A DNA stretch of 64,000 nucleotides from an uncultured Roseburia sp. (lineage in GTDB: Bacteria; Bacillota; Clostridia; Lachnospirales; Lachnospiraceae), in assembly GCA_947564465.1 (NCBI GenBank), contig CANOCV010000006.1, forward strand, positions 1-64,000, written 5' to 3'. A program made the translations under genes and the position numbers. The notes below the pieces were generated by a model, which saw only the letters and a list, made by a program, of their open reading frames with translations, was not told where the DNA came from and did not search any database. The number at the start of each line of letters is the position of its first letter. The first letter of the stretch is position 1. Positions 1 through 64,000 of this stretch are shown in pieces.

Positions 1-42
1 GGCAGAACAGGTAAAGCAAATAAAAGGTTGGTAAAAAGATAA
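1..42 (+). other. 3' end of a plus-strand gene cut by the window edge
   Basis: A strong plus-strand terminator starts at once after position 42, so a plus-strand gene should end here. Frame 1 is open for 13 codons to a TAA at 40-42 (ending ...RLVKR). Frame 2 is open to a TAA at 32-34 (ending ...QIKGW). I cannot tell which frame is coding or what the gene is. It would converge on tuf. Confidence 0.3.
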
Positions 43-85
43 ACTCCGATGAAAATGGTGCCAAATTTCATCGGAGTTCTTTTTA
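42..85 (+). terminator. Intrinsic terminator of the upstream plus-strand gene
   Basis: A 13-bp perfect stem, AACTCCGATGAAA (42-54) with TTTCATCGGAGTT (66-78), is followed by CTTTTTAT. A second, weaker inverted pair (GGTGCCAAA at 57-65, TTTGGCACC at 96-104) overlaps it. Confidence 0.8.
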
Positions 86-134
86 TGGCACCGTTTTGGC
101 ACCACTTACAACTTTTTCACTGTTGCAAAGTTTC

Positions 135-166
135 AAAAAGGGCTTCCCGATTTCTCGGAAAGCCCC
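135..166 (-). terminator. tuf terminator
   Basis: On the minus strand, GGGGCTTTCCGA pairs with TCGGGAAGCCC around a GAAA loop and is followed by a T run. It lies 23 bp after the tuf stop codon and ends the str operon. Confidence 0.88.
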
Positions 167-188
167 ATAAAATCTAGCTTTTTACTGA

Positions 189-1376
189 TTACTCAATAAT
201 AGAAGCCACACGACCAGAACCAACAGTCCTACCACCCTCACGGATTGCGAACGTAAGACCCTGCTCCATAGCGATTGGATGAATCAACTCAATTGTCATC
301 TCTACGTTATCTCCAGGCATGCACATCTCTGTACCAGCCGGTAAGTTACATACGCCTGTTACGTCTGTTGTTCTGAAGTAGAACTGCGGACGATAATTGT
401 TGAAGAACGGAGTATGACGTCCACCCTCGTCTTTTGTCAATACGTAAACCTGTGCAGTAAACTTTGTATGGCATGTTACTGTGCCCGGTTTTGCAAGAAC
501 CTGTCCTCTTTCGATCTCTGTTCTCTGGATACCACGAAGCAAAGCACCGATGTTATCACCAGCCTGAGCCTCGTCTAATAACTTACGGAACATCTCGATA
601 CCGGTTACAACAGTCTTCTTTGTCTCCTCTTTGATACCTACGATTTCAACTTCCTCATTTACATGAAGAACACCACGCTCTACTCTACCGGTAGCAACTG
701 TTCCACGTCCTGTAATTGTGAAGATATCCTCGATTGGCATCAGGAACGGCTGATCTGTTGCACGCTGCGGATCCGGAATATGGCTGTCTACTGCATCCAT
801 TAACTCCATGATCTTGTCGCCCCACTCTCCTGAAGGATCTTCAAGAGCCTTTAATGCGGAACCTTTGATAATCGGGCAGTCCTCAAAATCATACTCTGCT
901 AACTGCTCTGTGATTTCCATCTCTACTAACTCAAGCAACTCCTCATCGTCTACCATATCACATTTGTTCATGAATACAACGATGTAAGGTACACCTACCT
1001 GACGAGACAATAAGATATGCTCTTTTGTCTGCGCCATAACACCGTCAGTAGCAGCAACAACAAGGATAGCGCCGTCCATCTGTGCAGCACCAGTGATCAT
1101 GTTCTTAACGTAGTCAGCATGTCCTGGGCAGTCAACGTGTGCGTAATGTCTGTTGTTTGTCTCATACTCAACGTGAGCGGTAGAGATTGTGATACCTCTT
1201 TCTCTCTCTTCCGGAGCTTTATCGATGTTCTCGAAATCTGTAGCTTCGTTTCCTGCTACTCTCTCAGATAAAACCTTTGTGATAGCTGCTGTTAAAGTCG
1301 TCTTACCATGATCTACGTGACCAATGGTTCCGATATTACAATGTGGTTTGGTTCTTTCAAACTTAGCTTTTGCCAT
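189..1376 (-). CDS. tuf: Translation elongation factor Tu
   Basis: EF-Tu is the cytoplasmic GTPase that carries aminoacyl-tRNA to the ribosomal A site. The protein is full length (395 aa). The P-loop GHVDHGKT is at residues 19-26, DCPGH at 82-86 and NKCD at 137-140, followed by the two beta-barrel domains ending in [10 protein letters not shown]. An AAGGAGGAC ribosome binding site precedes the ATG. It is the last gene of the str operon (rpsL-rpsG-fusA-tuf) but also has its own promoter in the 170-bp gap behind fusA, so it can be expressed beyond the operon level. No defects are seen. Confidence 0.98.
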
Positions 1377-1489
1377 TTTAAAACGTCCTCCTTAATTTCT
1401 GCCTGCTTTCAGGCAATCTTTTTATTGGCTGCAATCACCGTCTGCGGCACTCGCGGGTAATTGCTTTTAAAGTTACTCGGCTATCTCTG

Positions 1490-1518
1490 ATTATATAAAA
1501 TAATACCAAGATTTTCAA
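1490..1518 (-). promoter_or_regulatory. Sigma-A promoter for tuf
   Basis: On the minus strand TTGAAA (1513-1518), a 17-bp spacer and TATAAT (1490-1495) lie in the fusA-tuf gap. This gives an internal promoter and an untranslated leader of about 105 nt. Confidence 0.75.
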
Positions 1519-1545
1519 GTGTTTTATTACTGCTTACGCTTCTAT

Positions 1546-3663
1546 TTATTTGCCTTTATTGGCTACGATCTTATCCTGCACAGACTTCGGAACCTGCTCG
1601 TATTTTTCGAAGAACATTGAGTAGTTACCGCGTCCCTGTGTTTTAGAACGTAAATCCGTAGAATAACCGAACATTTCTGCAAGCGGTACATACGCCTTTA
1701 CCATTTTTCCGCCGCCGATATCGTCCATACCTTCGATACGTCCGCGACGCGAGTTGATATCACCGATTACATCGCCCATATATTCCTCCGGCATCGTAAC
1801 CTCAACCTTCATAATCGGCTCTAAGATTACCGGCGATGCCTTGCCCATTGCCTCTTTGAATGCCATGGAACCTGCAATATGGAACGCCATCTCGGATGAA
1901 TCGACTTCATGATAAGAACCGTCATATACGGTTGCGTGTACGCCTACTACCGGGAAGCCTGCAAGGATACCGGCTTTTGTAGCCTCCTCAATACCTTCGC
2001 CGACTGCCGGAATATATTCCTTCGGAATCGCACCGCCGACAACCTCTGAATCGAATTTAAACAACTCTTCTCCATTGGCATCCATCGGCTCAAAGCGAAC
2101 CTTACAGTGTCCGTACTGTCCACGTCCACCGGACTGCTTTGCATATTTGTATTCCTGATCGACATTCTTTGTAAATGTCTCTTTGTAAGCAACCTGCGGC
2201 GCACCTACATTTGCCTCTACCTTAAACTCACGCAGAAGTCTGTCTACGATAATTTCAAGATGCAGCTCACCCATACCGGCGATGATCGTCTGACCGGTCT
2301 CCGGATTTGTGTGTGCACGGAACGTAGGGTCCTCTTCTGCAAGTTTTGCCAAAGCCTCGCCCATTTTTCCCTGTCCTGCTTTTGTTTTCGGCTCAATTGC
2401 AAGCTCAATAACCGGCTCCGGGAACTCCATGGACTCTAAGATTACCGGATGCTGCTCGTCGCAGATTGTATCACCGGTTGTCGTAAGCTTAAATCCGACA
2501 GCTGCCGCAATATCTCCGGAATAAACCTTGTCAAGCTCGGATCTCTTATTTGCATGCATCTGAAGAATACGGCCGACACGCTCTTTCTTATCCTTTGTCG
2601 CATTCAATACATAGGAACCGGAATTCATAACACCGGAATATACACGGAAGAATGCCAGCTTACCTACGAACGGGTCCGTCATAATCTTGAATGCCAGAGC
2701 AGAGAACGGTTCGTCGTCAGATGAATGTCTCTCTACCTCATTGCCGTCCAGATCAACGCCCTTGATTGCAGGGATATCTGTCGGTGCAGGCATATACTCC
2801 AAAATTGCATCCAATAATTTCTGAACACCTTTATTTCTATACGCGGAACCACAGCATACCGGCACTGCCGTACACTCACAGGTTCCCTTTCGAAGTGCAG
2901 CCTTCATATCTTCTGCGGACGGCTCCTCGCCCTCCAAATACTGCATCATCAAATCATCATCTAATTCGCATATTTTCTCAACCAGCTCGGTATGATACAG
3001 CTCTGCATCGTCCTTCATATCCTCCGGGATATCTGTGATGGAAATGTCATCACCCTTGTCATCGTTGTAAATATATGCTCTCATTTCAAACAAGTCAATG
3101 ATTCCCTTGAAATCATCTTCTTTGCCGATTGGTAACTGAAGAATAATTGCATTCTTACCCAATCTTGTACGAATCTGGTCAACAGCTCCGTAAAAATTCG
3201 CACCCAAAATGTCCATCTTATTGATAAAAGCCATTCGAGGTACATTGTATGTGTCAGCCTGACGCCATACATTTTCCGACTGCGGCTCCACTCCGCCCTT
3301 TGCACAAAAGACACCGACCGCGCCGTCAAGTACACGGAGTGAACGCTCCACCTCAACCGTAAAGTCAACGTGTCCTGGCGTATCAATAATATTGATACGG
3401 TGCTCTAATGCACCCGGTTTTGTCTTACAGTCTTCCTGCATTGTCCAATGACATGTTGTAGCGGCTGAAGTAATTGTGATACCTCTTTCCTGCTCCTGCT
3501 CCATCCAGTCCATCGTAGCAGTACCTTCGTGAGTATCACCAATTTTATAGTTGATACCGGTATAATAAAGAATACGCTCCGTCAATGTTGTTTTACCAGC
3601 ATCAATGTGAGCCATAATACCGATATTTCTGGTTCTCTCTAATGGATATTCTCTTCCAGCCAA
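1546..3663 (-). CDS. fusA: Translation elongation factor G
   Basis: EF-G is the ribosomal translocase GTPase. The protein is 705 aa, normal for the family. The P-loop AHIDAGKT is at residues 18-25, followed by DTPGHVDF and NKMD. Domains II-V follow, including the domain IV segment near GGRGQYGH and a C-terminal domain V with RRGRIEGM. An AAGGAGG ribosome binding site precedes the ATG. It starts 16 bp after rpsG, so the two are co-transcribed. The complete set of G motifs argues for the housekeeping factor, not a TetM-type ribosomal protection paralogue. Confidence 0.98.
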
Positions 3664-3679
3664 CGGATTTTCCTCCTTA

Positions 3680-4174
<495 letters not shown>

Positions 4175-4312
4175 TTACCAAATGGACCATAATTATCCAT
4201 CGGATTTTATTTGCTGACCAAACCATAACGCTTCGTCAGACTTTTTCATCTCGATTAATTCAACGGTACTCACATGTGTCTCTCTAAAATGTGTTCGTGC
4301 TAGGTATTTGTC

Positions 4313-4349
4313 CTAAGGGGTACCAAGCCCTGCTTGGGGGATTCCTTAG
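4313..4349 (-). promoter_or_regulatory. Structured rpsL-rpsG intercistronic element
   Basis: The minus-strand transcript forms a two-part stem: CTAAGG pairs with CCTTAG outside, and CCAAGC pairs with GCTTGG inside, with an asymmetric internal loop and an AGG loop. There is no U run, so it is not a terminator. In E. coli the S7 repressor site lies in this same gap; that this is the equivalent site is inference. Confidence 0.45.
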
Positions 4350-4420
4350 ATCTTCTATTCGATAATAATCCCAACACTAACCTTTAGTTCTGTTTGTGAT
4401 ACTATTGGTCTGCCAAAAAC

Positions 4421-4840
4421 TTATTTCGCAGCTTTCGGTCTCTTAGCGCCGTATTTGGAACGAGCCTGTTTTCTGTTGGCAACACCTGCTGTGTCAAGTG
4501 TTCCTCTGATGATGTGGTAACGTGTACCTGGCAAATCCTTAACACGACCGCCACGAATCAGAACAACGCTATGCTCCTGCAGGTTGTGGCCTTCTCCCGG
4601 AATATAGCTTGTCACTTCGATTCCATTTGAAAGACGAACTCTGGCGATCTTTCTAAGAGCTGAGTTAGGTTTCTTAGGCGTAGCTGTCTTAACCGCTGTA
4701 CATACACCTCTCTTCTGCGGTGCAGAATCGTTCGTAGGTTTTTTCTTCAGAGAATTATATCCCTTCTGAAGCGCCGGTGCAGTAGACTTCTTAACAGATG
4801 TCTGACGTCCTTTTCTTACTAACTGGTTGAATGTTGGCAT
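4421..4840 (-). CDS. rpsL: 30S ribosomal protein S12
   Basis: S12 is the decoding-centre protein of the 30S subunit. The start is the ATG at 4840 (139 aa, [13 protein letters not shown]), preceded by AGGAGGTGAAAATA; longer readings upstream have no ribosome binding site. The KKPNSALRK loop and the [10 protein letters not shown] loop keep the wild-type lysines at the positions where streptomycin resistance arises, so the S12 allele looks sensitive. It opens the str operon from a consensus promoter 55 bp upstream. In many Firmicutes rpoC lies directly upstream; here about 8.5 kb of other genes intervene. Confidence 0.97.
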
Positions 4841-4894
4841 TATTTTCACCTCCTGTATTATTTGATAAATGTACATTTCTATGCACACTATCCT

Positions 4895-4923
4895 AGTATA
4901 TAAGCCGATTTCCCGTTTGTCAA
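4895..4923 (-). promoter_or_regulatory. Sigma-A promoter of the rpsL-rpsG-fusA-tuf operon
   Basis: On the minus strand TTGACA (4918-4923), a 17-bp spacer and TATACT (4895-4900) lie 55 bp before the rpsL ATG. The operon therefore does not depend on read-through from rpoBC, which fits its separation from that operon here. Confidence 0.85.
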
Positions 4924-5010
4924 GAAAATTTTCATCTATGATATTAGAAAAGTTATCGTTCAGCCCGCACCATTCGCACATAGCACTGGCTATAGCTGAA
5001 CTGTAATTTA

Positions 5011-5047
5011 GAAAAACGGTGCAGCCTTCTAATCCGGCTGCACCGTT
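5011..5047 (-). terminator. Terminator of the Ig-like protein gene
   Basis: On the minus strand AACGGTGCAGCC pairs perfectly with GGCTGCACCGTT (12 bp) around a 9-nt loop, followed by TTTTC. It insulates the str operon promoter from the gene upstream. Confidence 0.88.
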
Positions 5048-5068
5048 CTCTATCTTAAAATATAAGAA

Positions 5069-7846
5069 TTATTTTGTTCTTTCAGATGGTTTAAATGTAT
5101 AACTGCTGCTTCCCGTTACTTTCTGACCGTCACTGTCTATAAGTTCATAAACAATACCATAACTGCTGTCTGTATACGGCGCAACAGAAACCATGTGCGA
5201 AGCCGATACATTTACAATCTCTTTATCTAGTGTAAGAATGACTGCATTGTTATCTGTGGACATTTCCGCACTTGTCACCTGATACTGAACATCCGTGCTG
5301 CCAACCTGAACAAAATTGAACTGTCTGCTGTTTAAAGTAGCTGCGTTAATTCTGTTGGTGAAGTAAAGCTTAATCTGATTCTTAGCAATCATCTCCACTG
5401 CATAGTCACTGTCTGTATCTGCCTTGATACCAAAAGCTGCTTTTGCTGTGTTTACATAATTAATCGTTACATTCTCCTCAATGTCGTCTCCAACCTTAAC
5501 GGCAATGATGCTATTTCCTGTGACTCCCGGAGCCGCCAGTTCAATTGCCATGATACCCTTCTCGTTTGTAGTACCTTTGCCCGGAGCCGCTGACGCATTG
5601 ACACCTGTAATTGTATAGGATACGTTTTCACTTGCCACTCTATTTCCATAATTATCCAAAACACGTACATATACAACAGTATCCGTATCCTGATCTACGC
5701 TTGCGCCGTTCGGCATGAGAACATCCACTTTCATACCGCTTAAAGTCCATTCCATTGTCAGATTTAATCCTGTATTCCAAAGAATATCACCTGTACCAAT
5801 GTTCTTGTAAGACACGATCTCTTCATTCTCATTATAGAAGCGGAAAACTACATCCCTCGTATCCATAGATTCTACATCAATATAACCGTTCAGTTCGGTC
5901 TGACCAATTTCCGTAGATGTTAACGTTGCAGCGTTGTTTGCTGATGTGAGCTCGCCCTTACCGGATTTATCATATTTCAACGGTACATTTTCGATACTGA
6001 GAAACTCGTTCGGTCTCTGTACACGTGCCACGGTATTCGGATTGCTGTATTTAAATTTGTAAGACTGTGCCACCGGAAGGAATCCGATCATCCATGTCTT
6101 TCCGACTTCACTTGTACTGTTCTTCGCAATTTCCGCAATAGAAGACTTAAAGTTTGTTGTTCTTGCCGGAACATCTGCTTCTATCGCACTGTCTACAAAT
6201 GTAGTTCCTAAATCAACCCAGTAAATATTTGCTTTTGTCAGCTGAATGCTTGGCGTTACGCCTTCTTCTACACTCAACGCTACGTTATAATTACCTGCCG
6301 TTGCAGTCAGTCCCTCCACGTAATCAATATCATTACCCTGAAGCTTGATCACAACCTGGCCTTTTTCATCTGTACTTGCCATAAAGGAAGTTACGGTTGC
6401 AGTATTTCCTATACCATTTCCGCCGATTTCCTGACCCAGTTTCGTAATTTCCGTCTCGTCTTCACCGTAAACAAACTTAATGTTTGCACCGGAGTCCGTA
6501 CTTAAATTGTTATTCTTGTCATACAGCTGTGCCGTTACAACTACGGTCTGGCCTTCCATCGCATAATATTCCGGAACCTCTTCTACTTCTTCTTTGTTTG
6601 GAACAGGCGCCCACTGAACTGACGTATAAATCTCACCGCCATTCTGCGCATTTAATTCTGTCTGATCCAGCCCTTCTACCCGAATGCTTGCTTTCAAAGC
6701 CGTAATTCCCGTAGTAGTCGTATCAACAACTGCCTGGTTCCCGTTTGTTTTCAAGCTGTTCTCTTCTGCCTTTGTCGCTTCTTCCTCTGTTGCATGAATC
6801 GCATAAATACCGGACTGCGCCGTCGCCGGTGCCAATACATTTACATTCGTATAATTACCGTTTGCATCTTTGGCATTTTCTGCCGGATACAGAAAATAAG
6901 CTCTTACCTTATCGTTTGCATCCTTTACCGTAATAATTGCATTTCCTGCATACGGGAATGCCGGAACTTTATAAGAATATCTGTAATTTGCATTCAAAAA
7001 CTCCGAGCCCGCCGGAAGGTATTTCTGCGCCTCAGTGTAGCTCCATGTCTGTGTTTCATATAATATGGAATCGGAAACATCCGTCCATGTGACAGAATTT
7101 TGAATCGGCGTTCTTGCGGTCACTTCATCATTCGTAGTTGCCCATGGTCCGGATATCTTTGTAAGAACATATCCTTCATTTGATGCATCCACCTGTCCCT
7201 GTGACACTAACGATACTACAAGACGGCTGTTTGTATCGGTCTGTCTCGTAACCTGAATAACAGAATTTACATTTGCATTGCTTGCATTCGTTACTTCTTT
7301 GTGGAACAGATTCACTCCGCCTTCCGAATACAAGTCAATATACATTGCCGTATATTTCGATAGATTCAGCTTATGAAATGTCAATGTAATATACTGAAGT
7401 CCAGCAGGTACCGCCTCTACTGTTGTGGTCGTTGTCGTATTGTTTGCATCATTATAAACGGAATATGCACCCGATGTTCCGCTCTGCTCTGCCGTCGGGA
7501 AGTTTACTTCCCAATCTCCCAGATGTGCGTTTTCACTTGTTGCCGGCAGCAGCAATTCCGGTTCTGCCGTCAAATATACCTTATGGTCATCTTCAAAAGA
7601 GCTTACTTTCTGGCTGTTTACATACTCCTGTTCTTTTCCGCCGTTAACGGAATCCGTCACATAAATACCGTCATCATTTGCAGACGCATTGTCGGAAGGC
7701 TCAATATCCCGATAGAAGAAAGTACGGTTATTCTCTACCTGAATTCCATTCAATACAATCGAACCGAATTTTACGGTAATATCTGTTGACTGGTTCGAAG
7801 ACACCTCTGTTGCCGTGACAATAAAGCTCTGATATCTGCTACTCAC
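5069..7846 (-). CDS. Ig-like-domain surface protein, C-terminal part (frameshifted)
   Basis: This 925-residue frame has no signal peptide and its first possible start (GTG, 7846) lacks a convincing ribosome binding site. The frame is open further upstream to 7927, overlapping the end of the signal-peptide ORF at 7873-8463, so the two look like one gene broken by a single-base indel. Two invasin-like (Big_1-type) stretches are visible, around VVVTAQLYDKNNN and VVYVRVLDNYGNRV, each followed by a segment rich in Gly-Lys-Gly turns. The last 120 residues resemble an SbsA-type Ig-like domain (KLYFTNRINAATL ... ILTLDKEI). No LPXTG motif or S-layer homology repeats are seen, so how it is anchored is unknown. 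Confidence 0.7.
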   Translation of the reverse strand: MSSRYQSFIVTATEVSSNQSTDITVKFGSIVLNGIQVENNRTFFYRDIEPSDNASANDDGIYVTDSVNGGKEQEYVNSQKVSSFEDDHKVYLTAEPELLLPATSENAHLGDWEVNFPTAEQSGTSGAYSVYNDANNTTTTTTVEAVPAGLQYITLTFHKLNLSKYTAMYIDLYSEGGVNLFHKEVTNASNANVNSVIQVTRQTDTNSRLVVSLVSQGQVDASNEGYVLTKISGPWATTNDEVTARTPIQNSVTWTDVSDSILYETQTWSYTEAQKYLPAGSEFLNANYRYSYKVPAFPYAGNAIITVKDANDKVRAYFLYPAENAKDANGNYTNVNVLAPATAQSGIYAIHATEEEATKAEENSLKTNGNQAVVDTTTTGITALKASIRVEGLDQTELNAQNGGEIYTSVQWAPVPNKEEVEEVPEYYAMEGQTVVVTAQLYDKNNNLSTDSGANIKFVYGEDETEITKLGQEIGGNGIGNTATVTSFMASTDEKGQVVIKLQGNDIDYVEGLTATAGNYNVALSVEEGVTPSIQLTKANIYWVDLGTTFVDSAIEADVPARTTNFKSSIAEIAKNSTSEVGKTWMIGFLPVAQSYKFKYSNPNTVARVQRPNEFLSIENVPLKYDKSGKGELTSANNAATLTSTEIGQTELNGYIDVESMDTRDVVFRFYNENEEIVSYKNIGTGDILWNTGLNLTMEWTLSGMKVDVLMPNGASVDQDTDTVVYVRVLDNYGNRVASENVSYTITGVNASAAPGKGTTNEKGIMAIELAAPGVTGNSIIAVKVGDDIEENVTINYVNTAKAAFGIKADTDSDYAVEMIAKNQIKLYFTNRINAATLNSRQFNFVQVGSTDVQYQVTSAEMSTDNNAVILTLDKEIVNVSASHMVSVAPYTDSSYGIVYELIDSDGQKVTGSSSYTFKPSERTK

Positions 7847-7872
7847 CGCACTGACATTCGAATATGTATCCT

Positions 7873-8463
7873 TTAATCCGATGTTATGGATGACACCGGA
7901 ATATCTACAACCGTTACAAGGATCTCCTTATATTTTCCATTGGCCGCGGTCACTTTGATAATCGCCGTTCCCGCATTGATGCCCGTCACTGCACCGGCTG
8001 CATTTACCACTGCAACATTCGTATCACTGGATGTATATGTCAATTGCTTATTCGTAGCGTTGGCAGGTAATACACTTGCCGTTATCTGTGCGCTTGTTCC
8101 GGCGCTCAGCGTCGCTGACGGTGAAATGGAAGCCGTAACGCCCGTGACCTCCACATTTACTGGCGTCTGCACCGGAACAACCGGCGTCTTATCCTTTACA
8201 TTAATCTTAACATATGTAGATTTTTTCTTCTTATTTTTCCCGGTAACCGTTACCGTAATTTTTGCCGAACCGATCCCCTTTGCCGTAACAGCCCCTTTTT
8301 TGCTGACAGTTGCCACGCTCTTTTTGCTCGACTTATAAGCAACTGATTTCTTGGCAGAGGCTGCGTCCGCTTCCTCTGACGGCATCACGACACCTGTAAA
8401 CACAAGCGCAGATACCAACAAAAATGTCACAACACGTTTCCACAATGCTTTTGACTTGCTCAT
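7873..8463 (-). CDS. Ig-like-domain surface protein, N-terminal part with signal peptide
   Basis: This 196-residue ORF starts with a Sec signal peptide (basic n-region, hydrophobic core VVTFLLVSALVFTGVVM, probable AxA cleavage near ADAAS at about residue 35). It carries one lysine-rich and one complete Big_2-type bacterial Ig repeat (SDTNVAVVNAAGAVTGINAGTAIIKVTAANG). It stops at 7873, but another frame continues the protein directly with GLKDTYSNVSAVSSRYQ and runs on for more than 900 residues. An AGGAGG ribosome binding site precedes the ATG. If expressed as read, it would give only a short secreted Ig fragment. Confidence 0.75.
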   Translation of the reverse strand: MSKSKALWKRVVTFLLVSALVFTGVVMPSEEADAASAKKSVAYKSSKKSVATVSKKGAVTAKGIGSAKITVTVTGKNKKKKSTYVKINVKDKTPVVPVQTPVNVEVTGVTASISPSATLSAGTSAQITASVLPANATNKQLTYTSSDTNVAVVNAAGAVTGINAGTAIIKVTAANGKYKEILVTVVDIPVSSITSD

Positions 8464-8673
8464 TTTTTCCTCCTCATTAACTAATAAAATCTACATATTG
8501 AACTTTCACATTATATCCTTTCCATATTCTAAATGTTAATTAATAATAACATAAAGTCAATTTTCTATTTATCTCACAAATTGTCTGTTAAAAATCGAAT
8601 ATTTTTCAAAAAAAAACTCTCGTAACCTTTTTTCTTGCATAAGATACTAAATTTTTACTACTTTTTTGTATGA

Positions 8674-9090
8674 TTATTCTTGTTCTTCTACCATTTCTTC
8701 CATATTATTCCGGCCTATCCTGTCTTCTGCGTCATCATCCATCCCAAAATCACTGCTTTTCCTGCCCTCTAAAAATGACGCAACGGCCAGCCCTGCACAC
8801 AAAAAGCACCATATAGCCCAGAAACATAGTTCCGGACGGCTTCCGGCAAATATAAATCCGACTATGGCCGCGCTCCCGTACACTGCCGTTAACGCAATAT
8901 TTCCTTTTTTATATTTCTTTTCTGATTTCACAAAAATGATTCCCCCGACAAGCATCAAAACTGCCATAACTATTCCTGCCCCGCCGCCAATCCCCCCGTT
9001 CTCGGCAAGCATATTTTCAATTGACCGGAACATGAAAAGAAAATACAGTACAATCGATAACATGCCGGCTACTCGTCTTAAAACCTTCAT
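8674..9090 (-). CDS. Small four-helix membrane protein of unknown function
   Basis: The start is the ATG at 9090 (138 aa, MKVLRRVAGML), with AAGGAG 8 nt upstream; the longer reading to 9141 has no such site. Four hydrophobic stretches are visible: LSIVLYFLFMF, IVMAVLMLVGGIIFV, ALTAVYGSAAIVGFIFA and CFWAIWCFLCAGLAVASF. The C-terminal tail is strongly acidic (about DDDAEDR to MVEEQE). I do not recognise a family. It is alone on its strand, within the accessory segment between rpoC and rpsL. Confidence 0.65.
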   Translation of the reverse strand: MKVLRRVAGMLSIVLYFLFMFRSIENMLAENGGIGGGAGIVMAVLMLVGGIIFVKSEKKYKKGNIALTAVYGSAAIVGFIFAGSRPELCFWAIWCFLCAGLAVASFLEGRKSSDFGMDDDAEDRIGRNNMEEMVEEQE

Positions 9091-9440
9091 GGTGAATTCT
9101 CCTTCTTTTGTACAGTAACAGTTTAGACATCCATTCTGCAATCTTTATTTTTCATCATATACCTGTCAAATATTATATACTTTTCAGCCCTTATAGGCGT
9201 TAAAAACACGTTATAAAGTTTTCCATTAAGCTAATAATTAACCATCATGTCGTTTCATTTATATGCAGAGCACATAAAAAGAGGCCAGACAATATACTTC
9301 ATTGAGACTTTTCTTTCTATGTTGCTTCACGTTTTTCCCTACATCTTATTTCACTTTCACGGACTTTACTGCCGGATATTTACCGGATTTTAGTTTCTTA
9401 TTTTTTTTAAACGCAAAAAGTATGTAAAGTTTGGTTACTC
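9091..9440. other. AT-rich intergenic stretch, no gene seen
   Basis: About 350 bp separate two divergent genes. I find no ORF with a ribosome binding site and no RNA gene here. A TATATAAT on the minus strand near 9175 could serve the small membrane protein. The only strong signal is the plus-strand promoter listed next. Confidence 0.4.
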
Positions 9441-9446
9441 TGCAAA

Positions 9447-9474
9447 TTGACAAGGATAAATTTAAAAATATAAT
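9447..9474 (+). promoter_or_regulatory. Sigma-A promoter for the epimerase-phosphatase pair
   Basis: Perfect TTGACA (9447-9452), a 16-bp spacer and perfect TATAAT (9469-9474). Transcription would begin near 9481, inside or just before the AGAAGGAGG ribosome binding site, so the leader would be only about 10-15 nt. Confidence 0.8.
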
Positions 9475-9494
9475 TAAATAAGAAGGAGGAATCT

Positions 9495-10400
9495 ATGATG
9501 AAAAATGTTTTGATTACGGGGGGGACGGTTTTTGTCAGCCGATATGCGGCAGAATATTATGTCAAAAAAGGGTATCGTGTATTTGTCTTAAACCGGAACA
9601 GCAAAACCCAGCCAGACGGAGTTACCCTGATTGAAGGCGACAGACATGATCTCGGGAGCAAACTGCATAATTATCATTTTGATATAATTTTCGATATTAC
9701 GGCTTATACCGCTAATGATATAGATTTATTATTGAATGCGGTTGGCGGCTATGAAAATTATATTTTTATCAGTTCAAGCGCAGTGTATCCTGAATCCTGT
9801 CCGCAACCCTTTCACGAACAGACAAAAACGGGAGCAAATAAATATTGGGGTAAGTATGGAACAGACAAAATAGAAGCGGAACAGACATTGCTCAAAAGAG
9901 AGCCGAACGCCTATATTCTCCGACCACCGTATCTGTATGGACCGATGAACAATGTATATCGGGAAGCGTTTGTGTTTGAATGCGCTCTGAATAACAGAAA
10001 ATTCTATTTGCCTAAGGAGGGACAATTAAGACTGCAGTTTTTCCACGTGCATGATTTGTGCCGCTTCATGGATATTATTCTGGATAAAAAACCTTCCCGG
10101 CATATATTCAATGTCGGAAATAAAGAGACGGTGTCGGTCCGCGACTGGGCTGCCTTATGTTATAAGATAGCCGGGAGAAATTTTGAATTTGTCAATGTCA
10201 ACAGCGATGTAGAACAGCGAAATTACTTCAGCTTTTATAACTATGAATATTGTCTTGATGTAACGGCACAAGAGGCACTGATGCCGGGGACAATGCCGCT
10301 GGAAGAGGGATTGAAGGAATCCTTTGAATGGTATTTAAATAATTCCGATGCGGTAAATAAAAAACCGTATATCGAGTATATTGAAAATAATTTTGTTTAG
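9495..10400 (+). CDS. NAD(P)-dependent epimerase/dehydratase family protein
   Basis: This is an extended short-chain dehydrogenase of 301 aa, the family that acts on nucleotide sugars. The N-terminal dinucleotide motif is GGTVFVS in place of GGTGFIG, close to the variant in CSP41-like members. SSSAVY (about residue 93) and the YGTDK Tyr-Lys pair (about residues 121-125) supply the catalytic triad, and RPPYLYGP is the typical substrate loop. GGAGG precedes a tandem ATGATG, so either Met may start. The histidine phosphatase follows after 87 bp and is probably co-transcribed. The substrate cannot be told from sequence; a sugar-nucleotide role near a glycosylation island is only suggestive. Confidence 0.85.
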   Translation: MMKNVLITGGTVFVSRYAAEYYVKKGYRVFVLNRNSKTQPDGVTLIEGDRHDLGSKLHNYHFDIIFDITAYTANDIDLLLNAVGGYENYIFISSSAVYPESCPQPFHEQTKTGANKYWGKYGTDKIEAEQTLLKREPNAYILRPPYLYGPMNNVYREAFVFECALNNRKFYLPKEGQLRLQFFHVHDLCRFMDIILDKKPSRHIFNVGNKETVSVRDWAALCYKIAGRNFEFVNVNSDVEQRNYFSFYNYEYCLDVTAQEALMPGTMPLEEGLKESFEWYLNNSDAVNKKPYIEYIENNFV

Positions 10401-10487
10401 AAAAAACACTATCAAAAGCGGAAGTCTTTCCATCTATATGATGGAATTAAGGCGACTAATTTTTCGAGGAGATGGGGGGAAGATCAG

Positions 10488-11054
10488 ATGACCACAATAT
10501 ACTTTGTACGTCATGCAAGTCCGAATTTTAATAATCATGACGATTCTACCCGGGAATTGTCTGCACAGGGGCTGGAGGATAGAAAAAGAGTAACTAAATT
10601 TTTGTGGAACAAAGATATTGATGTTGTTTTATCCAGTCCATACAAAAGAGCTGTGGATACCATAAAAGAATTTGCCGACGCCAAAAAATTAGAGATAAGA
10701 CTGATGGATGATTTCAGGGAACGAAAAGTGGAAAACAAATGGATCGAGGATTTTAACGGCTTTTGCAAAAAACAATGGGAGGACTTTGATTTCAAACTCT
10801 CAGACGGAGAATCTTTGCGCGAGGTACAAAGCCGAAATATTTCCGCGCTCAATCAGGTATTAGAGACATATCACGGAAAAAATGTTGTGATCGGCAGTCA
10901 TGGAACGGCATTAAGCACAATTATCAATTATTTCGACCCATCCTTTGGTTATAACGAATTTAACGAAATAAAAAATATTATGCCCTGGATTGTCAAATTC
11001 TCTTTTGAAAATAATAGATGTCTCGGGATCCGCAAGTACATTGTCACAGGATGA
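10488..11054 (+). CDS. Histidine phosphatase family protein
   Basis: The protein has 188 aa in the phosphoglycerate-mutase-like fold. The RHASPNF motif at residues 8-14 gives the phospho-accepting His, SSPYKRAVDT the second Arg, and IGSHGTALS (about residue 140) the second catalytic His. It lacks the C-terminal extension of true cofactor-dependent mutases, so it is more likely a phosphatase of the PhoE/CobC kind. GAGGAGATGGGGG lies before the ATG. It is the second gene of a two-gene plus-strand unit that converges on the chemotaxis receptor. Confidence 0.88.
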   Translation: MTTIYFVRHASPNFNNHDDSTRELSAQGLEDRKRVTKFLWNKDIDVVLSSPYKRAVDTIKEFADAKKLEIRLMDDFRERKVENKWIEDFNGFCKKQWEDFDFKLSDGESLREVQSRNISALNQVLETYHGKNVVIGSHGTALSTIINYFDPSFGYNEFNEIKNIMPWIVKFSFENNRCLGIRKYIVTG

Positions 11055-11097
11055 TAACCCCATCGGATTACTGTAATATCATGTTTTTTAGAACAAA

Positions 11098-11190
11098 GAA
11101 TCCGGCTTTGCCGGATTCTCCGCCTGCGGCGGGCCGCATATGCGGCATTTTTCCTCTCCGCCGCATGGCGATCCCGCCCGGAGGGCTTTT
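11098..11190. terminator. Cluster of hairpins between convergent genes
   Basis: GAATCCGGC-TTT-GCCGGATTC (11098-11118) is a perfect stem that can work on either strand. GCCGCATATGCGGC (11133-11146) is followed by ATTTTTCC, a plus-strand terminator. GCCCGGAGGGC followed by TTTTTAA (to about 11191) is a third small hairpin. Together they stop the phosphatase and receptor transcripts from colliding. Confidence 0.7.
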
Positions 11191-11206
11191 TAAATTGACC
11201 GGTCTC

Positions 11207-13276
11207 CTAAAGCTTAAACTTTGTCATTTCCTGTTCCATCTCCTCCGATACCATCGAAAGGTTATCCACTCGTTCTGCCATATGACGAATGCCTTCTAAC
11301 TGTTCCTCAAGAGAATCCGCGACCTTCTCAGACAAATCCGACGTATGTCCGGAAATTTCATGAATGCGTTCTATCGCATGTACGATAGAACGGTCCGATT
11401 GATGCATCTTTACCACAAGCTCTTCTATTTCTCCAACCGAATACCTTGTCTGTTCCGCAAGCTCGCTAAAATCCGCAAACGTCTCCTGCACTCTGTCTAC
11501 GGTTTGCGCCTGACCATGTATGCCATTCTTTATTTCTTCTATATTGGATACTGTTTGCGCAATATCCTTACACAGTTCCGCTATAATATTTTCAATGTCA
11601 GCTGTCGCTGCCGTCGAATCCGCCGCAAGTTTTCCAATAGATTCCGCAACCACCGCAAATCCTTTTCCCTTTTCCCCTGCCCTGGCTGCCTCTATGGAGG
11701 CGTTCAAAGCAAGAAGCTCTGTCTCGGAAGAAATTTCATTGATTGTGCTGACTATATTTGAAATCTTACCGGATTGCGCCTCCAGCATCATAATTTTCTC
11801 GAATGAGTCCTCCATCCTATCCGTGATAAACTCATTCCGATGACGCAGCTCCTGTACGTTTCGTTTTCCCTCTTCCCCCGACGCGCTGGTATTCTGCGCT
11901 TCCTGCAGCAACAGGCCGCTTTTCTCCTTCAATTGCTGAAACTTTTCTTCCAGTTCTGCGGTACGCATCACAACGCGGGCAACATCCTTGCTTTGCGCCG
12001 CCGAGCCCTCCGATATTTCCCGAACCGCTTTGCTGATAGAATCTACATTTTCCTCTATCCCCTTCAAATGCCCTGAACTCAGCACAACCTCTCTGGTAAT
12101 TGTCGCCATCTTAGCCAGTATATGGGACAGCTTGCCAATCATCTTGTTGAAACTCTTTGAAAGCATACCAAGCTCATTCTTACTGCTCTCATCCGCCTGT
12201 CGTGTGAAATCACCGTCCGAAGCCTCTCCTATCAGCGCGGTAATCGAGACAATCGGTTTCGTCAGTCTTCTTGCGAGTAACGTAATGACAAAAACGGCAG
12301 CCGATATTGCAAGCAACGCTGCTGCCACGGAGATAATCACAATATGACTAATCATTGACATTGCGGATGCTTCCTTCTGGAGCGTGATAATTGACCAGGA
12401 ATCCGATTCCCCCTTCAGCGGAATTGTCGTATAGCTGGCATAGTAGGATACCCCGTCGTTCTTTAGCTTACAGCTTCCGCTGTTTCCTCCCATTACCTCT
12501 ATAATGACATTCTGATAATCCTTTGAAATTTCAAAGCTCTGCTCCTCTGTCAGAATATTCCCGTCCGCATCGGTCAGCGGATTTCCTTGCTCATCCTTAC
12601 TTGAAACGGTTTTTGTCAACGTCTTATAATTATATAATTCCTCAATCTGGGTACTATCCGGGTGCGCAACAACCACACCCTCCCCGTCAATCACAAATGA
12701 AATCTCTCCGTTATCCACATCGGAAAACTCTTCTATAATCCCCTGAAGATAGTCAAGCTTCAGATCTACCGCAAAAATCCCAACCATACTCTCTTTATCG
12801 TACATCGGGAAAAATATAGACGCGCAAGGCATTCCCGTATTTACAGAATAGTATGACTGCGAGACAAACGCCTTCTTTTCCTCCATTGTCTGAACAAACC
12901 ACCAACGCGTCGAGCGGTCTGCCAATTCACCGGAAGAACGTCCCGTCTGCATACCGTCCGTACCCTGTATGTAAAGCAGTTCCAAATATGAATTTCTTGA
13001 AACACAATCCTCCAGTATTGGCGTCTGTATCGCTGTATCCATAGTCAAAATACTCGGATTCACGGCAAGCTCCTCGGTAACACTATATGCCCCATCCAAA
13101 AAAGTGGCAATCTCACCCGCCATCAACTTTGACTTATTTCTGTTTTCTTCGTATACTTCACTCTCATATGAATTTGCAAAAACAATTACGATCACTCCCG
13201 TCAACACCACTGCCAAAACGCAGACAATTGCCACCATCGGCACCAGCAGCTGCTTAAATATACTCTTTTTCTTCAT
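11207..13276 (-). CDS. Methyl-accepting chemotaxis protein
   Basis: This is a transmembrane chemoreceptor that relays ligand binding to CheA/CheW and so to the flagellar motor. I start at the ATG at 13276 (689 aa), with AAAAGGAG 7 nt upstream. TM1 is about residues 10-35. A double-Cache-type extracellular sensor follows ([11 protein letters not shown] ... [24 protein letters not shown]). TM2 is near residue 315, then HAMP (RRLTKPI), then a long methyl-accepting domain with the hairpin tip [31 protein letters not shown]. The ligand is unknown; Cache domains commonly sense small acids or amino acids. It sits alone between rpoC and the plus-strand pair, away from other chemotaxis genes. Confidence 0.95.
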
Positions 13277-13350
13277 TTGCGTCTCCTTTTTAATCTGCAT
13301 ACTAATACTATTTTACATGGCATTTCAGATTATTTCCACAAAAATCTATA

Positions 13351-13390
13351 CAAAAATCCCCTCATAATCTGAATTTCAGACTGTGAGGGG
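13351..13390 (-). terminator. rpoC terminator
   Basis: On the minus strand CCCCTCA pairs with TGAGGGG, with an inner TCTGA/TCAGA pair, followed by ATTTTTG. It lies 30 bp after the rpoC stop and before the receptor gene. Confidence 0.8.
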
Positions 13391-13419
13391 AAAATTCACG
13401 TTACTACTGCTGGTTATGC

Positions 13420-16400
13420 CTATTCTTCGATTGTTTCTGCCAGTTCTTCCTCAATTGTATCTTCTTCCCGCATATCACCCATATCAAAATCCGCATCCAG
13501 TTCAAAATCATCGTCAAATGCAATCTCTGCATTCTCGTCAACATCAGAATCAAGCTTAATATTGCGGTAACGTTTCATACCGGTTCCTGCCGGAATCAGC
13601 TTACCGATAATTACATTCTCCTTCAAGCCGATCAACGGGTCAACCTTGCCCTTGATAGCAGCCTCGGTCAAAACCTTTGTCGTCTCCTGGAAAGATGCCG
13701 CCGACAAAAATGAATTTGTTGCAAGCGATGCCTTCGTAATTCCAAGCAATACCTGCTTTCCTTCTGCCGGCTCTTTGCCCTCGTTCTCAAGGCGCTCATT
13801 CATATCCTCAAACTCCAGAATATCTACAAGCGTTCCCGGAAGGAACTCGGAATCTCCGTTGTTCTCTATACGAATCTTCTTGAGCATTTGACGAACGATA
13901 ACCTCAATATGCTTATCGTTAATATCAACACCCTGCAGACGATATACTCTCTGCACTTCCTGAATCAGATAATCCTGCACGGCGCGCACGCCTTTAATCT
14001 TTAGAATATCATGCGGATTTACGCTACCTTCTGTCAGCTCGTCTCCGGCCTCTAACACCGCTCCGTCCAAAATCTTAATACGCGAGCCGTAAGGAATCAA
14101 ATATGTCTTTGTCTCCCCCGTCTCGTTATTGGTTACAATGATTTCACGTTTTTTCTTGGTATCCTTAATCGTCGCAACGCCGCCGAATTCTGTGATAATT
14201 GCGAGGCCCTTCGGCTTTCTCGCCTCAAAAAGCTCCTCGACACGCGGAAGACCCTGTGTAATATCGTCGCCGGCAACGCCTCCTGTATGGAATGTACGCA
14301 TGGTAAGCTGCGTACCCGGCTCACCGATTGACTGCGCCGCAATGATACCGATTGTCTCTCCGACCTGCACGGCCTGACCGGTTGCCATGTTCGAACCGTA
14401 GCACTTTGCACATACTCCCACATGCGAACGGCATGTCAAAATTGTACGAATCTTCACGCGCTCAATCGGCTCTCCCTTTTCATCCACACCCTTTGCCATA
14501 ATTGACGCCGCACGCTTCGGGGTAATCATATGGTTAGCCTTCACCAATACATTTCCGTCTTTATCACAGATTGTCTCACAGGCAAATCTTCCTGTAATAC
14601 GATCCTGCAGTCCTTCGATTTCTTCTTTTCCATCCGCGAATGCCTTAACATACATTCCCGGAATCTCTCTTCCGGTTCCCTCACAGCAATCAGACTCACG
14701 GACAATCAATTCCTGCGATACATCTACCAGACGTCTCGTCAGATAACCGGAATCGGCTGTACGAAGCGCCGTATCAGACAAACCTTTTCTCGCACCGTGA
14801 GCAGACATAAAGTATTCCAGTACATCCAGACCCTCACGGAAATTTGATTTAATCGGCAACTCAATGGTTCTACCGGTTGTATCCGCCATAAGTCCTCGCA
14901 TTCCGGCAAGCTGCTTAATCTGCTTATCGGAACCACGGGCTCCCGAATCAGCCATCATAAAAATATTATTGTATTTATCCAGCCCCGACAAAAGCGCCTC
15001 TGTCAGCTCGTCATCGGTCTCCTTCCAAGTCTCGACAACTTCCTTATAACGCTCTTCCTCCGTAATCAGACCACGCTTATACTGACGGCCAATCTTATCC
15101 ACCGTATCCTGGGCTTTCTGGATCATCTCCGGCTTCTGCGGCGGCACGGTCATATCGGAAATAGATACCGTCATAGCGGCTCTGGTCGAATATTTGTATC
15201 CCATCGCCTTGATATCATCCAATACCTCCGCCGTCTTTGTCGCACCGTGAATGTTGATTACCTTTTCAAGAATCTTCTTCAACTGCTTCTTTCCGACATG
15301 GAAATCAACCTCTACAACCAGCTCATTCTCCTCTGTGCTTCGATCTACAAAACCGAGATCCTGCGGAATAATCTCATTGAAAATAAAACGTCCCAACGTA
15401 GATTCCACAAAGCCGGATTTTGTCGTTCCGTCCGGCAGCATCTTGCAGATGCGTACCTTAATTCTGGAGTGAAGCGTAATAACGTCATTCTCATATGCCA
15501 AAATCGCTTCGTTTACGCTTTTAAATATTTTGCCTTCGCCTTTTACGCCCGGTCTCTCCTGCGTCAGATAGTAAATACCGAGAACCATATCCTGTGAAGG
15601 TACGGCAACCGGCCCACCGTCCGAAGGCTTCAAAAGGTTGTTCGGCGAAAGCAGCATAAATCGGCATTCCGCCTGCGCCTCCTGCGACAGCGGCAAATGC
15701 GCCGCCATCTGGTCGCCGTCGAAATCGGCGTTGTATGCGGTACATACAAGCGGATGCAGCTTAATCGCCTTTCCTTCTACCAGAATCGGTTCAAACGCCT
15801 GTATACCGAGTCTGTGCAGTGTAGGCGCACGGTTCAGCATAACCGGATGCTCCTTAATAACGTCCTCTAAGACATCCCAAACTTCCGACTGAAGACGCTC
15901 CACCATCTTCTTCGCACTCTTAATATTATGCGCCGTACCGTTTGCAACGAGCTCCTTCATAACAAATGGCTTAAACAGCTCAATTGCCATTTCTTTCGGC
16001 AGACCGCACTGATAAATCTTAAGCTCCGGTCCTACGACAATAACGGAACGCCCCGAATAGTCTACACGTTTTCCCAGCAGATTCTGACGGAAACGTCCGG
16101 ATTTTCCTTTCAGCATATCCGAGAGCGACTTCAGCGCACGATTTCCCGGTCCGGTAACCGGTCTTCCCCTTCTTCCGTTATCAATCAATGCATCCACTGC
16201 TTCCTGCAGCATTCGCTTCTCATTGCGCACGATAATATCCGGCGCGCCAAGCTCCAAAAGTCTTCTCAGACGATTGTTGCGGTTAATAATTCTTCTATAT
16301 AAATCATTCAAATCCGAGGTCGCAAAACGCCCACCGTCAAGCTGCACCATAGGACGCAAATCAGGCGGAATCACAGGGATTACCGTCATGATCATCCATT

Positions 16401-17094
16401 CCGGCTTGTTGCCGGATTCGCGAAATGCCTCTACAACCTCAAGTCTCTTTATAATTCTTGCGCGCTTCTGTCCCGTTGCATCCTTAAGCTCCGCCTTTAA
16501 ATCTTCGGAATCCTTTTCAAGATCAATTTCCTGAAGAAGCTCCAAAATGGCTTCCGCCCCCATTCCAACCCGAAAAGAGCTGCCGTATTTCTCTCTTGCC
16601 TCCTGATACTCGGTCTCTGAAAGCACCTGCTTTTTGCCCAGATTGGATGATCCCGCATCCAGCACAATATAAGAAGCAAAATATAAAACCTTCTCAAGCG
16701 TTCTCGGTGATAAGTCAAGAATCAGTCCCATTCGTGACGGTATTCCCTTAAAATACCAAATATGGGATACCGGCGCCGCCAGCTCAATATGTCCCATTCG
16801 CTCTCTTCGGACACTTGCCTTCGTAATCTCAACACCGCATCGGTCACAGACTACGCCCTTATAGCGAATCTTCTTATACTTGCCGCAGTGACACTCCCAA
16901 TCTTTGCTCGGTCCGAAAATCTTTTCACAAAACAAACCGTCTTTTTCCGGTTTTAAGGTTCTATAATTAATGGTCTCCGGTTTCTTCACTTCACCTCTGG
17001 ACCACTCCCGGATTTTCTCGGGCGATGCCAGACCAATCTGTATTGCGTCAAATGAAATTGGCTGGTAGCTTTCTTTATTCAATGTCTCTGGCAT
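13420..17094 (-). CDS. rpoC: DNA-directed RNA polymerase beta' subunit
   Basis: This is the largest core RNA polymerase subunit (1224 aa, the normal Firmicutes size without the proteobacterial insertions). The N-terminal zinc ribbon has CHC and CDRCG; the lid/rudder region follows. [10 protein letters not shown], whose three Asp residues hold the catalytic magnesium, is at about residue 455. The second zinc site is near [13 protein letters not shown], and [16 protein letters not shown] marks the trigger loop. The C-terminus is very acidic. It starts 20 bp after rpoB in the same transcript and ends at a terminator. Confidence 0.98.
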
Positions 17095-17113
17095 TTATGA
17101 CACTCCTTCCTTC

Positions 17114-20100
17114 TTACTCTTCATCAAGAACTTCATCGGCGAAATCGTCCATACCAAAATCATCCTCGATTTCCACTTCTTCCTCTTCCTCGTCTTCGAT
17201 ATTTACAAGTTCTTCGTTTTCCGTGTCAAACTCCTGCTTCGTAAAGCCCATCTTGCCGAAGGATTCGTCATTGTCAAATGCAAAATCCTTGTCACCTGAA
17301 ATGATAGAATTTAAATCTGTATTGCCATACTCACTGGTTTCCATCAGCTCCACTTCATTGCGTTCCTCATCCAAAACTCTCACGTCAAGCCCCAACGACT
17401 GAAGCTCTTTTAAAAGCACCTTGAAGGACTCCGGAATACCCGGCTCCGGAATGTTATCACCTTTGATAATCGCCTCATATGTCTTCACACGTCCGACAAC
17501 GTCATCGGATTTTACGGTAAGAATCTCCTGCAAAGTATAGGACGCACCGTATGCCTCAAGCGCCCACACCTCCATCTCTCCGAAACGCTGTCCGCCGAAC
17601 TGTGCCTTACCGCCCAACGGCTGCTGTGTTACCAGTGAATAAGGTCCGGTAGATCTTGCATGGATCTTATCATCTACCAGATGATGCAGCTTCAGATAAT
17701 GCATGTGTCCGATTGTTACCGGAGAATCAAAAAATTCACCCGTCCGTCCGTCGCGAAGCTGTACCTTGCCGTCTCTGGAAATCGGCACACCCTTCCACAG
17801 CTCTCTGTGATCTCTGTTCTCATACAGGAAATCAATCACATCCTGGCGCAGAATATCTTTATATTTCGTTTCAAACTCTTCCCACGAAAGATTTACATAA
17901 TCGTTGGACAATTCCAGCGTATCCTGTATGTCAATTTCCTTAGCGCCGTCAAATACCGGCGTTTCAATGTTAAAGCCAAGCGCCTTGGCAGCAAGGCTCA
18001 AATGAATCTCCAGCACCTGACCGATGTTCATACGTGACGGCACACCCAGAGGATTCAACACGATATCCAGCGGGCGTCCGTTCGGCAAAAACGGCATATC
18101 CTCTACCGGAAGCACACGGGAAACAACACCCTTGTTACCGTGACGGCCTGCCATCTTATCCCCGACGGAAATCTTTCTTTTTTGCGCGATATAAATGCGT
18201 ACCGCCTGATTCACACCCGGAGAAAGCTCATCCCCGTTCTCTCTTGTGAATACCTTCGCTTCAACCACGATACCGTATTCGCCATGAGGCACCTTTAACG
18301 AAGTATCACGCACTTCTCTTGCCTTTTCGCCGAAAATCGCGCGCAGCAGCCGCTCCTCCGCTGTAAGCTCTGTCTCGCCCTTTGGCGTTACCTTTCCGAC
18401 AAGGATATCTCCGGCACGCACCTCTGCTCCAATACGAATGATTCCTCTTTCGTCTAAATCCTTTAACGCATCGTCACCGACGCCCGGCACGTCTCTTGTG
18501 ATTTCCTCCGGCCCTAACTTGGTATCTCTGGCTTCCGCCTCATATTCCTCGATATGAACGGATGTATAGACATCATCCTGTACCAGTCTCTCGCTTAATA
18601 ATACGGCATCCTCGTAGTTATAGCCCTCCCAGGTCATAAAGCCAATCAGCGGGTTCTTGCCAAGCGCAAGCTCTCCCTGTGAAGTGGAAGGTCCGTCCGC
18701 GATTACTTCGCCCGCCTCCACATGATCGCCCTTGAACACGATTGGCCTCTGATTATAGCAGTTACTCTGGTTACTTCTGGAAAACTTCGTCAGCTTATAC
18801 ACATCGCGCGTTCCATTATCATTTTTTATGATAATCTGTGCAGACTCAGCCGCTTCTACTGTTCCCGCTTCCTTTGCGAGAATACATACACCTGAATCCA
18901 CGGCAGCCTTTGTCTCCATACCCGTTCCGACAACCGGCGCTTCCGTTGTTAAAAGCGGCACTGCCTGACGCTGCATGTTTGACCCCATCAGGGCACGGTT
19001 CGCATCGTCATTCTGAAGAAACGGAATCAATGCCGTAGCAACGGAAAACACCATCTTCGGAGACACATCCATATAGTCGAACATTGTCTTTTCGTACTCC
19101 TGCGTCTCCTCTCTGTAACGGCCCGAAACGGAATTTCTTACGAAATGACCCTTGTCATCCAGCGCCTCGTTAGCCTGTGCAACATGGAAATTATCTTCCT
19201 CGTCCGCCGTCATATAGACCACCTCATCCGTAACACGAGGGTTCTGCGGATCCGTCTTATCTATCTTTCTGTATGGCGCTTCCACAAATCCATACTCATT
19301 AATCCTTGCATAACATGCCAGCGAGTTGATCAGTCCGATGTTTGGTCCCTCAGGCGTCTCTATCGGACACATTCTTCCATAATGCGAATAGTGAACGTCA
19401 CGCACCTCAAATCCGGCACGATCTCTGGAAAGACCGCCCGGTCCTAACGCGGACAGACGTCTCTTATGCGTCAGCTCGCCCAACGGATTATTCTGATCCA
19501 TAAACTGTGACAGCTGGGAAGAACCAAAAAATTCCTTCACTGCAGCCGTTACCGGCTTAATATTGATCAGGCTCTGCGGGGATACTCCCTCCTGATCCTG
19601 AGTCGTCATTCTCTCGCGGACAACGCGCTCCATACGCGACAAACCGATGCGGTACTGATTCTGCAAAAGTTCTCCAACCGCACGGATACGTCTGTTGCCC
19701 AGATGATCGATATCATCATCGTTTCCCACGCCCCACTCAAGATGCATATTGTAATTGATGGATGCAAAAATATCTTCCTTGGTAATGTGCTTCGGAATCA
19801 GCTCCGCAATATTTCTTCGAATCGCTTCCTTGATATCCTCTTCACTCTGGTTTTCCTCCAGAATCTGCTTCAATACCGGATAATACACAAGCTCTGTCAC
19901 ACCGACTTCCTTCGGCTCAACATCCACAAAGTTCGTGATATCTACCATCATATTAGACAGTATTTTTACATTTCTCTCCTCTGTCTGGATCCATACATAC
20001 GGAACGGCCGCGTTCTGAATCTGCTCCGCCATCTCTCTTGTCAGCTCTGTCCCTTTTTCAAAGACCTCACCCGTAACAGAATCCACAACCTCTTCCGCAA

Positions 20101-20980
20101 GCACTTTTCCACGCAGACGATTCTTAAACGCCAGTTTTTTATTAAATTTATAGCGGCCTACTTTTGCCAAATCATAACGTCTCGGATCAAAAAACATCGC
20201 TGTGATCAAGCTCTCCGCGCTCTCCACAGTAAGCGGTTCACCCGGACGGATCTTTTTATACAGCTCCAGCAGACCTTCTTCATAATTGGTTGCCACATCT
20301 TTGCCAAAGCTTGCCACTATCTTAGGCTCCTCACCGAACAGGTCAATAATTTCCTGATTGGTGCTCACACCCAATGCACGGACAAGCACAGTAATCGGCA
20401 CTTTTCTTGTTCTGTCTACACGGACATAAAATACATCGTTGGAGTCTGTCTCATACTCCAGCCACGCACCGCGGTTCGGAATGACCGTACAGGAATACAG
20501 CTCCTTTCCGACTTTGTCGTGCGCAATACCGTAATAAATTCCCGGTGAACGCACAAGCTGGCTTACAATTACACGCTCCGCACCATTGATGACGAAGGTG
20601 CCTGTCTCTGTCATAAGTGGTAAATCGCCCATGAAGATTTCATGTTCATTGATTTCATCGTTCTCTTTGTTATGAAGTCTTACCCTCACCTTCAAAGGTG
20701 CCGCATACGTAGCATCTCTCTGCTTACATTCCTGGATAGAGTACTTTACATCGTCCTCGCACAGCGTAAAATCGACAAATTCCAGACTAAAATGACCGCT
20801 GTAATCTGCAATCGGCGAGATATCGGCAAAGACTTCCTTCAGTCCTTCGTCCAGAAACCACTGATAAGAGTCCTTTTGAACCTCAATCAGGTTCGGCATT
20901 TCCAATACCTCTTTTTGTCTTGAGTAACTCATACGCATGCTCTTTCCGGTTTTCACCGGACGTATTCTGTTTTTCTCCAT
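17114..20980 (-). CDS. rpoB: DNA-directed RNA polymerase beta subunit
   Basis: This is the second large RNA polymerase core subunit, 1288 aa from the ATG at 20980 ([12 protein letters not shown]), which has GAGAGGTG upstream; an upstream in-frame Met would add 24 non-conserved residues. The rifampicin pocket ([16 protein letters not shown] ... [14 protein letters not shown], about residues 483-515) is wild type. [12 protein letters not shown] carries the catalytic-centre lysine region. The C-terminus has an acidic run ([15 protein letters not shown]). It begins about 200 nt after its own promoter and is followed by rpoC. Confidence 0.98.
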
Positions 20981-21181
20981 TGACGTTTCACCTCTCGTTT
21001 TTTTATTTGTAATACATCTAGCGATATAAGGTGTATGAATAGACATTTTCAACTATATGTTGTATCATCATTCCGCGCTCCCTAAAACGCTTCCAGAGCT
21101 TTTAATATCAGGCATTCCGATTTTTTCAAAAAAACACTTGACATATGAAAAAGCCCAGCTCACCATAATAGTGCAACCTAT

Positions 21182-21211
21182 ATGATAGCACAATTCAAAG
21201 AAGCTCGTCAA
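21182..21211 (-). promoter_or_regulatory. Probable sigma-A promoter of rpoBC
   Basis: On the minus strand TTGACG (21206-21211), an 18-bp spacer and TATCAT (21182-21187). It lies between a terminator and rpoB, leaving a leader of about 195 nt. Confidence 0.6.
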
Positions 21212-21236
21212 GGAAAACTTGAGATAATTTTGCTTC

Positions 21237-21275
21237 AAAAAAAGACAAGCGCACTGACGTTATCTGTCAGGCGCT
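21237..21275 (-). terminator. Terminator between rplL and rpoB
   Basis: On the minus strand AGCGC-CTGAC pairs with GTCAG-[T]-GCGCT with one bulged base, followed within a few bases by a run of seven T. Placed just upstream of the rpoBC promoter, it separates the two units or attenuates read-through from rplJL. Confidence 0.7.
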
Positions 21276-21449
21276 ATCAGACTTAGAATACATGTAGAAT
21301 CATGTATGAAATGTTTTGATATATTTATTTTAACAGCGGATATATTATTTGTCCATGTCGTTTCAGGAAAGTTTTAGTAATTTTATTAAAATATTTCAAT
21401 TTCAAAACACTACATTACAATAATATTCTTTTTGAGAACAAGGTCTTTC

Positions 21450-21569
21450 CTATGATGATTCGGGCGTCAAAAGGTTGTGAACAAGAAGAATGCCGGCAAT
21501 TTGCATGTATTTGTGCAAACTGCCAATAAAAACTTTTTTCACGACCTTTTGGCGCCCGAATCCTATGAT
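21450..21569. mobile_element. MITE-like palindromic element in the rplL-rpoB gap
   Basis: Positions 21457-21562 (106 bp) have terminal inverted repeats of about 25 bp beginning GATTCGGGCG, differing at two positions that are both C/T changes and would stay paired as G.U in RNA. A second inverted pair (GGCAATTTGCA / TGCAAACTGCC) is nested inside. The element is flanked by a direct repeat CTATGAT (21450-21456 and 21563-21569; 8 bp if the shared C is counted), as a target-site duplication would be. It has no coding capacity. A non-mobile RNA processing hairpin is the alternative. Confidence 0.55.
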
Positions 21570-21570
21570 A

Positions 21571-21625
21571 ACACAAAACGGGAAACAGCCTTGCCCGTAC
21601 AAGTACGAAAAGACTGTCTCCCGTT
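21571..21625 (-). terminator. rplL terminator
   Basis: On the minus strand AACGGGAGACAG pairs with CTGTTTCCCGTT with one wobble, and an inner CGTAC/GTACG pair closes part of the loop. TTTGTGT follows. It begins 26 bp after the rplL stop. Confidence 0.7.
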
Positions 21626-21650
21626 TCACTTTTAATCCGGTAGATTGCAA

Positions 21651-22028
21651 TTATTTCAAAGTAACTTTTGCGCCTTCTGCCTCTAATTTTGCCTTGATGT
21701 CATCAGCTGTTGCTTTGTCAGCTGCTTCTTTGACAACCTTAGGAGCTCCGTCTACTAACTCTTTTGCTTCTTTTAAGCCTAAGCCGGTAGCTTCACGAAC
21801 CACTTTGATAACTTTAACCTTGTTCGGTCCAACCTCTGTCAGCTCTACGTCAAACTCTGTCTTCTCTTCTCCTGCTGCTGCGCCGTCGCCTGCTGCTGCT
21901 GCAACTACCACGCCTGCTGCTGCGGATACGCCGAATTCTTCCTCACATGCCTTTACTAACTCATTCAACTCTAATACACTTAACTCTTTGATTGCTTCGA
22001 TCATCTCAGCTGTTGTCAATTTAGCCAT
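21651..22028 (-). CDS. rplL: 50S ribosomal protein L7/L12
   Basis: This is the stalk protein that recruits translational GTPases, 125 aa. The N-terminal dimerisation helix (about residues 1-35), an Ala-rich hinge (residues 36-50) and the globular C-terminal domain with [25 protein letters not shown] and [12 protein letters not shown] are all present. AGGTAAATAA precedes the ATG. It starts 50 bp after rplJ and shares the L10 leader and promoter, as the stoichiometry of the L10(L7/L12)4 stalk requires. Confidence 0.98.
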
Positions 22029-22078
22029 TTTTATTTACCTCCATTTTGGTTTTATATTTTCAAATAATGATTACCGAC

Positions 22079-22633
22079 TTATTCTGCCGGTGTTTCCTCT
22101 GCCGCCTGCGCTTCTGTTGATGCTTCGTCTGTTGATGCTTCCTCTGTCACGCCGCCCTTCTCTGCGATCTGATTAATAACACGCGCAAAGTTTGTAATCG
22201 GAGACTGAATACTTCCAAGGAACTTGGAAAGCAGCTCTTCTCTTGAAGGGATTGTTGAGATTGCCTTCATTCCGTCTGTATCATAGTATGTCCCCTCTAC
22301 AACACCCGCCTTAATCTCAAGCGCCGGAGCGGTTTTTGCAAATTTTGCAAGGATTCTCGCCGGAGCGGTTGCATCGGTTTTGGAAATCGCAAAAGCGTTT
22401 GGTCCTTCCAAAGAGGAAGAAAGGCTTTCGAATTCCGTTCCCTTGATCGCGAAGTTAACTAATGTATTCTTATATACTTTATAAGTTACACCGGCTTCTC
22501 TTAACTGCTTACGCAGCTGAGTATCTTCTGCAACTGTAAGTCCGCGGTAATCCACAACGACTACTGACTGCGCATCTTTCATCTGATCTGAAATTTCCTG
22601 TACGATAGGCTGTTTCAATTCTACTTTTGCCAC
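22079..22633 (-). CDS. rplJ: 50S ribosomal protein L10
   Basis: L10 anchors the L7/L12 stalk on 23S rRNA. I place the start at a GTG (22633), 184 aa beginning VAKVELKQPIVQEI, because AAGGAGGTG lies 9 nt upstream; the in-frame extension to 22807 would run through the structured leader. The conserved core VVVDYRGLTVAEDTQLRK and YKVYKNTLVNFA is intact. The C-terminal 25 residues are rich in Glu, Ala and Thr (STEAQAAEETPAE), a low-complexity tail seen in several Clostridia. It is the first gene of the rplJ-rplL unit. Confidence 0.96.
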   Translation of the reverse strand: MAKVELKQPIVQEISDQMKDAQSVVVVDYRGLTVAEDTQLRKQLREAGVTYKVYKNTLVNFAIKGTEFESLSSSLEGPNAFAISKTDATAPARILAKFAKTAPALEIKAGVVEGTYYDTDGMKAISTIPSREELLSKFLGSIQSPITNFARVINQIAEKGGVTEEASTDEASTEAQAAEETPAE

Positions 22634-22889
22634 GAATCGTGCACCTCCTTTTTTTATTTTCATTTTGCAAAGACAAGGTACAATCGAGTAGGGAAAATTT
22701 CTTCCCCTGCCCGCCACGCGGGGCGCCGCTGCAAAGCAGCCAATTCCTTGCGCCTCTGTGCATATAAAAAGTCCTCTCTGTGGAAGACAGAGAGGACATA
22801 ATCTCATTCACAAATACTTTCGTATCCGCTTTCCCTCGGCAGGCTCTTGCGATTACGCCTTGCGGCGCCTGCTGTCTTCGGCAATATGC
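22634..22889 (-). promoter_or_regulatory. L10 leader RNA (autoregulatory)
   Basis: About 255 nt separate the promoter start point from rplJ. The minus-strand transcript contains GCCGAAGACAGCAGGCG and, after a short arm, AGCCTGCCGAGG. These are the conserved L10-binding kink of the Firmicutes L10 leader family. A terminator hairpin follows at 22764-22797. Known family logic is that excess L10-L12 binds the leader and favours termination; that it works so here is inference from the preserved parts. Confidence 0.82.
22764..22797 (-). terminator. Attenuator inside the L10 leader
   Basis: GTCCTCTCTGT pairs perfectly (11 bp) with ACAGAGAGGAC around CTTCC on the minus strand, followed by TTTTTAT. 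It lies between the promoter and rplJ, so it must be read through for expression. Confidence 0.88.
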
Positions 22890-22895
22890 TTTGCT

Positions 22896-22924
22896 ATTAT
22901 AACATTTGATATTATTGATGTCAA
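22896..22924 (-). promoter_or_regulatory. Consensus sigma-A promoter of rplJ-rplL
   Basis: On the minus strand perfect TTGACA (22919-22924), a 17-bp spacer and perfect TATAAT (22896-22901), beginning 10 bp after the rplA stop. Confidence 0.92.
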
Positions 22925-22933
22925 CTAATTTTT

Positions 22934-23626
22934 CTAAGCCAGCTTCACCGGATTGACCTTTGCGCCAGGTCCCATTGTAGGAGCAATCGACACGCTCTTC
23001 AAATACTGTCCTTTCACTGCGCTTGGCTTAGCCTTATTAACTGCATCGATAAGAGTTTGGAAGTTGTCCGCTAACTGTTCTTCTGTAAAGGATGCTTTTC
23101 CAATTGGCACATGGATAATATTCGCTTTGTCCAATCTGTATTCAATCTTACCGGCCTTAATATCATTTACGGCCTTTGTAACGTCCATCGTTACGGTTCC
23201 GGCTTTCGGGTTCGGCATCAGACCCTTTGGTCCAAGTACACGTCCAAGACGTCCAACAACACCCATCATATCCGGTGTAGCTACCACAACATCAAAATCA
23301 AGCCAGCCTTCGTTCTGGATCTTCGGAATCAATTCCTCGCCTCCAACAAAGTCTGCTCCTGCTGCCTGTGCCTCATCCAGCTTGGTTCCCTTTGCGAAAA
23401 CCAACACCTTTACGGCCTTACCTGTACCGTGCGGCAATACAACCGCACCGCGAATCTGCTGATCCGCATGACGTCCGTCACATCCGGTTCTGATATGAAC
23501 TTCGATTGTCTCATCAAATTTTGCAACAGCCGCTTTCTTTGCTAAGCTGATTGCTTCTGCCGGATCATATAAAACTGCTCTGTCAATTGCTTTTGCAGCT
23601 TCAAGATATCTTTTTCCTCTTTTCAT
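22934..23626 (-). CDS. rplA: 50S ribosomal protein L1
   Basis: L1 forms the mobile stalk at the E site, 230 aa. It begins [16 protein letters not shown]. The signatures [11 protein letters not shown] and the domain-II core [24 protein letters not shown] are intact, and it ends in the usual [16 protein letters not shown] stands before the ATG. It follows rplK after 118 bp and is the last gene of the rpmG-secE-nusG-rplK-rplA run. L1 autoregulates the L11-L1 mRNA in E. coli; I could not identify an L1 site here. Confidence 0.98.
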
Positions 23627-23744
23627 TCTAAATGACCTCCTGTGGTTTTATCGGGAGCAATCCCTCCCACTTATTTTTATTTGCAATTCTGTTCGTTTCG
23701 CTAAGTTCAAACTTCGTGCAAAGCACTCGTTTTCTCTAAGCTTT

Positions 23745-24170
23745 CTATTCTTCTACTTCTACGCCCATGCTTCGGCAGGTACCGGCAATCATGCTGATAG
23801 CCGCATCTAAAGACGCCGCATTTAAATCAGGCATCTTCAGCTCTGCAATTTCCTGCACCTTAGCTTTGGAAATCTTAGCCACCTTTGTTTTATTCGGCAC
23901 TGCGGAACCGCTCTTTAAATTGCAGGCTTTCTTTATCAAGACCGCTGCAGGCGGTGTCTTTGTGATGAAGCTAAAGCTTCTGTCCGCATATACCGTGATT
24001 ACAACAGGGATAATCAGATCACCCTGATCTGCAGTCCTAGCATTAAACTGCTTTGTAAACTCAACGATATTTACACCATGCTGTCCAAGTGCAGGACCAA
24101 CAGGCGGAGCCGGTGTTGCTTTGCCGGCAGGAATCTGTAATTTAATATATCCTTCTACTTTCTTTGCCAT
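23745..24170 (-). CDS. rplK: 50S ribosomal protein L11
   Basis: L11 is a GTPase-associated-centre protein, 141 aa. The N-terminal domain has the flexible proline helix [16 protein letters not shown], the thiostrepton contact region, with the usual prolines. The C-terminal rRNA-binding domain has [17 protein letters not shown] and ends [12 protein letters not shown]. It starts 14 bp after nusG, with GGAGGCAAC upstream. Confidence 0.98.
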
Positions 24171-24184
24171 TTGATGTTGCCTCC

Positions 24185-24703
24185 TTAATTCATCTTCTTA
24201 ACATCTGAAAAGCTTATTTCAACCGGTGTCTCCCGGCCAAACAAGTCCACATTGATTGTAACAATCTGCTTGCTCTCGTTCATTGTCCGAATAACCCCGA
24301 CAGTGTCCTTCCACACACCGCCGATTACAACGACCGTATCGCCCACAGCAAAATCCACAACAATGTTGTCTGATTTGATACCCAGCGTTCTGATTTCAAC
24401 TTCAGTGAGTGGTACCGGCTTAGAACCCGGCCCTACAAATCCGGTTACTCCTCTGGTATTTCTGACAACATACCAGGTGTCATCATTCATAATCATATTG
24501 ATAAGCACATATCCCGGAAACATCTTTTTCTGAACCTGTTTTTTCGCTCCGTTCTTCAGTTCAACTACCTCCTGCAACGGAACGCGCACCTCCAGAATCT
24601 GGTCTTCCAAATGTCTGTTTTCAATGGTCTTATCAATATTCGCTTTCACCTTATTCTCATATCCTGAATAGGTATGAACTACATACCAGTGTGCCTCTGC
24701 CAT
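24185..24703 (-). CDS. nusG: Transcription termination/antitermination factor NusG
   Basis: NusG binds the RNA polymerase clamp and couples transcription to Rho or the ribosome. The protein has 172 aa. The N-terminal NGN domain starts [15 protein letters not shown] and includes FPGYVLINM and GVTGFVG. The C-terminal KOW domain has [19 protein letters not shown]. The two-domain form is the housekeeping type, not a LoaP/RfaH specialist. It follows secE after 55 bp and precedes rplK, the standard order. Confidence 0.97.
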
Positions 24704-24758
24704 AAATCACCTATGCCTCCATTTTCCCGGGTTTTGCCGCGTGAATCGCAAATATTTC

Positions 24759-24968
24759 TTATAAATTCACAAGAAAATTCACGCCATACTGAATCAAAGT
24801 ATCCAATAACGCGATAATCAGACCTACAATAACTGACACAACAACGACCGCAGTCGTCTGACGGGCAAGAGTTTCTTTTGTCGGCCATACAATTTTCGCA
24901 AATTCGGCCTTAACTCCTTCGAGCCAGCTTTCTTTCTGAACGCCGCTCTTATTTTCGTTTTCTCCCAT
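24759..24968 (-). CDS. secE: Preprotein translocase subunit SecE
   Basis: SecE clamps SecY in the inner-membrane translocon. I start at the ATG at 24968 (69 aa, MGENENKSGVQKE); AAGGAA lies 9 nt upstream, while the GTG three codons earlier abuts that site. An amphipathic cytoplasmic helix (WLEGVKAEFAKIVWPTKETL, with the signature WPT) is followed by one membrane segment (VVVVSVIVGLIIALLDTLIQYGV). This single-span form is normal for Firmicutes. Confidence 0.95.
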   Translation of the reverse strand: MGENENKSGVQKESWLEGVKAEFAKIVWPTKETLARQTTAVVVVSVIVGLIIALLDTLIQYGVNFLVNL

Positions 24969-25010
24969 ACTTGTCACTTCCTTTGCTCAATCTAGGTTAC
25001 CAGCACAAAA

Positions 25011-25160
25011 TTATTTCGTTTCTTTGTGTAAGGTATGTGTTCTACAGAATCTGCAATATTTCTTTGTTTCCATTCTGTCCGGATGAGCTTTTTTGTCCTT
25101 TGTCATGTTATAATTACGCTGCTTGCATTCTGTGCATGCTAATGTAATCTTTGTGCGCAC
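25011..25160 (-). CDS. rpmG: 50S ribosomal protein L33
   Basis: This small 49-aa L33 begins with a GTG (25160, [17 protein letters not shown]); GGAGGTGG lies 5 nt upstream, and the longer reading would begin upstream of that site. It is the zinc-binding form, with CTEC and CRFC pairs and the ending HTLHKETK. The zinc-free paralogue, if present, is elsewhere. It is the promoter-proximal gene of the secE-nusG-rplK-rplA run. Confidence 0.95.
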
Positions 25161-25237
25161 AACTTCCACCTCCATTAATTCATTGTATTTATGCCTGTTT
25201 TTAGGCATAAAAAAAAGACCTACTTCCAAGCCAGTTT

Positions 25238-25266
25238 AATATAACACACTTTTTTTCATTCTGCAA
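25238..25266 (-). promoter_or_regulatory. Sigma-A promoter of rpmG-secE-nusG-rplKA
   Basis: On the minus strand TTGCAG (25261-25266), a 17-bp spacer and TATATT (25238-25243). A small hairpin (TTATGCCT/AGGCATAA, about 25192-25211) lies in the leader but has no T run behind it in this direction. Confidence 0.72.
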
Positions 25267-25331
25267 GTTATTTTTTCCCGAAAATAAGCCGATATAAATT
25301 AAAAGCAATTGCAAAAAATAACGAATTACCG

Positions 25332-25360
25332 ATGACAAATTTGTTTTTTCATATTATAAT
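25332..25360 (+). promoter_or_regulatory. Sigma-A promoter for the FliD-like gene
   Basis: ATGACA (25332-25337), a 17-bp spacer and TATAAT (25355-25360) lie 68 bp before the ATG. A sigma-28-like -10 box, GCCGATAT, lies upstream at 25288-25295 but has no good -35. Confidence 0.6.
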
Positions 25361-25427
25361 GTATATATAAACGGATTTATGTTACCCCAGTGTGAAAGCA
25401 CTTTCAAGGAAGAAAGGAGGGGGAAAT

Positions 25428-26732
25428 ATGGTAACTGCAGTCATGGATAATGCATACAATTATTTTTTGACTACTTACGGCAATTCTGCCGTGTCCAGAT
25501 ACGATGCGCACAAGCGCAGCGAATTGCGCACCACTTACAACAACATAGTCAAGATCAACAAAGAATCCCCGCTCTATAAGATCAAAGAATCTGGGGATGT
25601 GGAAAAATTTGTGATTGACATCAAGGAGAACGCCCGAAGTCTCAAGAACATTATTGCTTCTTTATCGACAGATGACGCTGGGATTGAGAGCGCATTCCGC
25701 AAAAAGGTTGCTGTTTCCACACAACCCGATATCGTCGACGCGGTTTATGTCGGCAACGGACGCGAGAACGACGGTTCCTCAAAATATACGATTGAGGTCA
25801 ACCAGCTTGCCAGTCCGCAGACAAATCTTGGCAATTTTCTGCGGGACGATACGCTTGACGTCTTACCGGGAAGCTATTCTTTCGACTTAAGTACCACAGT
25901 CGCTTCCTATGAATTTCAATTTTCAGTAAATCAGAACGACAATAATCATAAGCTTCTTGATAAAATTTCAAGACTAATCAATACCGCAAATATCGGGCTT
26001 AATGCCGAATTAGTCTCTGACGAAAGAGGACGCTCCGCCCTGAAAATCGAATCCAGACAGACCGGTATGCGGGACGGAGAAGATTACATCTTCCAGATTG
26101 TACCGGACGGCGCCAATCTCTCCAAGGTAGCGATGGATGTTCTCGGAATCGGGCGTGTTGATTCCAGGGCACAAAACGCCTCTTTTATTTTAAACGGCAG
26201 CGAACGAAGCTCTTACTCAAACAAGTTTACAATTGATAACACGTTTGAGCTTAATTTAAAAGGAATCAGCGAGGAAGGCAGTCCGGTATCCATAGGCTAT
26301 AAGACCAGTGTAGACGCCGTTGCCGATAATATTCAATCTCTTGTTGATTCATACAATCAGATGCTTGGCACTGCACAAAATTACGCTCACACTCAGCGGG
26401 ACAGCGTAAAATTAATTTCCGATATCGGAAGTGTCGCGAAAGGTTTCCAGACCGAATTTGAAAATATCGGCCTTCTTGTAGATCGCTCGGGAGCCATTTC
26501 TATCGACAGAACACTTCTCGCCAATGCTGTGGGCGCCGAAAATTCCAACGAGAGCTTTTCCATTTTAAATCAATTCAAGGACGCTCTTAATGCAAAGGCA
26601 GAACGCGCATCTATCAATCCGATGAATTATGTAAACAAGATTTTGGTTGCCTACAAAAATCCGGGACATAACTTTGTGACACCTTATATCACATCTATTT
26701 ATTCCGGTATGATGTTGGATACTTACTGTTAA
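25428..26732 (+). CDS. FliD-like flagellar hook-associated protein, divergent
   Basis: The start is the ATG at 25428 (434 aa, MVTAVMDNAYNYF), with AGAAAGGAGGGGG upstream; an upstream reading adds 12 residues over that site. It resembles FliD in order: a helical N-terminal segment (SELRTTYNNIVKINKESPLYKI), a FliD_N-like beta region (KYTIEVNQLASPQTN) and a FliD_C-like region (LLDKISRLINTANIGLNAEL ... VADNIQSLVDSYNQML). It lacks the start signature ITGMNSGLDTE of true FliD, which is present in the gene at 53381, and the long C-terminal coiled coil. Its ending (YITSIYSGMMLDTYC) is unlike any cap protein I know. It is alone on the plus strand at the edge of the glycosyltransferase island. It may be a second cap, an adaptor or a filament accessory; function unknown. 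Confidence 0.72.
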   Translation: MVTAVMDNAYNYFLTTYGNSAVSRYDAHKRSELRTTYNNIVKINKESPLYKIKESGDVEKFVIDIKENARSLKNIIASLSTDDAGIESAFRKKVAVSTQPDIVDAVYVGNGRENDGSSKYTIEVNQLASPQTNLGNFLRDDTLDVLPGSYSFDLSTTVASYEFQFSVNQNDNNHKLLDKISRLINTANIGLNAELVSDERGRSALKIESRQTGMRDGEDYIFQIVPDGANLSKVAMDVLGIGRVDSRAQNASFILNGSERSSYSNKFTIDNTFELNLKGISEEGSPVSIGYKTSVDAVADNIQSLVDSYNQMLGTAQNYAHTQRDSVKLISDIGSVAKGFQTEFENIGLLVDRSGAISIDRTLLANAVGAENSNESFSILNQFKDALNAKAERASINPMNYVNKILVAYKNPGHNFVTPYITSIYSGMMLDTYC

Positions 26733-26739
26733 ATCAAGA

Positions 26740-26765
26740 GGACCTGCTACCGGCAGCTTCCTTCA
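26740..26765. repeat. Hairpin repeat, copy B
   Basis: GGACCTGCTACCGGCAGCTT and the following CCTTCA match a second copy at 51203-51229; the 15 bases CGGCAGCTTCCTTCA are identical and the rest differ mainly by transitions. On the minus strand it lies 13 nt past a terminator hairpin, as the other copy does. Confidence 0.55.
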
Positions 26766-26778
26766 AATACATGAGCGT

Positions 26779-26821
26779 AAAGCGGGATTCCAAAAGACAA
26801 TATTCTTTAGAGTCCCGCTTT
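26779..26821. terminator. Terminator shared by convergent genes
   Basis: AAAGCGGGA (26779-26787) pairs with TCCCGCTTT (26813-26821) between the FliD-like gene and the GT8 gene, which run towards each other. The loop is long and the T runs are short, so strength is uncertain. Confidence 0.55.
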
Positions 26822-26825
26822 GTCA

Positions 26826-27782
26826 TTACTGTACAACCTTTGATAACAATTCCATAGACTTTTCCAGCGCCTCTTTCAGCTCTTTGTTCTCCTTTAGCAG
26901 CGCCATAATCGTGTGGTAGCTGTCATCCGAAAAACTATTCCAGAAAACCTCCTCCATCATCTCCAAATAAAACGGTGTTTCCCGCGCATAAATCCACCAA
27001 AGCTTCTCCAAATCATAATGCACACCGTTATAGCTCCATGGCTTGCGGCCTGCGAAATGAATCAGCGGGGGCAGCTGCTTAAGAATAGCGCCCACCTCCC
27101 CCTCATACTGAATATTTTGGGAAAACACATTATATTTTGTATTATCTAAAAACAACACATTGCCTGCATGTACATAATTCAACAAATCCTGATCCGGATT
27201 CGTCAGGGAAAACCCTGCCTGTTTGGCCACCCGAAAATAATCGTCAAATTTATATTTTCTGCGAATTTCATCCATATTATATAAAATCACGCCGGAATTA
27301 AAGTATCGTAATTGCCCGTTCCATCCCAAAAACAACCGCTCCTGCGCCTCGCTAAAGTTCCCCTGTATCATCGTATCATCGGCTGCCGCAAGCTCCATCC
27401 CCTCCATATCCATAAAATAAAGTTCGCGCAGCGATTCATTTATAATAATATCCACATCAAGATACAAAAGACGCTTAAGCTCCTTCGGAAGCGCCTCTCC
27501 TACAAGCAGTCTGTAATAGATTTCTTTTGACCAGCTTGCCGTCGTCGGAAGCATATCCATATATTTCTGCATTCCAAGTTCACAAAACTCCAGTTTTTGC
27601 CCCCAGCCTTCCGCCAGCTCCTTAAGACACGCTCTGTCCTCTTCGGTCAAATCCGTCTGCAAAACAAAAACGTGTACGCCCTGCCCCCTGTGATGCATAA
27701 ACAAGGACGTCAACATAACATACGCGTACTTTACATATCTGCTGTTGATTGCTATTGCAATATTCATTTCCTCGATTTTCAA
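26826..27782 (-). CDS. Glycosyltransferase family 8 protein
   Basis: This is a GT-A retaining sugar transferase of the LPS galactosyl/glucosyltransferase kind, 318 aa. It begins with NIAIAINSRYVKYAYVMLTS, and the metal/nucleotide-binding DxD is in LYLDVDIII (about residue 107). RYFNSGVILYNMDEIR and PDQDLLNYV are typical of the family. The reading starts with a TTG (27782) that overlaps the TGA of the preceding gene and has GGAAGGAG before it; an ATG at 27767 is an alternative but its ribosome binding site is poorly spaced. It is the last gene of a four-gene minus-strand glycosyltransferase operon. Donor and acceptor are unknown. Confidence 0.88.
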   Translation of the reverse strand: MKIEEMNIAIAINSRYVKYAYVMLTSLFMHHRGQGVHVFVLQTDLTEEDRACLKELAEGWGQKLEFCELGMQKYMDMLPTTASWSKEIYYRLLVGEALPKELKRLLYLDVDIIINESLRELYFMDMEGMELAAADDTMIQGNFSEAQERLFLGWNGQLRYFNSGVILYNMDEIRRKYKFDDYFRVAKQAGFSLTNPDQDLLNYVHAGNVLFLDNTKYNVFSQNIQYEGEVGAILKQLPPLIHFAGRKPWSYNGVHYDLEKLWWIYARETPFYLEMMEEVFWNSFSDDSYHTIMALLKENKELKEALEKSMELLSKVVQ

Positions 27783-28954
27783 TCCTCTCCTTCCCTTCCA
27801 TCTAAAATTGTAAGCATCTTTGTCAAACGGTCTCTGTACGAATGCAGCTCTTTCACCTTCCGATAACCGCTTTGGGCAATCTGTCTCCGCTCCTCCTCAT
27901 GCGCAAGATAATATCCCGCTTTATCCACCAGATCCCTCTCGCCCTCAAAACAGACGTAATCCTCGCCCTCCTTGAAATATAAAGGCAGCTCCGCCTGATA
28001 GTTTGTCAAAAGAAACCCTCCCGCTCCCATAACATCCCACATGCGAAGCGGCAGTCCCGTTTTAATATTCGGTATTGTTATATTTAAATTTATTTTTGTC
28101 CCACGAAAAACCTTAGGCATTTCGCCCCAATAATCAACTCCGCCGCGATACTGTACACGAATCAAATCGCTGACGTCGCTGTTTGAGTATACTGCCAAAG
28201 GATACTTCATCGACAAAGCAATCAACGCCCTCCGCCGCTGAATGGCTGCGATTTTAAATCCCAATACGGTCGTAGAAAAAATCAATCCAATATCCGAAAA
28301 AGAGTCTTCCGTTTTCTCTAAATGAAAATATTCCTCCAACTGTTCCAAAATATCGGGTGTAAGCATCTCCTCTATAATATTTCCGCCGCTGATACTCATC
28401 TGCGCCTGCATCGTCGCCTCAAAATATCCCTTCAGATAATCCGGCAGCGCATGTGCCAGTTTATCATAGCTGTTTCTTTCATAAAGGCTTCCAACAAATG
28501 CAATCTCGTTTTGATATTTATACAGATCATCGGCATTATCCAGCAAATAGTCCAGCCTCGCCGTATCCACAGCAAGCGGAAGATACCAGATCTGCTTCAC
28601 GCCCATCCCCTTAAATTCCAGGTAGTTTGACTGATCGAATGTAAAAATATAATTGCATTTATTAAATACAGATTTATGATACATGCTAATCAACGGATTG
28701 TCACAGGTCCAGACAACATATCTTATTTTCCGATTTTCACAGGCGTTGGAAATTACCGCAAAATAATTGACTGTAAAAACCATATCGAAATGTTTTTCAT
28801 TCAGAAGCTTCTCTATATATGTCTGAAACTCCTCGTCTATATCATAACTGCCAAGCTTCTGCTGAATATTCTCCACAGTATGTCCCAGCAGCTGAAAGGT
28901 ACGCTCAATATCCTGATAATTATATGCCCTCCAGCGGTACATCAATATATGCAT
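27779..28954 (-). CDS. CgeB-type glycosyltransferase, subfamily A
   Basis: GT-B-fold glycosyltransferase of the CgeB kind (Glyco_trans_1_2 domain, with a DUF3880-like N-terminal half), 391 aa from the ATG at 28954, which has GGGAG 9 nt upstream. The first half holds FTVNYFAVIS, a C-D-N-P turn and FDQSNYLEF. The second half has the block found in five proteins of this window, here KINLNITIPNIKTGLPLR followed by WDVMGAGGFLLTNYQ (about residues 290-325). The named relative, B. subtilis CgeB, acts on the spore crust. No signal peptide or membrane helix is seen, so it acts in the cytoplasm. It overlaps the GT8 gene by 4 bp. Confidence 0.82.
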   Translation of the reverse strand: MHILMYRWRAYNYQDIERTFQLLGHTVENIQQKLGSYDIDEEFQTYIEKLLNEKHFDMVFTVNYFAVISNACENRKIRYVVWTCDNPLISMYHKSVFNKCNYIFTFDQSNYLEFKGMGVKQIWYLPLAVDTARLDYLLDNADDLYKYQNEIAFVGSLYERNSYDKLAHALPDYLKGYFEATMQAQMSISGGNIIEEMLTPDILEQLEEYFHLEKTEDSFSDIGLIFSTTVLGFKIAAIQRRRALIALSMKYPLAVYSNSDVSDLIRVQYRGGVDYWGEMPKVFRGTKINLNITIPNIKTGLPLRMWDVMGAGGFLLTNYQAELPLYFKEGEDYVCFEGERDLVDKAGYYLAHEEERRQIAQSGYRKVKELHSYRDRLTKMLTILDGREGED

Positions 28955-28985
28955 AACAAGCAACTCCCAAAATATAAAATCATAA

Positions 28986-30167
28986 TTATAAATAGCACTC
29001 TTTTATATATTCTGCGCGGTTCTTCCACGTATGCCTCCGTCTTGCCTGCGTGTACCCCAAGTCCGCCATTTCCTGCGCTTTGGACAAATGTCCAAACAAA
29101 TCAAACACACGCTCCGGCAGGCTTTTGATGTCGTTTAAAGAAAACATAACCAGTTCCCTTCCGTCCGTAAATTCCTGACGCATATATGTGGAGTCGTCCG
29201 TCACGACAGCCGCACCGGCAAGCATCCCGTTAAATACCCTGTCATGACTGCCCGCCTTGAACCATGTCATAGTATTTAATACAACCTTGGAATCATTCAT
29301 AAGAGGCAATATCTGCGGCGCAAGCACCTTTCCCCCATAATCAAGATACGGGCTGTCGCTCCAGCCGCATTGGTCCCAGCCTGTCCCGTACGCCGTCACA
29401 CGAATACCGGAATCAACCAGAATGCGAACTGCCTGCTCCCGGAAAAAGGATGTCGCATAGGAATCGAGAAAACGCATATTTACAATAATTTCCTGTATTC
29501 TCTTCTCCGATATATCATTCCTCTCTCCGCGAAGATATTCTTCAATTGCAAGCTCTGTGGTTTTCTCCGGATGATTCGCCAGCTCATGCAGGACCTCCTG
29601 CGCCATTTTCTGCCCGTCCACCTCCGGAATCGATGACAAGTCCGGTATCATGCGCGCCACGGTGTAAATCGGCAAAGCCCCCGCATACAAAACATCAATT
29701 CCCCGACTGGCAAGCGGCTTGTGGCGGCAGTGCAGCTCGACTCCTGCATGGGGCAAAAAATCTGTGCGCATGATATTTTTATGAAAACGCCGGATATATT
29801 TTACATGGTTGCGGTCTACACAAAGCACAACGGATGTTTTTGGAGCCCGATTTATGGCTCTCTCATAATGAAACGGATGGTCCATCAGAATATTGATATA
29901 GGGGATATCATAATGTTCCCACAAATTCTCCTCTGTGACGGGCAATGCCAGATTATATCCAAGATTATTGAACGTAACACAGGCAAACCCATCTTCTGCC
30001 CGCCGCTCCTCAAGCAACTCTATAAGCGCCTCCTTGCCCGCTTCCGCCTCCGCGGCATCATAGACAAACGAGCGGTATCCCATCCCTTCAAACGCATCCT
30101 TTAATTCCAGCGTAAACAAATCCAGTGTATCATATACCCCGATAAAATAAATAATCGTACCTGCCAT
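28986..30167 (-). CDS. CgeB-type glycosyltransferase, subfamily B
   Basis: The protein has 393 aa from the ATG at 30167 (MAGTIIYFIGVYD), with AAAGGA 9 nt upstream; the longer reading would overlap the preceding gene. The N-terminal half has FNNLGYNLALP and ILMDHPFHYERAI. The C-terminal donor-binding half has SKVVLNTMTWFKAGSHDRVF and GAAVVTDDSTYMRQEF (about residues 290-330). This block differs from subfamily A: it has NxMxWxKxG...R in place of LNIT...GIPLR, and it matches the C-terminal half of the fusion protein at 35833. It sits between the GT2-TPR gene (18 bp upstream) and a subfamily A gene (31 bp downstream) in one operon. Confidence 0.82.
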   Translation of the reverse strand: MAGTIIYFIGVYDTLDLFTLELKDAFEGMGYRSFVYDAAEAEAGKEALIELLEERRAEDGFACVTFNNLGYNLALPVTEENLWEHYDIPYINILMDHPFHYERAINRAPKTSVVLCVDRNHVKYIRRFHKNIMRTDFLPHAGVELHCRHKPLASRGIDVLYAGALPIYTVARMIPDLSSIPEVDGQKMAQEVLHELANHPEKTTELAIEEYLRGERNDISEKRIQEIIVNMRFLDSYATSFFREQAVRILVDSGIRVTAYGTGWDQCGWSDSPYLDYGGKVLAPQILPLMNDSKVVLNTMTWFKAGSHDRVFNGMLAGAAVVTDDSTYMRQEFTDGRELVMFSLNDIKSLPERVFDLFGHLSKAQEMADLGYTQARRRHTWKNRAEYIKECYL

Positions 30168-30187
30168 TGCCTGCGTTCCTTTCCCAC

Positions 30188-31270
30188 TTATTCTAAGAAT
30201 GCAAGACGCTCCTTTGCCGGTGCATATTCGCCGCATTTCTTATAATACTGTATCGCCTGCGCCGTATTGCCAAGGCATTCGCGAACTACTCCCGCATTAT
30301 AATATGCAAGAAACGAATTTGCTCCCTGCATTCTAGCGCGCTCACAGCCTGCGGCACTTAAAAATTCTCCGACCGCAGCGTCAAACATCTCATTATTCAT
30401 ATATATCAATCCCATCAACAGCTTAAAGTCCGCCGTTTCCCCAAATTCGTCATAGATATTTTCAAACATAAGCGCTTCCTTGGCCCGCCCTGCATTCAAC
30501 AGCGCATATCCGTAAGTCTCCACCATATCTATGACATACTCCAATGACGGATTCAAATCAAACGAAAGTCCCCTCGAAAAATACTCTGCCGCCTCCCGAT
30601 AATCCTCCTGCATATAGTAGCTCTTACCGAGCTGATAGAGAATGTACGGATCATCTCCGCCCGTCGCAAGCTCCTGTTTTAAAAGAACAATATTACGCTC
30701 GGCTTTTTCCCGTTTCTGTTTCGGAGTCCCCATATATCCGTCATGCCGGATCGTAATTGGAAGGGATATATAAACATCCGATGCTACTTGCCCATCTCCG
30801 GCCACAGGCAGCAGCTGCTCATGAATTCTCCCATAATATTTGTATCTGCGTCTGTCAAAAACTCTTGCAATGAATTCCTGCTGATAATTTACCTGTCCCT
30901 TCTGTTCTATCTGATTGCGCCTTACAATGCGCCCTATTTTATCGCTGCCGCCCCCCAAAAATCTCTGCACCGCATCTAAATCCATATTCTCAATTACTTC
31001 ATCGCTGTCCAATACAAAAACCAAATCATTGCCCGCTAAAGAAACCGCATAATTTTTTGCCGCGGCAAAATCATCGCGCCATTCAAAAACAGATTTTTTT
31101 AATGTAAATTTCTTTTTTGGATTTTGCCCCCATTCTTCCAGTATTTCAACTGTACCATCCGACGAACCGGTATCCACGACAATCAGCTCTACGGCATAAT
31201 CCCAAAGAGAAACAAGGCAGCGGTTTAGCTTTTCTTTTTCATTTTTTGTAATCATACAAATTGACAGCAT
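30188..31270 (-). CDS. GT2 glycosyltransferase with C-terminal TPR repeats
   Basis: The protein has 360 aa. Residues 1-210 are a GT2 domain of the SunS/WaaE-like class: LSICMITKNEKEKLNRCL, VDTGSSDGT, FVLDSDEVI (the DxD equivalent) and WRDDFAAAKNYA. Residues 215-360 form tetratricopeptide-like helical repeats (YILYQLGKSYYMQEDYREAAEYF, AYYNAGVVRECLGNTAQAIQYYK). This architecture is known from enzymes that glycosylate peptides or proteins, and the TPR part may hold the acceptor. It is the first gene of the operon that continues with two CgeB-type genes and GT8. The start ATG has GAGGGG upstream. Confidence 0.88.
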   Translation of the reverse strand: MLSICMITKNEKEKLNRCLVSLWDYAVELIVVDTGSSDGTVEILEEWGQNPKKKFTLKKSVFEWRDDFAAAKNYAVSLAGNDLVFVLDSDEVIENMDLDAVQRFLGGGSDKIGRIVRRNQIEQKGQVNYQQEFIARVFDRRRYKYYGRIHEQLLPVAGDGQVASDVYISLPITIRHDGYMGTPKQKREKAERNIVLLKQELATGGDDPYILYQLGKSYYMQEDYREAAEYFSRGLSFDLNPSLEYVIDMVETYGYALLNAGRAKEALMFENIYDEFGETADFKLLMGLIYMNNEMFDAAVGEFLSAAGCERARMQGANSFLAYYNAGVVRECLGNTAQAIQYYKKCGEYAPAKERLAFLE

Positions 31271-31296
31271 AATTTTTCCCCTCAGCAGTTATTTTC

Positions 31297-31305
31297 TGTT
31301 ATAAT
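31297..31305 (+). promoter_or_regulatory. Extended -10 promoter for the plus-strand CgeB gene
   Basis: TG-T-TATAAT (31297-31305) stands 69 bp before the ATG at 31374, with no recognisable -35. It lies in the divergent gap next to the minus-strand promoter. Confidence 0.5.
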
Positions 31306-31318
31306 ACACATGACATAT

Positions 31319-31347
31319 ATTATATCGGTTTATTGCCAAAGAAACAA
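31319..31347 (-). promoter_or_regulatory. Sigma-A promoter of the GT2-TPR/CgeB/GT8 operon
   Basis: On the minus strand TTGTTT (31342-31347), a 17-bp spacer and TATAAT (31319-31324). The -10 is embedded in ACCGATATAAT, which resembles a sigma-28 -10, but there is no TAAA at the right distance, so I assign sigma-A. Confidence 0.6.
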
Positions 31348-31373
31348 TAGGCGGTTTTGAACATGAGGTGCTT

Positions 31374-32552
31374 ATGAAGATTTTATATTACTACTGGGGT
31401 GAAAACTCTTCCAAAGATATTACAGAAACCTTCTTTACGCTTGGACATGAAGTGACTGTTTTCAAATATCCACTTGACAACTATCTCTCAGACGTTTCAT
31501 TCTCTCACGCTCTTTCTCTTGAAATTGAAAAGGGAAAGTATGATTTTATATTTACATTTAATTACTTCCCAGTCATTTCGGACACAGCCGAAGCATATTT
31601 CCTAAAATATGCCTGCTGGGTCTACGACTGCCCGCACTTTACGCTTTACTCCAAATCTGTCTCGAATTCATGCAACTATATCTTTTTGTTTGATCAGAAT
31701 ATGGTCTCACAGACGCTTGCCGCGGGAGCCAAGCACGTATATCATCTGCCGCTCGCCGCACATACCGCACGCATACAACGCCAGCTTAATCTATCGCCAA
31801 AATGCTTCACGCCGCCTGAACAATATATAAACGAGATTTCATTTGTAGGAAGCCTATACGAAGATAATATGTATGACAAGATCAACTTTTTACCGGAAGA
31901 ACTGATCGGTTATCTGGACGCAGTCATGTGCATGCAGAAACAGCTTTGGGGAATGGACCTCATCTCCTCGTTAATGGATCAAAAACTTGCTTCCACACTT
32001 TCAAAATATATCAAACTGGAAGAAAACCCAAATCTTCCAAATTTGGACCGGCTGATTTTCGGAGACATGCTTCAAAATAAAATTACCTCCGACGAACGAA
32101 TTACCGCCATAAATTTACTGTCGGAATTTTTTCCTGTCGCACTTTATTCCGGCTCAAAGAGTTCCCTCTGCCCCAAAGCCGACTATCAGGGATATATTTC
32201 CTATAACGACACTATGCCATTTATATTTTTTAAATCTAAAATTAATTTAAATATTACGCTCCGTTCCATCACTTCCGGCATACCGCTGCGCGCCGTAGAT
32301 ATACTCTCCTGCGGCGGTTTTCTGCTCAGCAATTATCAACCGGAGCTTGCCCAATATTTCGAAGCCGGAACAGACTATATTTATTTTGAAGATTTTGAAG
32401 ATATGCTGGGTAAGGCAGATTATTTTCTGCGACACGATAAAGAACGGGAAGAGATTGCCGGAAACGGCTTCCGAAAAATAAGTCAAGAATTAACTTATGC
32501 AAGACAAGTCGAAAAAATGTTCTCAAAGATCATGAATATCTGCGAAGCTTAA
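31374..32552 (+). CDS. CgeB-type glycosyltransferase, subfamily A
   Basis: The protein has 392 aa from the ATG at 31374 (MKILYYYWGENSS), with GAGGTG just upstream; a GTG two codons earlier is less likely. N-terminal features are FTFNYFPVISD, WVYDCPH and LFDQNMV. The donor half has KINLNITLRSITSGIPLR and DILSCGGFLLSNYQ (about residues 286-320), ending with a helical HDKEREEIAGNGFRK tail. It is nearest in motif sequence to the gene at 39672. It stands alone on the plus strand, divergent from the four-gene operon. The length equals that of its paralogues at 38460 and 39672, which suggests recent duplication. Confidence 0.84.
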   Translation: MKILYYYWGENSSKDITETFFTLGHEVTVFKYPLDNYLSDVSFSHALSLEIEKGKYDFIFTFNYFPVISDTAEAYFLKYACWVYDCPHFTLYSKSVSNSCNYIFLFDQNMVSQTLAAGAKHVYHLPLAAHTARIQRQLNLSPKCFTPPEQYINEISFVGSLYEDNMYDKINFLPEELIGYLDAVMCMQKQLWGMDLISSLMDQKLASTLSKYIKLEENPNLPNLDRLIFGDMLQNKITSDERITAINLLSEFFPVALYSGSKSSLCPKADYQGYISYNDTMPFIFFKSKINLNITLRSITSGIPLRAVDILSCGGFLLSNYQPELAQYFEAGTDYIYFEDFEDMLGKADYFLRHDKEREEIAGNGFRKISQELTYARQVEKMFSKIMNICEA

Positions 32553-32629
32553 TTCTTATTCTGTCGTTATGTATTGCTGTAATTGTCGTTTATGCACTTT
32601 ACGATGTCAAAAATATCCTTCCCGTATTA

Positions 32630-32888
32630 TTATTTAAAATACTGATACGCCAAATAAGCGACTGCGCCGACAACCGCCACTGTACCAAATATTGCCTTCA
32701 AATACGCTTTCATCCCCCACGGTTTATGCTTCTTAAGCGTTTCCCTTCTGCTTTCTATCTTCTTCTACACTCATGAGCTCCGCATTATCTATGTGAGTTT
32801 TAACAATGTGCTTTAACGGACCATAAAATTCCTCAAATTCCAACTTCGGTTGCGACGGATAATAATGCTCATCCAAACTCTTGCACAA
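32630..32888 (-). pseudogene. Frameshifted small membrane protein remnant
   Basis: On the minus strand one frame reads SLDEHYYPSQPKLEFEEFYG and then PLKHIVKTHIDNAELMSVEEDRK before a stop at 32733-32735. The next frame continues with RRETLKKHKPWGMKAYLK and a membrane helix AIFGTVAVVGAVAYLAYQYFK to a stop at 32630-32632. Joined, they would give a protein of about 85 residues with a charged cytoplasmic part and one C-terminal helix. The break lies at about 32740-32765. There is a stop directly before the first Leu (32889-32891) and no good start, so the 5' end is probably lost as well. The family is not recognised. Confidence 0.55.
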
Positions 32889-33021
32889 TTATAGTTTCTT
32901 TGATTTTAACATTTTTTCACAGGATACAAGAAACGCACTCTTGTTTTTCTCCGTCCAATGTCATATAGCGGTCAAAACATCATTACCACAACAAAAAAGG
33001 AAAATATTATATGCAGAGGGA

Positions 33022-33624
33022 TTAAAGAAAGCCGCGGTAATTTTCTTCGATAGAATCTATAATTTTCTCATTCCCTAATAAAAGCTGCTCATATATGATT
33101 TCCGTTCTGAGGACACCCTCCACCGCCAAATCATGATCCGCCGCCTTTATCATATTTTTCAATGTTTCGATAAGCTCCGACGGCAAATAGGGATATTTCA
33201 ATTCAATTCTTCTTATAATGTGCAGCGACTGCTTCTTATCGTCGTCGGAGACCGGCTGCGTCTGAACAAGCAGACCGCCGTTTTGTGTTTTGATCACATG
33301 ATAGTCCTCAGGGGCTATCTGCTCAATTACCAGCAGAACATCCTTCTTTGTCAGATTTATGGAACGGATTGCCATGAAAAACTGCCATCCAAAACACACA
33401 CTCGTTAATGTCAAAGAAAACACGAGAATGACAGAAGACAGATGGAAAATATTTCTTACGGGGTTATTCATGATAGGAACATCATAGTGCAGGCCTATTA
33501 TAATTATTATCATACCGGCTGCTAAGGAAGCAAAAGTCTTGGAAACGGCCTGCCGAATCATCTCCCGGCGCAGCCGTCCAATATCCTTTTTATCAAAATC
33601 AATATAATTGAAATGTTTCTTCAT
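33022..33624 (-). CDS. Two-helix membrane protein of unknown function
   Basis: The protein has 200 aa. A basic N-terminus precedes two membrane segments (FASLAAGMIIIIIGLHY and LSSVILVFSLTLTSVCFGWQFFMAI), followed by a soluble C-terminal domain of about 110 residues (KKDVLLVIEQIAPEDYHVIKT ... EIIYEQLLLGNEKIIDSIEEN). The ribosome binding site is weak (AAAAGG). I do not recognise a family. It is a single gene inside the glycosyltransferase island, behind its own promoter and next to the decayed membrane-protein remnant at 32630. Confidence 0.6.
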   Translation of the reverse strand: MKKHFNYIDFDKKDIGRLRREMIRQAVSKTFASLAAGMIIIIIGLHYDVPIMNNPVRNIFHLSSVILVFSLTLTSVCFGWQFFMAIRSINLTKKDVLLVIEQIAPEDYHVIKTQNGGLLVQTQPVSDDDKKQSLHIIRRIELKYPYLPSELIETLKNMIKAADHDLAVEGVLRTEIIYEQLLLGNEKIIDSIEENYRGFL

Positions 33625-33650
33625 ATTCTATTTAGAGCCTTTTTGATTTT

Positions 33651-33680
33651 AATATAATATAGCAGAGAATGAGAAGTCAA
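33651..33680 (-). promoter_or_regulatory. Sigma-A promoter for the membrane protein gene
   Basis: On the minus strand TTGACT (33675-33680), an 18-bp spacer and TATATT (33651-33656), 27 bp before the ATG. Confidence 0.6.
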
Positions 33681-33731
33681 ACACGTAAAAAACGGAACTC
33701 GAAACAACCATATCTCTTATTCTGTCTATAC

Positions 33732-35843
33732 TTATGGTAACTTGCTGGCAAACTCCCACTTCAGCTCCGCCGCGACTTCCAGAAGCTTTACCGGATCGTC
33801 GTCATTCATCTGCATAATTGCCACATCCAATGTCGGCAATGTCTTTTTCAGCTTCTCATTGTCATACCCCGGCGATACCGCCTTTCTCCTCAGCTTCCTA
33901 AGCTTTTGAAGCATTTCAAGAGCAGGAAACGGCTCCTTTGCAATATGGCTTTCCAGGCAGGCATTCACTGCAAACGAATAAAACTGGAGCAACGTATAAT
34001 CCAGAGCATAGCGAAGCTTTTTGTAATTTGGCAGCACATGTATTTTCTCCCATGTACCCTTCATCGCTTCGTACAAACTTCCGCAGTACGATTCCCTGTC
34101 TCTCTTTTTGGACAACGAATCGTCGGTATTTTTGTAGCTGTAAACAACTTCCTTTAAATTTCCGATGTTAAATGCGGCAGCAAACAGGAAATCTAAGAAA
34201 TCCGAATCCTCAAGCATCGGCACATGCTCACGGAAGCGCAGATGATGCTTCTCAATCAGCTCTCTACGGACGAGCTTGCTCCACAGATAACCGCCGCGCA
34301 TAATCAGTCGGCTGCGCTTCTTTGCATTGAGCACTCCGGTATCCTCATCCCCCGTATATAAGACGATCGTATCCTTACCTTCATAGATAAATCCGCCGTC
34401 CACCAGATCGTAGTCGCCCTCCTTCGCCTTTGCATATAAGCGCTCATACATCTTAGTATCCGGCACGTCGTCGCAATCCACGAAGCCGATATACTCTCCG
34501 GTCGCCGCCTCAAGGCCAAGGTTTCTCGCTCCTCCGGCTCTTCGGTTATCCGGCGAGGCAATGACCCGCACGCGGTCCGGATACTGTCTCTGACACTCCC
34601 GAAGAATCGCAAGACTGTTATCCGTAGAACAGTCGTCAATAAAAATAATCTCAATATCCTCAAGCGTCTGGTGCACGAGATTGCCAAGACACCCCTGAAA
34701 CTGCTTTTCTCCATTATAGACCGGCACAATAACGGACACTTTTTTCGGCGGCCGTCCCTCATTGAGATACTCGTAGAGTGAAAGCTCCCCCTTGATATCC
34801 GCCTCAATTATAGATAGCGCCGTATTTGACACCGGAAATTCCGCGAAATATGCCGCGCCCCCCTCCAAAACCTTCTTCCCATGCTGCATAATCAGCGTCC
34901 TGATATTCTTATAATGCTCCAATAAAAGAGGCAGCTCCCTTGAGAAATCCAAAAACCCTCTCTCCCCCCGTTTCTTCTCCTCATGCATAATATAAATCAG
35001 CCGCTCAATCGCAGGAATCTCCCCCCTGATATCCGACGCATTCTCTCTGATATCCGGGCGAATCTTAAGATAGCCGTAAAACAGCTCCTTCGCCTGCGCA
35101 ATCTCCCCGGCCGCAATCAGACTCGTCATAGCCTGCTTAAACTCTATTGTCTCCGCCTTTTCCGATGTGATTCCTATCCGGCATTCCTTATAACGGTATT
35201 TTCTGGCTGCAATCCAGACGTAGAGCATTACCTCGGAAAGAAAACCGTAAACGCGTTTGTGGTACATGTCATAATCCGAAACGTCAATCGCATCCGACGC
35301 CTCGGCAAATATATGAAACAGCCATTCACAGTACTCGTCAAATTTCTCTTTCGTCGTCACCATCAGATTGCCGTAGCAGCACTTATCGTCCGCCATCACC
35401 TTCTCAAATGCCGGATAATCCTTAGGATACAGCTTCTTGATCGCATCCCCCACCGCATTCATATCGGCAATATTATGCGCCTTTGCAAAATTCTCCCTGT
35501 TACTTCCCCCATTCGACAGAAAATCAGAGGTCAGAATATCACAATCCGAAAGCGCTTCCTCATAATCTGCCTGTGTCATAAAACGGCTGCCGTCCTCTGT
35601 AAGGAAATACCGTCTGTAATGACAGATTCCGATTACATCCGCCTCCGTCTCATTCTTCCAAAGCCAGTATAAACCGGTCAGCTCTCCGTAGAGCGGATTT
35701 AAATCGGAAATGTGATCTCCCGTATCGTCGCCCATATAGCCGAGATCCTCCGTAATTGCCCGGCCGACATGCATCGGAACATAGACAGGATCCTCCGGCT
35801 TTTGAAATAATTTGTGGGTCATCGTATATATTTTAACATTCAT
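33732..35843 (-). CDS. DUF4422-GT2 fusion glycosyltransferase
   Basis: The protein has 703 aa. Residues 1-240 match DUF4422, a domain of capsule and glycan enzymes: HISDLNPLYGELTGLYWLWKN and DVIGICHYRRYF, followed by a YHKRVYGFLSEVMLYVW block. Residues about 365-600 are a GT2 domain with VSVIVPVYNGEKQF, IFIDDCSTDNS, GGARNLGLEAATGEYIGFVDCDD and a catalytic-base region MLEDSDFLDF. A helical region of about 100 residues follows. The start overlaps the end of the preceding gene by 11 bp, with AGGAGGAG upstream, so the two are translationally coupled. Two active domains in one chain suggest sequential sugar addition. Confidence 0.86.
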   Translation of the reverse strand: MNVKIYTMTHKLFQKPEDPVYVPMHVGRAITEDLGYMGDDTGDHISDLNPLYGELTGLYWLWKNETEADVIGICHYRRYFLTEDGSRFMTQADYEEALSDCDILTSDFLSNGGSNRENFAKAHNIADMNAVGDAIKKLYPKDYPAFEKVMADDKCCYGNLMVTTKEKFDEYCEWLFHIFAEASDAIDVSDYDMYHKRVYGFLSEVMLYVWIAARKYRYKECRIGITSEKAETIEFKQAMTSLIAAGEIAQAKELFYGYLKIRPDIRENASDIRGEIPAIERLIYIMHEEKKRGERGFLDFSRELPLLLEHYKNIRTLIMQHGKKVLEGGAAYFAEFPVSNTALSIIEADIKGELSLYEYLNEGRPPKKVSVIVPVYNGEKQFQGCLGNLVHQTLEDIEIIFIDDCSTDNSLAILRECQRQYPDRVRVIASPDNRRAGGARNLGLEAATGEYIGFVDCDDVPDTKMYERLYAKAKEGDYDLVDGGFIYEGKDTIVLYTGDEDTGVLNAKKRSRLIMRGGYLWSKLVRRELIEKHHLRFREHVPMLEDSDFLDFLFAAAFNIGNLKEVVYSYKNTDDSLSKKRDRESYCGSLYEAMKGTWEKIHVLPNYKKLRYALDYTLLQFYSFAVNACLESHIAKEPFPALEMLQKLRKLRRKAVSPGYDNEKLKKTLPTLDVAIMQMNDDDPVKLLEVAAELKWEFASKLP

Positions 35844-38310
35844 CTATTTTCTCCTCCTGAAGTTCTCCTAATATCTCAAGAAATTCCTCGGTACGTCTCT
35901 CCCATGTATGAAAACGACGGCTCTTCTCACAACCTCTTTTTGCAATCTGCCTGCGCTTATGCTCATCCGCAAGCAGCTCCTTAATCCGCCCGGCAAGCGC
36001 CTTTCCCTCTCTTAAGTCAAACAACACCAGCTCTTCCCCGTCGGCAAAATTCTTCGTCAGATATCCGCTCTTATCCGACACTGCCACCGTGCCGCACAAA
36101 AGCATATTTGCAATGCGCTCCGTAAAACCGCCCTTATGCCATGACATAATATTTAAGGATATCTTAGAGTCCTGCCAGACCTCCATACTCTCCTCCACCG
36201 ACACCTGCGGATGGCAGATTAAACCGTCATACTTTGAAAGCGGGCTCTTCTTCCAGCTCTCCCCGTAAACGTGTATCGTAAGCCCCTCCTCAAGCAGCGT
36301 CCGCATGACCTTTTCCCGATAATAAGTCATAATCGCAAAACATACCTGCTTCAAATCAAATAACACATTCTTAAAATCCTCGTCATTCAGTTCAATCCCA
36401 TAATCCGCAAGCGCCTGCGCAAACGCCTGCTCCGCGCAAAGGTTCGGATTCTTCTTCATAATCAACAAAAAACGGTTTGCCAGATAACGCTCCCTGGTCT
36501 TCGTATTTTTGATAAACAAAAGGCGCTCCCTGTAATCGTACCATGTTCCTACGAACGTCACGTCAAGCCTGCGCTCCCTCTCCCAAATTGCTCCCTCATG
36601 TGCGGGCAGCCTTCCCGCAGGCGGCAGCAGATAGCATCTTTTTACCTGCTTTCCAAAATACCGCCCCACAAATTCCTGATAATCCCTTCCATGCGTAAAA
36701 ACATAAAATTCCTTTGGCCCCTGTTCCAAATGCTCCTTCATCCAGAGAGGATGATCGAAAATGAAGTGAAACTTCGGCCCGTCTATACAGTCATGCACAT
36801 TCCTTCCGTCCTGCAAATGCACAGAAAACAGATATGTCTGAAATCCCACAATCGCCTGGTAGGTGCGCCCGATAAGCTCCAAAAGCCCCTCGGCGCCCCG
36901 TTTTCCGATATCATAAACCTCCACTTCTTTCCCGGCGCGTCTGAGCGCACAAATAAATGCATCCGCAAAAGAATCCAGTACACTGTAACACGTATCGTCT
37001 CCCCGGTACACAAGAATCGGGCAGCATTTTCTGTAACGCGCCCCAAATTCGCCCTTCCTTGCAATCATCTGCTCCAAAAACGCGGTTCCGTCCTCCACAA
37101 AGCCAATCTCATTGGCCTGCCGCAAAAGCTCCTCTACCTTACCGTTAAACGTTCCCTCCTGCTGCAAATGTCCCGCATGCAGTCCTGCCAGAAAACACTG
37201 CTCCTTATATTTAAGCCAAAGCTCTCTGCACCTTGCAGCCTCCGATCCCTCTTTAAATACCTCATGCCATTGCCCGATTCTTCCCTCTCCCAAAAGATCT
37301 GCATACTGCTGCATACAAAGCCTTCTCTCCCAGCCTGATCTCTTTACCGAAAACAGCTCCCGCAAAAGCCCGCAGTCGCACACCCACAGGTATGGATTGT
37401 CATACTCATCAAAGCCATACTGTTTCAACTCGGCATACATTCTGCCATAAATATTTTCCGGAATTTCTCCCCACTCCAGATATGCGCCGAGCAGATTCAT
37501 CACGCAGTAGCTCTTTAAAAATTTCGCCAAAAGCTCCAGCCGAAAGCACCCCGTCAGACCGCGCTTTTCGTATTCCCGCATTAAAAGAATCTGCACCTGC
37601 ATACTCTGCAAAATGTTCTCCTCAGTTACATGATTAGAGCTTGACCCGCTGCGATTCACATAATGATAAAACGGCTTTTCAAAAATATAGTAGCTGCCGA
37701 CCTCCAGATTTACAACGGACTGCCAATAATTATCCTCATAAAACGTCCCTTCCGGAAAATACAGCTGTTTCTCCCGTATCATCTTAAGACGATAAATTCT
37801 TGCGCCAAAATGCGTATTCGTCCCAAGCAAAATCAGACTCTTTCTCTCCTCATTGCTGTTTACGGCCACCGCATGCTCTCTGACAAGCGTATCCTTCACT
37901 GCCTGAAGCGTCGCAGTGCCGTCCGCCAGGACGGTTTCATTGATATGTCCGCCGCCCGCCATATCACAGCAAAAGGCTTCCGCCGCCTGATAAAGCTTCT
38001 CATACATATCCGGCTCTACATAATCATCCGCATCAAGAAAGCCCACGTATTTCCCCGTGGCATAAGATATTCCGATATTTCTGGCAGCGCCCTGCTTTTT
38101 ATTCTCCTCAAGATTCACGACCATAACCTGATTCGGATAACGCTCCTCAAAGCCCAAAAGCTTCTCTCCCGTCGAATCCGTGGAGGCATCGTTGACAAAA
38201 ATCAGTTCCAGTCCCTCCATCCCGATTGTCTGCGCAAACAGCGACGATGCACACTTTTCTATGGTTCCCTCTGCGTTGTAGCATGGAATGATGATACTTA
38301 TTTTTGTCAT
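35833..38310 (-). CDS. GT2-CgeB fusion glycosyltransferase (subfamily B)
   Basis: The protein has 825 aa. Residues 1-240 form a GT2 domain (ISIIIPCYNAEGTIEKC, FVNDASTDSTGE, GAARNIGISYATGKYVGFLDADD, FPEGTFYEDNYW). Residues about 430-825 form a CgeB-type GT-B part with FHFIFDHPLWMKEHL, SKISLNIMSWHKGGFTERI and GTVAVSDKSGYLTKNFADG, matching subfamily B (the gene at 28986). A middle segment of about 150 helical residues joins them. It is the first gene of an operon with the DUF4422-GT2 gene. The upstream region carries a near-consensus sigma-28 box but no good sigma-A site. Confidence 0.87.
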   Translation of the reverse strand: MTKISIIIPCYNAEGTIEKCASSLFAQTIGMEGLELIFVNDASTDSTGEKLLGFEERYPNQVMVVNLEENKKQGAARNIGISYATGKYVGFLDADDYVEPDMYEKLYQAAEAFCCDMAGGGHINETVLADGTATLQAVKDTLVREHAVAVNSNEERKSLILLGTNTHFGARIYRLKMIREKQLYFPEGTFYEDNYWQSVVNLEVGSYYIFEKPFYHYVNRSGSSSNHVTEENILQSMQVQILLMREYEKRGLTGCFRLELLAKFLKSYCVMNLLGAYLEWGEIPENIYGRMYAELKQYGFDEYDNPYLWVCDCGLLRELFSVKRSGWERRLCMQQYADLLGEGRIGQWHEVFKEGSEAARCRELWLKYKEQCFLAGLHAGHLQQEGTFNGKVEELLRQANEIGFVEDGTAFLEQMIARKGEFGARYRKCCPILVYRGDDTCYSVLDSFADAFICALRRAGKEVEVYDIGKRGAEGLLELIGRTYQAIVGFQTYLFSVHLQDGRNVHDCIDGPKFHFIFDHPLWMKEHLEQGPKEFYVFTHGRDYQEFVGRYFGKQVKRCYLLPPAGRLPAHEGAIWERERRLDVTFVGTWYDYRERLLFIKNTKTRERYLANRFLLIMKKNPNLCAEQAFAQALADYGIELNDEDFKNVLFDLKQVCFAIMTYYREKVMRTLLEEGLTIHVYGESWKKSPLSKYDGLICHPQVSVEESMEVWQDSKISLNIMSWHKGGFTERIANMLLCGTVAVSDKSGYLTKNFADGEELVLFDLREGKALAGRIKELLADEHKRRQIAKRGCEKSRRFHTWERRTEEFLEILGELQEEKIDEC

Positions 38311-38348
38311 TACGCCCTCCCTGGCTCTTTTGCCCGCTCTTTTTTATT

Positions 38349-38376
38349 ATATCGGCAAATACACCAATTTCCTTTA
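38349..38376 (-). promoter_or_regulatory. Candidate sigma-28 promoter of the GT2-CgeB operon
   Basis: On the minus strand TAAA (38373-38376) and GCCGATAT (38349-38356) are separated by 16 bp, one more than the usual 15. The -10 matches the consensus at every position. A TATAAT overlaps it, but no -35 hexamer stands 16-18 bp upstream of that. It lies 39 bp before the start codon. Confidence 0.5.
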
Positions 38377-38381
38377 TTGGG

Positions 38382-38410
38382 TTTACTTTATTTTCAACAA
38401 TTATTATAAT
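38382..38410 (+). promoter_or_regulatory. Promoter of the plus-strand CgeB pair
   Basis: TTTACT (38382-38387), a 17-bp spacer and TATAAT (38405-38410), 50 bp before the TTG start at 38460. It is back to back with the sigma-28-like box of the divergent operon. Confidence 0.5.
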
Positions 38411-38459
38411 ACACTTATAGTACACAAACGAGCAAGTAAATTTCAGGAGGCCACAGGGA

Positions 38460-39638
38460 TTGAGAATACTATTTTACCGTTACGGAAGCATCTGTGAACC
38501 TGACATCATAGATGCATTTAAAGAATACGGATTTGAGATAACAGAAATCACCAAAGAAATCTATACGAAGAACTTTCCGCCTGATAAGGGTGTTGCTCTT
38601 GTCAGCCAGGTTCTTATGGACACCCCGCACGACGCGGTATTTACCATCAATTTTTTTCCGTTTATCGCAGAGGTCTGCAATATTATGAAGCTGCGCTATA
38701 TCAGCTGGATCGTAGACTCTCCGGTGCTGGAATTATATTCCCCGGCCATAGCGAACCCATGGAATCGAATCTTTCTCTTTGACCGCAGCCTGTACCAGGA
38801 AATTGCACCGATGAATCCCGACTGCGTTTTTTATCTGCCCCTGGCCGTCAATATCAGCCAAAAGCAGGGAGCAATCCAAAACGCCCCCGCCGCGCAGAGA
38901 GACAAATACGCCTCGGAAATTTCCTTTGTCGGCTCACTCTACACGGAAAAATGCCCGTATCAGGATTTGGACGCTGTGCCAAAGCGGCTTCTCGGATACC
39001 TCGACGGTCTGATCGAAGCCCAGCTGTTAGTCTACGGCTATTATTTTATCGACGACATTCTAAAGGACGAGGACATTCAGACATTTAAGGAACATGCAAA
39101 GCACTTTCCGAGTCTGCCTTATTCCTCGCCGCTTACCGACCGGGTTATCGTCTCCCAGTTTTTCCTTGGGACACAAGTTACCGTCTTAGAGCGCGAACGG
39201 CTTTTAAAGCGGCTTTCCGCAGAATTTCCTGTCGATTTATATACCGGAAGCGACACCTCAAAGCTTCCCGACATCCATGCAAAAGGACTTGCGACAACCA
39301 TGGTAGAAATGCCGCTTATTTTCCATGAAAGCCGCATCAACCTAAACCTGACCGCCAAATCTATAAGAAGCGCACTTCCGCTGCGCATCTGGGATATTCT
39401 TGGCTGCGGCGGATTCTGCCTGACAAATTACCAGCCTGAAATCTCAGAATATTTTACGGTTGGAGAAGAAATCGAGACCTATACAAACGAAGAAGAATTA
39501 GTAGAAAAATGTCATTATTACTTGGAGCATGAAAACAGACGAAAAGAAATTGCGGACAACGCCTACGAAAAAACAGCAAAATATCACACCTACATCGTCC
39601 GTCTGTGCGAGCTGATGGAGCTTGCGTTTGCGCATTAA
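38460..39638 (+). CDS. CgeB-type glycosyltransferase, subfamily A
   Basis: The protein has 392 aa with a TTG start (38460) supported by AGGAGG 10 nt upstream; no ATG fits. N-terminal features are FTINFFPFIAEV, WIVDSPVLELY and LFDRSLYQEI. The donor half has RINLNLTAKSIRSALPLR and DILGCGGFCLTNYQ (about residues 290-325). Its GIPLR equivalent is ALPLR, the most divergent of subfamily A. It is followed after 33 bp by a paralogue of the same length, so the pair is one transcript. Confidence 0.84.
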   Translation: MRILFYRYGSICEPDIIDAFKEYGFEITEITKEIYTKNFPPDKGVALVSQVLMDTPHDAVFTINFFPFIAEVCNIMKLRYISWIVDSPVLELYSPAIANPWNRIFLFDRSLYQEIAPMNPDCVFYLPLAVNISQKQGAIQNAPAAQRDKYASEISFVGSLYTEKCPYQDLDAVPKRLLGYLDGLIEAQLLVYGYYFIDDILKDEDIQTFKEHAKHFPSLPYSSPLTDRVIVSQFFLGTQVTVLERERLLKRLSAEFPVDLYTGSDTSKLPDIHAKGLATTMVEMPLIFHESRINLNLTAKSIRSALPLRIWDILGCGGFCLTNYQPEISEYFTVGEEIETYTNEEELVEKCHYYLEHENRRKEIADNAYEKTAKYHTYIVRLCELMELAFAH

Positions 39639-39671
39639 CCGCGTTGAACCTATCACAAAAGGAGACTTGAA

Positions 39672-40850
39672 ATGGCAAAAAAAGTATTATATTTAGACTG
39701 GCCCTGCTTTGGTAAGGAGGATATTCTGGAAACTTTTTCCGATTTTGGTTTTCAAACGGTATTCTTTTTCCACGAAAACTATACGGAACGCAAGGATGCA
39801 GCCTTTGACGAAGCGTTTGACAAAGCGATGACGGATGATATTGACTTCTGCTTTTCCTTTAATTACTATCCGCTTGTGTCGGAAGGCTGCAAACGCCACG
39901 GTATTCCCTATATTTCCATTATCTATGACAGTCCGCAGGTTGCCGTCTATTCCTATACGATTATCAACCCGAATAATTACGTCTTTATTTTCGACAGCGA
40001 ACTATACCAGAGACTGCAAAAGGAGGGAATACGCACCGTATATTATATGCCGCTTCCCATCAACCCGAAGCGCATTGCACGCACCTTAAAGACAACGCCT
40101 GCGGGTATTGATAAATACCGCTGCGAAGTCTCATTTATCGGTTCCCTCTACCACGAGGACCATAATTTTTTTGACCGTCTGAAAGGCGTCAACGACTACA
40201 CCGCCGGATATCTGGAGGGAATTATGGACGCTCAGCGCAAGGTCTCGGGTTATAATTTTATAGAGGAAGTGCTCTCTAAGGACATTATCGCGGAAATGCA
40301 GCGGGTAACCGACTACAAGGTAGACCGTTACGGCGTGCAGTCCTTAGAGTATGTATTTGCTAACTATTTCATTGACCGCAAAATCACACAGACGGAGCGA
40401 GCAGACCTTCTCTCCGCCGTCGCCGAAAGATTTCCTCTAAAGCTGTTTACACTGGACAGAAACGCGCCCGTCCCGGGAGCCGTCAACATGGGAACCGCAG
40501 ACTACTACAAGGAAATGCCTCATATCTTCAAGCACAGCAAAATCAATTTAAACATCACACTGCGCAGCATCACAAGCGGCATTCCGCTGCGCTGTATGGA
40601 TATTTTAAGCTGCGGCGGATTTCTGCTTACGAATTATCAGAATGACCTTATGATGCATTTTGCGGCGGACGAAGATTTTGTCTACTACGAGGACAAGGAA
40701 GATCTGTTGTCTAAAATCGAATACTATCTCTCCCACGACAAGGAACGCCGTGAAATTGCCGAAAACGGTTTCCGCAGAGTTTCAAATCAGTTCACATACG
40801 AAAATTGTCTGCGGGAGATACTTGAACTCGTATTTCCCACAGACAAATAG
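39672..40850 (+). CDS. CgeB-type glycosyltransferase, subfamily A
   Basis: The protein has 392 aa. AAAGGAG lies 8 nt before the ATG. N-terminal features are FSFNYYPLVSEG, IIYDSPQVAVY and IFDSELYQRL. The donor half has KINLNITLRSITSGIPLR and DILSCGGFLLTNYQ, identical over most of this block to the gene at 31374. It is second in the plus-strand pair and converges on nrdD. I see no clear terminator in the 132-bp gap after it. Confidence 0.85.
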   Translation: MAKKVLYLDWPCFGKEDILETFSDFGFQTVFFFHENYTERKDAAFDEAFDKAMTDDIDFCFSFNYYPLVSEGCKRHGIPYISIIYDSPQVAVYSYTIINPNNYVFIFDSELYQRLQKEGIRTVYYMPLPINPKRIARTLKTTPAGIDKYRCEVSFIGSLYHEDHNFFDRLKGVNDYTAGYLEGIMDAQRKVSGYNFIEEVLSKDIIAEMQRVTDYKVDRYGVQSLEYVFANYFIDRKITQTERADLLSAVAERFPLKLFTLDRNAPVPGAVNMGTADYYKEMPHIFKHSKINLNITLRSITSGIPLRCMDILSCGGFLLTNYQNDLMMHFAADEDFVYYEDKEDLLSKIEYYLSHDKERREIAENGFRRVSNQFTYENCLREILELVFPTDK

Positions 40851-40982
40851 TTGCTATTTTTCACAGACTGATTTTAAGATTATGACATTGGTACAATTTT
40901 GAAGGAATAACAGATATGCCAGACTGCTCCTTTTCCTCTCCCACTGCCTCGCCTTATCGCATTCCTTCTTTTTTCCTTTGTC

Positions 40983-43148
40983 TTACAAATGCAGTACGCG
41001 CTCCTTTATTTCCTGTGTCCTTCCCTGATTCCAGTACTGTGTCCCGATATAGCCGCAGGTTCTCCTCGCAACATTCATCTTCTTTTGATCTCTGTTCCCG
41101 CAGTTCGGACACTCCCAAACCAGCTTTCCCTCATCCCCCGTCACAATTTTAATCTCCCCGCTATAACCGCACTCCTGACAATAGTCGCTCTTCGTGTTTA
41201 ACTCCGCATACATAATATTGTCGTAAATGTAACTCATAACGGCAAGCACCGCCTCCAGATTATCCTTCATATCCGGCACTTCCACATAGCTGATCGCACC
41301 GCCCGGAGAAAGCGCCTGAAACTGCGCCTCGAATTTGAGCTTCCTAAACGCGTCAATCTCCTCGGTCACATGGACGTGGTAACTGTTTGTGATATAGCTT
41401 TTATCCGTCACTCCCGGAATCATCCCAAACCGCTTCTGTAAACACTTTGCAAATTTATAGGTCGTTGATTCCAGCGGCGTGCCGTATACGGAAAATCCGA
41501 TATTCGTCTCTTTTTTCCACCGCTCGCACGCATCGTTTAGATGCTGCATTACCGAAAGCGCAAACGGCGTTCCTCTGTCCGAATCCGTATGGGATTCCCC
41601 CGTCATATACTGAGTACACTCATACAATCCGGCATATCCTAAGGATATTGTAGAATATCCGCCATACAAAAGCTTGTCAATCGTCTCGCCCTTCTTTAAT
41701 CTCGCCAGCGCGCCGTACTGCCAGAGAATCGGCGCCACATCCGAAGGCGTTCCCTTCAACCTCTCATGACGACACATCAAGGCACGATAGCAGAGCTCTA
41801 ATCTCTCATCAAATATCTTCCAGAAAAGCTCCATATCCCCGCCGCTGCTGCAGGCAATATCCACCAGATTCAGCGTGACTACTCCCTGATTAAATCTGCC
41901 ATAATATTTGGGCCTACCCTGCTCATCCTTATACACGCTCAAAAAGGAGCGGCAGCCCATACACGGATAACAGTTCCCCTCCTTCGCCTGCTTCATAACC
42001 TTTTCGGAAATATAATCCGGCACGAGACGTTTCGCGGTACACTCCGCTGCAAGCCTGGTCAGATACCAGTACTTGCTATTTTCCCGCACATTATTTTCCT
42101 CCAGTACATAAATCAGCTTCGGAAATGCAGGCGTAATATAGACACCCTTCTCATTCTTTACGCCCAGAATCCTCTGGCGAAGCACCTCCTCAATAATCGC
42201 CGCAAGATCGTCTCTCGTCTGTCCCTCAGGCACTTCGCTTAAATACATAAACACCGTCACAAAGGGCGCCTGCCCGTTCGTCGTCATAAGCGTAATCACC
42301 TGATACTGTATCATCTGAACGCCGCGGTTGATTTCCTCCTTCACGCGAAGCTCCGCAACGGTATTAATCTTTTGCTCATCCAGCTCTAAACCCGCCGCTT
42401 TATATTCCGCCTCTACCTGACGGCGGAATTTTTTCCGGCTGACCTCTACAAACGGAGCCAGATGTGCAAGCGAAATGCTCTGTCCGCCATATTGCGAGCT
42501 GGCGATCTGTGCAATGCTCTGAGTCGCAATGTTACAGGCTGTCGCAAAGCTTTTCGGCGAATCAATCATCGTCTCACTGACAACCGTTCCGTTTAAAAGC
42601 ATATCCTGAAGATTCACAAGGCAGCAGTTGTGCATATGCTGCGCAAAATAATCCGCATCATGAAAATGAATGATTCCGGCATCATGCGCCTCAACCACAT
42701 CCTCCGGCAGCAAAAATCTTCTTGTGATATCCTTGCTCACCTCTCCCGCCATATAATCGCGCTGCACGCTGCTCACCGTAGGGTTTTTATTTGAATTTTC
42801 CTGTTTTACCTCTTCATTTTTACATGCCAGAAGCGTGAGAATCTGATCGTCCGTGGAATTGCTTTTTCGCACCAACGCCCTCTTATAGCGGTATGTAATG
42901 TAATTGCGCGCAACGGTGTACGCGCGCTGATTCATAATCTGATTCTCCACCAAATCCTGGATTTCCTCAACCGTCAGCGCCCTGTTCATCCCGGCGCAGA
43001 CAGACTCCACCGTCTCCCCAATCAGGCGAATCTGCGCATCGCTCATCCTCTCGCTTTCAATCACGCTCTGATTCGCCTTTATAACTGCAGCAAGAATCTT
43101 TTCTTTGTCAAATACTGCCTCTGTCCCGTTTCTCTTAATAATATTCAT
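40983..43148 (-). CDS. nrdD: Anaerobic ribonucleoside-triphosphate reductase
   Basis: This is a class III reductase that makes dNTPs under strict anaerobiosis using a glycyl radical. It has 721 aa. The ATP-cone allosteric domain is at residues 1-90. The active-site cysteine region is near NCYPCMGCRSF. A C-terminal zinc ribbon has CQECG and CPNCG, and the radical glycine is in RRTCGYIG (Gly at about residue 699). The activating enzyme NrdG, often encoded directly downstream, is not in this window. It is followed upstream by murE with a 23-bp gap. It is the clearest sign of an anaerobic lifestyle here. Confidence 0.97.
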   Translation of the reverse strand: MNIIKRNGTEAVFDKEKILAAVIKANQSVIESERMSDAQIRLIGETVESVCAGMNRALTVEEIQDLVENQIMNQRAYTVARNYITYRYKRALVRKSNSTDDQILTLLACKNEEVKQENSNKNPTVSSVQRDYMAGEVSKDITRRFLLPEDVVEAHDAGIIHFHDADYFAQHMHNCCLVNLQDMLLNGTVVSETMIDSPKSFATACNIATQSIAQIASSQYGGQSISLAHLAPFVEVSRKKFRRQVEAEYKAAGLELDEQKINTVAELRVKEEINRGVQMIQYQVITLMTTNGQAPFVTVFMYLSEVPEGQTRDDLAAIIEEVLRQRILGVKNEKGVYITPAFPKLIYVLEENNVRENSKYWYLTRLAAECTAKRLVPDYISEKVMKQAKEGNCYPCMGCRSFLSVYKDEQGRPKYYGRFNQGVVTLNLVDIACSSGGDMELFWKIFDERLELCYRALMCRHERLKGTPSDVAPILWQYGALARLKKGETIDKLLYGGYSTISLGYAGLYECTQYMTGESHTDSDRGTPFALSVMQHLNDACERWKKETNIGFSVYGTPLESTTYKFAKCLQKRFGMIPGVTDKSYITNSYHVHVTEEIDAFRKLKFEAQFQALSPGGAISYVEVPDMKDNLEAVLAVMSYIYDNIMYAELNTKSDYCQECGYSGEIKIVTGDEGKLVWECPNCGNRDQKKMNVARRTCGYIGTQYWNQGRTQEIKERVLHL

Positions 43149-43171
43149 TCCAATCCCTGCCTTTTTTCTCC

Positions 43172-44644
43172 TTACAAACCAAGCTCCTCCTTGGCCTGCG
43201 CAATTGCCTCACGCTCGTCAAAATGATATTTCACACCCTTAATCTCCTGATAATCCTCATGCCCCTTGCCCAAAAGCACGATCATATCTCCCTCTCTTCC
43301 GTTCGCAAGACAATATTTAATCGCCTCCTTGCGGTCGTCTATCTCAATGTATTTTCCGTCGCTTTTTGCCAGTCCAATCTTAATATCATTATTGATATCA
43401 CTAATTTCCTCATCTCTTGGATTGTCGCAGGTAAGCACACACAAATCCGCCAGCTCGCCGGTCACTTCACCCATATCGTAGCGTCTGAGCTTTGAGCGGT
43501 TTCCGCCGCCGCCGTAAACACAGATCAGACGTTTCGGCTTGTATTCCAAAAGCGTTGTCAACACACTCCTGGTACTAACCTCATTGTGGGCATAATCAAT
43601 GATCACCGTAAAGTCTTTTGACACCGGAACCATCTCTACCCGTCCCTTAACCTGCACCTTGGCAAGTCCTCTTAAAATATCCTCATCGGATATCCCGGCA
43701 AGATGGCAGGTCAGCATTGTCACCAGCGAATTATATACGGAAAACCGCCCCGGAATATAGACTTTTGCATACACGTTCATGCATCCCGCCGTTGTAAAAT
43801 GCATTCCCAGCTTTCTTTCCTCATCCAAAAAACCAACCGCACCGGCCGTAAGATCGGCGTCCCCTTTGCATGACAGTGTTTTCAACTCACAAGTATGCCC
43901 GCTTAAAACCTTTTTCACATGCTCGTCATCTATATTCGCGATTCCCGTTTTGCACTGGCGAAACAGCATACTTTTACACTCCATATATTCCTCAAATGTC
44001 GCATGCTCTGTCGGTCCGATATGATCCGGGGAGAGATTCGTAAAAATACCGTAATCAAACACAATCCCCGCAACACGGTCCATTTTCAGCCCCTGCGAAG
44101 AAACTTCCATTACCACATACTCACAGCCTGCATCTGCCATCGCGCGAAACATCTTGTGCAGCTCATAGGATTCCGGCGTCGTATTTTTTGCCGGAAGCTG
44201 TTCTTCACCCACAAGCGCCCCGATTGTCCCAATCAATCCTACCTTTTTTCCGGCTTCCTCCAAAACGCTTTTTATCATATATGTCGTCGTCGTTTTGCCC
44301 TTTGTTCCGGTCAGGCCGATTGTGACGAGTTCTCTGTCCGGATATCCAAAAAAAGCCGCTGACATCAGTGCCAGCGCGTATCTCGCGGAATCGACCAGCA
44401 AAACCGTTATTCCCTCCGGTATCTGCCTCGTTTCCTCTTCCCGCTCCGCTACGATTACGGACGCGCCTTTCTTTACGGCATCTCCGATATACTTATGTCC
44501 GTCAGTCACTGCACCTACCATACATACAAACATCGTACCTTTTTCTATTTTTCTGGAATCATAGACAATGTCCGCCACTTCCGCCTCCATCGTACCCTGT
44601 ATGCACCTATATTTAATTTCTCCGCAAATCCGTGATAACTTCAT
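43172..44644 (-). CDS. murE: UDP-MurNAc-tripeptide ligase, meso-DAP adding
   Basis: MurE adds the third residue of the peptidoglycan stem. The protein has 490 aa from the ATG at 44644, with AGGAGAG upstream; the TTG six codons earlier lies over that site. The ATP-binding loop GLTGTKGKTTTTY is near residue 110. The motif DNPRDEE (about residue 404) is the meso-diaminopimelate specificity signature, as opposed to the lysine type. dapF, which makes meso-DAP, lies immediately upstream, so substrate supply and use are adjacent. Confidence 0.95.
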   Translation of the reverse strand: MKLSRICGEIKYRCIQGTMEAEVADIVYDSRKIEKGTMFVCMVGAVTDGHKYIGDAVKKGASVIVAEREEETRQIPEGITVLLVDSARYALALMSAAFFGYPDRELVTIGLTGTKGKTTTTYMIKSVLEEAGKKVGLIGTIGALVGEEQLPAKNTTPESYELHKMFRAMADAGCEYVVMEVSSQGLKMDRVAGIVFDYGIFTNLSPDHIGPTEHATFEEYMECKSMLFRQCKTGIANIDDEHVKKVLSGHTCELKTLSCKGDADLTAGAVGFLDEERKLGMHFTTAGCMNVYAKVYIPGRFSVYNSLVTMLTCHLAGISDEDILRGLAKVQVKGRVEMVPVSKDFTVIIDYAHNEVSTRSVLTTLLEYKPKRLICVYGGGGNRSKLRRYDMGEVTGELADLCVLTCDNPRDEEISDINNDIKIGLAKSDGKYIEIDDRKEAIKYCLANGREGDMIVLLGKGHEDYQEIKGVKYHFDEREAIAQAKEELGL

Positions 44645-44692
44645 TCTCTTCTCTCCTGTCAAAAGTTTGATATCTCAGGCTGCACGCCAACT

Positions 44693-45589
44693 CTAGCAGC
44701 CAATTACATCGGAGGCGTCAATCTCCCCTTCAAAAACAGTATGGCTTGGTCCCGTCATAAACATGTGGTTTGTCTTCTCATCCCACTCAATATGAAGCGG
44801 TCCTCCAATCTGCTCTACCGTCACCGTTCTGTCACAACGGCCAGTCAAAACCCCCGCCACCACAGCAGTGCAGCAGCCTGTCCCGCATCCGATCGTCTCT
44901 CCCGTTCCTCTCTCCCACTCTCTGATTTTAATGTAATCACGACTTACAAGCTCCGCAAACGTAACGTTTGTCTTATTTACAAACAGCTCCGTCATATACT
45001 CAATTTCCCTGCCATAGCCCTCCACATCAAAATCCGCCACACGTTCCACAAACATGGCGCAGTGCGGATTGCCCCAGGAAACCGCTGTAATATAAAAGGT
45101 CTTATCCAACACCTTCACCGGCTGTTCCACAAACTTCGGCAGCTTTGTCGCTACCGGAATTACCTTCGTATCAAGGCGCGGCTTTCCGATATCGGCACGG
45201 ATATTGCTGACAAACCCATGCTTTCCGGCAAAATTTTTTTCCGCGCATGTAGGCTCTCTTTGCTCCACGGTCAGCTTCAACCGCTGTATCCCTCCAAGCG
45301 TCTCTATCACAAGATCCGTCTTCTCTGTCAGCGCATGGTCATAGACATATTTTCCGACACTGCGCAGCGCATTTCCGCACATCTCCCCCTCGCTTCCGTC
45401 AGGGTTGAACATGCGCATACGAAAATCTCCCTTTTCTGAAGGGCAGATAAGCACCATTCCGTCAGAACCAATGGCAAAATGCCGGTCGCTCACGAATCTC
45501 GCAAGCTCCGGCAAATTCCGAAGTTCCTGATGAATGGCATCAATATATACATAGTCATTTCCAAATGCCTGCATCTTTGTAAACTTCAT
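44693..45589 (-). CDS. dapF: Diaminopimelate epimerase
   Basis: DapF converts LL- to meso-diaminopimelate, the MurE substrate and lysine precursor. It has 298 aa. The two catalytic cysteines are in MCGNALR (Cys71) and GCGTGCC (about residue 232). FGNDYVYID at the start and FNPDGSEGEMCGN are family marks. The gene starts 2 bp after the stop of the PLP enzyme gene, so all three amino-acid and cell-wall genes are probably one transcript. Confidence 0.95.
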   Translation of the reverse strand: MKFTKMQAFGNDYVYIDAIHQELRNLPELARFVSDRHFAIGSDGMVLICPSEKGDFRMRMFNPDGSEGEMCGNALRSVGKYVYDHALTEKTDLVIETLGGIQRLKLTVEQREPTCAEKNFAGKHGFVSNIRADIGKPRLDTKVIPVATKLPKFVEQPVKVLDKTFYITAVSWGNPHCAMFVERVADFDVEGYGREIEYMTELFVNKTNVTFAELVSRDYIKIREWERGTGETIGCGTGCCTAVVAGVLTGRCDRTVTVEQIGGPLHIEWDEKTNHMFMTGPSHTVFEGEIDASDVIGC

Positions 45590-45591
45590 CT

Positions 45592-46779
45592 TTATACCTC
45601 ATTCATCGCACGATCAAGATCTGCTATTATATCCTCCGCATTCTCAATTCCGACTGACATGCGCAAGAAGCTGTCCGTAATTCCCAGCGCCTCCTTCACA
45701 TCCTTCGGCGTATCCTCATGTGTCTGCGTGGTTGGATATGTAATTAATGTCTCTGTACCGCCAAGGCTCTCCGCAAACATGATCATATCTACATTCTTCA
45801 ATATTTTCTGCACCGTCTCATAACAATCCACGGTAAAAGAAATCATTCCGCCAAATCCCGTCGTCTGTTTTTGGGTCACTGCATAATCCTTATGGTCCTC
45901 AAAGCCCACATAATACACCTTTTTCACCTTCGGCTGCTCTCTTAACCATGCGGCAATTCTTTTTGCGTTCTCATTATGCCGATCCATACGCACTGCAAGC
46001 GTCTTAATTCCGCGCAGCACAAGCCAACTGTCTAACGGTGCAAGCTGACTGCCGTGAGATTTGATGTGGACATGAATCTTATCCGCAATCTCCTGATTAT
46101 CCTTCACAACAACAATACCGGAAATCGTGTCGTTATGTCCCCCTAAATATTTCGTAGAGCTGTGGGTCACGATATCTGCTCCAAGCTTAAGAGGCTGCTG
46201 AAAATACGGTGTCAGAAAGGTATTATCCACAACGGTCAACGCCCCTATTTCCTTTGCAATCTTTGAAATCTCAGCGATATCCGCCACCTTCATCAAAGGA
46301 TTGGTCGGCGTTTCAACAAAAAACATTTTTGTATTCGGCGTGATTGCCTCCTTCACCGCCTGCAAATCAGACATATCTACATAAGTGTGCGAAATCCCAT
46401 ACTTGCCGAACACATCCCCCACAATACGGAAAGTTCCCCCATAAATATCATCGGATAAAATAATATGGTCTCCCGGGTCAAGGAGTGAAAAAACCGACAT
46501 ATTTGCCGCCTGCCCGCTGGAAAAAGCAAACCCCTTTATACCGCCTTCTAAAATTGCCATGGTCCGCTCCAGCTCCTGTCTGGTCGGATTCTCCAGACGG
46601 CTGTACGCAAAGCCCGTAGAGCACCCAAGCTCCGGATGGCGGAAGGTTGCCGCCTGAAAAATCGGCATACTGACCGCCCCTGTTAATGGTTCCGTTCCAA
46701 GCGCTCCATGCACCGCCTTTGATTCAAAATGCAGCTCTTCCTTTGTACTGTAATCCGTGTAGTTGCTGAAATTCTTCAT
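45592..46779 (-). CDS. PLP-dependent trans-sulfuration enzyme (Cys/Met metabolism)
   Basis: The protein has 395 aa from the ATG at 46779 (MKNFSNYTDYSTKEELHFE); the reading frame is open 68 codons further but crosses the promoter region. YSRLENPTRQELE, SSGQAANMS and the PLP-lysine motif SSTKYLGGHND (about residue 206) are complete. Cystathionine gamma-synthase, cystathionine gamma/beta-lyase and methionine gamma-lyase share these and cannot be told apart here. A divergent AraC-type regulator with a palindrome in the shared gap suggests inducible control. Confidence 0.9.
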   Translation of the reverse strand: MKNFSNYTDYSTKEELHFESKAVHGALGTEPLTGAVSMPIFQAATFRHPELGCSTGFAYSRLENPTRQELERTMAILEGGIKGFAFSSGQAANMSVFSLLDPGDHIILSDDIYGGTFRIVGDVFGKYGISHTYVDMSDLQAVKEAITPNTKMFFVETPTNPLMKVADIAEISKIAKEIGALTVVDNTFLTPYFQQPLKLGADIVTHSSTKYLGGHNDTISGIVVVKDNQEIADKIHVHIKSHGSQLAPLDSWLVLRGIKTLAVRMDRHNENAKRIAAWLREQPKVKKVYYVGFEDHKDYAVTQKQTTGFGGMISFTVDCYETVQKILKNVDMIMFAESLGGTETLITYPTTQTHEDTPKDVKEALGITDSFLRMSVGIENAEDIIADLDRAMNEV

Positions 46780-46834
46780 TCCGTTACCGCCTTTCCGCCT
46801 TTTAAGACATCTCTTCCGCTGTCTAAAACATGGC

Positions 46835-46899
46835 CTGTTTTCATTATATAATATGTATCCCCAAATAGCAATTTTGTAATTTACTGTTTTCATTATATA
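46835..46899 (-). promoter_or_regulatory. Promoter and 16-bp direct repeat of the PLP enzyme gene
   Basis: The 16-mer TATATAATGAAAACAG (minus strand) occurs twice, at 46835-46850 and 46884-46899, 49 bp apart. The gene-proximal copy supplies the -10 (TATAAT, 46843-46848), with TTGCTA (46866-46871) 17 bp upstream. The repeat may be paired regulator half-sites or duplicated promoters. Confidence 0.5.
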
Positions 46900-46954
46900 G
46901 GACATTATTTCAAAAAAATAGAGAAATAATGCTTTATTTATTGCAAAAAGTGCT

Positions 46955-46974
46955 ATATACTGTTTACAGTATAT
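46955..46974. promoter_or_regulatory. Operator-like palindrome before the AraC gene
   Basis: ATATACTGTTTACAGTATAT has two perfect 9-bp arms around TT and lies 23 bp before the AraC-family ATG, overlapping its probable promoter. It is likely a regulator site, perhaps autoregulatory; which protein binds is unknown. Confidence 0.5.
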
Positions 46975-46997
46975 GTGCACCAAAGAAAGGATACGCC

Positions 46998-47828
46998 ATG
47001 GCAGAATACGAAAAACAGGGATATTTGAACCAGGATTTCCGCCTTTTCCATCTGACTGACGAAAAACAGCGGGATTTCTCCTACCACTACCACGATTTCA
47101 GCAAAATTGTTATTTTTATCCGGGGCGATGTCACCTACTGCGTTGAGGGAAAAAGCTATGAGTTATCTCCCTATGACCTTGTTCTTGTCAATACCGGAGA
47201 AGTACATCGGCCGATTGTCCACAGCAGCCGTACCTATGAGCGGATTATTGTCTACATATCGCCGGATTTTCTTCGCTCCTACAAACAGGCGGACTACGAT
47301 CTCGGGCTTTGCTTCATAAAGTCTGCACATGAAAAATCCAACGTCCTTAGAATACCCTCTCTGAAAAAAAGCAAGCTTTATCAAGTCTGCCGGGAGCTTG
47401 AGGCCTCCTTTTTGGACACGGATTATGCCAATGAACTGTATCGAAACATTCTGTTTCTTGAATTTATGATACTGCTCAACCGCGCGGCGGCTCACAACAC
47501 GTTAGATTTTCACGTCACTGCCGACGCAAACGATAAAATTCTCTCCGTGCTGGCTTATTTAAATGAGCATTTAACCGATGATATCTCTATCGACAAGCTC
47601 TCCGAGCTTTTTTTTACCAGCAAGTATTATCTGATGCACTCTTTTAAAGCGGAAACCGGGTACACCATCGGCTCTTATCTTTCCACCAAACGCTTGATAC
47701 ACGCAAAAGAACTGATACGCGGCGGAATGCCGGTTACACAGGCCTGCTACGAATGCGGATTTAAAAACTACTCTACATTTTCGCGGGCGTACAAAAAAAA
47801 TTTCGGCGTACCGCCTACAAAGCAGTAG
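46998..47828 (+). CDS. AraC-family transcriptional regulator
   Basis: The protein has 276 aa from the ATG at 46998, with AAAGAAAGG upstream. The N-terminal half is a cupin sensor (HYHDFSKIVIFIRGDVTYCVEG, LVLVNTGEVHRPIV). The C-terminal 100 residues carry the two helix-turn-helix motifs of the family (DISIDKLSELFFTSKYYLMHSF and PVTQACYECGFKNYSTFSRAYK). It is divergent from the PLP trans-sulfuration gene, its likely target. The His-rich cupin suggests a small ligand or metal, which is not identifiable. Confidence 0.92.
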   Translation: MAEYEKQGYLNQDFRLFHLTDEKQRDFSYHYHDFSKIVIFIRGDVTYCVEGKSYELSPYDLVLVNTGEVHRPIVHSSRTYERIIVYISPDFLRSYKQADYDLGLCFIKSAHEKSNVLRIPSLKKSKLYQVCRELEASFLDTDYANELYRNILFLEFMILLNRAAAHNTLDFHVTADANDKILSVLAYLNEHLTDDISIDKLSELFFTSKYYLMHSFKAETGYTIGSYLSTKRLIHAKELIRGGMPVTQACYECGFKNYSTFSRAYKKNFGVPPTKQ

Positions 47829-47851
47829 CTTTTTAGTAGATGCAATAGATA

Positions 47852-47889
47852 CAAAACATGCCCGAAAAACATATGCGTTCTTCGGGCAT
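47852..47889 (-). terminator. Terminator between the convergent AraC and sulfatase-like genes
   Basis: ATGCCCGAA (47858-47866) pairs with TTCGGGCAT (47881-47889). On the minus strand GTTTTGT follows, 7 bp past the stop of the LTA-synthase-like gene. Confidence 0.6.
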
Positions 47890-47895
47890 ATCACT

Positions 47896-49842
47896 TTATT
47901 CCTCTCCCGAATAAAACGGGAAAAATACATGACTTTTATCTTTATCAAAAATATTATTGTACTGAAGTATCTCATACTGCCGCAGCACATTCTCCTCAGG
48001 CGACGCCGCCGAATCCCCGTAATGACGGAATACTCCGTACTGCTTCGAATAATACGCCCTGGAATTCATTGCAGGAACCGATTCCATGAGCTGCTTTAAG
48101 AACTTGTTGTACGCCGGAAGCTCAATATCGGCCTTCTCCAATGCCATAGTCGAAAGAAAATTGAGACTTGTCAGCTCCACCTCTTTCTCCTCGCTCTCAT
48201 AATTTGTCCAGATAAAGAACGGAACCGTAAACAAATCCTCTAACTGTTTCAACGACAAACCGGAAAGTCCTTTTCCGTTAAGCTGCCGGTAAAACTCGGA
48301 ATTTAAACCCGGCTGGTGATCACCAAAAAATACAATTTCTACCTTCTCATCCACACCCTCAAAATATGAAATCAGCTTCTCAAGCGCCTTGTCACTCTCA
48401 TTGACAATCGTCAAGTATTGATTTACGTCGCTGTAATAACCGTTTGTCATCTGCACCGTATGCATAAGGTCCGGATAAAACTCCGTGTAACCGCCATGAT
48501 TCTGCATCGTAACGCTCATGATAAACAGCTTTTCGGCCTCCTCCTTATTTTCGAACCGTTGTATAATCTTATCATATAATTCCTCGTCCGTGATATAGGC
48601 GCGCAGCGTTTTATTTTTATTAAAATCACTGATAAAATGCATCTCATCAAAGCCCATCATCGGATAAACCTTATTCCGGCTCCATCCTGTCTCGTAATAC
48701 GGATGCATAGCGAGACATTTATACCCTCGCTCTTTCAAGGTGGAAACAAGAGAATAAGTATCTCCCGACAAATACTGCTGATACGCCACAGAACCGCTCG
48801 GCAAAAACGCCATGGAATTGCCGGTCAAAAATTCCCACTCGGAATTTGGCGTCTTGGCGCCGTACACGGACGCAAGCGCATACCCTCTCACCGTATTCTC
48901 ATGCAGGGAATCCAAAAACGGCATCACCGGCTCATTGGTCTCAAGAGGCCCGATCTTGCTAAGATCCGCAAACGACTCGTTCATAACCACAATAATTGTC
49001 GGGTCATCCTCTGAACCCTGCTGCTTCGTTTCACCAAACGTTTCTTCCAGATTATTTATCTGCTCCAAAGAATATCCCTCCGGTTTTCTCACGAAAGAAT
49101 CCCGAATGCTTAGAATAAAATTCAGAATATATCCGTTCCGGTAAGTCCCCTTCTGCTCCCATGATTCTGTCACCGTTCTCTCTGTTTTCACCGCCACGTA
49201 ACTGCAGCAGGCAATTGCTGCAGCCAATGCCGCAAGTCTTGCCATCCACTTGCGCTTTAAGCTGATATTTACTTTAAGCATCAGTGCCACATAACAAATA
49301 GCCAGTATTATAACATAGACGGCTCTCCCATCCAGCTTAAAATCGTATTGAGCCGCTACGCTCAATCCGGTGGACGCCGCCTTGACATCCCCGAAAGAAA
49401 ATTCATTTCCCCGAAACTGGTAAACGAAGTAATTGATCCCACCCAAAATAAGAAGTGAAATATTTCCCACAATGCAGGAAATCTTCACGCGCGCCGAAAT
49501 AACAAAAACAACGAGTATAAGCACAAAAGCACACAGGACATTCAGCCTGAAGCGGCTTGAACTGATGCGTCCGCGGTTCGCCTGCTCCAACAAAAGATAC
49601 TGCACCATACATGTTGTAAGCCACGCGCTAAACAGCATAAGCAATGCAGCCCAAAGCGCATTCAGCTTTTTTATGTTTTCCGGCAGTGAAATTTTGACAC
49701 TCTGAATCAGAAAATATACCACGCCGCCGGCAAGCGCAAATACGATATTCACCTTAGAAGTAATACAAAGAATCAGCATAACGACAAAGGCAGCTGCAGT
49801 AAAAATACACGCCTTTCTTTGAAGCTCTAACTTTATTTTCAT
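47896..49842 (-). CDS. LTA synthase family protein (membrane sulfatase-like phosphoglycerol transferase)
   Basis: The protein has 648 aa. About five N-terminal membrane helices (residues 10-215) are followed by an extracellular alkaline-phosphatase-fold domain (residues about 275-560). NESFADLS gives the first metal ligand, YGAKTPNSEWEFLTGN the nucleophilic Thr, and FFGDHQPG the Asp/His metal ligands. LtaS-type enzymes polymerise glycerol phosphate from phosphatidylglycerol on a glycolipid; OpgB-like members transfer phosphoglycerol to glycans. Which applies is not clear. It has its own promoter and lies between metabolic genes and the flagellin-side CgeB gene. Confidence 0.9.
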   Translation of the reverse strand: MKIKLELQRKACIFTAAAFVVMLILCITSKVNIVFALAGGVVYFLIQSVKISLPENIKKLNALWAALLMLFSAWLTTCMVQYLLLEQANRGRISSSRFRLNVLCAFVLILVVFVISARVKISCIVGNISLLILGGINYFVYQFRGNEFSFGDVKAASTGLSVAAQYDFKLDGRAVYVIILAICYVALMLKVNISLKRKWMARLAALAAAIACCSYVAVKTERTVTESWEQKGTYRNGYILNFILSIRDSFVRKPEGYSLEQINNLEETFGETKQQGSEDDPTIIVVMNESFADLSKIGPLETNEPVMPFLDSLHENTVRGYALASVYGAKTPNSEWEFLTGNSMAFLPSGSVAYQQYLSGDTYSLVSTLKERGYKCLAMHPYYETGWSRNKVYPMMGFDEMHFISDFNKNKTLRAYITDEELYDKIIQRFENKEEAEKLFIMSVTMQNHGGYTEFYPDLMHTVQMTNGYYSDVNQYLTIVNESDKALEKLISYFEGVDEKVEIVFFGDHQPGLNSEFYRQLNGKGLSGLSLKQLEDLFTVPFFIWTNYESEEKEVELTSLNFLSTMALEKADIELPAYNKFLKQLMESVPAMNSRAYYSKQYGVFRHYGDSAASPEENVLRQYEILQYNNIFDKDKSHVFFPFYSGEE

Positions 49843-49916
49843 ATTGCTCTTTCATCCCTATCTTATATTTTCATTCCGCCCCAAGCACATCCTTACATGC
49901 GGAATGTACAGAATTT

Positions 49917-49945
49917 ACTATACCGCACGCCTTCTAATTTTACAA
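49917..49945 (-). promoter_or_regulatory. Sigma-A promoter of the LTA synthase family gene
   Basis: On the minus strand TTGTAA (49940-49945), a 17-bp spacer and TATAGT (49917-49922). An 8-bp inverted repeat, CATTCCGC/GCGGAATG (49872-49906), follows in the leader. Confidence 0.65.
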
Positions 49946-49986
49946 GATAGTTCACAAAATCTTAACTTTCTGTCTCAAAAATATTA

Positions 49987-51144
49987 TTACCTGACACTAA
50001 ATGATTCGTAACGAAGCATTTGTTTGATTCGATCCTCAAACCGGAAATCCTTCTCTACTCTCAGCCGCCCGGCAAGCGCTATCTGCGCTCTCTGCTCCTC
50101 GTTTTCCAGATAGTATTTCACAAGCTCCGGTACCTCTTCGATATCCTGATAAATAACCAGCTCTTCCCCAGTCTGAAAATATTCCATCAACTCACTCTGG
50201 TAATTTGTAATCAAAAATCCCTGACAAGCCAAAACATCCAGAACGCGAAGCGGTATTCCCGTTCTGATTGTTTTTAACGAGATATTTAAATTTACTTTAG
50301 AAGCGGCAAAAACCTGCGGCATCTGCGCATAATAATCCACATAGCCCATTTGTGTCACACCGGAAACCGTCTCTGTTTTATCCGGTGCATATAATTTGAC
50401 GGTAAAATGATCTGCCAGCTCCGTAAGGATTGCTTTACGCTCTCTGCCTGTCACCTCACAGGCGAGCATGTACTCCAGTTCACGCTTTGAGATACTTACG
50501 CTTCCTCCCGACGCTCGGGCATAAGCCGCATTAACGCTTTCTAACAATTCCTCCGTAAGCATATCCGGCAGCAAATAGGCTCCATAAAGCTTCATCTGTG
50601 ATGCAAGTATTCCCTCAAAATATCCTCTCGTCCAGCCGTCAAGCGGCGTCATATAGTAAGAATACTCTGTCCGATAAAGCTGACCAACCATTGCAACCTG
50701 TGACTGATAAATGCCGTTGTCGCCGATGATGGCTTCTGAAAAAACAGCAGGGTCCGCCGCAAGCGGCATATGTTCCGCCTCAATTCCCTGCCGCCTGTAC
50801 TCCTCCGCCTGCCCTCTGTCAAAAAAATAAAGCCGGTTACATGACTTCTTTAGCGGCTCTGTTGCACGAATATGAATCGGCGAATCATACACCCAACAAA
50901 TATAGGGAAGTCCCAATTCCTCGCACACCTCTGTAATCAACGGCGTATAATTAACGGAGAACACGGCATTATACGCATGAGCACGAAGCTCGTCCTTTAA
51001 CTTCTTCTGAAAATTCCCATCCCGTTCCCAGTCATTGAGCTGATAAAAAAAAGTATGAAAAGGAATCTCCAGCTTTTTAAACGCTCTCTCAATTCCCTTT
51101 CCCATAAAAGAATTCCACTGCCAAAATAGTATTTTCCCTGCCAT
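49987..51144 (-). CDS. CgeB-type glycosyltransferase next to flagellin, subfamily A
   Basis: The protein has 385 aa; AAAGGA lies 4 nt before the ATG. N-terminal features are FSVNYTPLITEV, WVYDSPIHIR and FFDRGQAEEY. The donor half has KVNLNISLKTIRTGIPLR and DVLACQGFLITNYQ (about residues 280-315). It is the only member of the family outside the 27-41 kb island and sits 164 bp downstream of the flagellin stop, on the same strand, behind the flagellin terminator. That position makes flagellin its most economical acceptor, but no direct evidence is in the sequence. Confidence 0.86.
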   Translation of the reverse strand: MAGKILFWQWNSFMGKGIERAFKKLEIPFHTFFYQLNDWERDGNFQKKLKDELRAHAYNAVFSVNYTPLITEVCEELGLPYICWVYDSPIHIRATEPLKKSCNRLYFFDRGQAEEYRRQGIEAEHMPLAADPAVFSEAIIGDNGIYQSQVAMVGQLYRTEYSYYMTPLDGWTRGYFEGILASQMKLYGAYLLPDMLTEELLESVNAAYARASGGSVSISKRELEYMLACEVTGRERKAILTELADHFTVKLYAPDKTETVSGVTQMGYVDYYAQMPQVFAASKVNLNISLKTIRTGIPLRVLDVLACQGFLITNYQSELMEYFQTGEELVIYQDIEEVPELVKYYLENEEQRAQIALAGRLRVEKDFRFEDRIKQMLRYESFSVR

Positions 51145-51202
51145 AATTTCCTTTCAGACAACCATCCCTGCGCTAAGGCAAAAATAATTGTATTCAACTT
51201 AC

Positions 51203-51229
51203 GGAATCTGCCATCGGCAGCTTCCTTCA
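51203..51229. repeat. Hairpin repeat, copy A
   Basis: GGAATCTGCCATCGGCAGCT and the following TCCTTCA match copy B at 26740-26765. CTGCC/GGCAG form a small stem. On the minus strand it begins 18 nt past the flagellin terminator, the same arrangement as copy B behind its terminator. Confidence 0.55.
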
Positions 51230-51240
51230 GACGCACCGCA

Positions 51241-51267
51241 ACAAAAAGAGCCGCGTACGTCGGCTCT
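51241..51267 (-). terminator. Flagellin terminator
   Basis: On the minus strand AGAGCCG (51261-51267) pairs with CGGCTCT (51248-51254) around ACGTACG, followed by TTTTTGTT, 41 bp after the flagellin stop. Confidence 0.88.
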
Positions 51268-51307
51268 CTCTGTTGACATGTATAAAGTTTTACTTTTTGA
51301 ATAATGA

Positions 51308-52270
51308 TTAACCAAGTAAGGACAATACACCCTGTGTTGACTGATTTGCCTGTGCAAGCATAGACTGTCCAGCCTGTGCAAGGATCTGGTTCTTCGTGTA
51401 GTCAACCATTTCTTCAGCCATATCTGTATCACGGATCTGGGACTCAGCAGACTGTGTATTCTCAGCTGTTGTATCCAGGTTGGCAATTGTATGCTCTAAT
51501 CTGTTCTGTACAGAACCAAGAGTAGATCTCATAGCAGATACTTTCTCGATAGCTGCCTGTACGTAAGACATTGCAGCACCAGCAGCGCTGAATGTGGATA
51601 CGTTGATTGCATTGTAGATAGCTGTCGTTGTAGTAACAGTTGAGCTAACGCTCTTGATAACTGTTGTTCCGTTAGCTGCTGTAACAGAGCCACTGTTTGT
51701 GATTGTTGTAGAACCAACCTTCAAAGTTGTGTTCAATGTAGCAACTGATGTTGCGCTTCCTGCTCCAAACAGAGCGCCTGCAGACATAGATGTAATCGAA
51801 ATTGCGATTGTCTGTCCGCTCAAAGCACCTACCTGAAGGTTCTTTCCTGTGAAGTTTCCGTCTAACAGGTTCTGTGTATTGAACTGTGTTGTAGACTGGA
51901 TTCTGTTGATCTCAGATGCTAACTGGTTCATCTCAGACTGGATAGCATTTCTATCAGCAGTTGTATTTGTATCGTTAGCTGCCTGTGTAGCCAACTCGTT
52001 CATACGCTGTAAGATAGAATGTGTCTCATTCAATGCACCCTCAGCTGTCTGGATTAAGGAAATACCATCCTGTGCATTAGAAGAAGCTTTGTTTAAGCCT
52101 CTGATCTGGCTTCTCATCTTCTCGGAAATGGAAAGTCCTGCTGCATCGTCTGCTGCACGGTTGATTCTGTAACCGGAAGATAACTTCTCTGTTGATTTAC
52201 CCTGTGAGCTTGTTACAAGTCCTAACTGTCTGTTAGAGTTCATTGCCTGTAAATTGTGCTGTACTACCAT
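51308..52270 (-). CDS. hag: Flagellin
   Basis: This is the filament subunit, 320 aa, from the ATG at 52270 (MVVQHNLQAMNSNRQL), with AAGGAGGA upstream; the longer reading crosses the leader hairpin. The D0/D1 N-terminal domain is at residues 1-140 and the C-terminal D1/D0 at 237-320. The TLR5-contact helix QRMNELATQAAN (88-99) keeps the key Arg89, Leu93 and, further on, Glu113. The central residues 158-235 contain 31 Ser/Thr in 78, a good O-glycosylation target. A sigma-28 promoter and a CsrA-type hairpin control it. Chaperone (FliS), anti-regulator (FliW) and glycosyltransferase genes are close by. Confidence 0.97.
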   Translation of the reverse strand: MVVQHNLQAMNSNRQLGLVTSSQGKSTEKLSSGYRINRAADDAAGLSISEKMRSQIRGLNKASSNAQDGISLIQTAEGALNETHSILQRMNELATQAANDTNTTADRNAIQSEMNQLASEINRIQSTTQFNTQNLLDGNFTGKNLQVGALSGQTIAISITSMSAGALFGAGSATSVATLNTTLKVGSTTITNSGSVTAANGTTVIKSVSSTVTTTTAIYNAINVSTFSAAGAAMSYVQAAIEKVSAMRSTLGSVQNRLEHTIANLDTTAENTQSAESQIRDTDMAEEMVDYTKNQILAQAGQSMLAQANQSTQGVLSLLG

Positions 52271-52277
52271 AATATAT

Positions 52278-52310
52278 TCCTCCTTGAATATGTTGCAGCA
52301 TCCATGCTGC
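52278..52310 (-). promoter_or_regulatory. Candidate CsrA-binding hairpin and Shine-Dalgarno of flagellin
   Basis: The leader RNA folds GCAGCA-UGGA-UGCUGC (52295-52310), a 6-bp stem that puts GGA in the loop within AUGGAUG, close to the CsrA consensus. The Shine-Dalgarno AAGGAGGA (52278-52285) lies 9 nt downstream and offers a second GGA. This matches the two-site arrangement known on B. subtilis hag mRNA, where FliW relieves CsrA repression. Confidence 0.65.
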
Positions 52311-52394
52311 AGATTTTGTTTTGTTAGTGTGACCACCCTCAACCGTACGTTTTGAGGACGATTCACCAAGTAACACTTCGTTTACTTGTTATAT

Positions 52395-52421
52395 ATATCG
52401 GACTTTCGTCTCAATACTTTA
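52395..52421 (-). promoter_or_regulatory. Sigma-28 promoter of flagellin
   Basis: On the minus strand TAAA (52418-52421), 15 bp, then TCCGATAT (52394-style -10 ending at 52395), against the consensus TAAA-N15-GCCGATAT. It gives a leader of about 120 nt. Confidence 0.85.
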
Positions 52422-52439
52422 TAGTAAAAAGTAAAAAAT

Positions 52440-52934
52440 TTACTTTTTATTATCTATGAACTGCGGACTGTTCTCCGTATTTTTCATCATACTGCTATAA
52501 TACTGTCTGACTGCCTTCTGACTGTCCCTGACATTCTTCACCTGCCTGCGTACATCATCAAACTTTGCCTGTGCCTGCTGCTTGTTACGCTCCTCCTGTG
52601 CCTGAATCTCATTACTGCATGCCATAATCTTGCGGATCAGCTCCTGCATCTTAGCAATCTGCGGCGCATAGCGGCTGCGGTCGCCGTTTAACTCTTCACG
52701 AACCCGCTCATACACACGCTCAAAACCGCTGTCCAAAAGGTTAAGCTGTTCCACCAGTTCGCCCTTCCCGTTGACGTTCTCTTCAAAATCGTCCGGGTCC
52801 AGATTCGGATCCTCCAGCTGCCGCCTCTGCAGATCATTCAATCTTTTAATCTGCTCCAACACCCGCAGCTTTTTTTCCAGGCTCTGTATCATGATACTTA
52901 TATATTCTGCTTCCACCTGATATCCTTTCCCCAT
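52440..52934 (-). CDS. FliT-like flagellar export chaperone (tentative)
   Basis: The 164-residue protein is almost wholly helical and charged (SLEKKLRVLEQIKRLNDLQRRQLED ... QAQAKFDDVRRQVKNVRD), with no membrane segment. It begins 3 bp after fliS and ends the flaG-fliD-fliS transcript, the place where fliT, the FliD chaperone, is found in other bacteria. A separate, clear FlgN is encoded at 62204, so this is not FlgN. No sequence signature proves FliT. The first ATG (52934) lies close to AGGAG; a GTG six codons on, with AAGGA before it, is an alternative start. Confidence 0.6.
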   Translation of the reverse strand: MGKGYQVEAEYISIMIQSLEKKLRVLEQIKRLNDLQRRQLEDPNLDPDDFEENVNGKGELVEQLNLLDSGFERVYERVREELNGDRSRYAPQIAKMQELIRKIMACSNEIQAQEERNKQQAQAKFDDVRRQVKNVRDSQKAVRQYYSSMMKNTENSPQFIDNKK

Positions 52935-52937
52935 CTC

Positions 52938-53339
52938 CTATGAAATGGAAACATTCTGTTCCTGCGAATGCGGCACCTTTTGCATAACCTCTTTCCATGT
53001 ATCCCTTAGAATACGCAAATGTCCAAGCACTTCTTCCAGGATATCTTTGTCTTTTTTCAAATTCGCTTCCATCAGCCTTCTCTGAAGATAACTATAAACA
53101 TTATCAAACTCACGGGCAATAGGATACTTATGGTTTAAGGTCGCCTGAAACTCGGTAATAATATTCTCCACCTTCTGAATATTATTGTTCGCCTTCTCAA
53201 TACTGTTCTCCTCAATTGCCATAATTGCAATATTGCAGAACTTGATTGCACCCTCATACAACATCAGTGTAAGCTCTGCCGGCGATGCCGTCATAATTTT
53301 ATTGTTAGCGTAAGCTGCATAGCCATTATTATGAATCAT
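52938..53339 (-). CDS. fliS: Flagellin export chaperone FliS
   Basis: FliS binds the disordered C-terminus of flagellin in the cytoplasm and hands it to the export gate. The protein has 133 aa, normal length. Hallmarks are GYAAYANNKIMTASPAELTLMLYEGAIKF near the start and the four-helix core YPIAREFDNVYSYLQRRL. GGGAGGTG precedes the ATG. It follows fliD after 41 bp. Confidence 0.95.
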   Translation of the reverse strand: MIHNNGYAAYANNKIMTASPAELTLMLYEGAIKFCNIAIMAIEENSIEKANNNIQKVENIITEFQATLNHKYPIAREFDNVYSYLQRRLMEANLKKDKDILEEVLGHLRILRDTWKEVMQKVPHSQEQNVSIS

Positions 53340-53380
53340 GATACACCTCCCTGTTATTCATCAGATTCTTTTCATCCCTA

Positions 53381-55708
53381 TTAAGCAAACAGATTTCCAA
53401 GCGCGGACTGCTGGCTCTGCAATTTCGCAAGCGCTGTCTCCATGGCGGCAAATTTCTTATAATAAGAATCTTCCATGTCAGAAAGTTTGTTTTCCCACTT
53501 GATAATTGTATTCGTGTAATCACTGTACTCAGATGCCATCTCTTTATCGTTATAGACATTATAAATACTCTTCATCGACGTGGATTTCATCTTTTTATCA
53601 ATGGCATCATACAGCCCGCTGGTGAGCTGCTGCATAAACTGTACCACCGAATCCGGATCGTTCTTTAACGCCGCCATCAACTTATCTGTCTTGCTGGAAG
53701 TTATGGTGTCGTCTGTATCACCGTCAATATGATATGCATAATGTTCATTCTTTTCCGCATTCAGATACCCAAGCGTGGAAATACCAAATGACGCCAGACT
53801 GTAATTCTTACCGTTAATATTATACTGCTTTGACATAGCGGAAGTCATTGCATTCAAAACGCCGTTTAACGTATCGTCGCGACGAAGCAGTGAGCCTTTT
53901 ATCTTCTCTTCCCACTTTTCAATCTCTTTCTCGGTCATCGCTTCTTTTTCATCGTCTGTAAGAGGCTCATAGCCCTTTGCCGATTCTGCATTAAACAGCG
54001 ATGTCATCTCATTGATCAGCTCATTGTAGCCTTTCAGGAAATTCTTAATCTTATCATACAGACCGGACACGTCATTGTCAACCGAAAGTGTAACTTCTCC
54101 GTCGGTCTCTCCAAGCGCCGTAATTGTCAGTCCGTTTACCTCTATCTCATTGGTGCTCGAAGTATACTCCGCACCGTTAAGTATAATCACCGCATCCTGT
54201 GCGTTTACTTTATTGGCGCCCTCACTGTAAGAAGGATTCAAAAGAGCCTCTCTCGCTGCGTCTACCCTGCCTGCCAAAAATTCCGGTGACTCGGTATCGT
54301 TTAACATCAATGCATGTTTATCAAGAAACGCCTGATTTTCACTTATCGTATTGCTCCAGCCGCTCTTAAGTCCATCCAGCGAACCGTCAGCATAAGCGTC
54401 CTGAATCTGTGTTACCGCAGCGGCATTCTCCGGTATCGCCTCATATACTTCTACTGTATGGAGATTATTCTTTAAGTTATTAACCTGATTCGAATCGACA
54501 ACATAGTTTGTCGAGCCATCCTCGTTTGTACGCTTCGCCGCGATACCCGCTGCCACTTCAAATTCCGCCAAACGGATCGCGCCGTGTGTAAGATCTTCTT
54601 TCTGAAACTTTTTCTCTGTTCCGTCATCCTCTGTGTATGTATAAGTACCGTCGCCATTGTCGGTCACCTTATCCGCCTCATACGTTGTTCCGTCTGCTCC
54701 CACATACACAGACGCCGGATCCGCCATACCCAGAAGCTTTGTGAATGTATCCCAATCCCCTGCTGCCGCACCGCTTGCTTCAAACTTGGCCTTTATATCC
54801 TGCACGCCCGCATATGCGTTCGCATAACCAAGCTGCTTATTCAGCTTATCATTCTCCGCCGCCTTATCTATTGCATCGCTGCGGATATCTGCTATATAAT
54901 TCTCTGTCTCGGTCTGATCATATGTCACACCCGCTGCTTTCAGATAGCTGCCGTTTGCATCTTTTTTCAGCGTCCCGTCCGCATTCTTCTGGAAATAATC
55001 CACAACGTTACCGCCATTGTCAATTCCCTTCGCATATACGGCAAACGATTCGTATGCGGCCATATCCGCGCTTGATCCCTTGGCGTTTAAGCCCAATGCG
55101 CTTAACGCCGACATACCGCCGGCATTGCCCGCAGTAAGCGAGAAATCATTTGCAACTCCCGTCTGCTTCGACGCCACGAAAATACGTCCGTTCTTAGAAT
55201 CAAAGCTTGCCGTAACCCCCGCGCCGTTTAAGCTGCTTACAAAATCACTGATCTTCGTGCTTGAATTAACCTTAATATTCTTTGTCGTATTGCCAACCTT
55301 CACGGCAATCGTTCCGTCACCGCTAAATCCCAAATCCGCAAGAGTGGAATTAGCATTCGTACCGCTCTTTAACTTCCCGCCCGTCAGATATCCCGACTTC
55401 GCAATCTTATCCACTTCCATCGACTGCGTTCCGTTCATCGCACCCGAAGAAGCCGAAACTCTTACCTTGCTCTCATCCGACAGCTTTACGCTCTTTAAAT
55501 TATAATTTGTGGAAAAACGCATGTTATCCAAGCTCTTATAGAACGAATGAATCTTCGTATTCAAAGACTTCCATGCGTCCTGTTTCCACGAGAGCTTTGT
55601 CTGCGCCTTCACATATTTATCCTTCTTCACGCTGTAAGCAGATACAAGCTGTGTTACAATTGCCTCCGTATCAAGCCCGGAATTCATACCTGTTATTCTA
55701 ATCGGCAT
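53381..55708 (-). CDS. fliD: Flagellar filament cap protein FliD
   Basis: FliD (HAP2) caps the filament and folds exported flagellin. The protein has 775 aa, longer than most. The start signature MPIRITGMNSGLDTEAIV is exact, followed by the coiled coil LSWKQDAWKSLNTKIHSFYKSLDNM and the FliD_N domain. The FliD_C domain resumes near VSGLYDKIKNFLKGYNELI and ends with the C-terminal coiled coil (NTIIKWENKLSDMEDSYYKKFAAMETALAKL). Residues about 215-480 are a large insertion, probably an exposed outer domain, rich in Ala, Asp and Gly. AAGGGGGTAG precedes the ATG. Confidence 0.96.
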   Translation of the reverse strand: MPIRITGMNSGLDTEAIVTQLVSAYSVKKDKYVKAQTKLSWKQDAWKSLNTKIHSFYKSLDNMRFSTNYNLKSVKLSDESKVRVSASSGAMNGTQSMEVDKIAKSGYLTGGKLKSGTNANSTLADLGFSGDGTIAVKVGNTTKNIKVNSSTKISDFVSSLNGAGVTASFDSKNGRIFVASKQTGVANDFSLTAGNAGGMSALSALGLNAKGSSADMAAYESFAVYAKGIDNGGNVVDYFQKNADGTLKKDANGSYLKAAGVTYDQTETENYIADIRSDAIDKAAENDKLNKQLGYANAYAGVQDIKAKFEASGAAAGDWDTFTKLLGMADPASVYVGADGTTYEADKVTDNGDGTYTYTEDDGTEKKFQKEDLTHGAIRLAEFEVAAGIAAKRTNEDGSTNYVVDSNQVNNLKNNLHTVEVYEAIPENAAAVTQIQDAYADGSLDGLKSGWSNTISENQAFLDKHALMLNDTESPEFLAGRVDAAREALLNPSYSEGANKVNAQDAVIILNGAEYTSSTNEIEVNGLTITALGETDGEVTLSVDNDVSGLYDKIKNFLKGYNELINEMTSLFNAESAKGYEPLTDDEKEAMTEKEIEKWEEKIKGSLLRRDDTLNGVLNAMTSAMSKQYNINGKNYSLASFGISTLGYLNAEKNEHYAYHIDGDTDDTITSSKTDKLMAALKNDPDSVVQFMQQLTSGLYDAIDKKMKSTSMKSIYNVYNDKEMASEYSDYTNTIIKWENKLSDMEDSYYKKFAAMETALAKLQSQQSALGNLFA

Positions 55709-55720
55709 CTCTCTACCCCC

Positions 55721-56122
55721 TTATCGCTTTTCATCTACCATGATTCCGGCCATCTCCCAGACCTTCTCGATCATATCGAGGGTCTTTTCCGGCGGATATT
55801 CTTTAATAACCTTTTTCGATTGTTTGTCTACAATCTTAATTGTCACGCGATTCGTCCCGTCATGAATCCCGAAAATCGCTTCCGTCTGCGGATTATTCTT
55901 ATTGATGTCTTCCACCGCCTTACGGATCTGCCCATGTTGTTTTGCCGCTTCCTGTTCCCTTTGTTCCATTGAAGCAGCGCTTTCGCTCTCGTGTCCCGAC
56001 TTCATGCGGGCCTGCTGTTCCGGCGTCTCCACCAGCACCGCTTCCGGCTCACCTTTCGGCTCGGCTGCCGGCACACTTCCCTGATATGCCTTTGCTGCTC
56101 CTGCTACTGATTCAATAACCAC
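55721..56122 (-). CDS. flaG: FlaG family flagellar protein
   Basis: The protein has 133 aa. The C-terminal half matches FlaG: VTIKIVDKQSKKVIKEYPPEKTLDMIEKVWEMAG. The N-terminal half is low-complexity and charged, with a long helix. FlaG affects filament length in other bacteria; its mechanism is not settled. It is the first gene of the flaG-fliD-fliS-fliT-like transcript, 48 bp from a consensus sigma-28 promoter, with GGAGGTG before the ATG. Confidence 0.88.
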   Translation of the reverse strand: MVIESVAGAAKAYQGSVPAAEPKGEPEAVLVETPEQQARMKSGHESESAASMEQREQEAAKQHGQIRKAVEDINKNNPQTEAIFGIHDGTNRVTIKIVDKQSKKVIKEYPPEKTLDMIEKVWEMAGIMVDEKR

Positions 56123-56169
56123 ATTACCACCTCCGTGTGATGCTTCAATTTGTTCGCTCTTTACTTTTT

Positions 56170-56196
56170 ATATCGGTTTTTTTAGCGGATACTTTA
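56170..56196 (-). promoter_or_regulatory. Sigma-28 promoter of flaG-fliD-fliS
   Basis: On the minus strand TAAA (56193-56196), 15 bp, then ACCGATAT (ending at 56170), in the 77-bp gap after csrA. It makes the filament-cap genes a late transcript independent of the flgM-flgK unit. Confidence 0.82.
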
Positions 56197-56199
56197 GAT

Positions 56200-56415
56200 T
56201 TAAAGCAATTTTTTCAATGCAGAAAGCCCCTCAACCGAGAGCGAGGACTCATTTTCCTTTTGTATCTGTACAAAAACCTCCTTGCGGTATACCGGTACCT
56301 CCTTCGGTGCGGATATGCCCAGCTTAATCTGATCCCCGCGAATCTCCAAAATGGTTATCTCTATATTATTATTGATTACCAAGGACTCTCCCTTTTTTCT
56401 TGTCAATGCCAGCAT
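56200..56415 (-). CDS. csrA: Carbon storage regulator / translational repressor CsrA
   Basis: CsrA is an RNA-binding dimer that blocks ribosome access at GGA motifs. The protein has 71 aa. MLALTRKKGESLVINNNIEI and ITILEIRGDQIKLGISAPKEVPVYRKEV cover both RNA-contact strands, including the conserved Arg44-equivalent in VYRKEV. In B. subtilis it represses flagellin (hag) translation. It starts 2 bp after fliW, the antagonist, so the two are made together. Confidence 0.96.
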   Translation of the reverse strand: MLALTRKKGESLVINNNIEITILEIRGDQIKLGISAPKEVPVYRKEVFVQIQKENESSLSVEGLSALKKLL

Positions 56416-56417
56416 AT

Positions 56418-56879
56418 CTACTCACCCGCCTTCTCTTTTGCCTCTTTTAAAAGATGATATATTTTATATCGTACCGGCAAATCGTCCTCTATGATCAACT
56501 GGCTTGCCTTTTTCAAATCCGCGTTAATGATAATCGGAGCCTTTAAATTGATCGACATATCCTCTACATTCGACGGCACCGTGATCGTCACAAGCACCAG
56601 CAGGTTATCCTCCGTCAACTCGCCTAACGGCCTAAGCAGCTCCTCATCAATTCTCGGATCATAATCTCTGCAAACCTTGAGCGGGTCAATAACAGGAAAA
56701 GCAAGCTGCGGCTCATCCAAAGACTGAAGCCATGAAATCATACTGTCCTCACCCTTCTCGCTGTCATAAATCAAGGTGTAATTATGAGAATCCGGAAATC
56801 CGATAATTCCCTGTTCAAAATTAATGATCTTATCGTTATCTATATCTATCTCACCAAAAAATCTGGTTTTTGCCCTCAT
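56418..56879 (-). CDS. fliW: Flagellar assembly factor FliW
   Basis: FliW binds either flagellin or CsrA; when flagellin is exported, freed FliW sequesters CsrA and flagellin is translated. The protein has 153 aa, normal. FFGEIDIDNDKIINFEQGIIGFPDSHNYTL and FPVIDPLKVCRDYDP are typical. GGAGGGTGTT precedes the ATG. It is encoded 9 bp after flgL and directly before csrA, the standard arrangement. Confidence 0.95.
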   Translation of the reverse strand: MRAKTRFFGEIDIDNDKIINFEQGIIGFPDSHNYTLIYDSEKGEDSMISWLQSLDEPQLAFPVIDPLKVCRDYDPRIDEELLRPLGELTEDNLLVLVTITVPSNVEDMSINLKAPIIINADLKKASQLIIEDDLPVRYKIYHLLKEAKEKAGE

Positions 56880-56888
56880 AACACCCTC

Positions 56889-58508
56889 CTATAAATAATC
56901 CAACAGCGTCTGCTTCTGCAGCTTGGCAGCCGCCTGCAAAGAGGCCTGATATGCCGTGTACGCGGCAGTGTAATCAATTACAATATTGGACAGCTCCTTA
57001 TCTTCATTAGTTGATTTCAAATCTTTAACCGTAAGCTGCTGGTTCGACATACGGCTCTTAATAACAGCCAGACGGTCTCCTCTGTTTCCGACTTCGGTAA
57101 GCGCATTATTCACCTTCTCCATATAATTCGAAAAAGAGGTAATACCCTTACTGTACAGCTTCTGCATATAATCATCCGCATAATCGGCCTGTCTTTCCGC
57201 CGCCGCCAAATACTCTTTTAATTTTGCCTGCATCTCATCCGAAGCATACTGCTCCTGCTTCATCATATCTTTAATCGCAGATACCGTATCATTGGCGGAT
57301 ATCGCTGCCTTTACGGCCGTCACCAGCTCATCCACATCCCTGCCGATTTCGGAACTAAATACATTATTCGCCACGGTATTCACTGTAAGCGTCTGATTCA
57401 TGGCTACTGTATAATTAATTTCCTGCGGCATAAAGTTATGGTTCTCATCGTAGTTCATATATTCGATCGGATTCTGATCATCCGTGATATTTATACAGTC
57501 AAAATAATTTTCAGGCTTGAGATCACCCTTTGAAAATCCCGTCTTATTATAATTCACGTCAATGCGCGCGTTGTTTGAATTAATTTCCTTTGCCACATTA
57601 TCCCCCAGCAACAGTTCTCCTGTGTCTTTGTTGTAGATAATGTCGTCTTCTCCCACCGCATATTTCATTGTCTCCAACTGTTCGGTTGTCATCTCCCGGT
57701 AGGTAAAACCGGAATTAACCGTGCCGGTTGTCGTGGTCGTTCCGTCCGGTGAGGTCGTCACTGTAACCCTGTTTCCGGCATTGTCGCCCTTAAAATGCAC
57801 GGTCGTCATAACCGTACTGCCGTCGGCGGTCTTGTTCGAATAAGAGAACGATCCGCTGTTTAATTCAGACAACTTATCATACGCCAGGCGCACACGCTTC
57901 ACCGTAGCCATTCCCGGATCATCCGGAGTTTCATTATTATTAATCGCGTCTGTCAGCTCCGTATAGGTAGGAGTGCTTAAACCACCGTATGAATATTTAT
58001 GCTCCTGCACTGCGTCCGCCGAAATATACTGATTGATTTCGTATTTCGTGTCCGCCTCCCGCGAAGGAAACGTCAACGTCGTATTCGTCTTATATCCGGT
58101 AAACACGGTTCTTCCCGCATAATCGGCATTCCCCTCGGAATATACCTGCTCCGACAGTGACTGAAGCTGGCTTAAAATAATATTCCGATCCTCCGGTGTC
58201 AGCGTGTCATTCGCCCCGTTGACACATTGAGTATGAATGTCTGTCAGCACCTTGCGCATATTGGTAAGGGCCGTTTCCGTCACCTCCAGCCAGGATTCGG
58301 CATCCGGTATATTTCTCTCATAATACTGGTTAATCTGGCTCAGGCTGCTGCGGAGCCTTAAAGCACGAATCGCAATAACGGGATCGTCCGACGGCCTGTC
58401 GATCTTTTTCTGGGTCGTCATCTGGGTATTCAAGGTATCCACGTCCACCTTATTGCTGTTGATATTTATCTTCGTATTTTTCATTATAATATTATTTGTA
58501 ATACGCAT
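56889..58508 (-). CDS. flgL: Flagellar hook-filament junction protein FlgL
   Basis: FlgL (HAP3) joins hook and filament. The flagellin-like N-terminus is MRITNNIIMKNTKININSNKV with RPSDDPVIAIRALRLRSSL, and the C-terminus ends LQAAAKLQKQTLLDYL. At 539 aa it is longer than the 300-400 typical of the family; the extra length lies in the middle (residues about 190-420), an outward-facing variable domain. GGAGGGGCAGCA precedes the ATG. It lies 12 bp after the second flgK. Confidence 0.94.
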   Translation of the reverse strand: MRITNNIIMKNTKININSNKVDVDTLNTQMTTQKKIDRPSDDPVIAIRALRLRSSLSQINQYYERNIPDAESWLEVTETALTNMRKVLTDIHTQCVNGANDTLTPEDRNIILSQLQSLSEQVYSEGNADYAGRTVFTGYKTNTTLTFPSREADTKYEINQYISADAVQEHKYSYGGLSTPTYTELTDAINNNETPDDPGMATVKRVRLAYDKLSELNSGSFSYSNKTADGSTVMTTVHFKGDNAGNRVTVTTSPDGTTTTTGTVNSGFTYREMTTEQLETMKYAVGEDDIIYNKDTGELLLGDNVAKEINSNNARIDVNYNKTGFSKGDLKPENYFDCINITDDQNPIEYMNYDENHNFMPQEINYTVAMNQTLTVNTVANNVFSSEIGRDVDELVTAVKAAISANDTVSAIKDMMKQEQYASDEMQAKLKEYLAAAERQADYADDYMQKLYSKGITSFSNYMEKVNNALTEVGNRGDRLAVIKSRMSNQQLTVKDLKSTNEDKELSNIVIDYTAAYTAYQASLQAAAKLQKQTLLDYL

Positions 58509-58520
58509 TGCTGCCCCTCC

Positions 58521-60440
58521 TTACACGCCCGTTTCGTTAATCAGCTTATCATACATCTGCGCCATGACAGACATCATTTTCGATGCCAAATTATAGGCGT
58601 AACGGAATTTCTCCATCTCCAGCGCCTCTTCATCCTCGTCTACTCCTGCTACGGACTGACGCTGTCTGTCGATCACATCCCGGATATTCTGGTAATTCTC
58701 CGCAAAAAGCACCGCTTCGTTCGTATCTACGGTAACATCCGACAAAAGACATTGTAAGAAATCACTCGCCGAGCACCCTCTGTATATTGTCGTATCCGTC
58801 TGAAGCTTTAATATCGCATCCGCAATATCATACGCGTCTACGTCTTTGCCCTCCGTATAAATCTCTTTCGACATCGTGGCAATTCTTGTAGGATCCTTCA
58901 CACTCGCATCCGCCACCGCAAAGGTTTCCGCCGTCAGCTGATAATACGTATTGGCATATGCCGAGACATCAGTATCCGAAAAATCAAATTCCGAGCCGTC
59001 CACCTTATTATCCGCGACAAAGAACACACCCATCTCATTTCCATTCAAATCCACACCCGGATTATCCTCCGTTCCCATCTGAAGGTTATTAAACGACTCC
59101 GCAAACACCCGGATAAATTCACTCATCTGCGCCATATAATACGGAACGCCCATGGCGTCAATATTCATTCCGATCATCGCCTCTTTCCCGGCAAGCCGCC
59201 CCTTTTCAATCGGGCTCAATTCCCTCTCCAGGGTAAATGTATAACTAAATGTGTAAACCGGGTTATTATCCTCATCCAATATCGGATTATTATTCTCATC
59301 AACTGCAGGGGTCTTCGTTATCTTAAAATCGGAATAATCATATTTATTATTGCGGATAGTAAGCGTCCCCTCCTGTGCAATATGCAAATCCCTTATATCT
59401 GTTACCGACGGATTCTCTATCGTAATGGTTGTCACCTCTCTGCCGTCGACAACCGTTGTTCCAAAAGCCGCATCTCCCGTCGCAACATCACCGTGAAAAG
59501 CACTCTTATTATTTCCGTCACGCATCTCCATAAGCGCTCTTAAGCTCCCCGACATTGCCGACGCCGTCGGATTAAACGTAACTCCCGTCTCCGCCCATGT
59601 AAGATCGTAAAGTCCGTCCACATCCGTCTGGTTTATCTTATTTTCCCTGGCAGTATAAGCAATCGTATGATACTCAAAAGTGTCAACCAGCAGCTGTCCG
59701 TTCACTTTAATCTTATAATTCGTTGCTCCGGTATAGCTCTCAGGATAATTGCTGTTTGCAACCAAATGCTCCTCAATCTCGACCGGGACAATCTCAGACA
59801 ACGAGTCTACAAGAAGATCTCTCTCATCCCGAAGCTCATTGGCATGCCCGCCCTGTATTTCAATAGAGTTAATCTGTTTATTCAAAAGCGCTATCTTCTG
59901 CGCAATCGCATTCAGACTGTCAACTGTAGATTTTATCTCATTGTTGATATCATTCTGCATATTTTTCAGCTGCGTTGACACGCCGTTAAAATAATTCGTC
60001 AAATTCTGCGCGCTGCTGATAAACTGATTTCTGACATTGGAATCCCCCGAATTGTTTTTCAAGGTATCAAGGGCATTAAACATTTTTGCAAATATCGTTG
60101 CAAATCCTGTATTTCCCTCGTCGTCATCATAAATATTCTCAATCTGCTCCAAATAATAAAGGCGTTTTTCATACAGCCCCACATCCGACTGGTTCCTCCA
60201 GTATTTCGTGTCATAATAGGCGTCACGAAGTCGTGTGACGCTCGTAGTAACAACACCGGCCCCCATTGTTCCGTATTTAGCCTTGACCCGTATCGCATCG
60301 GCCGCCTGCGTATTGGCAACCTGCCTGCTGTAACCGGCCGTTCGCACATTCGCTATGTTATTGGCCGTTGTATTGGTACCCGCCTGCGCCGACACTACCG
60401 CCGTATATGCTATATTTAATCCAAAAAATGTTGATGGCAT
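58521..60440 (-). CDS. flgK: Flagellar hook-associated protein FlgK, copy 2
   Basis: HAP1 of the hook-filament junction. The 639-aa protein has the rod-like start motif (AQAGTNTTANNIANVRTAGYSRQ) and the FlgK coiled region GHANELRDERDLLVDSLSEIVPVEI. The C-terminal motif is SVAGVDEDEEALEMEKFRYAYNLASKMM. It is one of two flgK-like genes in tandem, 12 bp apart. It differs from its neighbour in length and central sequence, so this is an old duplication, not a recent copy. Confidence 0.92.
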   Translation of the reverse strand: MPSTFFGLNIAYTAVVSAQAGTNTTANNIANVRTAGYSRQVANTQAADAIRVKAKYGTMGAGVVTTSVTRLRDAYYDTKYWRNQSDVGLYEKRLYYLEQIENIYDDDEGNTGFATIFAKMFNALDTLKNNSGDSNVRNQFISSAQNLTNYFNGVSTQLKNMQNDINNEIKSTVDSLNAIAQKIALLNKQINSIEIQGGHANELRDERDLLVDSLSEIVPVEIEEHLVANSNYPESYTGATNYKIKVNGQLLVDTFEYHTIAYTARENKINQTDVDGLYDLTWAETGVTFNPTASAMSGSLRALMEMRDGNNKSAFHGDVATGDAAFGTTVVDGREVTTITIENPSVTDIRDLHIAQEGTLTIRNNKYDYSDFKITKTPAVDENNNPILDEDNNPVYTFSYTFTLERELSPIEKGRLAGKEAMIGMNIDAMGVPYYMAQMSEFIRVFAESFNNLQMGTEDNPGVDLNGNEMGVFFVADNKVDGSEFDFSDTDVSAYANTYYQLTAETFAVADASVKDPTRIATMSKEIYTEGKDVDAYDIADAILKLQTDTTIYRGCSASDFLQCLLSDVTVDTNEAVLFAENYQNIRDVIDRQRQSVAGVDEDEEALEMEKFRYAYNLASKMMSVMAQMYDKLINETGV

Positions 60441-60452
60441 ATTTTACACCTC

Positions 60453-62177
60453 CTATGCTCCAAGCCTGTAAATCAAAGTTTCTATCATCTCGCTTATTAC
60501 ATTGATGTAACGGCTTGATGCATTATATGCGTTCTGATATTTTATCATATTGGACAATTCCTCTTCCGAAGATACTCCCGTCACCTGCGTACGCTGGTTG
60601 TCAATTGCTTTTACCGTCCCCTCAAGCGTATCGGATATCGTCTCGTAAATGGAACCCGCTGTTCCAAGCTCTCCTACCATCTGTGCATAGTACTCGTCAA
60701 ATGTGCAGGTTCCGGTCGTGTTCGGGCTCAATACAAGCTCGCTCTTTTTCCACGCTTCGGAAAACGCCTCCCCAAGCTGTCTGTCGATCTCTCCGTTCTG
60801 CCGCTTAAACGCAATCAAAGACGGCGAATCCACAATTTTTTTATTCACGCTCAGACTTGCTATGGTATACATTTTGGAAGTATCCGTCAAATCCTCTTCA
60901 TTATATACATAATATGTCTCATCATCATCTCCATAAACGACAGTGTAACGCTCGCATCCCGTTCTTGTGAACAGCTCCTGCGGCGGTATTTTCCCGTCGC
61001 TTCCGACCGAACAATTCTTTGTATCCAATACCTTTGTCCCCACGCCAAGCGTAATTGGATTGCCTTCCGCGTCTCTTCCTGTAACCGGAGTCTGCAGCTC
61101 CACATTCGGGCAGATAATATCGTTCAAGGCCGTAACCATCCCATGAACCAGCTGGTCAAGCTGCGCCTCTATGGTCATCATTACGGACATTCCCGTCGTA
61201 TCGTTAAACTGCTCCGCCGACATTCCCTCTATATCCGAATAATTTGCCTTCTTATCGCCGCGCTGCATAACAAGCGCCTTCAGCTTGCCAAGGTCCGTAT
61301 TATATTCCGATGTAATGTCAACATTGAAATTAAACACCTCCGAATACTGATCCCGCTTCGTATCTGACATATGCGGCCAGTACGGGGTGATAAACCCTGT
61401 TTGTTTATCCACCTTTTTGCCCATCTCATAGACACGAACCTCATCAACAAACGGTACGCCCTCAAAGTTGACCTTTACCTCTCCGCCCGGCAGCTCTTTG
61501 TAAGTAATCGCGCCAAGCGTTGCCAATTCATCCAGAGCATTATCCCTTTCGTCACGCAGGCTCATTGCGGTCTCCACGTCACCCGCCTCTATCTTGGCAA
61601 TATGCTGGTTATATTCATAAATCAAATGCCCCAGCTCATTGATCCGGTCCATAGTGTCGGAAATCTGGGTATTCATATTATTCTGATATGTTTTTAAACT
61701 GGAATATACGGACTGCGAACGGGTCAAAAACAGGCTCGCTTTCTGCATTACGAGATTCTGATTCACAGAAAGAGAAGGATCCTTTGAAAATTCCTCAAGC
61801 GCTTCCCAAAAATCCACCAGATTATCCTGAAACGCCTGCCCCTCCATCTCCTGTAAATATGTAAATACCTCGTTGGTTGTAGCGTAGCACGTCCCGTAAA
61901 ATGATTGACGTCCTGACTCAGTACGATACGACTGATCTAAGAATACATCTCTTACATGTACCACATCGGCTATCGTTACACCAAGCCCGGCCTGCTGATA
62001 GCTGATGGAGGCATTTTTATCGAAATTGATATAATCCATATCGCCAAACAACACCTGCTGACGGACATATCCCGTGGTGTTGATATTGGCAATGTTATTT
62101 GCTGTTGTATTAATCGCGGTCTGGCTGTGTCTTACACCTGATGCTCCTATATATAAGCTTCCCATTCCGTTTGCCAT
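60453..62177 (-). CDS. flgK: Flagellar hook-associated protein FlgK, copy 1
   Basis: The 574-aa protein begins MANGMGSLYIGASGVRHSQ with INTTANNIANINTTGYVRQ, and ends TQVTGVSSEEELSNMIKYQNAYNASSRYINVISEMIETLIYRLG, the canonical FlgK tail. GGGAGGAA lies 8 nt before the first ATG; an ATG four codons in is less well placed. It follows flgN and precedes the second FlgK. Which of the two is the structural HAP1 cannot be told; both keep the N- and C-terminal assembly motifs. Confidence 0.94.
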   Translation of the reverse strand: MANGMGSLYIGASGVRHSQTAINTTANNIANINTTGYVRQQVLFGDMDYINFDKNASISYQQAGLGVTIADVVHVRDVFLDQSYRTESGRQSFYGTCYATTNEVFTYLQEMEGQAFQDNLVDFWEALEEFSKDPSLSVNQNLVMQKASLFLTRSQSVYSSLKTYQNNMNTQISDTMDRINELGHLIYEYNQHIAKIEAGDVETAMSLRDERDNALDELATLGAITYKELPGGEVKVNFEGVPFVDEVRVYEMGKKVDKQTGFITPYWPHMSDTKRDQYSEVFNFNVDITSEYNTDLGKLKALVMQRGDKKANYSDIEGMSAEQFNDTTGMSVMMTIEAQLDQLVHGMVTALNDIICPNVELQTPVTGRDAEGNPITLGVGTKVLDTKNCSVGSDGKIPPQELFTRTGCERYTVVYGDDDETYYVYNEEDLTDTSKMYTIASLSVNKKIVDSPSLIAFKRQNGEIDRQLGEAFSEAWKKSELVLSPNTTGTCTFDEYYAQMVGELGTAGSIYETISDTLEGTVKAIDNQRTQVTGVSSEEELSNMIKYQNAYNASSRYINVISEMIETLIYRLGA

Positions 62178-62203
62178 GACATGTTCCTCCCATTTCCCTT
62201 TGT

Positions 62204-62716
62204 TTATTGTTTTGCATCAAAACCGGCATTGCCCAGCAACGCCCCCGTATTGCAGGCATTCTTATTATAATTTGCTGTCTCCGGTGCCTGTCGCAGACTT
62301 TTAAACAAGGTCAGGTCGAACTCTACCATCTCAAGCGCCTGCTGCAACAGCACTTGATTCTGATGGTTACATTTTTTCATTTCGTCCAGAGTTGCATGCA
62401 ATTTATTGCGGCACTCCATAAGTCTTTTCTGTTCTTCCGGCTGCTTCTCCAAGATTCCTATCATCTTCTCTATGGTCAGCTCTCCTGCCTCTTTTCCCAG
62501 TACCACTGCCATATCCGAAAGAACACTGCTACGCTTTAGCTCAAGATTATGCAGCACATCCGCCACCAGCTGTTCCTGCTCGGTAATTTTTTCCAGATTC
62601 TCAATATCCGCCTCTATGATTACCTGTCTTTTCTGCTTCGACAATTCAATCAAGCTGCAGTATTCCTTTTCTTCATTCTCCAAAACTCCCAACAGATCAT
62701 CCATTAAACTAGCCAC
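62204..62716 (-). CDS. flgN: Flagellar export chaperone FlgN
   Basis: FlgN protects FlgK and FlgL before export. The 170-aa helical protein has the family start (LMDDLLGVLENEEKEYCSLIELSKQKRQVII) and the leucine-rich EKITEQEQLVADVLHNLE segment. It lies between flgM and flgK, its usual place. Confidence 0.9.
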   Translation of the reverse strand: MASLMDDLLGVLENEEKEYCSLIELSKQKRQVIIEADIENLEKITEQEQLVADVLHNLELKRSSVLSDMAVVLGKEAGELTIEKMIGILEKQPEEQKRLMECRNKLHATLDEMKKCNHQNQVLLQQALEMVEFDLTLFKSLRQAPETANYNKNACNTGALLGNAGFDAKQ

Positions 62717-62732
62717 GGCCTATCCTCATTTC

Positions 62733-63014
62733 TTAATTATGTGCTGCATGATACTTGACAAACAACTTGCTTGCAAAATCTCCGGAATCTACATTGTAGT
62801 TCCCTGACCAAATACTTGCTTTAAGCTCAGAAACTTTATCTTCCCTGATGTCCGAAGCTTCTGCGACTGCCTGTTTTGCGATCTGAAAATCACGTCCGAA
62901 AGAGGATATCTGTACTTCATCTCTTCCTGCTGCGGCTTCCCTTGTGCCAGATGCTTTTGCGGATTTCCCTGTTTTATACAATGCTGCCACCTGATTATAA
63001 GCTTCTATACGCAT
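62733..63014 (-). CDS. flgM: Anti-sigma-28 factor FlgM
   Basis: FlgM holds sigma-28 inactive until the hook is finished and FlgM is secreted. The protein has 93 aa from the ATG at 63014 (MRIEAYNQVAALYKTG), with AAAGGAG upstream; an upstream Met adds ten residues over that site. The C-terminal half has DEVQISSFGRDFQIAKQAV and a sigma-binding region ending FASKLFVKYHAAHN. It is the first gene of the late operon and is itself under a sigma-28 promoter, which gives negative feedback. Confidence 0.92.
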   Translation of the reverse strand: MRIEAYNQVAALYKTGKSAKASGTREAAAGRDEVQISSFGRDFQIAKQAVAEASDIREDKVSELKASIWSGNYNVDSGDFASKLFVKYHAAHN

Positions 63015-63069
63015 AACGGCATCTCCTTTCTTCCCTGAAAACACACGCCTTGTTGGCGTTCTAATCTAT

Positions 63070-63096
63070 TTATCGGTAGTTTTCCCAAAAACCTTA
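63070..63096 (-). promoter_or_regulatory. Sigma-28 promoter of the flgM-flgN-flgKKL-fliW-csrA operon
   Basis: On the minus strand TAAG (63093-63096), 15 bp, then ACCGATAA (ending at 63070), one mismatch in each box from TAAA-N15-GCCGATAA. It lies 56 bp before flgM. Confidence 0.78.
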
Positions 63097-63108
63097 GTTT
63101 TTTTCCCC

Positions 63109-63164
63109 GAAAAAGATTTGGGTGCCAAAACACGTACCAAAACGTACATGTTTTAACACCCAAA
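63109..63164 (-). terminator. Terminator of the HIT gene
   Basis: On the minus strand a stem of about 20 bp, TTTGGGTGTTAAAACATGTA against TACGTGTTTTGGCACCCAAA, is complete if three G.U pairs are allowed. CTTTTTC follows. It insulates the flgM operon. Confidence 0.8.
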
Positions 63165-63181
63165 TACTGAATATCACTTTC

Positions 63182-63610
63182 TCAAACACGCTCCACGAAA
63201 AGCGCATCACAGATCTTTTTCATCTCCTCCGGCGAAAATGTCTCGTGCGTCCATTTTAAAATATCCGTATTCTTCCCTTCCTTATAACGCGGAATCAGAT
63301 GGATATGAAAATGAAATACCGTCTGTCCTGCTATCTCACCATTGTTCTGCAAAATATTAAATCCGTCGCATTTTAATACCTCTGTCATATGAACTGCCAT
63401 TTTTTTCGCAAGCTTCATTGCCGCGCCCACGACCTCCTCGTCAATTTCATAGAGATTCGCATAATGCTCTTTCGGCAGAATCAGCGCATGTCCCTTTGAG
63501 GCGGGGCTTGCATCCAATATGACGCAAAACATCTCATCCTCATAGATCGTGTTTGACGGAATCTCTCCGGCTATAATCTTGCAAAATATACAATTATCAT
63601 CTCTCATCAT
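63182..63610 (-). CDS. HIT family protein (Hint-like nucleotide hydrolase)
   Basis: Histidine-triad hydrolase of purine nucleoside phosphoramidates or related nucleotides. I start at the ATG pair at 63610/63607 (142 aa, MMRDDNCIFCKIIAGEIP), with AAAGGG upstream; a longer reading lacks a ribosome binding site. The zinc-type CIFC is at the N-terminus and the triad HFHIHLIPR at about residues 97-105. It is a housekeeping protein with no evident tie to the flagellar genes beyond location. Confidence 0.93.
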   Translation of the reverse strand: MMRDDNCIFCKIIAGEIPSNTIYEDEMFCVILDASPASKGHALILPKEHYANLYEIDEEVVGAAMKLAKKMAVHMTEVLKCDGFNILQNNGEIAGQTVFHFHIHLIPRYKEGKNTDILKWTHETFSPEEMKKICDALFVERV

Positions 63611-63656
63611 TCTAACCCTTTCTATTATTTTGTCGATATTTGTTGTACAGTTATGA

Positions 63657-63673
63657 TTGATTTTAAAAATCAA
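63657..63673. promoter_or_regulatory. AT-rich palindrome in the HIT/kinase divergent gap
   Basis: TTGATTTTAAAAATCAA is a perfect 8-bp inverted repeat around a central A. TTGATT with TAAACT 17 bp further (63675-63685 region) may be a plus-strand promoter overlapping it. Confidence 0.35.
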
Positions 63674-63760
63674 ACATGCTAAACTTCCATATGTTATCTT
63701 TCAAAGTCTGACACATCTTAAATATAAAACACTTTACTTACCGACAGGGGGAATCTATCC

Positions 63761-64000
63761 ATGTTAACAAACGAGGACTACGCCAAAGCGTTCCATGAAA
63801 TCAAAAATTCTATCGCAATTGTCAACAGTTCCATCCAGCTTCTCGAAAGTCAGCATCCCGAACTTAGCGACTATGAATACTGGCAGGATTCCATAGAAGC
63901 GCTCAACTACCTGAAACAGATGGTTCAGGAACTTTCACAGGCAAAACTCACTTCGGATTTCCCAATGCAGCAGGTTAACCTGAATACGTTTTTAAAGTCC
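63761..64000 (+). CDS. Sensor histidine kinase-like protein, 5' end only
   Basis: The first 80 codons run off the window. The start ATG has CAGGGGG 10 nt upstream. The sequence begins MLTNEDYAKAFHEIKNSIAI, where HEIKNS fits the phospho-accepting His helix of a DHp domain, followed by a second helix (YWQDSIEALNYLKQMVQELSQ). There is no membrane segment or sensor domain before it, so it would be a cytoplasmic kinase in which the DHp domain comes first, as in Spo0B- or NtrB-like proteins lacking an N-terminal sensor. The ATP-binding domain would lie beyond the window. Confidence 0.6.
   Translation, partial: MLTNEDYAKAFHEIKNSIAIVNSSIQLLESQHPELSDYEYWQDSIEALNYLKQMVQELSQAKLTSDFPMQQVNLNTFLKS

Follow-up and report, generated by a model that had tools for sequence, protein, structure and literature searches.

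A putative sigma-28 promoter before a GT2-CgeB glycosyltransferase operon, 14 kb from flagellin, in an uncultured Roseburia sp.

Control of flagellar glycosylation by the flagellar sigma factor has been described in C. difficile, where a sigD mutation lowers expression of the glycosylation genes CD0241-CD0244 11- to 50-fold, along with that of other late genes (PMC3865298). No SigD promoter was found before that glycosylation cluster, and its cotranscription with fliC was proposed (PMC3865298); a further C. difficile glycosyltransferase paper (PMC5207246) gives no promoter information. For the closely related Roseburia and Eubacterium, the sigma-28/SigD promoters of flagellin genes have been reported, which share the TAAA and CCGATAT boxes with the site described here; that study analyzed flagellin genes only, and neither "glycos" nor "CgeB" appears in its main text (PMC3720852). 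Measured against the SigD promoters of B. subtilis, TAAA-N13-16-GCCGATAW (quoted in PMC3865298), both boxes of the present site are exact and its spacing is within the range, at the long end. The locus in the uncultured Roseburia sp. resembles the C. difficile regulon in that flagellin-linked glycosyltransferases would stand under the flagellar sigma factor and in the N16 spacing, which is also that of the C. difficile fliC promoter, but it differs in that the operon has a box of its own, 14 kb from flagellin. The principle is already known from C. difficile, and the dedicated putative promoter at this distance is the new detail.

The box and its gene neighborhood

The sequence analyzed (the window) is a stretch of 64,000 nucleotides. 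The original prediction had placed a TAAA-N16 element with a perfect -10 at 38349-38376, without a strand. We found TAAAGGAAATTGGTGTATTTGCCGATAT at exactly this position on the minus strand, with both boxes intact, upstream of the GT2-CgeB gene and in its orientation. The box is separated by 38 nt from the ATG at 38310, which is immediately preceded by the ribosome-binding site GGGAGG, and the transcription start is predicted from the box at about 38341-38344, which would give a leader of about 31-34 nt. The features of the region are as follows.

38349-38376, minus strand: putative sigma-28-type promoter, with -35 TAAAG at 38372-38376 (core TAAA at 38373-38376), an N16 spacer and -10 GCCGATAT at 38349-38356
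38346-38351, minus strand: overlapping perfect sigma-A -10 TATAAT; best -35 AGGAAA, 3/6 at N16
38382-38410, plus strand: divergent sigma-A-type promoter, TTTACT-N17-TATAAT, for the DUF3880-CgeB gene
38311-38421: conserved intergenic block of 111 bp holding both divergent promoters; differs from congener G003 at two positions, each within the N16 spacer
35833-38310, minus strand: GT2-CgeB fusion glycosyltransferase, 825 aa (PF00535 at 5-122, PF13524 at 668-812)
33732-35843, minus strand: DUF4422-GT2 fusion, 703 aa, second gene of the operon, overlapping the GT2-CgeB reading frame by 11 bp
33022-33624, minus strand: 200-aa protein without a family, candidate operon member, 107 bp downstream of DUF4422-GT2
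38460-39638, plus strand: divergent DUF3880-CgeB glycosyltransferase

Since the upstream gene is divergent, the GT2-CgeB operon needs its own promoter within the 149 bp between the two genes, barring antisense read-through. Genes for flagellin, FlgN, FliD, FlaG, FliW, FlgL, FlgK and FlgM are located at 51-63 kb of the window, and the flagellin gene (51308-52369) has a CgeB-type glycosyltransferase directly downstream. Glycosyltransferases are thus genetically linked to flagellin in the window, and similar linkage is seen in relatives. The FliA sigma factor is encoded in the genome (TIGR02479, 269 bits; cut-off 189.6), and the gene for FlgM is present in the window (62733-63044).

Fit to the sigma-28 promoters of the clade

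A matrix of the -35, the -10 and their spacing was built from 41 sites in front of the flagellin and FlaG genes of relatives, with the own genome excluded. These sites were chosen by their similarity to the consensus, so that the matrix sharpens the consensus and does not prove it, and its value is in what it finds. Flagellin and FlaG sites served as positive controls in place of chemoreceptor genes, for which a convincing box was seen in 0 of the 17 scanned (of 22). With a score of 20.96, the candidate comes fifth among the approximately 128,000 positions of the window; the four sites with higher scores precede the genes for flagellin, FlaG, FlgM and a FliD-like protein:

52395-52421, minus strand: native sigma-28 site of flagellin (51308-52369), N15, score 29.65, positive control
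56170-56196, minus strand: native sigma-28 site of FlaG (55721-56122), N15, score 29.64, positive control
63070-63096, minus strand: native sigma-28 site of FlgM (62733-63044), N15, score 24.57, positive control
25269-25295, plus strand: sigma-28-like site of a second FliD-like gene (25392-26732), N15, score 21.5

The candidate is weaker than the flagellin and FlaG sites (20.96 versus 29.6) because its spacer is N16 and the T of TAAAGT is replaced by G. Its score was unmatched in 25 simulated windows of 64 kb (1.6 Mb). In a background of twenty 20-kb stretches (400 kb) from the rest of the own genome, such a score was reached at two sites, upstream of flgG and upstream of the gene of a 226-aa protein; a box of the same kind precedes the gene of this protein's homolog (38% identity) in G016, a member of another genus.

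The second FliD-like protein of the window (446 aa, FliD_C) has homologs inside glycosyltransferase islands of other genera; in G003 the boxes of its sigma-28-like site are kept while the spacer has diverged, and the 688 bp upstream of the gene (24704-25391) contain no large open reading frame and are 94% identical to G003. Elsewhere in the own genome, strong sigma-28-like boxes precede the genes of the 226-aa protein, which is unnamed, and of a DUF6033 protein (L216:482-1162 and L215:3079-3801, on contigs C1 and C78). Their homologs in G016 and G031 have the same boxes, and both may be members of the flagellar regulon.

The original prediction had counted one extra base in the spacer. N15 was found in 36 of the training sites and N16 in the other five, making the latter a normal minority spacing; native N16 sites also precede flgG of the own genome, flgG of a second congener (G005) and a FliK gene. 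N16 is also the spacing of the C. difficile fliC promoter, which has a RACE-mapped start (PMC3865298); there, as in the candidate, we counted 17 letters between TAAA and CCGATAA. In another genome, a sigma-28-like N16 box was observed upstream of a gene whose product has a type IV prepilin N-terminus (L279, G011:C5:112917).

How often such a site occurs by chance depends on the pattern used. The exact pattern TAAA-N14-17-GCCGATAW has a single match in the window, namely the candidate (0.08 expected from shuffles). Genome-wide, the textbook pattern TAAA-N13-17-GCCGATAW gives 14 matches and its reversed control 8, which is close to chance, and these counts were dropped as evidence. They would agree with the candidate being a random match in AT-rich intergenic DNA, with the true promoter elsewhere in the 149 bp. 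The clade matrix speaks against this reading, as does the stricter clade consensus TAAAG-N15/16-CCGATATA, which has 6 matches in the own genome (before the genes for flagellin, FlaG, FlgG, the DUF6033 protein and the 226-aa protein, and at the candidate) versus 0 for the reversed control. Across the family (60 genomes), this consensus matches approximately five times as often as the reversed control; the matches within coding sequence (about 13) equal the control, whereas the intergenic ones examined are mostly flagellar, being found before flagellins, FlgG, FlgK, FliD, FlgM, FlaG, FliS and some flagellin-linked island genes, with about ten preceding unassigned or other genes. We therefore regard a random match as very improbable.

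Conservation and the overlapping sigma-A element

Conservation of the box before orthologous operons had been proposed as a check. One clear ortholog of GT2-CgeB was identified, in congener G003 (83% protein identity), and the check is positive there, as the upstream region retains TAAA and GCCGATATAAT and the only two substitutions of the 111-bp block fall inside the spacer; it is negative in other genera, where no box lies directly before homologs of the GT2-CgeB gene itself. For comparison, third codon positions of the GT2-CgeB gene average 66% identity to G003, and the surrounding genes are about 82% identical. The conserved block continues into the start of the coding sequence, with 90% identity at third positions of codons 1-30, and this unusual conservation of the first codons weakens the upstream conservation as evidence, part of which could reflect a recombined tract. 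Under a sigma-A reading, both substitutions would likewise be in the spacer, and the conservation therefore supports a promoter without by itself selecting the sigma factor.

The original prediction stated that no sigma-A -35 is well placed. This is correct, since the best -35 at the box matches at 3/6 positions (at least 4/6 were required) and no TGn extension is present, but the perfect TATAAT at 38346-38351 had been overlooked. It can be proposed that the housekeeping polymerase uses this TATAAT, perhaps with an activator, and that the GCCGA upstream of it is coincidental. The TATAAT is kept in G003, and sigma-A-type promoters are found at the divergent gene and at the 30188-31270 unit, both of which would agree with such a proposal. 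Against it stand the poor -35 without a TG extension and the score, absent from the 1.6 Mb of simulated sequence, that a coincidental sigma-28 match would need. The overlap of the two -10 elements is no argument for sigma-A, because the native sigma-28 promoter of flgG has the same CCGATATAAT. We consider use by sigma-A alone unlikely, if somewhat less so than a random match. A dual promoter, in which sigma-28 and sigma-A start from the overlapping elements and provide a flagellar boost over a basal level, agrees with the presence and conservation of both -10 elements and has a parallel in the two promoters reported for one fliC gene in Butyrivibrio (discussed in PMC3720852); its sigma-A half, however, has no -35. 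We hold it as a tentative possibility, which as a sub-case overlaps with the sigma-28 reading that we prefer.

A related arrangement is observed at 31322-31349, before the GT2-TPR unit (30188-31270, minus strand), where TTGTTT-N17-TATAAT with sigma-A-type spacing has its TATAAT inside CCGATATAAT; this promoter also scores 16.7 by the sigma-28 matrix.

Sigma-28-like boxes in the glycosyltransferase islands of other Lachnospiraceae

The matrix was applied to 354 kb around homologous glycosyltransferases from 20 genomes, with 241 kb from the same genomes as control DNA. Among the sites in the test set with a score of at least 20, six precede flagellin genes, one precedes FlaG, and 7 more precede non-flagellin genes:

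G316: before a PseB-like gene
G015: before a GT2 gene
G021: before a GT-like gene
G206, G124, G420 and G230: before a unit starting with an unnamed protein of ~120 aa

The PseB-like and GT-like labels were read from the N-termini and not from a family search. No site with a score of at least 17 was found in the 241 kb of control DNA. The excess at the islands is modest (7 of 7 in the test set, p about 0.03; p about 0.004 with the own-genome sample added as control). The divergent arrangement recurs in G124 and G420, where the gene transcribed away from the box shares 52-53% identity with 38460-39638.

The unnamed proteins of about 120-130 aa form a family without a Pfam match and with mutual identities of 25-52%. 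Seven Lachnospiraceae genomes encode a member in their glycosyltransferase islands, and in four of them a sigma-28-like box stands directly before the gene. The window has no homolog. The family loci are listed below, with further matches in L226, L227 and L237.

L221:8334-8699
L225:4384-4770
L228:5797-6177
L235:9768-10256

Two nearly identical sigma-28-like boxes were also observed downstream of flagellin in G029 (L290 and L291, G029:C54:82289 and 95085), one at 15 kb before a CTP_transf_3 (CMP-sugar-synthetase-like) gene and the other at 28 kb before an inositol-monophosphatase-like gene.

The sigma-28 reading of the Roseburia box is well supported because of the clade matrix, the native N16 promoters, the conservation in the congener and the recurrence of such boxes at flagellin-linked islands of other genera, and judging from sequence we consider it highly probable that the GT2-CgeB/DUF4422-GT2 operon has a functional sigma-28 (FliA/SigD) promoter at 38349-38376. 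At the level of the promoter, this upholds the earlier proposal that the operon joins the late flagellar regulon. The claim that the box gives strong support for a flagellar acceptor went too far, as neighboring glycosyltransferase units in the island look sigma-A driven. Sigma-28 control fits flagellin as the target and does not prove it; regulon membership and proximity make flagellin the likeliest acceptor.

We infer the activity of the promoter, its timing and the acceptor as follows. On export of FlgM, the FliA RNA polymerase would transcribe the operon alongside flagellin, FlaG and the second FliD, with a short-leader mRNA for GT2-CgeB and DUF4422-GT2 starting at the 38349-38376 promoter. 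Both glycosyltransferases would then be produced when the filament protein is made, most likely for the flagellin glycan. For the family as a whole, we somewhat favor the view that dedicated sigma-28 promoters, as opposed to read-through from flagellin, put chosen sugar-transfer and nucleotide-sugar operons of flagellin-linked islands, together with the ~120-aa family, in the late flagellar regulon.

Flagellins of the Roseburia group are major gut antigens, and an assignment at the level of the regulon provides concrete candidate enzymes for their decoration. The clade matrix can also be used to catalog flagellar accessory genes of uncultured Lachnospiraceae.
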